This document shows positions 1 to 34,475 of a stretch of DNA of 34,475 nt, piece after piece. The stretch's first letter is position 1. The number at the start of each line of letters is the position of its first letter. A program made the position numbers and the translations under genes. This DNA is from a virus. Under the pieces are notes generated by a model. That model did no database searches. It was not told the origin of the DNA and saw only the letters and a list, made by a program, of their open reading frames with translations. Location of the stretch: positions 1-34,475 of the IMG/VR virus record IMGVR_UViG_3300032278_004279. One strand, given 5' to 3'.

Positions 1-147
1 CTCCCATGCCTGTTGCCGGTGGCAGGTCGCGGAGCCTTCTTTCCCGCGCTCGCATTCCAGCCAGTAAGCGGCACGCATGTCGTTGGCCAATGACTGCGCA
101 TTGTTGGCGGCAGTGATAAGCCCGATTTGGGACGGGGTGATTTTCAT
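1..147 (-). CDS. Partial early-left protein, C-terminus cut by window edge
   Basis: A leftward reading frame starts at the ATG at 147-145 and stays open for 49 codons to the window edge. A strong ribosome binding site (GGAGG) lies about 5 bases upstream of the start. The visible residues are mixed and hydrophilic, with a Trp-Leu-Glu-Cys stretch near residue 29; no domain is recognised. It is the last visible gene of the leftward early operon and lies 9 bases beyond the neighbouring small Cys-rich gene. The frame, RBS and position support a real gene; its function is unknown. Confidence 0.6.
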   Translation of the reverse strand, partial: MKITPSQIGLITAANNAQSLANDMRAAYWLECERGKEGSATCHRQQAWE

Positions 148-156
148 GTCGGCCTC

Positions 157-369
157 CTATGCCGGGCGGTGGCAGGTGTCGCAGTGGACGCCTTCGTCGG
201 GATGATCGGGCAGGATCTGCATGGTGCCGGTGCAGCGCCATGCGCGAGGGCAGTCCTCGTCAGGCTCGGACCATGCTCCGCATTCCTCGCCGGGTTCATC
301 GCCCAGCGGATCGGGCAGGCCGTCCAGATGCCGGCGGATTGCCATGCTGTCGTGATCGGACCAGTGCAT
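157..369 (-). CDS. Small Cys-rich acidic protein, putative zinc binder
   Basis: A 70-residue protein with cysteines at residues 30, 40, 46, 63 and 66. The last pair forms a CDTC knuckle near the C-terminus, which suggests a small zinc-binding fold. An upstream in-frame ATG at 444 exists, but I chose 369 because the bases before it (GGAGACACCC) give a Shine-Dalgarno at normal spacing. The next gene rightwards begins with almost the same leader (GGAGACACCT). The protein is rich in Asp, Glu and Pro. It sits in the leftward early operon. No family is recognised, and a regulatory or host-takeover role is only a guess from position. Confidence 0.6.
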   Translation of the reverse strand: MHWSDHDSMAIRRHLDGLPDPLGDEPGEECGAWSEPDEDCPRAWRCTGTMQILPDHPDEGVHCDTCHRPA

Positions 370-394
370 ATCGGGTGTCTCCGGGGTGTCAGGG

Positions 395-592
395 TCAGTT
401 GGATTGGGCGTCGAAGTGCCGCTGTGCAGCTTCTTTCGCCTCATTTACGGTGGGCCATTGCCCCAGCAGCGTGCCGTCTCGTTTCAGGGAAAAGACCCGG
501 AGCGGCGGCGTCTTGCTGATGCTGTAACGGCCCCCACCAGGCACTTCGGCGAAGTGGGTTTTGTTCTGGTTGGTCTGCCATTGAAGCCGCAT
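395..592 (-). CDS. Small conserved-type phage protein
   Basis: A 65-residue protein with a GGGRYSIS segment near residue 20, a short beta-rich middle part, and a C-terminal helix containing EAKEAAQRHFDAQ. This layout (a Gly-x-Tyr-x-Ile strand, a basic middle and an EAK-x-AAQ-x-H helix) is common among small phage proteins of unknown function from alphaproteobacterial phages; I recognise the pattern but know no activity for it. A GGAG Shine-Dalgarno lies about 9 bases before the ATG. It is part of the leftward early operon. Confidence 0.65.
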   Translation of the reverse strand: MRLQWQTNQNKTHFAEVPGGGRYSISKTPPLRVFSLKRDGTLLGQWPTVNEAKEAAQRHFDAQSN

Positions 593-639
593 GTCAGGTG
601 TCTCCGGGGTGGAGCGGGCCGCGTGGACCCGCTGGGGGG

Positions 640-1131
640 TCAGGCGGCGCGGATATAGCTGCTTCGCTTCGGCGCGTCGTAGGCGTCGGCGAATTCGCCA
701 CCCTTCGCCATGCGGTCGTAGAGAACGACGTTGACAGTCGCTGCGAGGTTCATGCAGACGGCGGTCGGGATCATCACGCGGTGCTGGGCGCGGTCCAGAA
801 TGCGCTTCCCGAGGGTCGCGTCCTCAGCGCCAAATACATACATCGCGCGCTCCGGATGGATGAAGCGCGGGAGCGGGATCGCATCCGCCACCAGATCGAC
901 CGCCACAACCTGCGTTCCGTGCGGGCGGTACTCCAGAGGGTCGTCCACGATGAATGTTGGAATGTGCCGGTGCGCCTTGCTGGTGTTGTTCTTGAAGTCC
1001 AAATCCTTGCTGCGGCACCGGGCGATGTTCACTTGCGCCACGCCGTAGCAGTAGCTGGCCCGAAGAACCGCGCCGACATTCGCCGCGAATTTCGGGCTAT
1101 CCAGCGCTACGCAGGCAAATCCTCTGGTCAT
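640..1131 (-). CDS. SPOUT (SpoU/TrmH-like) RNA 2'-O-methyltransferase
   Basis: A 163-residue protein with the three SPOUT motifs in order. Motif 1 is NVGAVLRA (Asn18, catalytic-type Arg24), motif 2 is YVFGAEDATLG (residues 98-108), and motif 3 is CMNLAATVNVVLYD (residues 126-139, Asn128). These form the knotted S-adenosylmethionine site of SpoU enzymes, which methylate ribose 2'-OH in tRNA or rRNA. The length equals the catalytic core alone, as in TrmL, with no added RNA-binding domain. A GGAGG site precedes the ATG. The gene lies in the leftward early operon, so it should be made early after infection or induction. The RNA target cannot be read from sequence; the enzyme class is confident. 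Confidence 0.9.
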   Translation of the reverse strand: MTRGFACVALDSPKFAANVGAVLRASYCYGVAQVNIARCRSKDLDFKNNTSKAHRHIPTFIVDDPLEYRPHGTQVVAVDLVADAIPLPRFIHPERAMYVFGAEDATLGKRILDRAQHRVMIPTAVCMNLAATVNVVLYDRMAKGGEFADAYDAPKRSSYIRAA

Positions 1132-1138
1132 CTTTGTC

Positions 1139-1163
1139 CTCCATCATCTGCCCTTCGGGGCGG
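1139..1163 (-). repeat. 25-bp leader repeat, copy 1 (before methyltransferase gene)
   Basis: A perfect 25-bp match to positions 1645-1669. On the leftward strand it carries a small GCCC-CGAA-GGGC hairpin and ends in the first bases of the Shine-Dalgarno of the methyltransferase gene. Each copy is immediately upstream of a start codon, so it acts as a shared translation leader or marks a duplicated gene-start cassette. Confidence 0.75.
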
Positions 1164-1219
1164 TGTCTGCTGCGTCTGGCGCATGGTGCGGCCCCTCGCG
1201 CGGAGGGACCGGCGATGCG

Positions 1220-1444
1220 TCATTCGGGAATGGCCTTGCCGTTTTTCGTGAAGTGCTTGTTGTGAGAGCGGACCAGCAAGTCAGCGAATTGCTCTTGCCA
1301 CTCCCGTGCGTCGGCACGCTTCATTCCAAACTTGTCGATGAGCGGCTGAACCCAGAAGTCAGCCACCGGCGAAACTCGACCATCGCTTGCGTGGGCGTAG
1401 ACGGTAATCACGCCGTCTTCCGCCCTGTTCCATCCGAGCCGCAT
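1220..1444 (-). CDS. Hypothetical early protein
   Basis: A 74-residue protein, basic at the C-terminus, with no recognised domain. Its ATG (1444-1442) overlaps the stop of the gene to its right (TGATG), so the two are probably translationally coupled. The middle contains FWVQPLIDKFG and the C-terminal half looks helical (ADAREWQEQFADLLVRSH). A gap of 88 bases with copy 1 of the leader repeat separates it from the methyltransferase gene. It is part of the PL operon; function is unknown. Confidence 0.6.
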   Translation of the reverse strand: MRLGWNRAEDGVITVYAHASDGRVSPVADFWVQPLIDKFGMKRADAREWQEQFADLLVRSHNKHFTKNGKAIPE

Positions 1445-1638
1445 CAGCCCCGAAACTCCGCGATGGCAACCTGTGCCGCATATTCGGTGGGGAACCAGAC
1501 GCCAGACAGTTCGTCGTTGCCTTCGACCAGCCCAGCGAAGAAGCCGGAGCCGTCGATCGTGCGACCGTCGTCGTCAAAGTCCTTCGCGCGCTCGATGTAG
1601 AACCGGAAGCCGTGTGTGTTGGTGGTGTATCTGGTCAT
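1444..1638 (-). CDS. Hypothetical early protein, first gene of the left operon
   Basis: A 64-residue protein. An upstream ATG at 1653 is in frame, but the ATG at 1638 has GGAGG at correct spacing and is preferred. The composition is acidic with several aromatic residues (GFRFYIERAKDFDDDG at the start, GVWFPTEYAAQVAIAEF at the end), suggesting a small alpha/beta fold; no family is recognised. It is the first gene after the PL-like promoter, with a leader of about 50 bases that holds copy 2 of the 25-bp leader repeat. Its stop overlaps the next start by one base. Confidence 0.65.
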   Translation of the reverse strand: MTRYTTNTHGFRFYIERAKDFDDDGRTIDGSGFFAGLVEGNDELSGVWFPTEYAAQVAIAEFRG

Positions 1639-1644
1639 CGTTCC

Positions 1645-1669
1645 CTCCATCATCTGCCCTTCGGGGCGG
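1645..1669 (-). repeat. 25-bp leader repeat, copy 2 (before first left-operon gene)
   Basis: A perfect copy of the element at 1139-1163, located in the 5' leader of the PL transcript directly before the first gene. It contains the same small GCCC-CGAA-GGGC hairpin and runs into the Shine-Dalgarno. The flanking bases differ between copies. Confidence 0.75.
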
Positions 1670-1695
1670 GGGCCGCGTTGTGCGGTGATGGGGAA

Positions 1696-1724
1696 TGCGT
1701 AGCGAAGATCGCTACATCAGTCAA
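1696..1724 (-). promoter_or_regulatory. PL-like promoter with embedded repressor operator
   Basis: Leftward: -35 TTGACT (1724-1719), a 17-base spacer, and a weak -10 TACGCA (1701-1696). The spacer is almost wholly a perfect palindrome, GTAGCGA-AGA-TCGCTAC on the plus strand (1699-1715), starting 3 bases after the -35 and ending inside the -10. The same 17-bp motif occurs three times in the repressor/Cro intergenic region, so repressor binding here would block the left operon, as at lambda OL. Confidence 0.75.
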
Positions 1725-1892
1725 CCGGGAATGTAGAGAAAAACGATACGACTTGCGGGGCCGAGCAGAACCATGCTCGACGCAAGCATATTTACGCCTA
1801 GGGGTGTGCCGCTGTATACCGGAGTCGGTCAGGCCGGTAGAGCCGTCAGCCAGTCAGATTTTGACTAGCCAGACCAGATGAAGGGTAGTGGG
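1725..1892. other. Non-coding stretch between PL and the small rightward ORF
   Basis: I see no convincing gene here. There is a short inverted repeat, AGTCA-GATTT-TGACT, near 1853-1867, whose right arm also contains TTGACT, a possible rightward -35 without a good -10. Nothing else stands out. Confidence 0.4.
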
Positions 1893-2102
1893 ATGTTTGA
1901 CAGGGAACAGGTGGCGGTAGAGCTGCTTCACCTGAGCGCCGAGGACCGCGAACAAGTCAGGGAAGCTATTCGCCGCCTTCGGGAGAGTTCCGCAGATGGC
2001 CGATCAGGGCCTGAACCGCGAGAAGCTGCGGACGATCAAGAGACTGCAAGTCGTCAATTATCCGCGCGATCTCGCCGTCAGCATCCAGCGGGTAACCCGT
2101 AA
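1893..2102 (+). CDS. Doubtful small ORF converging on the repressor gene
   Basis: An ORF of 69 residues from the ATG at 1893 (an in-frame ATG also lies at 1878). The first 35 residues look protein-like, with LSAEDREQVREAIRRLRES resembling a small amphipathic helical phage protein. The second half overlaps the repressor gene on the opposite strand and is Arg/Ser-rich, as expected of an antisense shadow. Only a weak purine stretch precedes the start. It may be a real small gene, a remnant, or chance. Confidence 0.28.
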   Translation: MFDREQVAVELLHLSAEDREQVREAIRRLRESSADGRSGPEPREAADDQETASRQLSARSRRQHPAGNP

Positions 2103-2316
2103 TCCGCGCCAGCGCCTTCGCTTCCTCGACAGTCACGCGCCGCACGGTCGTCATCTTCTGGATTTTCGACCTGTCGTAGCGCGTCTGGAGGCCTTCCGCA
2201 TTCAGCAGGTCGGCGATCTCCACCGCCGTCCTGCCGGAGTGCAGAATCGCCTCGCGCACCCATTCGTTCATGGGTGACGCCGGCTTGGTCCCGCTGAATC
2301 GCTTCGCGCTGTTCAT
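1966..2316 (-). CDS. CI-like phage repressor (short, no peptidase domain)
   Basis: A 116-residue protein from the ATG at 2316. A helix-turn-helix lies at residues 28-58 (RTAVEIADLLNAEGL, then RSKIQKM), followed by a helical C-terminus for dimerisation. The open frame extends upstream to 2373, but that part contains two operators. The start at 2316 lies 6 bases after a TACAAG -10 box, implying a leaderless mRNA like lambda cI from PRM; no Shine-Dalgarno is visible. ATG 2271 is the alternative. There is no S24/LexA-type autopeptidase region, so RecA-driven self-cleavage is unlikely. It diverges from the Cro-like gene across three operators. The repressor role is inferred from fold and position. 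Confidence 0.8.
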   Translation of the reverse strand: MNSAKRFSGTKPASPMNEWVREAILHSGRTAVEIADLLNAEGLQTRYDRSKIQKMTTVRRVTVEEAKALARITGYPLDADGEIARIIDDLQSLDRPQLLAVQALIGHLRNSPEGGE

Positions 2317-2322
2317 GTCGCG

Positions 2323-2351
2323 CTTGTAGCGAAAATCGCTCCCCCAGTCTG
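2323..2351 (-). promoter_or_regulatory. PRM-like repressor promoter with operator in its spacer
   Basis: Leftward: a poor -35 CAGACT (2351-2346), a 17-base spacer, and -10 TACAAG (2328-2323), ending 6 bases before the repressor ATG at 2316. The plus-strand operator GTAGCGA-AAA-TCGCTCC (2326-2342) fills the spacer. Another operator abuts the -35, an arrangement that could allow activation at low repressor level and self-repression at high level. Confidence 0.6.
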
Positions 2352-2367
2352 TCGCCATCTTCGCTAC
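2351..2367. promoter_or_regulatory. Middle repressor operator (imperfect)
   Basis: GTCGCCA-TCT-TCGCTAC: one arm matches the consensus TCGCTAC exactly and the other has two changes. It lies directly upstream of the PRM-like -35 and upstream of the PR-like promoter, the position of lambda OR2. Confidence 0.6.
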
Positions 2368-2375
2368 GAACATGC

Positions 2376-2404
2376 TTGCGTCTCGTCGCGAAAATCGCTA
2401 CAAG
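2376..2404 (+). promoter_or_regulatory. PR-like promoter with embedded operator
   Basis: -35 TTGCGT (2376-2381), a 17-base spacer, and -10 TACAAG (2399-2404). The operator GTCGCGA-AAA-TCGCTAC (2385-2401) starts 3 bases after the -35 and its last three bases are the first three of the -10, exactly as in the PL-like promoter. The Cro-like ATG follows 5 bases after the -10, so the transcript is probably leaderless. Confidence 0.7.
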
Positions 2405-2409
2405 GCGGT

Positions 2410-2643
2410 ATGGAACCAGCATCCCGCATCATCGACATGCTCGGCGGACCCACGAAGGTCGCCAGCATCTGCGGCGTCCACCGGACGCGCGTATCCAACT
2501 GGAAGCGCCCTCGCGAAGCTGGCGGAACGGGCGGCGTCATCCCGCACTGGCATGTCCAGAAGCTGCTGGATGCCGCGCGTAACTCGGACGTTCCTCTGGC
2601 GGCGGAAGACTTCGCGCCTGTCGGGCGGGAGGCCGCTGAATGA
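2410..2643 (+). CDS. Cro-like / YdaS-type helix-turn-helix regulator
   Basis: A 77-residue protein with a helix-turn-helix at about residues 14-33 (TKVASICGVHRTRVSNWKRP), then a loop and HWHVQKLLDAA, as in small Cro/YdaS-family phage regulators. It is the first gene rightward of the operator region and so the expected Cro analogue, opposing the repressor at the shared operators. An AAGG lies only 4 bases before the ATG, but the -10 box is so close that a leaderless message is more likely. The last 20 residues are Ala/Glu-rich and probably disordered. DNA binding is confident by family; the exact role is inferred. Confidence 0.82.
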   Translation: MEPASRIIDMLGGPTKVASICGVHRTRVSNWKRPREAGGTGGVIPHWHVQKLLDAARNSDVPLAAEDFAPVGREAAE

Positions 2644-2801
2644 TCGGGGGTCGTCAATGTCTCGCTCGCAATTCTGCGCCCGAGGTCTTGCCTGATGCCT
2701 CTGCGGGTCTTGTCGCCCGCGCCTACCCCAAATGGGGGACGATGCTGCGGGTGCAAGGTGCGGCGGCGAATTATCTTTGTTTGACGCGGGTTAGCGTCCG
2801 T

Positions 2802-3086
2802 TCAGCCGCAAATCATCTGGCCGAACGGGTTCACGGTGCAGCGCCGGTTGTTCATGAACGGCCCGTAAGGCAACGGCGCGGTGTAGGGGCGCGGGGCTGC
2901 TGCGGCGGCCGCGATGAGGTTCTGTTCGCGCTGCTGGCGGGCGTTGGAAACCGCCTGACAGGCTTGCAGATCGCCGCCCTGACACGCGTTCATCAGCACC
3001 TGGATTTCCGGGGGTGGCGCAACGGGCTGCATCGGCTCGTCACAACCGGCAAGGGCAAGGAAGGCAAGGGCGCTCAGGCGTTTCAT
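2802..3086 (-). CDS. Small lipoprotein, likely lysogeny (moron) gene
   Basis: A 94-residue protein that begins with a lipoprotein signal (MKRLSALAFLALAGC), with Cys15 as the lipidation site. Asp16 at +2 would favour inner-membrane retention under the E. coli Lol rule. After a Pro-rich linker come NACQGGDLQACQAV and an Ala/Gln helix, and near the C-terminus two more cysteines (RRCTVNP, MICG). Similar small lipoproteins occur in alphaproteobacterial phages without known function. It lies on the opposite strand to its neighbours and has its own promoter, so it may be expressed from the prophage, for example in superinfection exclusion or host-surface change (inference). The upstream ATG at 3131 is rejected because it overlaps the promoter. 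Confidence 0.75.
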   Translation of the reverse strand: MKRLSALAFLALAGCDEPMQPVAPPPEIQVLMNACQGGDLQACQAVSNARQQREQNLIAAAAAAPRPYTAPLPYGPFMNNRRCTVNPFGQMICG

Positions 3087-3092
3087 GCCGAA

Positions 3093-3122
3093 ACGATACG
3101 CACGGAATCGCAAATCCGTCAA
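3093..3122 (-). promoter_or_regulatory. Promoter of the lipoprotein gene (leaderless)
   Basis: Leftward: -35 TTGACG (3122-3117), an 18-base spacer, and -10 TATCGT (3098-3093). The lipoprotein ATG at 3086 follows after 6 bases with no Shine-Dalgarno, the same spacing seen at the repressor start. No repressor operator is seen, so it could be active during lysogeny. Confidence 0.55.
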
Positions 3123-3174
3123 TCCACTCACGGAACCCGTCTGCCTCTCATCCTCCCTGTGCAGGCGGCAAACT

Positions 3175-3209
3175 CCCTCCGGCTGGCCGGGCTGGCCGGA
3201 GGGGCCTTT
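3175..3209 (+). terminator. Hairpin between Cro region and replication operon
   Basis: A perfect 9-bp stem, CCCTCCGGC/GCCGGAGGG (3175-3183 with 3195-3203), with an 11-base loop, followed by GCCTTTCTT. It may be an intrinsic or attenuating terminator on the PR transcript, in the place of lambda tR1. The T-tract is imperfect. Confidence 0.5.
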
Positions 3210-3229
3210 CTTCCGCGCGGGGTGGTGTG

Positions 3230-3379
3230 ATGGAAGCCCTCGTCATGGCCCGCGCACACGCGCTGATCGCCGCCCGCGCCTACCACGCCGCCCGCAAGGC
3301 GCACCGTCCGACCGCTGCCCTGCGCCGCAAGTGGATCCGCGCAAAGGCAACCGTCGCAGCGATGGAGGGCAGGGCGTGA
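3230..3379 (+). CDS. Small basic Ala-rich protein
   Basis: A 49-residue protein starting at ATG 3230, rich in Ala and Arg and probably all helical (MARAHALIAARAYHAARKAH, then two more basic segments). Its stop overlaps the GTG start of the next gene (GTGA), which supports it as the first gene of the replication operon. The Shine-Dalgarno is weak (GGGGTGG). No family is recognised; a nucleic-acid-binding role would fit the composition but is not shown. Confidence 0.5.
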   Translation: MEALVMARAHALIAARAYHAARKAHRPTAALRRKWIRAKATVAAMEGRA

Positions 3380-3678
3380 GGACCAAGGCCAGAACCGACG
3401 CGAACCAGGCCGATCTGGTCGAAGCACTCCGGGCATGTGGGGCCTCTGTCCAGCCGCTGCACGCGGTCGGCAGAGGATGCCCGGACCTTCTGATCGGCAT
3501 CGGCGGGCACAACCTGCTGCTGGAAGTCAAGGACGGCTCCAAGCCGCCCAGCAAGCGCACCCTGACGGACGATCAGGTCCGCTGGCACGCGGAATGGCGC
3601 GGGCAGGTCTGCGTCGTCAGCAGCGCCGTGGAGGCTCTGGAAGCCTGCGGAATCCAGTTCAGGGGGCAGATATCGTGA
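3376..3678 (+). CDS. VRR-NUC-type nuclease
   Basis: A 100-residue protein from GTG 3376. It shows the PD-(D/E)xK core of stand-alone viral VRR-NUC domains: GCPDLLIG (Asp37) and LLLEVKDG (Glu50, Lys52), with an N-terminal helix containing QADLVEALRACG and a TDDQVRWHAEW helix. Such domains cut DNA, sometimes branched structures, and are common in phage replication regions. It overlaps both neighbours by four bases, so it is co-translated with the DUF1376 protein. The nuclease fold is confident; the substrate is unknown. Confidence 0.85.
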   Translation: MRTKARTDANQADLVEALRACGASVQPLHAVGRGCPDLLIGIGGHNLLLEVKDGSKPPSKRTLTDDQVRWHAEWRGQVCVVSSAVEALEACGIQFRGQIS

Positions 3679-4544
3679 ACGGCTTGCCCTACTACAAGGC
3701 ATACCCCCGAGACTTCATCGAAGGCACCATCGGGATGCCGTTCGAAGTGAAGTGCGCATACCGCGTCGTGCTGGACCTGATCTACATGCAGGGCGGCAAT
3801 CTGCCGGACGACGAGCGCTATATCTCCGGCCTCCTGGGATGCTCTGTCAGGAAGTGGAAAAGCATCCGCGCCGCGCTGATCGAAGGCGACAAACTGACCG
3901 TCTCGGGTGAGTTTCTGACGAATAAACGCGCCGATAACGAGCTCGAAACTCTCGCGAAACTTCAAGATAAACAGCGCGAAAATAGGTCCCGTCCCAACAA
4001 AAACAACAAGATAGAATCACCACGGTCCGACCATACAGAACCAGAACCAGAGGTAGATACTGACGTATCTACCAAAAAAGATCAGGCCAAGCCTGATCGG
4101 TTTGTCGGGTTCGATGCGTTCTGGGAAATCTGGCCGAACAAGACCGCGAAAGATCGCGCCCGGAAGGCATGGGGGGCGATGTCGGTCGAAAACAAGCGGG
4201 CCGCGTTCTCTGCCGTTCGGGCCGGTTGGTTCGAGAAGTGGCGGGCATCGAAGCCCGACGCCAACCCCATTCACCCCGCATCGTTCCTGAACGGCAAGCG
4301 CTGGCAGGACGAGTTCAATCAACCCCATCTCAAGCCCATCGACGGAGGCCGCACCCATGGCAAACGATCTGTCACCGAACGTCTCGCAGCCCGCGGATAC
4401 TTCGTGGATCACGGCGAGGATCGAGACCCTTCTGAGCCATTTTCCGACGAAACCGATGAGCGAGGCTGTCGAGGAAGCGGCGATCATGGATTGGGTGAAG
4501 GCCCTGTCGGGATACTCCCGTTCCCAAATCTCCTCCGCATGTGA
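3675..4544 (+). CDS. DUF1376-family phage replication protein
   Basis: A 289-residue protein from GTG 3675. The first 95 residues match the DUF1376 (YdaU-like) pattern: LPYYKAYPRDFIEGT, a winged-helix-like body, and YISGLLGCSVRKWKSIRAALI. A charged Asn/Glu-rich linker follows. A second domain (FDAFWEIWPNKTAKDRARKAW, then NPIHPASFLNGKRWQDEF) resembles the C-terminal part of phage initiator/helicase-loader proteins. The role is probably origin recognition or helicase loading. The last 62 residues overlap the next gene in another frame by 188 bases and look low in information, so the ancestral end may have been near 4320. Confidence 0.82.
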   Translation: MNGLPYYKAYPRDFIEGTIGMPFEVKCAYRVVLDLIYMQGGNLPDDERYISGLLGCSVRKWKSIRAALIEGDKLTVSGEFLTNKRADNELETLAKLQDKQRENRSRPNKNNKIESPRSDHTEPEPEVDTDVSTKKDQAKPDRFVGFDAFWEIWPNKTAKDRARKAWGAMSVENKRAAFSAVRAGWFEKWRASKPDANPIHPASFLNGKRWQDEFNQPHLKPIDGGRTHGKRSVTERLAARGYFVDHGEDRDPSEPFSDETDERGCRGSGDHGLGEGPVGILPFPNLLRM

Positions 4545-4776
4545 CGCCTACCTGCGGGACGGGAAGTGGCGTCCGACCCCCGGCGACATTCGCGGCATCA
4601 TCGCGAAGCAGCGGGGCAGGGGCGGCAACCGCATGGCGAACCTGACGCAGGACGAGGCCCGCCGGGTGGCGACCATTCTCGGCACGGCTCGGCGCCACGT
4701 TTCGTCCTACCCGGCAGGGTCGGCGCTCCACGAGGCCGGCAAGGCCACCATCGCCTATTGGGAGTCCGGCGAATGA
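4357..4776 (+). CDS. Phage protein of the replication region, overlapping
   Basis: A 139-residue protein. The start is well fixed: GGAGG at 4344-4348 lies 8 bases before ATG 4357, although this places 188 bases inside the preceding gene. The body has a helical segment, SGYSRSQISSACDAYLRDG, followed by KWRPTPGDIRGIIAKQ. This pattern (SQIxxACDxYL then RPTPGDI) recurs in phage proteins encoded beside replication initiators. The C-terminus is helical and Ala-rich. I know no activity for it; a helicase-loader accessory role is plausible from position only. Its stop overlaps the next start. Confidence 0.75.
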   Translation: MANDLSPNVSQPADTSWITARIETLLSHFPTKPMSEAVEEAAIMDWVKALSGYSRSQISSACDAYLRDGKWRPTPGDIRGIIAKQRGRGGNRMANLTQDEARRVATILGTARRHVSSYPAGSALHEAGKATIAYWESGE

Positions 4777-5072
4777 GTTCGCTTGAAGATCGCCTCGCCG
4801 CCTTGATGGCCATGGACGCGAAGCGCTGCCCGACCTTCGGGGCCGAGGATCGCGGCGGGCGTCCCGAAGTCTGTCCGCATTCTCACCGCGCCCGCCTCGC
4901 CGCGCTGGCCGCGCTGAAAGACGGCCCGCGCTCGACCGTGGATCTGGCCCGCCTCGCAGGGCAGGGGCATTCAGCCATGAGCTGGCACATGGGGAAGCTG
5001 GAGCGGTCCGGGCTGGTCCGGCGCGAATACCGATACGAGTTCCGCAAGCGGATTTTCTGGACCGCAGTTTAA
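4773..5072 (+). CDS. Winged-helix (ArsR/MarR-like) regulator
   Basis: A 99-residue protein starting at ATG 4773, overlapping the previous stop. The C-terminal half is a winged helix: RARLAALAALKDGPRSTVDLARLAG, then MSWHMGKLERSGLVRREYRYEFRKR, the recognition helix and wing of MarR/ArsR-type folds. The N-terminal half carries two isolated cysteines (RCPTFGAED, EVCPHSH). It may tune early transcription of the operon. DNA binding is likely by fold; the target is unknown. Confidence 0.65.
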   Translation: MSSLEDRLAALMAMDAKRCPTFGAEDRGGRPEVCPHSHRARLAALAALKDGPRSTVDLARLAGQGHSAMSWHMGKLERSGLVRREYRYEFRKRIFWTAV

Positions 5073-5132
5073 GCGCCGGGCCGGGTCAGCACCCCGGCAC
5101 CGGCAAGCCAATGGCCAAGGAGGGCCAAAGAC

Positions 5133-5876
5133 ATGACGCAAGTATCGAAGATGACCGACCAAGATCAAGACCGGTTCCTGCCTGCCGACCCGATGGTCAG
5201 CATGATCGAGCGGGTCGCTATGGATCCGAACGCCGATCTGGCGAAGCTGGAGCGGATGCTCGAATTGAAGGAGAAGGTGGACGCGCAGGCCGCGAAAGCC
5301 GCCTTCGACGCCGCCTTCTCCAAGGCGTCCGCTGAGTTCCCCGACATCCCGCTCAAGGGCGAGAACAAGCACCAGAAGACGCGATATGCGCTTCTGAAAG
5401 ACATCCTGTCCAATGTGCGGCCGGTCCTGTCCCGGCATGGGCTGGCGCTGTCTTTCTCGACGGAGGTCGATGCCGACTTCGTGACGGTGACGGCCGAACT
5501 GTCGCACGAAAGCGGGCACTCCAAGCGGAACAGCATTCCCCTGCCGCGCGACACTGGAGCGGGGCGCAACGCGGTGCAGGCAGTCGGGTCCACCCAGACC
5601 TACGGTCAGCGATACACGGCGCAGGCAATCCTCGGCCTCTCGCTGGGGGACGATACCGAGGATGACGGCGCGGGCGCATCGCAGAAGCACGCAACCATCA
5701 CCGCCGAACAGTTCCGCACCCTCCGCGATCTGATCGAAGAGACCGGGACGGACGAGGCCAAGTTCCACCGCGCGTTCGGGCACAAGAACCCGGACGAGGC
5801 CGATCTTCACGAGTTTCCGGCCGCTCGCTTCGAAGAGGCCAGGCGGATGCTGGAACAGAAGAAGGCGAAGGCATGA
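5133..5876 (+). CDS. erf: Erf-family single-strand annealing recombinase
   Basis: A 247-residue protein with the ERF core: KHQKTRYALLKDILSNVRPVL, then NAVQAVGSTQTYGQRY and AILGLSLGDDTEDDG. ERF proteins form rings that anneal complementary single strands and pair with an exonuclease for phage recombination. GGAGG precedes ATG 5133. Before that lies a 60-base gap with a GCCGGG/CCCGGC hairpin (5080-5098). The C-terminal 60 residues are a charged helical domain. Its stop overlaps the start of the exonuclease gene, the usual recombinase-exonuclease pairing. Confidence 0.92.
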   Translation: MTQVSKMTDQDQDRFLPADPMVSMIERVAMDPNADLAKLERMLELKEKVDAQAAKAAFDAAFSKASAEFPDIPLKGENKHQKTRYALLKDILSNVRPVLSRHGLALSFSTEVDADFVTVTAELSHESGHSKRNSIPLPRDTGAGRNAVQAVGSTQTYGQRYTAQAILGLSLGDDTEDDGAGASQKHATITAEQFRTLRDLIEETGTDEAKFHRAFGHKNPDEADLHEFPAARFEEARRMLEQKKAKA

Positions 5877-6490
5877 TGGAACAGCGGACAGAGGAATGGC
5901 ATCAGGCCCGGCTCGGCAAGGTGACGGCATCGCGCATCGCCGACGTGATGATGGCGAAGACCACGGCCGGTTATCAGAACTACCTCGCCCAGCTTGTCTG
6001 TGAGCGCCTGACGGGCCAGCCGACCGAAGGCTTTACCAGCGCCGCCATGCAGCACGGCATCGACACGGAAGACCAGGCGCGGGCGTTCTACGAGTTGTCC
6101 ACCGGAAACGACGTTCGGCAAGTGGGCTTCATCCAACACCCGACCATCGCGGAGGCCGGCGCATCGCCGGATGGTGTGGTCGAGCCTGACGGGCTGGTGG
6201 AGTTCAAGTGCCCGCTCCCGGCCACGCATTTCCGAAGCCTGACCGGCGGCAAGATCGACCGGAAGTATCTGCTGCAAATGCAGTGGCAGATGGAATGCAC
6301 CGGGGCCGAATGGTGCGATTTCGTGTCCTTCTGCCCCTCGCTTCCGGGCGAGTTGCAGATGGCGCGGGAGACGGTCGTGCGGAACGCCGAGATGATCGAG
6401 GAAATCCGCGAGGCTGTCACGTCCTTCCTTGCCGATGTGGATTCCAAACAGCACGCACTCGTCGCCCTGACACGGAAGGACGCAGCATGA
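5873..6490 (+). CDS. YqaJ/lambda-Exo-type recombination exonuclease
   Basis: A 205-residue protein with RTEEWHQARLGKVTASRI at the N-terminus, HGIDTEDQARAFYE (Glu66), and the PD-(D/E)xK site GASPDGVVE...LVEFKCP with Asp100, Glu110 and Lys112. The Asp-x9-Glu-x-Lys spacing equals that of lambda exonuclease (Asp119, Glu129, Lys131). It should degrade the 5' strand of double-stranded ends and hand the 3' overhang to the Erf protein encoded just upstream. ATG 5876 is an equally possible start; 5873 overlaps the previous stop in ATGA style. Confidence 0.92.
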   Translation: MMEQRTEEWHQARLGKVTASRIADVMMAKTTAGYQNYLAQLVCERLTGQPTEGFTSAAMQHGIDTEDQARAFYELSTGNDVRQVGFIQHPTIAEAGASPDGVVEPDGLVEFKCPLPATHFRSLTGGKIDRKYLLQMQWQMECTGAEWCDFVSFCPSLPGELQMARETVVRNAEMIEEIREAVTSFLADVDSKQHALVALTRKDAA

Positions 6491-6654
6491 CCACCACACA
6501 GGGCCGAGCCTTCTGCATCCAGCGCCTGAGCGATGCCCCGGACCTCGCCGCTTTGCAGCGGGTCTGGGAAGGCCTCGCGGACGACTACAAGCGCGATCCG
6601 GCGGTGCAGCAGCACAAGGACGCGCTGAAAGCCAATCTCGGGAGGGCTGCATGA
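6487..6654 (+). CDS. Small hypothetical protein of the recombination operon
   Basis: A 55-residue protein beginning with MTTTQGRAFCIQRLSDA and then a helical segment with VWEGLADDYKRDPAVQ. It overlaps the stops and starts of both neighbours by four bases, so its frame is well supported by context. No domain is recognised. A similar small helical protein often follows the phage exonuclease gene, and a link with recombination is inferred from this only. Confidence 0.65.
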   Translation: MTTTQGRAFCIQRLSDAPDLAALQRVWEGLADDYKRDPAVQQHKDALKANLGRAA

Positions 6655-7130
6655 CCTTCTTCGTGACAAGCGACGGGCGTTCACTTCGCCCGTCCAACAA
6701 GGCGGCGGCGATCGAGGTCGAGAAGCTGGCGCGGGGCGTCCCGCTCAAGGTGGATCCGAAGCAGCCGCGCAACGGCAAGTTTCACCGCATGGCCTTCGCC
6801 CTGTTCACCTACGTTGCCGATGCCCTGAACGACGGCCCGACAGCAACGGATTGGGATGCGGAGCGCGTCCTGACCCACGTCAAGCTGGCGACGGGGCATG
6901 TCGAGACGCTGAAACTGTCCCGCCGGGATCGCGAACGGCTGGGGGTGGAATATGCCGCCCTGCCGAAGTCCATCAGCTTCGCCGCGATGGATGAACAGGC
7001 GTTCGGGGCCTTCATGGACGCCGCCATGCGCTACATCCGCGACGACCTCGCGCCGTGGATCGAGGACAGCGAACACTGGCCCGAGATACAGGCGATCCTC
7101 GCCGCCTCGCACATGATGGAGGCGGCATGA
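6651..7130 (+). CDS. DUF1367-like phage protein
   Basis: A 159-residue protein. The segment RNGKFHRMAFALFTYVADAL, followed by a region about the target strand VETLKLSRRDRERLGVEYAALPKSISFAAM, and then MRYIRDDLAPWIED, resembles phage DUF1367 proteins encoded beside Erf/exonuclease and Nin-region genes. Their function is unknown. Starts and stops overlap on both sides, showing it is part of the early operon. The family assignment is from pattern memory and moderate. Confidence 0.7.
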   Translation: MTFFVTSDGRSLRPSNKAAAIEVEKLARGVPLKVDPKQPRNGKFHRMAFALFTYVADALNDGPTATDWDAERVLTHVKLATGHVETLKLSRRDRERLGVEYAALPKSISFAAMDEQAFGAFMDAAMRYIRDDLAPWIEDSEHWPEIQAILAASHMMEAA

Positions 7131-7474
7131 CCTACATCGAAACAGGCCGCGCCCCCTACCAGAAGGGCAACCGCCCCGGCAAGTCGAAGCCTATCCGCAA
7201 TGCCTCGCGGGGCATGTCCTGCACCCTCGCCCTGCCGAGCATCTGCACCCACGACCCGGAAACGGTGGTCGGCGCTCACCTTCGCGTCCTGTCCCTCGCC
7301 GGCATGGGACAGAAGCCTGACGACCTGTTCATCGTGGACGCCTGCCACGCCTGCCACGCCGCGCAGGAATCCCGCTCCGCATCGGTCGGCTGGGAGGAAC
7401 TGTTCCGGGCGCTCGTCACGACGCAGCAGCGTCGCCGGGCCGCAGGGCTTGTTCACCTGGAGGGCGAGGAATGA
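7127..7474 (+). CDS. YbcO/DUF1364-like putative nuclease
   Basis: A 115-residue protein with the YbcO layout: CTLALPSICTHDPETVVGAHLRV (His51), then SLAGMGQKPDDLFIVDACHACH (Cys73, Cys76, His77). The conserved cysteines and histidine form an HNH-like zinc nuclease core. YbcO proteins are structure-selective or general DNA nucleases of lambdoid Nin regions. It overlaps both neighbours and lies two genes after the exonuclease, consistent with a role in recombination or resolution (inference). Confidence 0.82.
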   Translation: MTYIETGRAPYQKGNRPGKSKPIRNASRGMSCTLALPSICTHDPETVVGAHLRVLSLAGMGQKPDDLFIVDACHACHAAQESRSASVGWEELFRALVTTQQRRRAAGLVHLEGEE

Positions 7475-7671
7475 CCGACCACACCGAAACCGTATTCGCC
7501 GCCATGAAGCCCGGCCGGGAATACACCGCCACGGACATGGTGAACCGCACGAAGCTGACGGCGGGCGAGGTCCGCAGCGCACTCTACCGCCTGACCACGG
7601 CCAACCGCGTCGTGTCCGACCGCATCGGCACCGGGCAGACCAGTGCACAGGCATACCGGAGGCTTGCATGA
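7471..7671 (+). CDS. Small winged-helix protein
   Basis: A 66-residue protein that is nearly all one winged-helix: TVFAAMKPGREYTATDMVNRTKLTAGEV, then a recognition-type helix RSALYRLTTANRVVSDR, and a short wing. This is the size and form of phage regulators that bind DNA as dimers. It overlaps the previous stop (ATGA). A regulatory target is not known. Confidence 0.65.
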   Translation: MTDHTETVFAAMKPGREYTATDMVNRTKLTAGEVRSALYRLTTANRVVSDRIGTGQTSAQAYRRLA

Positions 7672-7943
7672 CCGACGAATGGGGACCGTGGATCGAACAC
7701 GACGGCAGGGGCTGCCCATGCCTCGGTAAAGTGGTGGAGGCAATCGACCGTCGTGGATTCCGGGATGTTTTCATCGCGGGGACAGTGCTGGGAATGTTTG
7801 CGGTATACATTGATGCGGTTTCGGCATGGACTTGGAGCGGCCACTCCGATGACATCATCCTCTATCGCATCCGCAAGCCGCGCGGCCTGACGATCTGCGA
7901 AGGTATCCTTGCTGGCATCAAGAAGCCGGAGGGCGTTGCATGA
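7668..7943 (+). CDS. Hypothetical phage protein
   Basis: A 91-residue protein from ATG 7668, with GGAGG five bases upstream. It opens with EWGPWIEHDGRGCPCLGKVVE and ends with RIRKPRGLTICEGI. Proteins starting with Gly-Pro-Trp-Ile-x-His-Asp-Gly and a Cys-Pro-Cys loop are common in phages of Rhodobacterales and related groups, but I know no function for them. It is co-translated with its neighbours. Confidence 0.65.
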   Translation: MTDEWGPWIEHDGRGCPCLGKVVEAIDRRGFRDVFIAGTVLGMFAVYIDAVSAWTWSGHSDDIILYRIRKPRGLTICEGILAGIKKPEGVA

Positions 7944-8257
7944 TCCTCGCCCCCCGCACCATCGCCGAGATAACCCGCGCCACCGAAAGCGCACTGGCCG
8001 ACGAAGCCGTCGTGCTGCGCCTTGCCGCCGCCCGCGCCCGTGCGCTGTCGCCGCTCACTCTCGCCCACGCACAGCGCCACCTCGGCGGAGAACAGAACCA
8101 CAGCCGTGGCAGCGAAGCCGTCGCCCGCCTGTGCGACAAGGGCCTGCTGGCCGGCAAGGCGTCACCGTGGACCAGCCAGGACCGCGCCCTGACCTACGAA
8201 CTGACCGCCGCCGGTCGACGCGCTGCCGGGGTCGCCCAGCCGTGGGAGGCAGCATGA
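7940..8257 (+). CDS. Hypothetical protein with helix-turn-helix-like region
   Basis: A 105-residue, Ala/Arg-rich helical protein. The N-terminal half is a long helix (EITRATESALADEAVVLRLA). The C-terminal half has GSEAVARLCDKGLLAG, a basic turn, and then ALTYELTAAGRRAA, which resembles the end of a winged helix. The whole may be a small regulator, but the match is weak. It overlaps both neighbours by four bases. Confidence 0.6.
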   Translation: MILAPRTIAEITRATESALADEAVVLRLAAARARALSPLTLAHAQRHLGGEQNHSRGSEAVARLCDKGLLAGKASPWTSQDRALTYELTAAGRRAAGVAQPWEAA

Positions 8258-8391
8258 CCTGCCCCCGCTGCACGGTCTCCCTGCGCCCCGGCCACACTGG
8301 CGGGCTGTCCTGCCCTCGCTGCCGCAGCTGGTGGCCCGCCGGATGGTTCGCCCGCACCGACACGATGAAGCAGATGGAGTTGTTTGGATGA
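8254..8391 (+). CDS. Tiny zinc-ribbon protein
   Basis: A 45-residue protein with two CPRC knuckles (Cys3/Cys6 and Cys20/Cys23) separated by 13 residues, a classic zinc ribbon. The C-terminus is aromatic and ends in MKQMELFG. It overlaps the genes on both sides, so it is translated within the early operon. Nucleic-acid or protein binding is likely for such ribbons, but no partner is evident. Confidence 0.65.
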   Translation: MTCPRCTVSLRPGHTGGLSCPRCRSWWPAGWFARTDTMKQMELFG

Positions 8392-8843
8392 GTGACCACA
8401 GGCTTCGGCACGGGCGCATATCCTTGGACGAGGCAAACGCCTTTGTCGCGGATATTCACCGCCACCATCCCCCTGTTGTCGGGCACCTGTTCAGCATCGG
8501 CGCATTCGCAGGCGGGCGGCTGGTCGGCGTCGTGATTGTCGGTCGGCCTGTCGCCAGAATGCGTGACGACGGCCTGACCGCCGAGGTGACGCGGCTCTGC
8601 ACGGACGGCACTCGCAACGCATGTTCCTTCCTCTACGGCAGAGCATCCCGAGCGGCGTTCGCCTTGGGGTTCACGAGGATTGGAACCTACACTCTGCCCG
8701 AGGAAGGCGGGGCGTCGCTGCGGGCGAGCGGGTGGACCTTGATAGGCGAGAGGGGCGGCGGCGAGTGGTCCTCGCCCAGCAGACCGCGCAAGTCGATGAA
8801 GAGCCCTACCACGGTCAAGCTTCTCTGGGAGACGACTGCATGA
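8388..8843 (+). CDS. XF1762-family phage protein (GNAT-like)
   Basis: A 151-residue protein starting at ATG 8388. It has the XF1762-family signature in order: FVADIHRHHPPVVGHLFSIG, LVGVVIVGRPVAR, LTAEVTRLCTDGTRNACS, and ASRAAFALGFTRI with TYTLPEEGGASLRASGW. The family is widespread in phages and mobile elements and has an acetyltransferase-like fold; its substrate is not known to me. It overlaps the small zinc-ribbon gene before it and the next gene after it. The family call is confident; the biochemical role is not. Confidence 0.85.
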   Translation: MSDHRLRHGRISLDEANAFVADIHRHHPPVVGHLFSIGAFAGGRLVGVVIVGRPVARMRDDGLTAEVTRLCTDGTRNACSFLYGRASRAAFALGFTRIGTYTLPEEGGASLRASGWTLIGERGGGEWSSPSRPRKSMKSPTTVKLLWETTA

Positions 8844-9181
8844 ACCCCCGCGCAGAGCAGCAGCGCCAGACAGCCGCGCTCCCGACCGCCGAGGTAATGC
8901 CTGACGGGCGGATCCACCTGGTGACGGGCGCATGGGAGGACACGCTGACCCGCAAGAGCGCCGAGAACTGGCGGGTTTGGTATCTCGACCGCGCCAGCGA
9001 CGGCAGCACGCACGCCCTCGCCATTGCCGAGGCGCTGAGGGTTGCACTGGCGAAGAACGCGCCACAGGGCGACGAAGCGCCCCGGACGGGTGCAGACACC
9101 AGAAAAACCGACATGGCCCCTCAGCGCCCCGCTACGGGCCTTCCAGAGGGCATCGCAACAGCAACGGAGGAATTCGAATGA
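8840..9181 (+). CDS. Hypothetical early protein
   Basis: A 113-residue protein from ATG 8840, overlapping the previous stop. The middle part, GRIHLVTGAWEDTLTRKSAENWRVWYLDRA, looks beta-rich, and the following SDGSTHALAIAEALRVALAKN is a helix; the last 35 residues are disordered. No family is recognised. GGAGG near its 3' end serves the next gene. Confidence 0.55.
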   Translation: MNPRAEQQRQTAALPTAEVMPDGRIHLVTGAWEDTLTRKSAENWRVWYLDRASDGSTHALAIAEALRVALAKNAPQGDEAPRTGADTRKTDMAPQRPATGLPEGIATATEEFE

Positions 9182-9381
9182 TGGGACGGTTTGTGCTGAC
9201 GGCTCTGATCTACTTCGGGGTCGTGGTCAGCGGAACGCTTGTGTTCCTCGGCTTCGGCTACAGCGTCAGAGCCGTAGCGCTCGCGTTCGGCGCGTCCGAG
9301 TTGCTCGCGCTGATGATCGGCGTGCTCGCCATCTTGGCGATGGGCATTTCTTTTCTCGCGGCGTGGAACGAAACCCCCTGA
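9178..9381 (+). CDS. Small membrane protein, two transmembrane segments
   Basis: A 67-residue protein with two hydrophobic helices (about residues 5-28 and 38-62) joined by a short loop with Arg. GGAGG (9166-9170) fixes the start at 9178 or 9181. It lies at the end of the early operon, away from the lysis genes. It could be an early inner-membrane effector such as an exclusion protein; nothing in the sequence decides. Just after its stop there is a CCAGCG/CGCTGG hairpin (9382-9399) without a T-tract, in a 131-base gap with no gene. Confidence 0.6.
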   Translation: MMGRFVLTALIYFGVVVSGTLVFLGFGYSVRAVALAFGASELLALMIGVLAILAMGISFLAAWNETP

Positions 9382-9512
9382 CCAGCGGGGCAACGCTGGC
9401 GGTGCGCGGGCAGAGCCGGGGACCGGGTATCCCCAATCGCCCGAGGCGGGACACGAAGGGTGCAACTCTCCACCCTGGGAAGACCCGCCAAACCACAACA
9501 GAGGGGCAGGAC

Positions 9513-9731
9513 ATGACGATCAATGAATTCAGCAGGGCAAAAGTAACGGTAGAATTCGAGAACGGGTATCGGATCGAGATCGAAGGCGTTCTGGACGTTA
9601 TCGAGATCGGGAACGAACACGAAACGATCATCGATGGCGCCGGATATTCGCAGATCAGGCGGCTTCTGAGCCGGACGGTGAAGTTAACCGTCACCTCCGA
9701 TGAAACTGTTGCCTCCGTCGCGGAGAATTGA
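9513..9731 (+). CDS. Hypothetical beta-rich small protein
   Basis: A 72-residue acidic protein: AKVTVEFENGYRIEIEGVLDVIEI, then a turn, YSQIRRLLSRTVKLTVTSDE and a short tail. Alternating hydrophobic strands suggest a small beta-sandwich or ferredoxin-like fold. A GAGGGGCAGG purine stretch precedes ATG 9513. It stands alone after a 131-base gap and directly before the Arg-rich candidate antiterminator. Function is unknown. Confidence 0.6.
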   Translation: MTINEFSRAKVTVEFENGYRIEIEGVLDVIEIGNEHETIIDGAGYSQIRRLLSRTVKLTVTSDETVASVAEN

Positions 9732-9734
9732 CAC

Positions 9735-10385
9735 ATGGGTAAAGGCGACCGCCGCACGAAGGCGAAGAACAACAGGCGCAAGATGGCGAACGCTGTCGCG
9801 GGCTTCGACCTGCCGGACGTTCCGCGCCGCCAGCCGAACGGGCAGGCAAGGCAGCGAACAGAAGGGGCGACCGATCCGCGCAAGACGGCATTGCAGGCTC
9901 GGTGCCGCATCGCGGGGAAGCCGGACACCCTGAAGGATCGGCTCGCCCTCAGTGGTCAGCACAGCGGATCGCAGATCGGACTGGTGATGCAGCACATGCT
10001 GACACCGCGCGAGACCGCCGACCTGTGGCAGACCTATCAAGCATGGTGCACGGCAGAGGCCACCTATCGCCGCAGGTATCTCGGGCAGGGAGAGTTCGCC
10101 AAGGGTGCGTCCATCAAGGCCGTCCCTGAGCGGATGGAGACCGACACCAGCCACACAGTGGATCTGCGCACATCGGACGAGAAGGACGCCGATGCCGTGA
10201 CATCGTGGATGCGCTGGCAGGGGCAGCTCGGCATGATCGAGGCCGACCAGCGCACCGCCCTCCACGATGCGCGGCTGGAACGTGCAGTGCTGTGGGCAGA
10301 TGCCGCGCCCACGCAACGCGGCATCCAGGCGGTCAGGGCGCTTCAGGCCCTACATTTGGTGGTTGGCCGCAAGAAGTCGCGTTGA
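9735..10385 (+). CDS. Arg-rich protein in the late-antiterminator position
   Basis: A 216-residue protein with no family I can name. The N-terminus is a basic Arg/Lys-rich segment (GDRRTKAKNNRRKMANA), similar in kind to the RNA-binding arginine-rich motifs of lambdoid N proteins. The body is helical with two Trp-Gln-containing helices (DLWQTYQAWCTAEATYRRRY, TSWMRWQGQLGMIE) and the C-terminus is basic (VVGRKKSR). It is the last gene before a strong promoter followed at once by a terminator, where lambda has gene Q. The role as a late antiterminator or activator is inference from position and charge. Confidence 0.7.
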   Translation: MGKGDRRTKAKNNRRKMANAVAGFDLPDVPRRQPNGQARQRTEGATDPRKTALQARCRIAGKPDTLKDRLALSGQHSGSQIGLVMQHMLTPRETADLWQTYQAWCTAEATYRRRYLGQGEFAKGASIKAVPERMETDTSHTVDLRTSDEKDADAVTSWMRWQGQLGMIEADQRTALHDARLERAVLWADAAPTQRGIQAVRALQALHLVVGRKKSR

Positions 10386-10410
10386 CAATCCTGAAACGCA
10401 AGATTAGTAT
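10382..10410 (+). promoter_or_regulatory. Strong late promoter (PR'-like)
   Basis: -35 TTGACA (10382-10387), exactly 17 bases, and -10 TAGTAT (10405-10410), the best sigma70-type promoter in the window. The -35 overlaps the end of the Arg-rich gene. An 8-bp direct repeat, GAAACGCA, occurs in the spacer (10393-10400) and around the expected start site (10416-10423), a possible regulator site. CTGCG-AAA-CGCAG (10412-10424) forms a hairpin at the transcript start. Confidence 0.8.
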
Positions 10411-10438
10411 TCTGCGAAACGCAGTGCTGCGTTCGGAT

Positions 10439-10472
10439 GCGCCCACGGGAAACCGGCGGGCGCTTTTCGTTT
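10439..10472 (+). terminator. Intrinsic terminator in the late leader (tR'-like)
   Basis: Stem GCGCCC/GGGCGC (10439-10444 with 10458-10463), containing an inner CGG-GAAA-CCG hairpin, followed by TTTTCGTTT. It starts about 29 bases after the -10 box and ends before the HNH gene, so transcripts from the promoter would stop unless polymerase is modified. This parallels lambda PR'-tR'. Confidence 0.78.
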
Positions 10473-10485
10473 CCGGGGCAACCGA

Positions 10486-10815
10486 GTGACCCTGCCGTCC
10501 AATCCCTACAACAACCCCGCATGGCGCAGCCTGAGACAGGCCATACTGATCCGCGACCTCTGGACTTGCCAGATGTGCGGCCGCCTTCTGCGCCCCGGCA
10601 AGACACGCGCCGACAGCGCCGTCGTGGATCACGTCAGACCCGCAGCCCTGCGCCCGGACCTGTTCTGGGATGAAGGCAACCTCAAGGCCATCTGCCGATC
10701 CTGTCACGCCATATGCGACAGCATCGAGAAGCGGCACACATGCCCGGATGCCATAGCGGAGGCAAAGGCGGCTTATCGCGCCATCGGACCAGACGGATAC
10801 CCGGTGGGCCGATAG
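10486..10815 (+). CDS. HNH endonuclease of the packaging module
   Basis: A 109-residue protein from GTG 10486. The HNH/zinc core is complete: Cys28-x2-Cys31 (CQMC), Asp48-His49 (VVDHV), Asn65 (EGNLKAIC) and Cys70-x2-Cys73-His74 (CRSCH). In HK97-type and many cos phages an HNH protein encoded next to the terminase assists genome cutting at cos. It is the first gene after the late promoter-terminator and precedes a 136-base gap and the terminase genes. A packaging role is inferred from context and known relatives. Confidence 0.9.
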   Translation: MTLPSNPYNNPAWRSLRQAILIRDLWTCQMCGRLLRPGKTRADSAVVDHVRPAALRPDLFWDEGNLKAICRSCHAICDSIEKRHTCPDAIAEAKAAYRAIGPDGYPVGR

Positions 10816-10951
10816 GTCCGAACCGGACTCATGCCGCAGCGCAGCGAAGTGGGGGGGGTGGCAAAAACGTCACACCTGCCCGGCGGGAGACCGGCGGCTA
10901 CCCGCAAAACATACGTCCCCAATTCAGAAAGTTCCGAAGCGGACCCATCTT
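10816..10951. other. Gap before terminase, candidate cos region
   Basis: A 136-base non-coding stretch between the HNH and terminase small subunit genes, where cos sites often lie in phages with this gene order. It holds a run of eight G (near 10851-10858) and a tandem CCGGCGG-GAGA-CCGGCGG repeat (10880-10897). No end is marked in the sequence, so cos is only a candidate. Confidence 0.35.
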
Positions 10952-11338
10952 ATGCCCCGACCCCGAACGCCCACAGGCAAGGCGGAATTGACCGGCGCAG
11001 CCGCGCACAATCCGCAGCGATACCGTGACAGGTGCGAGCCGGAACGCGAACCGATAGGCCCCGCGCCGGCTTATCTGTCGGCTGGCGCGAAGAAGGCATG
11101 GCGGGAGTTCGTGAAGGAATGGCCGTGGGTCTCTGCCTCGGATCGCAAGGCGCTTGGCGTGATCTGTCAACTCTGGGAGGTCATCGAGCACGGTGACGCC
11201 GGCGTGAACGAGTTCAAGGAATTCCGGCTTCAGTGCAATGCGTTCGGCGGCAACCCGACTTCGGTTTCGAAGGTCTATCTGCCGAAGGAGCAGGAGGACG
11301 ATGACCCGTTTGCCTCGTTCGGTGGCAGCGTTCAGTGA
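10952..11338 (+). CDS. Terminase small subunit
   Basis: A 128-residue protein of the phage P27/HK97-type small terminase kind: N-terminal MPRPRTPTGKAELTGA, then PIGPAPAYLSAGAKKAWREFVKEW, and a helix followed by KEFRLQCNAFGGNPTSVSKVY. The small subunit binds the packaging site and regulates the large subunit. The last four bases overlap the GTG start of the large subunit gene, which supports both calls. The acidic C-terminus probably contacts the large subunit. Confidence 0.85.
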   Translation: MPRPRTPTGKAELTGAAAHNPQRYRDRCEPEREPIGPAPAYLSAGAKKAWREFVKEWPWVSASDRKALGVICQLWEVIEHGDAGVNEFKEFRLQCNAFGGNPTSVSKVYLPKEQEDDDPFASFGGSVQ

Positions 11339-13014
11339 GCTTCCCGGATCGGGCGGTTCGATACGCCGAGGGGGTTGTTTCAGGACTGATCCCGGCCTGC
11401 CGTTATGTCCAGCAGGCGTGCCAGCGCCAGCTTGACGATCTGGCCTTCCCGCCAAGTGGTTTCAGTTTCGACGCGCAGAAGGCATCGCGGGTCTGCCAAT
11501 TCGTGGAACTGGCCCCACACATCAAGGGGAAGCTGGCGTCCGAGGCGGCGCTGATGCGGCTGGAAGATTGGCAAGTCTTCATCCTGACCACCGTTTTCGG
11601 CTGGGTGGATGTTGACGGCAACAGGCGCTTCCGGCGGGTGTATGTCGAGGTTCCGAGAGGGAACGGCAAGTCCAGCTTGTCATCGCCTGTCGGCCTCTAC
11701 ATGCTGGCGCTGGATGGCGAGGCCGGTGCGGAGGTCTACTCGGCGGCAACGACACGGGATCAGGCTCGGATCGTCTTTCGGGACGCGCAGGCGATGGCTC
11801 GCAAGATGCCGAAGTTCCGCGCCCGGTTCGGCATCGAGGTCACGGCGCAGGCGGTTGTTCAGCTTTCGTCGTCTTCTGCGTTCAAGGCGCTGTCCGCTGA
11901 GGGACATACTCTCGACGGCCTGAATATCCACCTGGCAATCGTGGATGAACTCCACGCGCACAAGACGCGGGATGTCTACGACGTTCTGGAAACCGGCATC
12001 GGCAAGCGCCCGCAGTCGTTGCTCTGGACCATCACCACAGCCGGCAGCAACAAGCACGGCGTTTGCTACGAGGTCCGGGACTACGTTGTGAAGGTTCTGA
12101 GCGGCACTCTGGAAGACAGGGCGGCCGAAAGCACCTTCGGGATCATCTACACGATAGACGAGGGTGACGATCCGTTCGAGGAGGCCACGCTCAGGAAGGC
12201 CAACCCGAATTGGGGCGTGTCGGTCGATCCCAACGTGGTCATGCAGACGGCGGCGAAGGCGAGGCAGGTTGCAACCGCGCGGGCGAACTACCTGACCAAG
12301 CATCTGAACGTCTGGGTGGATGCCAACGCGGCTCTGTTCGATACCGAGCATTGGCGGCATTGCGAAGACAAGTCGCTGGACGAGGCTGAATTCATTGCAG
12401 ACCAGAGCGTCGTCGCTTTGGATCTGGCGAGCAAGATCGACATGGCCGCGAAGATGAACGTCTATCGCCGGCGGGTCGAAGGGGCGGATCACTTCTATGT
12501 CTTCCCCCGGTTTTTTCTGCCCCGCGCGGCAATCGAAGAGGATCGCCACCCGATGTATCGGGGCTGGGAAATGCAGGGCGATATCGAGGCCACCGCTGGC
12601 GAGACAATCGACTTCGCCCTGATCGAGGACGAAATCAGACTTGAGGTTCCCGGACGCAACATTTCGGCGGTCGTCGTGGACCCGTGGCAAGCGAATTACC
12701 TGATCCAGAACCTTCAGAAGGACGGCTTCCCGGCTGACGAGTTCCGGCAGACCGTCGCCAACATGAGCGAGGCGACGAAGACGCTGGACGCTCTGATGCG
12801 CGAGCGTCGGATTCATCACCCTGGCAATGCCGTTCTGAACTGGATGATTGGCAACGTGGTCGGCCACTTCGACGCGAAGGATAACGTCTATCCGCGCAAG
12901 GAGCTTCCCGCAAACAAGATCGACGGTGCTGTGGCGCTGATCATGGCGCTCGGCTGGTTCGTCAAGAACGAAGAAGCGGGAGCCAGAATAGACGATTTCT
13001 TCGCCGCACTATGA
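11335..13014 (+). CDS. Terminase large subunit (HK97-type)
   Basis: A 559-residue packaging motor from GTG 11335. The ATPase has Walker A PRGNGKS (residues 107-113) and Walker B AIVDE (Asp204, Glu205), followed by TTAGSN as the coupling motif. The C-terminal RNase H-like nuclease shows Asp363 (ALDLASKIDM), Asp449 (AVVVDPW) and Asp530 (NKIDGAVALIMA) as metal-binding candidates. It cuts concatemers and pumps DNA into the prohead. Length and motif order match complete Terminase_1 family proteins; the gene is intact. Confidence 0.96.
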   Translation: MSFPDRAVRYAEGVVSGLIPACRYVQQACQRQLDDLAFPPSGFSFDAQKASRVCQFVELAPHIKGKLASEAALMRLEDWQVFILTTVFGWVDVDGNRRFRRVYVEVPRGNGKSSLSSPVGLYMLALDGEAGAEVYSAATTRDQARIVFRDAQAMARKMPKFRARFGIEVTAQAVVQLSSSSAFKALSAEGHTLDGLNIHLAIVDELHAHKTRDVYDVLETGIGKRPQSLLWTITTAGSNKHGVCYEVRDYVVKVLSGTLEDRAAESTFGIIYTIDEGDDPFEEATLRKANPNWGVSVDPNVVMQTAAKARQVATARANYLTKHLNVWVDANAALFDTEHWRHCEDKSLDEAEFIADQSVVALDLASKIDMAAKMNVYRRRVEGADHFYVFPRFFLPRAAIEEDRHPMYRGWEMQGDIEATAGETIDFALIEDEIRLEVPGRNISAVVVDPWQANYLIQNLQKDGFPADEFRQTVANMSEATKTLDALMRERRIHHPGNAVLNWMIGNVVGHFDAKDNVYPRKELPANKIDGAVALIMALGWFVKNEEAGARIDDFFAAL

Positions 13015-13024
13015 GGGGCGCGAC

Positions 13025-14236
13025 ATGGGCCTGAAGCAACGCTTCAAATCGCTGATCGTGGCGCGGTTCGGATTGCAGGAGATCCCGGTAACGCGGATTT
13101 CCGGCGGCGAAAGCGATGCGGGAGAGATCGTGGGGGCGCAATCCGCGCTCGGAATATCGGCCGTCTGGGCCTGCACGAACCTTCTGGCGGGGACAATCGG
13201 GTCTCTGCCCCTGATGCTCTACCGGCGGGATGGGGAAAGCCGGTCGGTGGCATCGACGCATCCGCTCTATCGACTGCTGCACGACAGCCCGAACTACGAC
13301 CAGACGGCGGTCGATTTCTGGGAATTCATGGCGGCTTCGCTGGAACTGTGGGGCAATGGATACGCCCGGATCATCCGCAGCGAAGGCAAGGTGGTGGGGC
13401 TGGTGCCGATCAGCCCCGATATCGTGTTTGTGCGGCGCAAGTCGAACGGATCGCTGGAATATCGGTGGTCGGAAGAGGGCAGGGCGTTCGTGGAAACGGA
13501 CGAAGGCGTCCTGCACGTCAGGGGCTTCGGAGGATCGCCGCTCGGCGGCATGTCAACGCTGCAATTTGCGCGGAATGCCTTTGGGCTGGCGCGGGCCATC
13601 GACCGCGCGGCGGGCGGCACCTTCAAGAACGGGATGCGGCCGTCCGGTGCGCTGAAGTTCTCGGAATGGCTGTCGCCGGAACAGCGGCAGAAGGCCAAGA
13701 CCTCGCTGGTTGACGACATGATGGGGGCGCAGAACTCCGGTCGCCCGGTGGTTCTGGAAGGCGGCATGGAGTGGGTGCCTTTCACGATCAACCCCGATGA
13801 TGCGCAGATGCTGGAAAGCCGGCGCTTCTCGGTCGAAGAGGTCTGCCGGTTCTTCGGTGTTCCGCCGCACATGATCGGCCACACCGAGAAGACGACCAGC
13901 TGGGGAACGGGTCTGGAGCAGCAGACGCTGGCGTTTCAGAAGTTCACGCTTCGGCGGCGTCTGAAGCGGATCGAGCAGGCGCTTATGAAGCAGCTTCTCA
14001 CGCCGGTCGAGCGGGCGCGCGGGCTGACCATCGAATTCAACCTTGAAGGGCTGCTGCGCGGCGACAGCGCCGGCCGGGCGGCGTTCTACACCGCCATGAC
14101 GAACATCGGAGCGATGACGATCAACGAGGTTCGGCGGCTGGAAAACCTGGCCCCGGTGCCGGGCGGCGACGTGCCACGGATGCAGATGCAGAACGTGCCG
14201 ATCACGCAGGCAGGAGAAATCGAAGATGATGCTTGA
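13025..14236 (+). CDS. Portal protein (HK97 family)
   Basis: A 403-residue protein with HK97-type portal features: ALGISAVWACTNLLAGTIGSLPL at residues 40-62, a middle WEFMAASLELWGNGYA segment, and the clip/stem region PPHMIGHTEKTTSWGTGLEQQTL followed by RRLKRIEQALMKQLL. It forms the dodecameric ring through which DNA enters and to which the connector binds. The gene starts 10 bases after the terminase stop, and its end overlaps the protease gene. Length is normal for the family. Confidence 0.95.
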   Translation: MGLKQRFKSLIVARFGLQEIPVTRISGGESDAGEIVGAQSALGISAVWACTNLLAGTIGSLPLMLYRRDGESRSVASTHPLYRLLHDSPNYDQTAVDFWEFMAASLELWGNGYARIIRSEGKVVGLVPISPDIVFVRRKSNGSLEYRWSEEGRAFVETDEGVLHVRGFGGSPLGGMSTLQFARNAFGLARAIDRAAGGTFKNGMRPSGALKFSEWLSPEQRQKAKTSLVDDMMGAQNSGRPVVLEGGMEWVPFTINPDDAQMLESRRFSVEEVCRFFGVPPHMIGHTEKTTSWGTGLEQQTLAFQKFTLRRRLKRIEQALMKQLLTPVERARGLTIEFNLEGLLRGDSAGRAAFYTAMTNIGAMTINEVRRLENLAPVPGGDVPRMQMQNVPITQAGEIEDDA

Positions 14237-14888
14237 GAAGTCGTTCAACGGCGCATCCGTCCTTGAAATCAAGGATTTGACGGAAACGGGGCGGGTCAAG
14301 GGTTATGCCTCTGTCTTCGGCAATGTGGACCTAGGCGGCGAGCGGGTGTTGCCCGGTGCGTTCACGAAGTCGCTCCAAGGCGGAAAGCCTGTGCGAATGC
14401 TGTGGCAGCATGATCGGAAAGAGGTCATCGGCGGATGGGATGTGGTGCGCGAGGACGCGAAGGGCCTGTGGGTCGAAGGCACATTCAACATGGACGTGCA
14501 GCGAGGCCGCGAGGCCCACGCATTGATGAAGGCCGGTCAGATCGACGGGCTTTCCATCGGATATCGCGTCAGCCGCGAAGCGGTATCGAAGAATTCGGAT
14601 GGTGCACTGGATCTGAAAGAGGTCGATCTGTTCGAGGTCTCCGTCGTCACCATGCCGATGAACGAACTGACCAGGGCGGGCCTCAAATCCGCGATGCTGG
14701 ATGATGAGATCATGGAAAAGCTCAAGGCCGGGGACCGGCTGACCGAGCGTGAATTCGAGACGTTGCTCAAGGGGTCTTTGGGTCTCTCGAATTCGCAGGC
14801 GGAACGTGCCGCACGTGTCCACCTGAAAGGGCCGGGGGAACCGGCGGCGGCGAAAGCCCGCGAGTTGCTTGAAGCGCTCCGGGGCTAA
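14226..14888 (+). CDS. HK97-type prohead protease (peptidase S78)
   Basis: A 220-residue protein with the S78 triad: His62 (MLWQHD), Ser110 (GLSIGY) and Glu137 (LFEVSVV). The N-terminus has the ETGRVKGYASVFGNVD strand typical of the family. It cleaves the capsid delta domain and itself during maturation. The first 11 bases overlap the portal gene. The last 60 residues are a helical, possibly self-cleaved or scaffold-like tail. ATG 14229 is an alternative start. Confidence 0.95.
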   Translation: MMLEKSFNGASVLEIKDLTETGRVKGYASVFGNVDLGGERVLPGAFTKSLQGGKPVRMLWQHDRKEVIGGWDVVREDAKGLWVEGTFNMDVQRGREAHALMKAGQIDGLSIGYRVSREAVSKNSDGALDLKEVDLFEVSVVTMPMNELTRAGLKSAMLDDEIMEKLKAGDRLTEREFETLLKGSLGLSNSQAERAARVHLKGPGEPAAAKARELLEALRG

Positions 14889-14915
14889 CCCAACCATCCG
14901 ACAAAGGAGGCCGAA

Positions 14916-16127
14916 ATGGCTCTGGATGACACCAAGTCGGTGGCGGAACTCGCTGCCGAAATCAAGGCCGATCACGCAAGGAGCGTGGATGCGGTCAAGG
15001 AGATCGCGGAGAAGGCGCTTGCCGAAGCCGAGAAGGGCGTGAAATCGTCCGATGGGCTGAAGGAAAAGGCCGACGAGGCGCTGCTGAAGATGAACGAACT
15101 GACCGAGCAGGTCAATTCGATGGAGCAGAAGCTGGCGCGGTCGAAGGCCGAAGGCGACGACGAGAAGCGCAAGACGCTGGGCGAGCAACTGACCGAGAGC
15201 GACTCGTTCAAGTCGTTCCAGGACGGCGGCTTTTCGCGGACGGGCAAGGCGAACCTGCATGTCAAGGCGACCCTCACGACCCTGACCACGGATGCGGCCG
15301 GTTCGGTCGGCGACGGCGCGGACGCAACCCGCCTTCCGGGCGTCGTCGGCATTCCCGACCGTCGCATGACGGTGCGCGATCTGCTGACGCAGGGACGCAT
15401 GGATGGGAACACCATCGAATACGTGCAGGAAACCGGCTTCACCAACAACGCCGCTCCGGTGGCGGAAGGTGCGGCCAAGCCGTCGTCCGATATCAAGCTG
15501 GATCTGGTCTCGACCACTGCAAAGGTGATCGCGCACTGGATGAAGGCGAGCCGTCAGGCTCTGGACGATGTGTCGTTCCTGCGGTCGATGATCGACCAGC
15601 GCCTGCTCTACGGTCTGGCCTATGCCGAAGAGAACCAGCTTCTCAACGGCGACGGCACCGGGCAGAACCTGTCGGGCCTCATCACCAACGCAACGGCCTA
15701 TTCGGCGGCTTTCACGCCGACCTCGGGCACGGCCATCGACACGATGCGGCTGGCGATGCTTCAGGCGGCTCTGGCGGAGTTCCCCGCCACGGGTCACGTG
15801 ATGCACCCGACCGATTGGGCGCGGATCGAACTGACCAAGGACGCCGGCGGCCAATACATCATCGGCGTTCCGCAGGGCACGGCAGCGCCGCGCCTCTGGG
15901 GCCTGCCGGTGGTCGCCACCCAGGCAATCGCGGTGGACAAGTTCCTGACCGGCGCGTTCAAGATGGGTGCCCAGATCTTCGACCGCTGGGATGCCCGCGT
16001 CGAAGTCGGCTACGTCAACGACGACTTCACCAAGAACCTCGTCACGGTTCTGGCGGAAGAGCGTCTGGCGCTGGCGGTGTATCGCCCCGAGGCGTTCATC
16101 TACGGCGATCTGGGCTTCGTTTCCTGA
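14916..16127 (+). CDS. Major capsid protein (HK97 fold)
   Basis: A 403-residue protein with an N-terminal charged coiled-coil delta domain of about 100 residues, rich in Lys and Glu (HARSVDAVKEIAEKALAEAE), removed by the upstream protease. The HK97 fold follows, with RDLLTQGRMDGNTIEYVQET (E-loop/N-arm region), a SRQALDDVSFLRSMID spine-like helix, and a VMHPTDWARIE A-domain segment. GGAGG lies 8 bases before the ATG. It is followed by a strong terminator-like hairpin. Confidence 0.96.
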   Translation: MALDDTKSVAELAAEIKADHARSVDAVKEIAEKALAEAEKGVKSSDGLKEKADEALLKMNELTEQVNSMEQKLARSKAEGDDEKRKTLGEQLTESDSFKSFQDGGFSRTGKANLHVKATLTTLTTDAAGSVGDGADATRLPGVVGIPDRRMTVRDLLTQGRMDGNTIEYVQETGFTNNAAPVAEGAAKPSSDIKLDLVSTTAKVIAHWMKASRQALDDVSFLRSMIDQRLLYGLAYAEENQLLNGDGTGQNLSGLITNATAYSAAFTPTSGTAIDTMRLAMLQAALAEFPATGHVMHPTDWARIELTKDAGGQYIIGVPQGTAAPRLWGLPVVATQAIAVDKFLTGAFKMGAQIFDRWDARVEVGYVNDDFTKNLVTVLAEERLALAVYRPEAFIYGDLGFVS

Positions 16128-16138
16128 TCGGTTCCTTG

Positions 16139-16163
16139 AGGGGGCGGGCGACTGCCCCCTTTC
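16139..16163 (+). terminator. Terminator-like hairpin after the capsid gene
   Basis: A perfect 7-bp stem, AGGGGGC/GCCCCCT (16139-16145 with 16154-16160), with an 8-base loop, followed by TTCC, 12 bases after the capsid stop. It may protect the capsid mRNA 3' end and reduce read-through to the tail genes. Confidence 0.65.
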
Positions 16164-16186
16164 CTGAGCCGATAGGAGAAACCGAC

Positions 16187-16531
16187 ATGATGCGGACGAC
16201 GAAACAGAAGCGGAGCCTTTCCGGCTTCATCGGCGCGACGGGCGGTCTTCCTTCGACGCCTGCCAATACCGTTGCGCCTTCGATCACGGGCACGGCGCAG
16301 GTCGGCGAGACGCTGACCGCAGCCGGGGGGGCGTGGACGGGGCGGGCAGCGCCCGTCCTGACCTATCAGTGGCTGCGCGACGACGCGGCGGTCGAGGGGG
16401 CCACGGCGGCGACCTACGATCTGGTCGCGGAAGACGAGGGCGCGGTGATGAAAGTCCGCGTTACGGGCACCAACTGGACCGGCGCGGTTGCGGCAACGTC
16501 GGCGGGAACGAGCGAGGTTGCGGCAGAATGA
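16187..16531 (+). CDS. Ig-like domain protein, putative capsid decoration
   Basis: A 114-residue protein: a basic N-terminus (MRTTKQKRSLSGF), a Pro/Thr linker, and one bacterial Ig-like domain (APSITGTAQVGETLTAAGG, LTYQWLRDDAAVEGAT, MKVRVTGTN). Such domains repeat in surface proteins and occur in phage virions as accessory binding modules. AGGAGA precedes the start. Its place directly after the capsid gene, where many phages encode decoration proteins, suggests it sits on the head surface (inference). ATG 16190 is an alternative start. Confidence 0.75.
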   Translation: MMRTTKQKRSLSGFIGATGGLPSTPANTVAPSITGTAQVGETLTAAGGAWTGRAAPVLTYQWLRDDAAVEGATAATYDLVAEDEGAVMKVRVTGTNWTGAVAATSAGTSEVAAE

Positions 16532-16710
16532 AGACCTACATCGTGAAGCGTCAGCACTACGGCGACAGGTTCTATTCGGAGGGCGAAGAGCGCGAAGCCA
16601 ACGCCGCCGACGTGAGGCATCTACTGGAGCGGGGCGTTCTGGAAGAGAAGGCCGCGCCGAAGCCGAAGAACAAGGCAGTGACCGCCCCGAAGAACAAGGC
16701 GAATGACTGA
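16528..16710 (+). CDS. Small head-region protein
   Basis: A 60-residue protein: MKTYIVKRQHYGDRFYSEGE, a short helix with ADVRHLLERGVLE, and a Lys/Pro-rich tail. Proteins of this pattern are often encoded between capsid and connector genes in HK97-type phages; their role is not known to me. It overlaps the previous stop by four bases, and its last base is shared with the next ATG. Confidence 0.65.
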   Translation: MKTYIVKRQHYGDRFYSEGEEREANAADVRHLLERGVLEEKAAPKPKNKAVTAPKNKAND

Positions 16711-16970
16711 TGGCAAACGACATCTTCGAGCGCGGTGGCGATCCCTCTTCGCGGCCTGCCGACGACTACATCCCCGTGACGAAGGCGGATGCTGATCTTC
16801 CCGATGGTCCCTGCCGCTCGCTCCTTGTCGAGACCGCCGGAACAGCGAACCTGACAGCGCTCGACGGCACGGAGCGGGATGGTGTTCCGTTGCAGGCGGG
16901 ATACAACCCGCTTGCGTGTCGCCAGGTCCGCCTGGGCGGCACCGCCACCGGGATTTGGGCGCTTTATTGA
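16710..16970 (+). CDS. Spike-base-like protein (RCAP_Rcc01079 type)
   Basis: An 86-residue protein. After a polar N-terminus it reads DDYIPVTKADADLPDGPCRSLLVETAG, then TALDGTERDGVPLQAGYNPLACRQVRLGGTATGIWALY. This pattern (a V-T-x-S/A-D-x-ADLP strand, a Gly-rich hairpin, a P-L-x-x-RQVR strand and a final IWALY) resembles the small spike base protein of the Rhodobacter capsulatus gene transfer agent, which anchors fibres on the head. The start shares one base with the previous stop and the end with the next start. The family call is from pattern memory and moderate to good. Confidence 0.7.
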   Translation: MANDIFERGGDPSSRPADDYIPVTKADADLPDGPCRSLLVETAGTANLTALDGTERDGVPLQAGYNPLACRQVRLGGTATGIWALY

Positions 16971-17524
16971 TGTTCCGGCCCGTTCTGGTCACGCCGCCGG
17001 CAGAATTGCCGGTCACAGTCGCGGAGTGCAAGGCGAACGCCGTTGTCGAGCATTCGGAGTCCGATGACGTGATTGCCGATCTGCTGGACGCGGCTGTTTC
17101 GCGGCTGGACGGGTTTCGCGGCATACTCGGGAGGGCGATCATCACCCAGACGTGGCAGGTTGCCTGTGACGGATGGGAGCGTTCGTTCGTGCTTCCCGTG
17201 CCGGACGTGTCGTCGGTCTCGGTGGTCTACGATGACGAGGACGGGGACGAGCAAAGCGGTCCCGTGATGACGCTGCATCCTGTCGCGGAGGGGACGCGGC
17301 TGCGCCTTTCGGACGACTACGACCGCCCGACGCTCTACACTGGAGACGGGCCTGTGCGCGTCTCGTTTACCTGCGGGTTCGGCGGGGCGTCGGACGTTCC
17401 CGGCAACATCCGGGTGGCGATCATGCAGATGGTCGCGGCGATGTATGAGAACCGGGAGGGGGACGTGACGCGGATGCCCTTTTTCGACCGGTTGATCGCG
17501 CCGTATCGGTGGGTGTCGTTCTAG
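16970..17524 (+). CDS. Head-tail connector (gp6-like)
   Basis: A 184-residue protein with the gp6-type layout: VTPPAELPVTVAECKANAVVEHSESDDVIADLLDAA, a DGFRGILGRAIITQTW segment, a beta-rich middle region, and VPGNIRVAIMQMVAAMYENREG near the C-terminus. This family builds the adaptor ring under the portal. It starts on the last base of the previous stop codon. Its stop overlaps the stop of the leftward secreted-protein gene by three bases. Confidence 0.88.
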   Translation: MFRPVLVTPPAELPVTVAECKANAVVEHSESDDVIADLLDAAVSRLDGFRGILGRAIITQTWQVACDGWERSFVLPVPDVSSVSVVYDDEDGDEQSGPVMTLHPVAEGTRLRLSDDYDRPTLYTGDGPVRVSFTCGFGGASDVPGNIRVAIMQMVAAMYENREGDVTRMPFFDRLIAPYRWVSF

Positions 17525-17838
17525 GGCTTCAGGAAGCCGTCAGCTTCTGCGGCTGCCTTGATCGAGGCGCAGAAGGCAGTTCGCTCGCTGTTGGAGTGGT
17601 CTGCGATCTGCAAGCGAGACAAGGCAAGCATCCCGTTCAGGGCGGCAGGAAACTCCATGTCGCCGCCGGTCAGTTCGGCGGTGTGGTCGGCCAGCGCCTG
17701 CTGATCGTAGGTCAGTCCGCAATGCTCTTCGCCGGCCAGCACAGCGGCAAGGTTCTGAGCCGTTCTGACACGTTCGGCATCGGTCATCGCGGCAACGGGG
17801 CCTGCGAGAAGCGCGAGGCAGACGAGGCTTCGGATCAT
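17521..17838 (-). CDS. Secreted small protein on the opposite strand (moron)
   Basis: A 105-residue protein with a clear signal peptide: MIRSLVCLALLAGPVAA, cleavage near residue 17. The mature part is helical and acidic, with two cysteines (Cys40, Cys90) that could form a disulphide in the periplasm. GGAGG lies 8 bases before ATG 17838. It is the only leftward gene in the head-tail block and sits between two connector genes, so it is an inserted cargo gene, likely expressed independently. An inverted repeat (17851-17875) lies just upstream. Function is unknown; superinfection exclusion is only a possibility. Confidence 0.7.
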   Translation of the reverse strand: MIRSLVCLALLAGPVAAMTDAERVRTAQNLAAVLAGEEHCGLTYDQQALADHTAELTGGDMEFPAALNGMLALSRLQIADHSNSERTAFCASIKAAAEADGFLKP

Positions 17839-17850
17839 GGCGTTTCCTCC

Positions 17851-17875
17851 GGTGGTCTTGCCAGAGTTGACCACC
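17851..17875 (-). promoter_or_regulatory. Inverted repeat upstream of the secreted-protein gene
   Basis: GGTGGTC (17851-17857) and GACCACC (17869-17875), 7-bp arms with an 11-base spacer, starting 13 bases before the ATG of the leftward gene. It may be an operator or an mRNA leader hairpin. It does not match the phage repressor operator. I see no good -35/-10 pair around it. Confidence 0.4.
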
Positions 17876-17903
17876 CGGCGGCAGAAAAGCAAGGGCGAGG
17901 CGA

Positions 17904-18230
17904 ATGAAGGCAGGCAATCTGGACAGGCGGATCACGGTGCAGAAGGCCACGTCGTCCGATGATGGTTTCAGCGCCGTGACCAACTACGGCACGTCGTTCG
18001 ACCTGTTCGCGTCGAAGAAGGACATTTCCGACAGCGAGCGGATCAGGGCAGGCGGCATATCGGCAGAGATCACGACCCGGTTCGTGGTGCGCTGGTCGGC
18101 GCAGACAGCGGCAATCACCCCGAAGGACCGGATCCAGTATCGCGGCATGAACTACGACATATTCTCGGTCAAGGAAGTCGGCCGGATGGAAGGTGTCGAG
18201 ATAACTGCCGGGGCGGTGGCGGACGCATGA
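17904..18230 (+). CDS. Phage head closure / head-tail adaptor protein
   Basis: A 108-residue protein that begins KAGNLDRRITVQKATSSDDGFS, the classic start of SPP1 gp16-like head-closure proteins, followed by VRWSAQTAAITPKDRIQYRGMNYDIFSVKEVGR. It forms the stopper ring between connector and tail. GCGAGG precedes ATG 17904. Its last four bases overlap the next gene. Confidence 0.88.
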   Translation: MKAGNLDRRITVQKATSSDDGFSAVTNYGTSFDLFASKKDISDSERIRAGGISAEITTRFVVRWSAQTAAITPKDRIQYRGMNYDIFSVKEVGRMEGVEITAGAVADA

Positions 18231-18766
18231 GGCCATCCATTCGCGTGTCCGGCATGAAGGAGCTGGACAAGGTTCTGGCGGACGAGTTGCCGCGAGCGAC
18301 GGCACGAAACGTCCTGCGCCGGGCGTTGATGTCCGCAGCGGAGCCGATGGCGGCGAAGGCGCGGTCGCTTGCGCCTGATGACCCCAACACGGTCGATCTG
18401 AATCAGGAACTTCGGGAAAACATCATCGTTTCGGTTCGCGCCCATGGGGCCGACAAGGGCAAGGCCGCGTATTCCGGTGTGTTGCGCGGTGGAGGCACAA
18501 GAAGCGAGGCAGTTGCCGCCCTGAAGGCAGCGAACAAGGCGAACAAGGGCGGCGCGGCAGTCACCGTCTACGTCGGCCCGACCCGCAAGGTATTTCACGG
18601 CATCTTTCAGGAATTCGGCACCATCAACCACGGCGCACAGCCGTTCCTGCGCCCGGCCTTCGACACCGGGACGGATGAATTCATGCGCCGCCTTCGCATC
18701 GAACTGTCGGACGAGATCAACAAGGCGGTGATGCGGGCGCGGCTCAAGGCAGCGAAGGCGAAGTGA
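18227..18766 (+). CDS. HK97 gp10-like tail completion protein
   Basis: A 179-residue protein: IRVSGMKELDKVLADELPR at the N-terminus, an AEPMAAKARSLAPDD segment, VSVRAHGADKGKAAYSGVLRGG, and FHGIFQEFGTINHGAQPFLRPAFD, which is the hallmark FxEFGTxxxxAxPFLRPA motif of HK97-gp10 proteins. It helps join the tail tube terminator to the head. Overlaps on both sides place it in the same operon. Confidence 0.92.
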   Translation: MRPSIRVSGMKELDKVLADELPRATARNVLRRALMSAAEPMAAKARSLAPDDPNTVDLNQELRENIIVSVRAHGADKGKAAYSGVLRGGGTRSEAVAALKAANKANKGGAAVTVYVGPTRKVFHGIFQEFGTINHGAQPFLRPAFDTGTDEFMRRLRIELSDEINKAVMRARLKAAKAK

Positions 18767-19149
18767 TGGAGGAGGAATTCCGGGCGATCCTTCGCGGTGA
18801 CGCGGGCGTCATGGCTCTGGCGTCTGGCGTCGATTGGGGAAGCCATCCACAGGGTGCGAGTTTTCCGGCAGTTGTTCTGACTGTCGTTTCGGGTGCCGGC
18901 GACCATACCCTGGACGGCCCTGACGGCATCTTTCGCGGCAGGGTTCAGGTGGATTGCTACGCCCTGACCTACGCGGCTGCGAAGCGCCTTGCGAGGGCAG
19001 TTGTCGCGGCCTGTGACGGATACGTGGGCGGCGGCTTTCAGGGCATCTTCTGGGCGTCCTCCCGCGACAGCCGAGAAAGCAGCTATTCCGAGGCTGCGGA
19101 GCGTCCGTTCCGCACGTCCCTCGATTTCTTGATCGTGCATTCCGCGTGA
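18766..19149 (+). CDS. DUF3168-type tail completion protein
   Basis: A 127-residue protein from ATG 18766; GTG 18763 is also possible, but GAAGG (18754-18758) is better spaced for the ATG. The pattern EEFRAILRGDAGVMALASG, PAVVLTVVS, FRGRVQVDCYALTYAAAKRLA, and a final SLDFLIVH matches the DUF3168/gp17-like tail-terminator family that caps the tube at the head end. Position after gp10 agrees. Confidence 0.85.
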   Translation: MEEEFRAILRGDAGVMALASGVDWGSHPQGASFPAVVLTVVSGAGDHTLDGPDGIFRGRVQVDCYALTYAAAKRLARAVVAACDGYVGGGFQGIFWASSRDSRESSYSEAAERPFRTSLDFLIVHSA

Positions 19150-19186
19150 TCGCAACCCCGGCACGCCGGAAACAAAGGAGGCTCGG

Positions 19187-19624
19187 ATGAGCGAACAAAT
19201 CATTGCCTATGGAGCCGAACTTGAGCGTTCGGCGGACGGCACAACCTGGACGACCCTGCCCGAAGTGAAGGGCGTGGCCGTTCCGACCGTCACGACGGAA
19301 TATCTCGACGCCACGTCTCTCGACAGCCCTGGCGGATACCGGGAATACATCAAGGGCCTGAAAGACCCCGGCGAGATCAGCGTGCCGATGGGCTACACGG
19401 CTGACGGTTACGAGCAGGTTCTGGAAGATCAGGAAGCGGCGGATTCGATCTACTACCGCCTGACGCTGAAAACACAGCCCAGCCAGGCAACCGGCGACGT
19501 GTTCGAGTTCCGCGCCTTTCCGACCGCCGAAATGGACGCGGGGGACATCGGCGAGATCGTCGGCATGAACCTGAATCTGCGACTGACCGGTGAGGTCACG
19601 TGGACGCGCGGGACTGCCGCCTGA
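19187..19624 (+). CDS. Major tail tube protein
   Basis: A 145-residue protein: YGAELERSADGTTWTTLPEVKGVAVP, EYLDATSLDSPGGYREYIKGLKDPGE, then VFEFRAFPTAEMDAGDI and LRLTGEVTW. The T-E-x-L-D-x-T-x-x-D-S and K-x-P-G-x-I pattern is typical of siphovirus tail tube subunits, which polymerise around the tape measure. A strong GGAGG precedes the ATG. Its last base is shared with the next start codon. Confidence 0.88.
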   Translation: MSEQIIAYGAELERSADGTTWTTLPEVKGVAVPTVTTEYLDATSLDSPGGYREYIKGLKDPGEISVPMGYTADGYEQVLEDQEAADSIYYRLTLKTQPSQATGDVFEFRAFPTAEMDAGDIGEIVGMNLNLRLTGEVTWTRGTAA

Positions 19625-19989
19625 TGAACAGCAAGCGCGGCATGGTCGAAATCGAGGCGGATGGCGTCGTCTGGCGTCTCCGCCTCACCACGAACGGCAT
19701 GGTCCGCTATCAGGACAAGGCCGGGGAAACCATCACCGAGGCGTTTCGCGCCATCGATCAGGGGAGCAAGTCCGAGGAACTGGATGCACAGCGTTTTCGC
19801 CGTCTGTTCTGGGCGGTTCTCTCGGCCGAGCATGATGTGACGGAAGAGGATGCCGGTGACATCATGGATGCCGCCGGCTTCCAACTCGCTGCCGAGAAGA
19901 TGGGCGAGGCGATCCGTGCAGCGTTCCCGGAGGCGAAACCGGGAAACGTGGCAGCGCCGCCGAAAGCGGCGGCGAAGAAGGCGACCTGA
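19624..19989 (+). CDS. Tail assembly chaperone, short form (G-like)
   Basis: A 121-residue protein: VEIEADGVVWRLRLTTNGMVRYQDKAG, then a helical EAFRAIDQG, RFRRLFWAVLSAEHD and EEDAGDIMDAAGFQLAAEKM, resembling the GTA/phage tail assembly chaperone family (TAC). The last 14 residues, after a GGGAAAC slippery site, are Ala/Lys/Pro filler, as in lambda gpG. ATG 19624 overlaps the previous stop by one base. It is needed in tail assembly to guide tape measure and tube; it is not part of the virion in relatives. Confidence 0.82.
   Translation: MNSKRGMVEIEADGVVWRLRLTTNGMVRYQDKAGETITEAFRAIDQGSKSEELDAQRFRRLFWAVLSAEHDVTEEDAGDIMDAAGFQLAAEKMGEAIRAAFPEAKPGNVAAPPKAAAKKAT
19941..19971 (+). promoter_or_regulatory. 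Programmed -1 frameshift site
   Basis: Slippery heptamer G-GGA-AAC (19941-19947), correctly phased in the chaperone frame. After a 7-base spacer comes a 6-bp GC hairpin, CGCCGC/GCGGCG (19955-19960 with 19966-19971), loop CGAAA. The heptamer differs only in its last base from the lambda G-GT site. Slippage enters the frame that runs to 20285. Confidence 0.85.
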
Positions 19990-20285
19990 TCGACCGCTGG
20001 CTGAAGGCATGGCTGGAAGCCGGGCGCGATATCGAACAGTTCTGGCGGCTTTCCCCGCGCGAGTTGGGGATGGTTCTTGAAGGTCTCGCTGCACGGCGTT
20101 CCGCCGAAATCGAAGCGGAGCGGGCGATGCACAACGAACTGGCCCGGCTGGTGGCCTATTCGTTCCACGCGCCGAAGAAGATCCCCGACTACAGGCCTGT
20201 GAGGCAACGCGCAACGCGGCAGGTCTCGGACCTGTCTCGGGTTCACGCCTTCTTCTCGGGTCTGGCAATGAGGAATAGCGGATGA
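19947..20285 (+). CDS. Frameshift extension of the tail chaperone (GT-like)
   Basis: This frame has no good start of its own; TTG 20064 lacks a Shine-Dalgarno, and protein-like sequence already begins near 19980 (DLIDRWLKAWLEAGRDIEQFW). It is reached by -1 slippage at 19941-19947, giving a fusion of 108 chaperone residues plus 112 extension residues (220 in total). The extension is helical: FWRLSPRELGMVLEGLAA, then EAERAMHNELARLVAYSFHAPKKIP. In lambda the T domain of gpGT binds the tube protein. The stop overlaps the tape measure start. Confidence 0.82.
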   Translation, partial: RGSAAESGGEEGDLIDRWLKAWLEAGRDIEQFWRLSPRELGMVLEGLAARRSAEIEAERAMHNELARLVAYSFHAPKKIPDYRPVRQRATRQVSDLSRVHAFFSGLAMRNSG

Positions 20286-22375
20286 GCAACGCAGTCGTCG
20301 GCGCTCTGCGCGTAGATCTTGGTCTGGACAGTTCGGCCTTCACCGCCGGGCTGCGTCAGGCCAGGAATTCGTTGCAGGGCGTTGGCAAGAGCATGTCGGC
20401 TGTCGGCGCTCAGATGAGCATCGCCGTCACCGCGCCGCTGACCGGCTTTGCCGGGCTGACCCTCAGGACGGCTGGCGACTTCGAGGCCAGCATGAACCGG
20501 GTGCAGGCGGCGCTCGGTGCGACAGAGACCGAATTCCTGTCTCTGCGTCAGGCTGCGCGAGACATGGGGGCGACGACACAGTTTTCCGCCTCGGAAGCGG
20601 CGAACGCCATCGAAATCCTGGCGAAGAACGGCCTCTCCACGGCGGACATTCTGGGCGGGGCGCTGGAAGCGTCTCTGACGCTCGCCGCCTCTGCGGGAAC
20701 CGACATGGCCTCGGCGGGCGATCTTGCCACCGATGTGATGCTGAACTTCGGGAAGTCGGCCGGTGATCTGCGTTCCGTCGTGGATGGCGTCAACGGCGTT
20801 CTTCTGGCTTCGAAGTTCGGGATTGACGATTATCGCCTCGCGCTGGCACAGGCCGGTGGCGTTGCAGGCGGCTTCGGCGTGGAACTGGAAGAGTTCAACG
20901 CGGTCATCGCGGCAACGTCGTCCACCTTCGCCAGCGGCTCCGACGCCGGCACGTCCTTCAAGACTTTCCTTCAGCGCCTGACGCCGGATTCGGACAACGC
21001 CGCAGCGGCAATCGAAGAACTCGGCCTCGAATTCTTCGACGCTCAGGGCAACATGCGTTCGATGGCCGAGATTGCGCAGACCTTGCAGGATGGTCTGGCG
21101 GGGCTGTCGGAAGAGGCGCAGGCCGACGCGCTCGGAACGATCTTCGGCACGGACGCGATCCGCACGGCCATCGGGCTGATGCGTGAGGGCGCAGACGGCA
21201 TCCGGGAACTGGACGAGAGGATTTCGCAGGCGTCGGCGTCGGAGCAGGCCGAGGCTCGGATGAAGGGTCTGAACGGCACGCTGAAGCAGCTTCGTTCGGC
21301 GTTCGAGGAACTGCAACTGGCGATTGCCGACAGCGGCCTGCTGGAAGCCTTCACGCAGCTTGTGCTGAAGGCCGCTGATCTGGCCCGCGCCGCAGGCGAT
21401 CTGGACCCCAAATTGCTGAAGGCGGGCGTGGCGATTGCGGGAGTGGCAGCGGTTATCGGCCCGGTGCTGATCCCGCTGGGGCTTCTGGTTACGGCTTTCG
21501 GCGCGTTGAGTGCGCCGGTTCTGGCGGTGATCGCGGGCATCACCGCGCTGACAGCGGCAGCGGTTGCATTCTCGCCGGAGCTGACAGCGGCAAAGGATGC
21601 CGTGCTGACGTTCGCAGCGAACGTCCGAGAAACCGTTCTGAGCCTCGCGCAGACCATCATCGACGCCTTTGCGGAGCTGCCGGCGAAGATGGTTCAGATC
21701 GGCAAGGATATTCTGGACGGCCTCTGGAAGGGGCTTCAGCAGAAATACCAGGACGTGAAGGACGGCATCACCGGCTTTGCCGGGGGGATCGTTGACGGCG
21801 TGAAGGCCAAGCTGGGCATCCAGTCTCCGTCGAAGGTATTCCACGAGATCGGCGTGAACATAATGGAGGGCCTCGGCATCGGCATCGCCGACGCAGGCGA
21901 GAAGGTCGGCGACCATGTGGACGGGGTGTTCGGCGGCATCCAGAGCCAGGTCAAGAGCATGATCAGTGGCATCCTGAAGGGCACGACAAGCCTTCGCGAC
22001 GGGATCCGCAACATTCTGGGCGGGGTGGCCGACCGACTGTTCGACAAGGGGCTGAGCAGCCTTTTCAGCCTGATCCCCGGTTTCGCTGTCGGCACGCCCT
22101 ATGCGCCGGGCGGTCTGGCCGTCGTGGGTGAGAGGGGGCCGGAACTGGTGAACCTGCCGAAGGGGTCGAAGGTAATCCCCAACTCGCGACTGCGGGAAAT
22201 GCCGGAGCGGACGCCGGCTCATATCGAAATGTCCGCCAGCCAACTGACCCTGACGGATGACGGGCGGATCATGGCGACCGTGCGGGCAGAGGTTCAACAG
22301 GGCAGCGCGGCGACCCGCGCGAAGGTGACGCGCGATCTGCGGCACCAGCCGAAGGGCCAGACGGGGCGGGCATGA
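20282..22375 (+). CDS. Tail tape measure protein
   Basis: A 697-residue protein. The N-terminus, VVGALRVDLGLDSSAFTAGLRQARNSL, and the following TAPLTGFAGLTLRTAGDFEASMNRVQAALG with FSASEAANAIEILAKNG are the TP901/HK97 tape-measure core. The middle has several hydrophobic segments (about residues 380-440) and the end contains VGERGPELVNLPKGSKVIPNS, a common tape-measure C-terminal motif. At about 0.15 nm per residue this predicts a tail of roughly 100 nm (inference), so a siphovirus. No lysozyme-type domain is seen. Confidence 0.93.
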   Translation: MSNAVVGALRVDLGLDSSAFTAGLRQARNSLQGVGKSMSAVGAQMSIAVTAPLTGFAGLTLRTAGDFEASMNRVQAALGATETEFLSLRQAARDMGATTQFSASEAANAIEILAKNGLSTADILGGALEASLTLAASAGTDMASAGDLATDVMLNFGKSAGDLRSVVDGVNGVLLASKFGIDDYRLALAQAGGVAGGFGVELEEFNAVIAATSSTFASGSDAGTSFKTFLQRLTPDSDNAAAAIEELGLEFFDAQGNMRSMAEIAQTLQDGLAGLSEEAQADALGTIFGTDAIRTAIGLMREGADGIRELDERISQASASEQAEARMKGLNGTLKQLRSAFEELQLAIADSGLLEAFTQLVLKAADLARAAGDLDPKLLKAGVAIAGVAAVIGPVLIPLGLLVTAFGALSAPVLAVIAGITALTAAAVAFSPELTAAKDAVLTFAANVRETVLSLAQTIIDAFAELPAKMVQIGKDILDGLWKGLQQKYQDVKDGITGFAGGIVDGVKAKLGIQSPSKVFHEIGVNIMEGLGIGIADAGEKVGDHVDGVFGGIQSQVKSMISGILKGTTSLRDGIRNILGGVADRLFDKGLSSLFSLIPGFAVGTPYAPGGLAVVGERGPELVNLPKGSKVIPNSRLREMPERTPAHIEMSASQLTLTDDGRIMATVRAEVQQGSAATRAKVTRDLRHQPKGQTGRA

Positions 22376-23115
22376 CGAACGTGATCGCATGGCCTCCGGT
22401 CGGACTTGTCGGCTGGAAGATGACCACCAGCGCCCCGGTGTCTCAGTCGGTGACGTTCATCCAGGGCACCACGCGCACGTCGTCGTTCCAGCGCGAGCGG
22501 CGGATACTGACGGCGGTCGTTACCGGCATCGGCGCGGACGGCAACGGGGCGGGATATGTCGAGAACCTGATCCGGCTGTTGCAGGGCGGCGAGCATCTGG
22601 TGCGGATCGACGCGCCTGCACCGCTCTGGGCGCTGGCACCGGGCAGGCTCAACCTGCTGAACAAGGTGATGGGCTGGGTCGAAGGCGCGACCGACATGGA
22701 ATGGACCGACAGCGGGACGGACATGCTCTGGGGCGACGGCGACTATCCTCTGGCCGGGACGCCGACGACCGATGGCGGCTGGCCCGCGCTGACGGTGACG
22801 GGGCTTCCGCCGAACCGGATGGTGGCGCGGCCTTCGCAGCGGATCACGGTGACGGACGGGACGGATATCGAGGCCAGCCGGGTTCTGACGGCGGCGCGGT
22901 CTGACGGGACGGGGACCGCCACGATCCGCACGTTCGAGGCGTTCACGCTGGACGGGCTTGTAAGCATCGGCGGCAAGGAAAGCATCGTGGTCAAGGCGAT
23001 GAACATGCCTGACGCGGTGCAGCCTGCGTCGGGGCCGTGGTCCTACACCTGGGATTTCCGCGAGGTCTTCGCGGACGAATACGACACCTGGACGGAGGTG
23101 AACCCGTGGACATGA
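22372..23115 (+). CDS. Distal tail (Dit-like) protein
   Basis: A 247-residue protein following the tape measure. It begins with WPPVGLVGWKMTTSAPVSQSVTF and has QRERRILTAVVTGIGADGNGAGYVENLIRLLQGG, then LHxRIDAP-like and beta-rich segments, ending with PWSYTWDFREVFADEYDTWTE. The gene order, with a hub and tip protein after it, matches Dit proteins that form the ring closing the tail tube. The sequence alone gives moderate support. It contains GGAGGTG near its end, used by the next small gene. Confidence 0.7.
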   Translation: MTNVIAWPPVGLVGWKMTTSAPVSQSVTFIQGTTRTSSFQRERRILTAVVTGIGADGNGAGYVENLIRLLQGGEHLVRIDAPAPLWALAPGRLNLLNKVMGWVEGATDMEWTDSGTDMLWGDGDYPLAGTPTTDGGWPALTVTGLPPNRMVARPSQRITVTDGTDIEASRVLTAARSDGTGTATIRTFEAFTLDGLVSIGGKESIVVKAMNMPDAVQPASGPWSYTWDFREVFADEYDTWTEVNPWT

Positions 23116-23270
23116 ACGAACTTCGCAAGATGGCCGACGAGGCCGAGACGGTCGATGATCTGAAGGCGGTGATCGTGGAGATTATGAACGGGATGATGAC
23201 GGTGAATGAAGCCCGGGCCATCGTCCGGGATATGCGCCTTCAACCAAAGCACTACACAGGCCGAGCCTGA
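23106..23270 (+). CDS. Small helical tail-region protein
   Basis: A 54-residue acidic helical protein (MNELRKMADEAETVDDLKAVIVEIMNGMMTVNEAR as its core, written in parts: an N-terminal ELRKMADEAE helix and a VNEARAIVRDM helix). GTG 23106 is chosen because GGAGG at 23094-23098 is 7 bases away; ATG 23112, which overlaps the previous stop, is the alternative. It sits between Dit-like and hub-like genes. A minor tail chaperone or structural role is possible; no family is known to me. Confidence 0.55.
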   Translation: MDMNELRKMADEAETVDDLKAVIVEIMNGMMTVNEARAIVRDMRLQPKHYTGRA

Positions 23271-23273
23271 CCC

Positions 23274-23870
23274 ATGCCCCTGACGCGCGGCGTTCCCTCC
23301 GGCCTCACGGCGGCTCTGGCGGACACGTTTCACCCGGTCCTGTTGTTCGAGGCGGAATGGCCTGACGGGACGGTCTATCTGCATTCCGGCGTGGGTGATC
23401 TGTCGTGGAACGGCGAGACGTGGAAGGGCATCAGCGTCGATGTGGACGGCGTGATGATCAGTCTCGCGCGGCTGGAAATCCCCGAGGAAGCCGGGGGGCT
23501 GGCAACGGGTGACGCCAGCATTCACGTCGCCGGAACGCGGGAAGCCCTGCTGGATCAGCGCGGGAAACCGATCCGCAATCTGGCGCTGGAAGTCTGGTTC
23601 GGGGCCGTGACGGAAAGGGCGGGGACGACGCTGGTCACGGACCCGGTGTCGCTGTTCACCGGCTACTACGCCAGCGAGCGGTTCGTCTTCGGTGACGACA
23701 TGCACGACCTGATCATCGGCCTCGGCGTCGGCCCTTCGGCGCGGGCGCAGGCGAGCATCACGCACAACCACGAAGACCAGATCCAGAAATATCCCGGCGA
23801 TACGGCGGGGCGGCAGGTCCAGAACGCCATCAAGCGGGCGATCAACCCGGCGGTGTGGCCGCAGCCGTGA
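23274..23870 (+). CDS. Tail hub-associated protein (gpL/GTA gp13-like)
   Basis: A 198-residue protein: LFEAEWPDGTVYLHSGVGDLSWNG, ISLARLEIPEEAG, a long beta-rich middle, and near the end THNHEDQIQKYPGDTAGRQVQNA. The H/S-N/D-x-E/D-Q-x-x-x-x-PGD pattern is shared by baseplate-hub proteins of lambda-like and gene-transfer-agent tails (DUF2163-type). It lacks the cysteines of lambda gpL. The stop overlaps the next GTG start. Its place between Dit-like and peptidase-like genes supports the hub role. Confidence 0.7.
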   Translation: MPLTRGVPSGLTAALADTFHPVLLFEAEWPDGTVYLHSGVGDLSWNGETWKGISVDVDGVMISLARLEIPEEAGGLATGDASIHVAGTREALLDQRGKPIRNLALEVWFGAVTERAGTTLVTDPVSLFTGYYASERFVFGDDMHDLIIGLGVGPSARAQASITHNHEDQIQKYPGDTAGRQVQNAIKRAINPAVWPQP

Positions 23871-24367
23871 TCGTGCGGACATTGCTGGGCGTTGTCGGCG
23901 GTCTTCTGGGGCCGTCCGGCGGCGATCCCGCGCAGCAGGAAGACCCCCCATTGCCAGTGACGACACCGGACGCCTTTGCGGCGGCACGACGCGCCATGCG
24001 CGGGGATTTCGAGTGGGTGCAATCCGACTGCGGGGCAAGCGCGGGCCGTGCTTTCGAGGCGCTGCATGGGGTGGATCCGATTGCCAGCATCCGGGGCACC
24101 TATTCCGGGCCTCTCGCCCTGGTTCGCATGTGCCGCGCACACGGCGGAGCGGAGCAATTCGCAGCGGCAACGCTGGAAGGGGAGGGGTTGGTGCCTGTTC
24201 CGGTAGCGGAGATGGACGCTGGGGATATGGCGCTGGTGCCCGCATCCCGCCCGCTCGGAGCGGCTCTGGGGCTGGCGGTCGCGCCGGGGGTGGTGGCGGT
24301 CAAGGGTCGGCGCGGCATGACGATCTGGCGGGGCGAAATCCTGCGGGCGTGGAGGTTGACTGCGTGA
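23867..24367 (+). CDS. DUF6950-like, NlpC/P60-related tail protein
   Basis: A 166-residue protein from GTG 23867. The core GDFEWVQSDCGASAGRAFEALHGVDPIASIRGTYSG carries a catalytic-type Cys55, then MDAGDMALVPA and a C-terminal EILRAWRL, as in DUF6950 proteins, distant relatives of NlpC/P60 peptidases. The usual catalytic His is not obvious, so it may be structural. It occupies the slot of lambda gpK/GTA gp14, the tail peptidase before the tip protein. The first 30 residues are hydrophobic and variable. Confidence 0.65.
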   Translation: MIVRTLLGVVGGLLGPSGGDPAQQEDPPLPVTTPDAFAAARRAMRGDFEWVQSDCGASAGRAFEALHGVDPIASIRGTYSGPLALVRMCRAHGGAEQFAAATLEGEGLVPVPVAEMDAGDMALVPASRPLGAALGLAVAPGVVAVKGRRGMTIWRGEILRAWRLTA

Positions 24368-26964
24368 AACTCCGGGCGCTTCTGCTGGCCTCTTTCCTTG
24401 CGCTTCCGAACGCGGCGAAGGCCGATCCGATCAGCGCACTGATTACCACGGCGCTGTCGAGCCTGACGACCGCGTTCGCGGCGCTCGGCGTGGCACAACC
24501 GGGCATCTGGGCCGTTGCCACGCTGCGGCTCGGCGGGTCGCTTCTGCTGTCTGCCGCGTCCAACGCGCTTTTCGGGCCGAAGATGCCGAAGGCGCAGGAT
24601 CTGGGCCGGGAACTGGCCGCGCCGACGACCGAACCCGCATACCGCTTCGTCTATGGCGAAGGGCGGGCGACGGGAACGCCGGTCGGAACGCCGGTTCGCG
24701 GGCGGTTCATCTGGGGGTGCTGGATACTCAACTCGCGGCCTTCATCGCTGCCGACCTTCACGCTCTATCTGGACAAGCGGCCTGTCGCTCTGTCGGGCGA
24801 TGCCTTCGATTTCACTGGCGACGGCGCCGTCGGGACAACGCATCCGTTTCTCAACCATACGCACATCTGGATCAGCCGGGGCGATCAGACGTCGCCGCCC
24901 GACATGTTCCTGGACGAAGTGCCGTGGGCTGCGGGCGCGGACGAGGAACTGTGGAAGGCCACGGACGGCTGGCAGGGGCGCACGGTCCTGTGGGCGCGGT
25001 TCGCGGCTGGCGATGGCGGGCAGCGGCAGGAGCGGTGGCCGTCCACGCCGCCAATGGTCGAGGTCGAGGGCAAGTGGTCGCTCATCTACGACCCGCGCGA
25101 GGGCGGGCATGACCCGGACGACCCGGACACGTGGGAGTGGTCGGACAACCACGCGCTCTGTGTGCTGGACGCACTGACCCAGAACCCGATCCGGCAGTAT
25201 CGGGCGAACAACCTGCACATGGCGTCCTTCATCGACGCCGCCGACGTGTCCGACGAACTGGTGGACCTGAAATCCGGCGGGACGGAGCGGCGGTATCGCG
25301 TGGCCGGAACGCTGGCCTTCGACGTGGGGGAAATCGAGGATCAGGTGAACCCGCTGGTGCTGTCCGGCGGCGGCAACCTGATCCGCATCGGCGGCAAGCT
25401 GGGTCTGGCCTGCGGGGAATACCGTGCGCCGACCCTCACCGTCTCGGACTTCATGGATGGCGGCTTCGAGGCGCAGGAACTGGCCGACGAACACGAGTTG
25501 GTGACGACGCTGCGGGTCTCCTACCTGTCGCCCGCTCGGGGCTACGAGACGGCGCAGTTGAAGCCGTGGGATATCCCCGGCGCTCTGGCGGAGGACGGCG
25601 GCGTCCGCACGGTGCGGGATATGCCGCTGTCATTCTGCCCCTCGGCAACGCAGGCCATGCGGATCCGCAAGATCGAAGGCCTGCGGATGCGGCGGCAGCA
25701 GCAGATCACGGCGATCCTGCCGCCGGAGTGCTTCGACCTGATCGGCGGCTCGACGTTCACGCTGGCCGGGGTCGAATGGCTGTCGGAGTTCGATGGCGTC
25801 TACGAGGTTCAGAGCATCAACCCCGGTCTCGATCCCATCGGGGAGAGCGGTGAAGTGGCGATGCGGCTTCCGGCGACGTTCGTCCTGCACGACGCCAGCA
25901 TCTACGCATGGGATGAGGACACCGAAGAGGAAGAGGTAGACAACGAGCCGTATATCGCGGACCGGCAGGCGCTGCGGCCTCCGGGGGCGATCAGCGCACA
26001 GACCGGGCCGGATCACGACCTGAACACCGGGACGCAGGTCATCCCGCGCATCCGGTTCAGCTTCGACCCGTCGCCGTCCGAACTGGTCACCGGCTATGCA
26101 TGGGACTGGCGCGTTGACAGCGGCGACTGGCAGTCGGGCGGGACGATCAGCAAGGATACGCTGGACGGGTCGGGCGATGTGTTCGGGCACCTGATTTCCT
26201 CGGGACCGCTGGCCTCGCACGATATCCGGGTGTGGGCGGTCGCCGGGTCGCAGGAAAGCGCGAAGATCAGCATTTCCGGCATCATTCCGGGCCTGCCGCT
26301 GACGATCAACACGGTCACGGCGGGGCCGGGGATCATTACCTTCGACGTGGACACGCCGGACAGTTCGTCGTTCCAAGGCGTGGAAGTCGGGCGATCCTCC
26401 GTTGGTGCCGGGTCCGGTTCGGCAACTGTCGTCTCCGGGATCATCCCGCTGGACCCGGACGAGTTGTCGGCGGATGCGGTGGCGGGCGATCCGGCTGCGG
26501 CAAACGTGGTGGTCAACGGGGATTTCGCATCCTCGGCCGGGTGGACGACCCCCGGCGGCTGGTCCATCGGATCGGGCGTGGCAAGCCATGCCGCGAACGG
26601 CGCGAACAACACGATGTTCCGCACAGCTTCGCTGGTGGCGGGGCAAACCTACGTCCTTTCGGTGGACATGCCGTCTTACACGGCAGGCTCGGCGCTGATG
26701 CGGCTGATCGGATCCAGCACGGTCAGCACCGGGGCGTTCGGCGCGACCGGGACGCATCAATACACGCTGACGGCTCCGGCATCCCCGACGCAGGTTGGCA
26801 TTCTGGCAGGCACGACCTGCACGGCGACTTTCGACAACTTCACGGTGCGGCCTGTCACGGCGGGCGCACTGACGCACGGCGAGGGTGATTTCTACATCCG
26901 CGTCGTCACCCAGACCGGCCAGCGCGGCGGCTGGCTCGGACCCTACACGCGCACGATCAGGTAA
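24364..26964 (+). CDS. Tail tip / host-specificity (J-like) protein
   Basis: An 866-residue protein from GTG 24364. The N-terminus looks like a signal peptide (LRALLLASFLALPNAAKADP) followed by a second hydrophobic stretch, unusual for a tail protein. The body contains YRFVYGEGRATGTPVGTPV, a DNHALCVLDAL segment, and DLKSGGTERRYRVAGTL, the features of J-like tail tip proteins. About residues 555-700 look fibronectin-III-like. Residues about 715-836 form a carbohydrate-binding-like beta-sandwich (VNGDFASSAGW to ATFDNFTVRPV) similar to that in the last gene of the window. It should contact the host receptor. Confidence 0.85.
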   Translation: MKLRALLLASFLALPNAAKADPISALITTALSSLTTAFAALGVAQPGIWAVATLRLGGSLLLSAASNALFGPKMPKAQDLGRELAAPTTEPAYRFVYGEGRATGTPVGTPVRGRFIWGCWILNSRPSSLPTFTLYLDKRPVALSGDAFDFTGDGAVGTTHPFLNHTHIWISRGDQTSPPDMFLDEVPWAAGADEELWKATDGWQGRTVLWARFAAGDGGQRQERWPSTPPMVEVEGKWSLIYDPREGGHDPDDPDTWEWSDNHALCVLDALTQNPIRQYRANNLHMASFIDAADVSDELVDLKSGGTERRYRVAGTLAFDVGEIEDQVNPLVLSGGGNLIRIGGKLGLACGEYRAPTLTVSDFMDGGFEAQELADEHELVTTLRVSYLSPARGYETAQLKPWDIPGALAEDGGVRTVRDMPLSFCPSATQAMRIRKIEGLRMRRQQQITAILPPECFDLIGGSTFTLAGVEWLSEFDGVYEVQSINPGLDPIGESGEVAMRLPATFVLHDASIYAWDEDTEEEEVDNEPYIADRQALRPPGAISAQTGPDHDLNTGTQVIPRIRFSFDPSPSELVTGYAWDWRVDSGDWQSGGTISKDTLDGSGDVFGHLISSGPLASHDIRVWAVAGSQESAKISISGIIPGLPLTINTVTAGPGIITFDVDTPDSSSFQGVEVGRSSVGAGSGSATVVSGIIPLDPDELSADAVAGDPAAANVVVNGDFASSAGWTTPGGWSIGSGVASHAANGANNTMFRTASLVAGQTYVLSVDMPSYTAGSALMRLIGSSTVSTGAFGATGTHQYTLTAPASPTQVGILAGTTCTATFDNFTVRPVTAGALTHGEGDFYIRVVTQTGQRGGWLGPYTRTIR

Positions 26965-26975
26965 GGCAGGCAGGC

Positions 26976-29426
26976 ATGGCGTATTCCCCTTTCTCGATCC
27001 CCACGACGGGGACCGATCCCAAGGTTGCGGCCAAAGGCTCGACCGAGGATGCGATCAACGATGCAATCGAGGCGGTCCATGATGACCTGCAAACGCACAA
27101 GGCGGCAGCGAACCCGCACGGCGCGACGACCACCAACATCCCCGAAGGGACCAACAAGTATCTGACGGTCGATAACTTCGAGGCGATGGTCAACGGCCAG
27201 ACCGAATACGAGGGGCTGGGGAACGACGACCGCATCCCGTCCATCGTCTCGGGCGTTCTGCGGTGGATCGATGGTACGACCATCGGCGCGGCGATCTGGG
27301 ACCGCCTCGGGGGGCTGATCGCCAGCGGGACGGAGAAGGGAACGCCGGTCGATGCGGACAAGATCGGGTATTCCGACAGCGCGGCGTCCAGCGCGACGAA
27401 GCGCATGTCGTTCGCGCAGCTTGCCGCTTACATATGGTCCAAGACAGGCCCGTCGATTGCCGGTGCGACGGCGAAGGGAACGCTGGTCAGCGGCGACAGC
27501 ATCGCGATTTCCGACAGCGCCAACTCGGGCGTCTCGCGCAAGGCTCTGCTGTCGTCGGTCGCGGCTTATCACTGGACGCAGATGGGGTCGCTGATCGCGG
27601 GCGGCACGAACAAGACGACGCTGGCCGGCGGTGATCGCTTCGTCATTTCCGACAGTCAGGCTTCGAACGCTTCCAAGCGGGTCAGCTTCGACCAGTTCGT
27701 CGCGTCCATGACGCACACCGCGATCCCCGGTCTTTCCACCGCGCTGGCGGGCAAGGCCGACACGTCCCATTCGCACAGCATCGCCAACGTCACCGGCCTT
27801 CAAACGGCGCTGGACGGCAAGGCGGCGACCAGCCACAACCACAGCATCGCCAACGTAACCGGCTTGCAGACCGCGCTGGACGCCAAGGCTGCATCCTCGC
27901 ACACCCACACCGCCGCGCAGGTATCGGGCCTGTCGGACGCGGTTCTGGCGGCGCTCAAGGCGACGGAATCACAAGCGGCGGCATCCGGCCTTGACGACAA
28001 GTTCGTCACGCCGAAGGGTCTGCGCGGGGCCGAGAACGCGATCAGCCAACGCATCGAACAACGGCTTCTGTTCGAACCGCGCCGCGCGTCGGGCGGCTTC
28101 TCCCGGCTTCCGGGCGTGGACATGAGCGACTTCGCCCGGGACTTCAACGGCCCGCCGGCAACGCTTCTCGGGTTCGACCTGAAAGACCAGTCCGCCTCGG
28201 CTGACGGTCAGGTGCTGCGGCTCTACGGCGACGACATCGTGTCCATGCGCGGGCTGGTGCAGCTTGTGCCGGGCCGGAAATACCGCGTCACCGCGCGGCT
28301 GCGGCGGTATCTGAACAGCAGCGATCCGCTGAACGACGACGTGCAACTCTGCGTTGCCTGGCTCGATAACGGCATGGCCTCGGATGGCATGGCAACCCCG
28401 GTGTCGGTTCTGGAATCCGACGCGCTGGTCGCGGCTGACGGGCTGGTGACGTGGAGCGGTGTCATTGCCTCGGCCGACGGTGACGGGGTGGACGCCTTCA
28501 ACCCGAATGCGGTCTATGCGCGGGCCTTCATCCGCATCTACGGCGGCGATCTGCGTCCGGCGACCGACGTGCAGATGCTCTGGATCGAGGACATCACGAA
28601 CGTCCCGGTGACGAGCGGCGACCTGTCGGCATACGAGGACCGGATCGAGGCGCTGGAAGCGGGGCTGGACTGGGCGGCGGTGCAACTGTCGTCGGGGGCC
28701 GATCTGAACACCTATACGACGCCGGGGCCGTTCGTGGTCGCAAGCCCGACGAACGCGCCTTCCGGGGCGGCCGCGCGGCTTCTCGGCAATGTCTTCTGGG
28801 CTGATGCCAGCACGATGATTCAGGAGGTCTGGGAGGCGGAAGGAAGCCTGGGCCGGTCCTGGTGGCGGGCGCGGACTTCCGGGACGTGGCAGGCGTGGCA
28901 GAAGCGCGTTTCGGAAGCGGAATTGTCCGCGACGATCCAGTCGCTGGCAAACAGCCTGACCACGACGCAAAAGGTCGAACACTCGCCTGCGTTCGTGAAT
29001 ACGGGTGCCGCGACAGGGTTCGCGCCGACGCACACCGTCCAGAAGTTTTCCGGCTACCTGGTCGGCAGCGCAACGGCGGGATATTGGCTGCACTTCCAGA
29101 TCGGCATCAGGGGAACCCTGATCTACTCCGCGCATGGCGGCGTCGGGCTTCGGGTATCTCTGCCTTATGCCTGCGATCTGACGGAAGTTGACGGCTTTTC
29201 CATCAACGTTCGCCCCAACGCACAGGTGCCATTCCCTCGCCACGCTTCCGATGTCGGTCTGATCGGTGGCCTCGATGCCGTCGATGCGGATTCCGTCGCC
29301 ATCGGCTTCGAGCGGAACGTGCCGAACCCCGATGTTGATGTTCGCTTCTACGCCCTTTCGGAGTTTCCGAGCGGCACTGAACTCGGACTGACGCTGGAAG
29401 GCAAATACAAGGTGGTCGGCATCTGA
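26976..29426 (+). CDS. Tail fibre protein with repeats and pyocin-knob-like domain
   Basis: An 816-residue fibre. Residues about 112-248 contain three tandem 44-45-residue repeats built around IAxGTxKxT and SDSxxSxxxKR. Next come SHxHSIANVTGLQTALDxKA repeats of 22 residues, a classic trimeric fibre shaft. Residues about 575-648 (DLNTYTTPGPFVV ... WWRARTSGTWQAW) resemble a pyocin knob. The C-terminus, from HTVQKFSGYLVG on, looks like a jelly-roll receptor-binding tip. It shares its last base with the start of the esterase gene. Receptor binding is inferred. Confidence 0.88.
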   Translation: MAYSPFSIPTTGTDPKVAAKGSTEDAINDAIEAVHDDLQTHKAAANPHGATTTNIPEGTNKYLTVDNFEAMVNGQTEYEGLGNDDRIPSIVSGVLRWIDGTTIGAAIWDRLGGLIASGTEKGTPVDADKIGYSDSAASSATKRMSFAQLAAYIWSKTGPSIAGATAKGTLVSGDSIAISDSANSGVSRKALLSSVAAYHWTQMGSLIAGGTNKTTLAGGDRFVISDSQASNASKRVSFDQFVASMTHTAIPGLSTALAGKADTSHSHSIANVTGLQTALDGKAATSHNHSIANVTGLQTALDAKAASSHTHTAAQVSGLSDAVLAALKATESQAAASGLDDKFVTPKGLRGAENAISQRIEQRLLFEPRRASGGFSRLPGVDMSDFARDFNGPPATLLGFDLKDQSASADGQVLRLYGDDIVSMRGLVQLVPGRKYRVTARLRRYLNSSDPLNDDVQLCVAWLDNGMASDGMATPVSVLESDALVAADGLVTWSGVIASADGDGVDAFNPNAVYARAFIRIYGGDLRPATDVQMLWIEDITNVPVTSGDLSAYEDRIEALEAGLDWAAVQLSSGADLNTYTTPGPFVVASPTNAPSGAAARLLGNVFWADASTMIQEVWEAEGSLGRSWWRARTSGTWQAWQKRVSEAELSATIQSLANSLTTTQKVEHSPAFVNTGAATGFAPTHTVQKFSGYLVGSATAGYWLHFQIGIRGTLIYSAHGGVGLRVSLPYACDLTEVDGFSINVRPNAQVPFPRHASDVGLIGGLDAVDADSVAIGFERNVPNPDVDVRFYALSEFPSGTELGLTLEGKYKVVGI
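27753..27884 (+). repeat. 66-bp tandem coding repeat in the fibre gene
   Basis: Two full 66-bp units (27753-27818 and 27819-27884) encode KA-x-T-SH-x-HSIANVTGLQTALD, and a third diverged unit follows (SSHTHTAAQVSGLSDAV). Codons differ between units at several third positions, so the array is old or under protein-level selection. Confidence 0.8.
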
Positions 29427-31183
29427 TGTTCGAGCAGCGCATCACCATTGACGCGGGCAGCGCGAGGCTTCACGGGGTCAAGCAGACCCGCGACGTGCTC
29501 ATGCCGCATCCGCTGGACCGCTCGCGGCTGGCGGATGCCTTCCGGCGGCGGAACAAGGGCAAGACATACGACGTATACGAGTTCCGGGGCATCCCCTACG
29601 CGGACCCGGCGGAAAGCTGGTGGGACGACATGGTGCAGGCCGACCTGCCGTCCGGCGCCTTCGACGCGACGACATACAAGAGCATCTGGCCGACGATCAG
29701 CAGCCCGAGCCGCGCGACGGAACACGGCTGGCGACCGAACGACGGCCTGCGCCGTGGTCTGGCCGAGAGCGACAAGTGGGGTGTGGTTGAGAAGCCGAAC
29801 CTGCTGCTGGATATCTGCACCCCGAACCCGACACCGGGGGCCGACATGCCGGTGATCGTCAACGTCCACGGCGGCAGCAACTACCTCAACGCCCGGACGT
29901 ATCCGCGCTTCTCCGGTCGTGGCATCGCTCGAAAGGGGGTGGTGCATGTCAACCTGACGATCCCGCTGGGGTCGTGGGGCTTCTTCGACCATCCGGCGTT
30001 CGAGGACAGCTTCCAACCGAACCAGATGTATGCCGCCATCCTCGTCGCCCTCGGCTGGGTGCAGGACAATATCCACTGGTTCGGCGGCAGACCCCTCGTC
30101 ACAGGCACCGGCACCAGCGCGGGGGGGCAGGCGTGGACGCACCTGATGCCGATGGCGGGCGACCTGTTCCACCGCATCCAGGCACATTCCGGCGGCGATA
30201 TCTCCCGGCGGGTCACGCGCGAGCATGTCCGCAACCTCGGCAAGCTGTTTCTGGCAACGCTCATCAAGTCGTTCCCGGCGACGTGGGACCCAAGCCGTAC
30301 CATTCAGCAAGTGCTAGACGAGGATGGGGAAGCTGCGGCGCTGCGCCTCGGGCCGACTGAGGAGCAAATCCACCAGTTTATGGGCCAGCGCGGTCAGTGG
30401 AGCGTGAACGGGGCCGGGGCGCTGGTTCGTTCGGTCGCGGGTCTGGTCAACATCTGGCCTATTAACGATGGCGACATCATCCAGCACCAGACGGTGCAGC
30501 AAACCATCGCCGCTGACCGATGGCCTACGAATGTTCAGGCGTGGTTCACCCATGTTCGCGACGAGGCGTCGGTTTTCGACGGCATGAAGGACGCCACCAA
30601 CTCCAACGCGATCCTGCGGCGGGTCAACATCACCGACCCGGCGGAGATTGCCGCTATCGAGGCGATGGTGGAAAGCCCCGGCGACCACACGCCGCGCATC
30701 CTCGCGGGCGAAGTCGTGTTCAAGCTGCCAGCCTATCTTCAGGCTGCGGCGTTCACGGCCAAGGGCGGCACGGCTTGGAACACGGATTTCAACTACGACA
30801 CGCTCGGCAACGGTCGCCGCATTCCGACCCACGCATCGCAGCAGGTCACGTTCACCGGCTTGCCGGAGTGGCAGACGGCGCAGGGGACGACGGCCGAAAG
30901 CCTGCGCCTGACAGCCGGTGATCTGCTGGCAACAGAGGTCTGCACCAACGCCCTCGCGGCCTATGCCATGACCGGCGACCCACGCGGCGACTACGATGCC
31001 GGATACGACGTGGATCTGTTCCCGGCGTCCGACATGGCCGAAGTCGGACAGTTCGATCCGTTCGGGGACGACAGCATCAGCAACGTGGTGGACAACCTGC
31101 CGGCAGACCCTGACCGCCCGACAATCGAGAACGTGCGCGGACTGAACCAAGCGCTTTACGACGCGCTGTCCGCGAACCTGTGA
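29426..31183 (+). CDS. Type-B carboxylesterase in the tail-fibre locus
   Basis: A 585-residue protein with the full type-B carboxylesterase/cholinesterase plan. Motifs: YEFRGIPYADP (51-61), oxyanion loop VNVHGG (145-150), WVQDNIHWFGG (211-221), nucleophile GTSAGG with Ser231, acid Glu380 in VRDEASVF, and His469 in PTHASQQV. All align with the esterase triad. The first 45 residues are not esterase-like and may anchor it to the virion. There is no signal peptide. Its ATG shares one base with the fibre stop, so it is coupled to it. I infer a tail enzyme that removes acyl groups from a host surface polysaccharide; a cytoplasmic esterase carried as cargo is the alternative. Confidence 0.85.
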   Translation: MFEQRITIDAGSARLHGVKQTRDVLMPHPLDRSRLADAFRRRNKGKTYDVYEFRGIPYADPAESWWDDMVQADLPSGAFDATTYKSIWPTISSPSRATEHGWRPNDGLRRGLAESDKWGVVEKPNLLLDICTPNPTPGADMPVIVNVHGGSNYLNARTYPRFSGRGIARKGVVHVNLTIPLGSWGFFDHPAFEDSFQPNQMYAAILVALGWVQDNIHWFGGRPLVTGTGTSAGGQAWTHLMPMAGDLFHRIQAHSGGDISRRVTREHVRNLGKLFLATLIKSFPATWDPSRTIQQVLDEDGEAAALRLGPTEEQIHQFMGQRGQWSVNGAGALVRSVAGLVNIWPINDGDIIQHQTVQQTIAADRWPTNVQAWFTHVRDEASVFDGMKDATNSNAILRRVNITDPAEIAAIEAMVESPGDHTPRILAGEVVFKLPAYLQAAAFTAKGGTAWNTDFNYDTLGNGRRIPTHASQQVTFTGLPEWQTAQGTTAESLRLTAGDLLATEVCTNALAAYAMTGDPRGDYDAGYDVDLFPASDMAEVGQFDPFGDDSISNVVDNLPADPDRPTIENVRGLNQALYDALSANL

Positions 31184-31197
31184 CGCAGGAGTTTCCG

Positions 31198-31635
31198 ATG
31201 CCCTACTCGCGCCGTCCCGCTCTACCGTATGCCGACCGCAGGATCGAATGGTGGTTCGCCATCGTCACCTTCGGATTCGGCCTGTGGATCGCGCGACCGG
31301 AAGAAAGCATGGACAGCCTTGCGTTCGCCGCGCTGCGCCGGGTGCTGGGCGAGGAAGGCTGGGCGATGGTCTTTGCCATAACGGGGACTCTCCATTGCGC
31401 AGCCCTCGGCATCAACGGGCGGCGGTGGTGGACGCCTCTTGTCCGCACCGGAATGGTGGTCATCAACGCCTTCGTCTACGTCAGCTTCGGTTACGGGATA
31501 TACCGGATCGATCCAGCTTCGACGGGTGTCTACACCTACTGCGCCGCCATGGGTCTGGCGGCGAATATCTGCCTCTGGGGCGCGGTCAAGGATTCCCATC
31601 ACGCCATCGGAGTGAAATTTGGTGCTGCCCAGTAA
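31198..31635 (+). CDS. Membrane protein with about four TM segments
   Basis: A 145-residue protein from ATG 31198, with AGGAG six bases upstream; an in-frame GTG at 31180 overlaps the esterase stop but is less well placed. Four hydrophobic segments are seen near residues 18-33, 53-72, 84-105 and 116-136, with short loops and basic ends. It is the first gene of the lysis block, so a holin or antiholin is possible. Tail-adjacent membrane proteins of this size also occur in relatives of the phage without known function. Confidence 0.65.
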   Translation: MPYSRRPALPYADRRIEWWFAIVTFGFGLWIARPEESMDSLAFAALRRVLGEEGWAMVFAITGTLHCAALGINGRRWWTPLVRTGMVVINAFVYVSFGYGIYRIDPASTGVYTYCAAMGLAANICLWGAVKDSHHAIGVKFGAAQ

Positions 31636-31915
31636 TCTTGAAGGCTGGCCCGGCCTGTTGACGGGCATCGCCGCAGTTGTCACGGCCCTCGGCGGCGGCG
31701 CATGGTGGAGCGCCCGGCGGGAAAGTCAGAAGCCGAAGATCGAGGACGACCCCGTGCTGGGTGCGCTTGCGGAGACGCGCCGGAACCTTGCTGCGGTGGT
31801 GTCCGAGGATCGTCTGGCCCGGAAGGAAACGGACGCCAAGATAGACGAGGCCAACGAGCGGTTGGAACGCATCGAACGGCAACAGGCCATCTTGCTGGAT
31901 CGCGGAAAGCGGTAG
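31622..31915 (+). CDS. One-TM coiled-coil protein of the lysis block
   Basis: A 97-residue protein from GTG 31622, nine bases after GGAG; TTG 31619 is an alternative. An N-terminal hydrophobic helix (LLTGIAAVVTALGGGAWW) is followed by a long charged coiled coil (KETDAKIDEANERLERIERQQ). This is the form of i-spanin-like or small holin-associated proteins. It overlaps the preceding gene by 14 bases and lies before the lysozyme gene. The Rz-like role is taken by a later gene, so this may be a holin accessory. Confidence 0.6.
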   Translation: MLPSNLEGWPGLLTGIAAVVTALGGGAWWSARRESQKPKIEDDPVLGALAETRRNLAAVVSEDRLARKETDAKIDEANERLERIERQQAILLDRGKR

Positions 31916-31960
31916 AGCGCGGGCCTTTCTCCCATCCACCCCGAAAAGGGAACATCCGAC

Positions 31961-32614
31961 ATGAAGATCACCCCTCGGGTGGCGATGGAAGTCGCTGCCC
32001 ACGAAGGCCTTGTGCGCCAAGCCTATAAGGACAGCGTTGGCGTATGGACGTGGAGCGTCGGCATCACGTCGGCCAGCGGTCATTCGGTCGAGCGGTATAT
32101 CGGCAAGCCGCAGCCTCTGGAGACGTGCCTGTCGATCTGGATCTGGGTTCTCGAAAAATATGCGGACGACGTGCGCACCGTGCTTCCCGGCCTGAGCGAA
32201 GCGCAATTCGCGGCGGCTCTCAGCTTTCACTACAACACCGGGGCGATCAGCCGCGCCGGTTGGGTGAAAAAGTGGAAAGCCGGAGACGTGGCGGGGGCGC
32301 GAAAGTCTTTCATGGACTGGCGCAAGCCGCCGGAAATCATTCCGCGCCGCCAGAAAGAGCGCGATCTGTTCTTCTCGGGCATGTGGTCGAGCGACGGCAC
32401 CATGACCGAATATACCCGCCTGACGAAGAACCACACACCCGTCTGGTCGAGCGCGAAGAAGATCGACGTGTCTGCCGCGCTGGTGCGGCTGCTGAACCCC
32501 ACTGAGCCGCCGCATCGCCCGGACGTTGAACCCGTCCCGCCCGCCGCGGCGTCGGGCTTCTGGGCCGTGCTGGTCAAGGCGCTGGCATCCATCTTCAAGA
32601 GGAATGCACGATGA
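31961..32614 (+). CDS. GH24 lysozyme (endolysin)
   Basis: A 217-residue protein with the phage lysozyme active site AHEGLVRQAYKDSVGVWTWSVG: Glu15, Asp24 and Thr30 with the exact E-8-D-5-T spacing of T4 lysozyme. SEAQFAAALSFHYNTGAI and KSFMDWRKPPEIIPRRQKERDLF complete the muramidase fold. It cleaves N-acetylmuramic acid-N-acetylglucosamine bonds. No N-terminal signal or SAR helix is seen, so holin-dependent release is expected. The C-terminal 25 residues after a Pro-rich linker (GFWAVLVKALASIFKRN) are amphipathic and could bind membrane, an unusual extra. The start has a weak leader. Confidence 0.93.
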   Translation: MKITPRVAMEVAAHEGLVRQAYKDSVGVWTWSVGITSASGHSVERYIGKPQPLETCLSIWIWVLEKYADDVRTVLPGLSEAQFAAALSFHYNTGAISRAGWVKKWKAGDVAGARKSFMDWRKPPEIIPRRQKERDLFFSGMWSSDGTMTEYTRLTKNHTPVWSSAKKIDVSAALVRLLNPTEPPHRPDVEPVPPAAASGFWAVLVKALASIFKRNAR

Positions 32615-32886
32615 ACAACCCTGCACCGATCTTCATCGGCTGGACCCGCAGTTTCTGGTTCGGCATCACGCCCGCGCTGCTGGTCCTTCTCGACCTGATC
32701 GTCGCCGCGTCCAGCGAGGAAACGGTCGGCCCGATTGCCGCGCTTCTGTCCTGGTTGTTCGGCTGGTCTATCGAAGGCACAGAGGCTGTCATGCGGGGCG
32801 TGGCGTCGGTCGCCGCTCTGATCGTCGCGCATCAGCGGCGCGGCCAGAATCGGCCCTACACGCGCGATCCGAGGGCAATCCAGTGA
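32611..32886 (+). CDS. Holin candidate
   Basis: A 91-residue protein with two hydrophobic segments: FWFGITPALLVLLDLIVAAS (residues 15-34) and IAALLSWLFGWSIEGT...VASVAALIVAHQ (about 42-74), and a basic C-terminus (QRRGQNRPYTRDPR). Size, charge pattern and its place directly after lysozyme and before the spanins suit a holin. It overlaps both neighbours by four bases. Two other membrane proteins lie just upstream, so which of the three forms the hole is not settled by sequence. Confidence 0.68.
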   Translation: MNNPAPIFIGWTRSFWFGITPALLVLLDLIVAASSEETVGPIAALLSWLFGWSIEGTEAVMRGVASVAALIVAHQRRGQNRPYTRDPRAIQ

Positions 32887-33095
32887 CCCGCTATCTGATC
32901 GTGGCCGGTGGCATCGTCGCCGCGCTGGCGCTTTACGGCGCAACCGCTTTCTTCCTCGGCCGCGACGTGGAGCAGGGGCAGCAAATGGAAGATCGCCTTG
33001 AAGGCATCGAGCAAGGGAGACAAGCCGATGATGAAGTCAATCGCCGCGATGACGATGCTCTGCGCGACGGCATCCTGCGGAACCGTGGCCGGTAA
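32883..33095 (+). CDS. Rz-like inner-membrane spanin subunit
   Basis: A 70-residue protein from GTG 32883: one N-terminal transmembrane helix (residues 4-25, YLIVAGGIVAALALYGATAF) and a charged coiled-coil domain (QQMEDRLEGIEQGRQADDE). This is the layout of i-spanins that span the periplasm. The next gene, for a small lipoprotein, begins inside it in another frame, as Rz1 does within Rz. It is short for an Rz but complete in form. Confidence 0.75.
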   Translation: MTRYLIVAGGIVAALALYGATAFFLGRDVEQGQQMEDRLEGIEQGRQADDEVNRRDDDALRDGILRNRGR

Positions 33096-33225
33096 CTTCT
33101 GCGATCTTGCCCGACCGATGCTGACCGACGATGCCGATCTGGCGGGGACAATCGTGCAGCGCGACCGGGCGCTGGCGCGGGAGATGAACCGGCACAACCT
33201 GCTGGTGGAGGGGTGCGCACGATGA
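33028..33225 (+). CDS. Rz1-like outer-membrane spanin lipoprotein
   Basis: A 65-residue protein from ATG 33028 (GGGAG upstream). A signal sequence ends at a lipobox-like ATASC with Cys17. The mature part reads GNFCDLARPMLTDDADLAG and ends REMNRHNLLVEGCAR; the FC-x-x-A-R/K-P start and the HN ... C end are typical of o-spanin-like phage lipoproteins. It overlaps the i-spanin gene by 68 bases in another frame. Together they fuse inner and outer membranes at the end of lysis. Confidence 0.8.
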   Translation: MMKSIAAMTMLCATASCGTVAGNFCDLARPMLTDDADLAGTIVQRDRALAREMNRHNLLVEGCAR

Positions 33226-34475
33226 TGGGTCTTTCGATGGGCATGGCGCTCGGCAGTCGCTCCCGCGTGGCCGCAGCCGTCTCCCGGCTCTGGAACGATA
33301 GCGCGGACAAGCTCTGGATCGTCACGCCTTCGCCGTGGGGGACGGCGCTGGCCTATCGGTTCAATCGCAACGTGGGTGGATCGGGCGGGACGGACCTCGG
33401 CTCACCGTGGGAGCCGTTCCGGCGGACGGGCGTGTTCGAGGTCGCCACCGTCGAGGAAATGCCGAACGAACTCAGCACGGCATTCATCTACGGCAACGAC
33501 ACCGGCTCGTTCGATTACGCGATGCAGCTCGGCGCAGGGGCCTTCGCCTTCGGCGGATCCTACCACGGCGGGGAGACCGTCGTGTCCGAGACGTGGCGGG
33601 CCGACGGCAGCGTGATCGACCCGGCAGAGGACGCGGAAGGCAACACCTTCCGCCTGACGCGTGAGACACTGGTGGACTACGGCAGCGGCAACACGATGAC
33701 GGTAAATTACGACCTGACCATCGGCCCCTCCGGCGTTCTGACCGAGGCGGTTTCGTTCACGTCGGCCGCACCCTTCGCCTCGGGGCAATTCCCCGGCATG
33801 GAGATCGCGGAATCGGTCTTCACGCGGGCCATTGTCGGCGAGACGACCACGAACCTCGTCAGCGGCAAGAACACCCTGAGCGGCGGCGACGTGACGCTGC
33901 GGTCCCCGTTCACGGGCCACACGATCCGCGTCGTCTCGGACGCCGCGGCGCACCCTGCCTATGCCGAGACCTACGTTCAGGTCGCCGGTCGCTCCAAACT
34001 GTATTTCCGCCTCAACAGCACGGCAGGCGCGGCGCTCGGGACGCGGGCGTCGTCGCGGACGATCACGTTCGGCAAGGGCGAGGCTGACCCGGTATTCGAC
34101 GGCGGGCTGGTGTCCAACGGCGGTTTCGAGGCGGGGCTGAGCAGTTGGAACGCACCGAACGGCTGGACGGCCCCCGACGGTGTGGCGGTCGGCAGCAGCG
34201 TCCCGGCCTTCAACAGCCTGACGCAGACGCTGGCTTCGCCGCAGACCGGCGCGGGCAACTACACCCTGTCGTTCGACATCACCGTGTCGGCCGGCGCGAT
34301 GCGTCCCCGCCTGCGCAACTCCGGCGCCATCACCGGCAGCATCGCCGCCGTCAGCACGTCGGGCAGCTACAGCGCCACCTTCACCGGGGCAACCGACGTG
34401 GCACAGGTGCAATTCCAGGCGGAGTCGGCCGGCTTCACCGGGACCATCGACAACGTGCGGCTGGTGCGGGCCTGA
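33222..34475 (+). CDS. Putative receptor-binding protein with C-terminal CBM-like domain
   Basis: A 417-residue protein from ATG 33222, overlapping the previous stop; GGAGG lies 10 bases upstream. No signal peptide is seen. The middle is beta-rich (FAFGGSYHGGETVVSETW, LTRETLVDYGSGNTMTV, FASGQFPGMEIAES). Residues about 293-417 form a carbohydrate-binding-like beta-sandwich (VSNGGFEAGLSSW at the start, GTIDNVRLVRA at the end), similar in layout to the C-terminus of the tail tip protein. A virion-associated glycan-binding protein is likely, but no family is recognised for the first 290 residues. The gene ends on the last base of the window. Confidence 0.7.
   Translation: MMGLSMGMALGSRSRVAAAVSRLWNDSADKLWIVTPSPWGTALAYRFNRNVGGSGGTDLGSPWEPFRRTGVFEVATVEEMPNELSTAFIYGNDTGSFDYAMQLGAGAFAFGGSYHGGETVVSETWRADGSVIDPAEDAEGNTFRLTRETLVDYGSGNTMTVNYDLTIGPSGVLTEAVSFTSAAPFASGQFPGMEIAESVFTRAIVGETTTNLVSGKNTLSGGDVTLRSPFTGHTIRVVSDAAAHPAYAETYVQVAGRSKLYFRLNSTAGAALGTRASSRTITFGKGEADPVFDGGLVSNGGFEAGLSSWNAPNGWTAPDGVAVGSSVPAFNSLTQTLASPQTGAGNYTLSFDITVSAGAMRPRLRNSGAITGSIAAVSTSGSYSATFTGATDVAQVQFQAESAGFTGTIDNVRLVRA

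Follow-up and report, generated by a model that had tools for sequence, protein, structure and literature searches.

A type-B carboxylesterase encoded directly after a phage tail fibre: an unexpected enzyme family for a probable tail deacylase

What is the role of a carboxylesterase of the cholinesterase type that is encoded between the tail fibre gene and the lysis genes of a phage? The question is raised by a virus record of IMG/VR of 34,475 bases, the whole stretch analysed and referred to here as the window, which has the gene order of a tailed phage: terminase, portal, head protease, major capsid protein, tape measure, J-like tail tip, fibre and lysis genes. The tail deacetylases described in the literature covered are of the SGNH type, e.g., gp63.1 of Escherichia phage G7C, gp41 of Acinetobacter phage Aristophanes and the receptor-binding proteins of Klebsiella prophages (PMC8471582, PMC13123978), in agreement with the initial annotation of this locus. 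Neither a type-B carboxylesterase nor a p-nitrobenzyl esterase of a phage tail was found in the literature covered, which was mostly open-access.

The reading frame at 29426-31183 of the plus strand is open and intact, and its product of 585 amino acids is, judged from its sequence, an intact type-B carboxylesterase (PF00135) with predicted activity. It matches the Pfam family COesterase (PF00135.34) with an E-value of 9.2e-26 and 91.3 bits, the cut-off being 27 bits, in a partial match that covers only residues 44-386 of the protein and positions 20-322 of the 515 in the profile. No family of PHROGs or NCBIfam matches the protein, and SGNH families match neither the esterase nor the window's fibre. 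The closest relatives by sequence in the PDB are p-nitrobenzyl esterase (1qe3), cholinesterases and liver carboxylesterases. The hallmarks on which the initial annotation had based its assignment were confirmed in place, i.e., the catalytic residues S231 (in GTSAG), E380 (in RDEA) and H469, and the oxyanion loop H148-G149-G150. The secretion signal is also absent, as had been claimed: the highest Kyte-Doolittle hydrophobicity of any 12-mer within residues 1-51 is 0.24, versus strongly hydrophobic values of 1.95-2.72 at the N-terminus of 5/7 bacterial homologues. AlphaFold models, for which few homologues were at hand, reached a pLDDT of 32.5 (single protein) and 34.0 (four sequences, with the prophage member described below left out), and a Foldseek search with the second, low-pLDDT model returned among the matches listed only type-B esterases, with TM scores of 0.2-0.3 (~0.25); the models are of too low a quality to confirm the fold or a docking, and we do not count these matches as evidence.

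The esterase gene is coupled to the fibre gene by a single shared base, the A of the fibre stop TGA being the A of the esterase ATG, CTGATGTT (TGATG). Start/stop overlaps are frequent in phage operons, and an overlap is by itself weak proof of a functional association. The fibre (26976-29426, plus strand) has 816 amino acids, with an N-terminal anchor at residues 1-60 and phage tail repeats (PF12789) at 260-316, and is preceded on the same strand by the J-like tail-tip protein (phrog_5616, 24430-26964), the presumed attachment site for the fibre N-terminus. The GC3 of the esterase gene (0.84) equals that of its neighbours (0.82 in the fibre gene, 0.85 in the tail-tip gene), so that a recent insertion of foreign DNA is ruled against. 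Downstream, the esterase stop is overlapped by the start of a gene for a small hydrophobic protein of 151 amino acids (31180-31635, plus strand), a holin-like candidate by its position. This protein has no Pfam or PHROG family and a 51% identical homologue in L040, a locus without the esterase; it could be a new holin-like protein. The endolysin (Phage_lysozyme, PF00959) follows at 31961-32614 of the same strand. As a separate observation, the tail-tip protein (26570-26961) and the last reading frame (33213-34475) seem by eye to end in a similar 'NGDF/NGGF...W...' stretch, which has no family match and resembles, again by eye, a carbohydrate-binding beta-sandwich; the J protein of the related locus L007 ends comparably.

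Exact-peptide and DNA-pattern scans with the esterase had missed its relatives, and one other member, on the virus contig L094, was found by scanning viral contigs with a broad family alignment. The L094 esterase is 42% identical over residues 5-579 and is encoded directly 3' of a fibre that shares 38% identity with that of the window over 823 amino acids, with the overlap TGATG. Another full-length member (40%, E-value 3e-98) was the single such match among 395 genomes of the family to which a Sulfitobacter genome belongs; it lies in G129, a prophage in a Rhodobacterales-type genome. The complete operon of this prophage comprises terminase, portal, capsid, tape measure, an NlpC-like gene, J (phrog_5616), fibre, esterase and endolysin, and its fibre and esterase genes overlap by ATGA. 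Phage homologues next to fibre genes, which the initial annotation had proposed to look for, thus exist in these two cases, each overlapping a fibre gene at its end; the coupling that it had noted recurs in phages that are otherwise only remotely related in their genes. With the window, three members were found in total, all in the same order (J, fibre, esterase, lysis) and with a start/stop overlap in 3/3. At identities of 38-42%, S231, E380, H469 and the HGG loop are invariant among them, and S231, HGG and H469 remain so when bacterial homologues join the alignment. The nucleophile elbow reads GTSAG, GTSAG and GASAG in the three, keeping the general GxSxG and not the commonest form GESAG; bacterial members of the family also differ at this position (GQS, GRS). 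The phage esterases form one clade (n=3) with a support of 100/100 on a long branch apart from the bacterial esterases. The peptide ENVRGLNQAL at the C-terminus of the window's esterase was considered as a fibre-derived tail-repeat tag and rejected, because the corresponding sequence of the other two members is not a repeat.

Beyond these loci, the full-length esterase gene was found among 395 family, 385 class, 391 order and 378 phylum genomes only in the G129 prophage, the remaining matches being partial and of the ordinary family, and 50,697 phage records gave no further member apart from apparent bacterial DNA. Several candidate homologues were discarded. Of the carboxylesterases in the phage collection such as that of MT835672, the one examined in its context (L073) has as companions a hybrid two-component regulator and a SusC-like gene, as in a Bacteroides-type chromosome; those of S. 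aureus 'phage' records are on UNVERIFIED contigs and ~20% identical; and those of L096 and L097 are host genes at contig ends, the former with a signal peptide and the latter beside an AraC-type regulator. Two records, L073 (MT835672.1) and L104 (OR845003.1), are deposited as phage and marked UNVERIFIED, and could mislead homology searches.

Dissection of the fibre indicates which of its parts is associated with the esterase. The C-terminal ~480 amino acids of the window's fibre are common to the L094 and G129 fibres, and residues 560-816 (~255 residues, 28653-29426, plus strand) were seen only beside the esterase: they are present at 3/3 esterase loci and at 0/36 J-relatives, i.e., loci with the same tail-tip protein and at least 3 kb read beyond J, none of which (0/36) carries the esterase itself. 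This split has a hypergeometric p of ~1e-4, or 2e-4 after clustering at 95%, values that given the small n and shared ancestry serve as a guide and not as proof. In the reciprocal search, the fibre C-terminus was found in 1/395 family genomes, again in G129 at the same locus beside the esterase, and it was not found in the 50,697 phage records. Residues 1-60, in contrast, are common to 21 loci in which this tail tip occurs without the esterase, which indicates that the C-terminus and the esterase move as a module. Moreover, the window and G129 differ in the PHROG families of their terminase (phrog_9 versus phrog_2), portal (phrog_12 versus phrog_145) and capsid (phrog_10 versus phrog_247), and the J protein of G129 gave no BLAST match against that of the window; fibre C-terminus and esterase have therefore travelled together across otherwise different phages. 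The linkage between the two is conserved in all three phages.

What the relatives carry in the fibre slot is informative as well. Among 20 fibres of J-relatives scanned, seven match SGNH/SASA (SASA or GDSL) esterases (L005, L007, L033, L045, L055, L070 and L071), those of L005, L055, L070 and L071 above the Pfam cut-off. The relative nearest in its tail tip is L007 (67% over the best segment), whose fibre carries GDSL, GRND and DNVH, arranged like SGNH blocks I, III and V. Pectate-lyase-like domains match in the fibre of L040, above the cut-off, and in that of L045, and the L005 fibre matches a beta-helix weakly. The window's fibre has no SGNH/SASA, pectate-lyase-like or beta-helix domain. The simplest reading is that the slot after J carries enzymes that edit or cut the host surface glycan, and that the window's lineage would use there a separately encoded type-B esterase in place of a fused SGNH domain. 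The suggestion of the initial annotation that the esterase is a different solution for acyl stripping fits with these fibres. Separately, the L005 fibre (L005:12109-16020) is a single protein of 1304 amino acids with both the SASA esterase domain and the weak beta-helix match, in which deacylation and chain cutting may be joined.

Taken as a whole, we consider it probable that the esterase is a virion-borne acyl esterase which forms a subunit of its own on the tail fibre and deacylates a host surface glycan. In this model, the fibre N-terminus would attach to the J-like tail tip and the C-terminal ~250 residues would bind the esterase, the receptor glycan or both, placing the enzyme at the fibre tip. 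With the Ser231-His469-Glu380 triad and the HGG oxyanion hole, the enzyme would follow the customary acyl-enzyme mechanism. It would take O-acyl groups, most likely O-acetyl, off the surface glycan (capsule, exopolysaccharide or O-antigen) of a host of Rhodobacterales type, and this may let the tail bind or pass the surface layer. A Rhodobacterales host is likely because the same tail tip occurs in genomes of Pseudooceanicola, Pacificibacter, Sulfitobacter and Tranquillimonas. Type-B enzymes are versatile; a lipid or peptidoglycan may be the substrate instead.

The last of these substrates is central to an unlikely alternative, in which the esterase assists lysis by reaching the periplasm through the holin lesion and stripping the peptidoglycan O-acetyl groups that block the endolysin. 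O-acetylation of peptidoglycan blocks lysozyme (PMC6174289), and the esterase lies between fibre and lysis genes in all three loci. However, to our knowledge peptidoglycan O-acetylesterases belong to SGNH or other families, and the esterase tracks the fibre C-terminus and not the endolysin: close homologues of the window's endolysin occur in loci without the esterase (64% identity in L004, 57% in L033), and the three loci do not share one type of endolysin, with lysozymes in the window and G129 and a peptidoglycan-binding/amidase-like protein in L094. The tight linkage to the fibre C-terminus is compatible too with a fibre assembly factor or adaptor that has kept the esterase fold for its structure, catalysis being secondary. 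Chaperones are often encoded directly 3' of fibres, and the two are exchanged as a module between distant phages (PMC10579305). Yet in a scaffold some of the Ser, Glu, His and oxyanion glycines should have been lost, whereas all are invariant here at 38-42% identity, so that we regard this role as quite improbable. Just as doubtful is an enzyme acting outside the virion, released at lysis to clear acylated debris or modify neighbouring cells; the absent signal peptide and the late-gene position agree with it, but it leaves unexplained both the exclusive link to one type of fibre C-terminus and the replacement by fibre-borne esterases in relatives. Finally, carboxylesterases of host type are found at the flanks of some viral contigs (L096 and L097), but a metabolic esterase taken up as bacterial cargo unrelated to the tail is very unlikely in view of the fibre overlap that recurs at three loci, the separate clade, a GC3 like that of the neighbours, the lack of a signal peptide and the restriction of the full-length gene, among the bacterial genomes searched, to one prophage.

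The reading as a virion-borne deacylase can be extended to a two-part receptor module, in which the fibre C-terminal domain would be the docking platform for a separate type-B carboxylesterase, a second, independently recruited family of glycan-deacylating enzymes that would be exchangeable with SGNH-bearing fibres in the slot; we give this extension an even chance of being correct. If true, phage tails have recruited a second serine-esterase family for the task of the SGNH enzymes, and a new class of glycan-editing enzymes would become available for study in marine alphaproteobacteria. The combination of fibre C-terminus and esterase would also provide a simple sequence marker to find more such loci.

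In all, tail deacylases as such are already known, and the window probably encodes one from an unexpected enzyme family. With the p-nitrobenzyl esterase/cholinesterase family (PF00135; 1qe3) the phage esterase shares the above-cut-off match, the GxSxG motif, the HGG loop and the Ser-Glu-His triad, and it differs in its GTSAG elbow, ~40 extra N-terminal residues, family-specific insertions, the absence of a signal peptide and the location of its gene in a phage fibre operon. Acyl-ester hydrolases have also been predicted on the particles of Cellulophaga and Pseudomonas phages, although these are annotated as triacylglycerol lipases and not as type-B carboxylesterases; the review PMC5380687 counts nine phages with predicted virion-associated lipases and describes the predictions as not experimentally validated. 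The SGNH tail-fibre deacetylases G7C gp63.1, Aristophanes gp41 and the Klebsiella proteins are likewise esterases in or beside the receptor-binding protein of a tailed phage, and for both it is proposed that acyl groups are removed while the chain stays uncut; the window's esterase belongs to another enzyme family and is a polypeptide of its own, not a domain of the fibre. The same difference separates it from the SGNH/SASA fibres of its own relatives, which occupy the same slot after the J-like protein and, in L005, L007, L045 and L070, share the N-terminal anchor, but have the SGNH/SASA domain fused into the fibre, whereas the window has a separate type-B enzyme. A parallel in layout is provided by Klebsiella prophages, in which SGNH fibres are active esterases and fibres lacking the domain have SGNH proteins encoded adjacently (PMC13123978), an arrangement like that of the window with a different enzyme.
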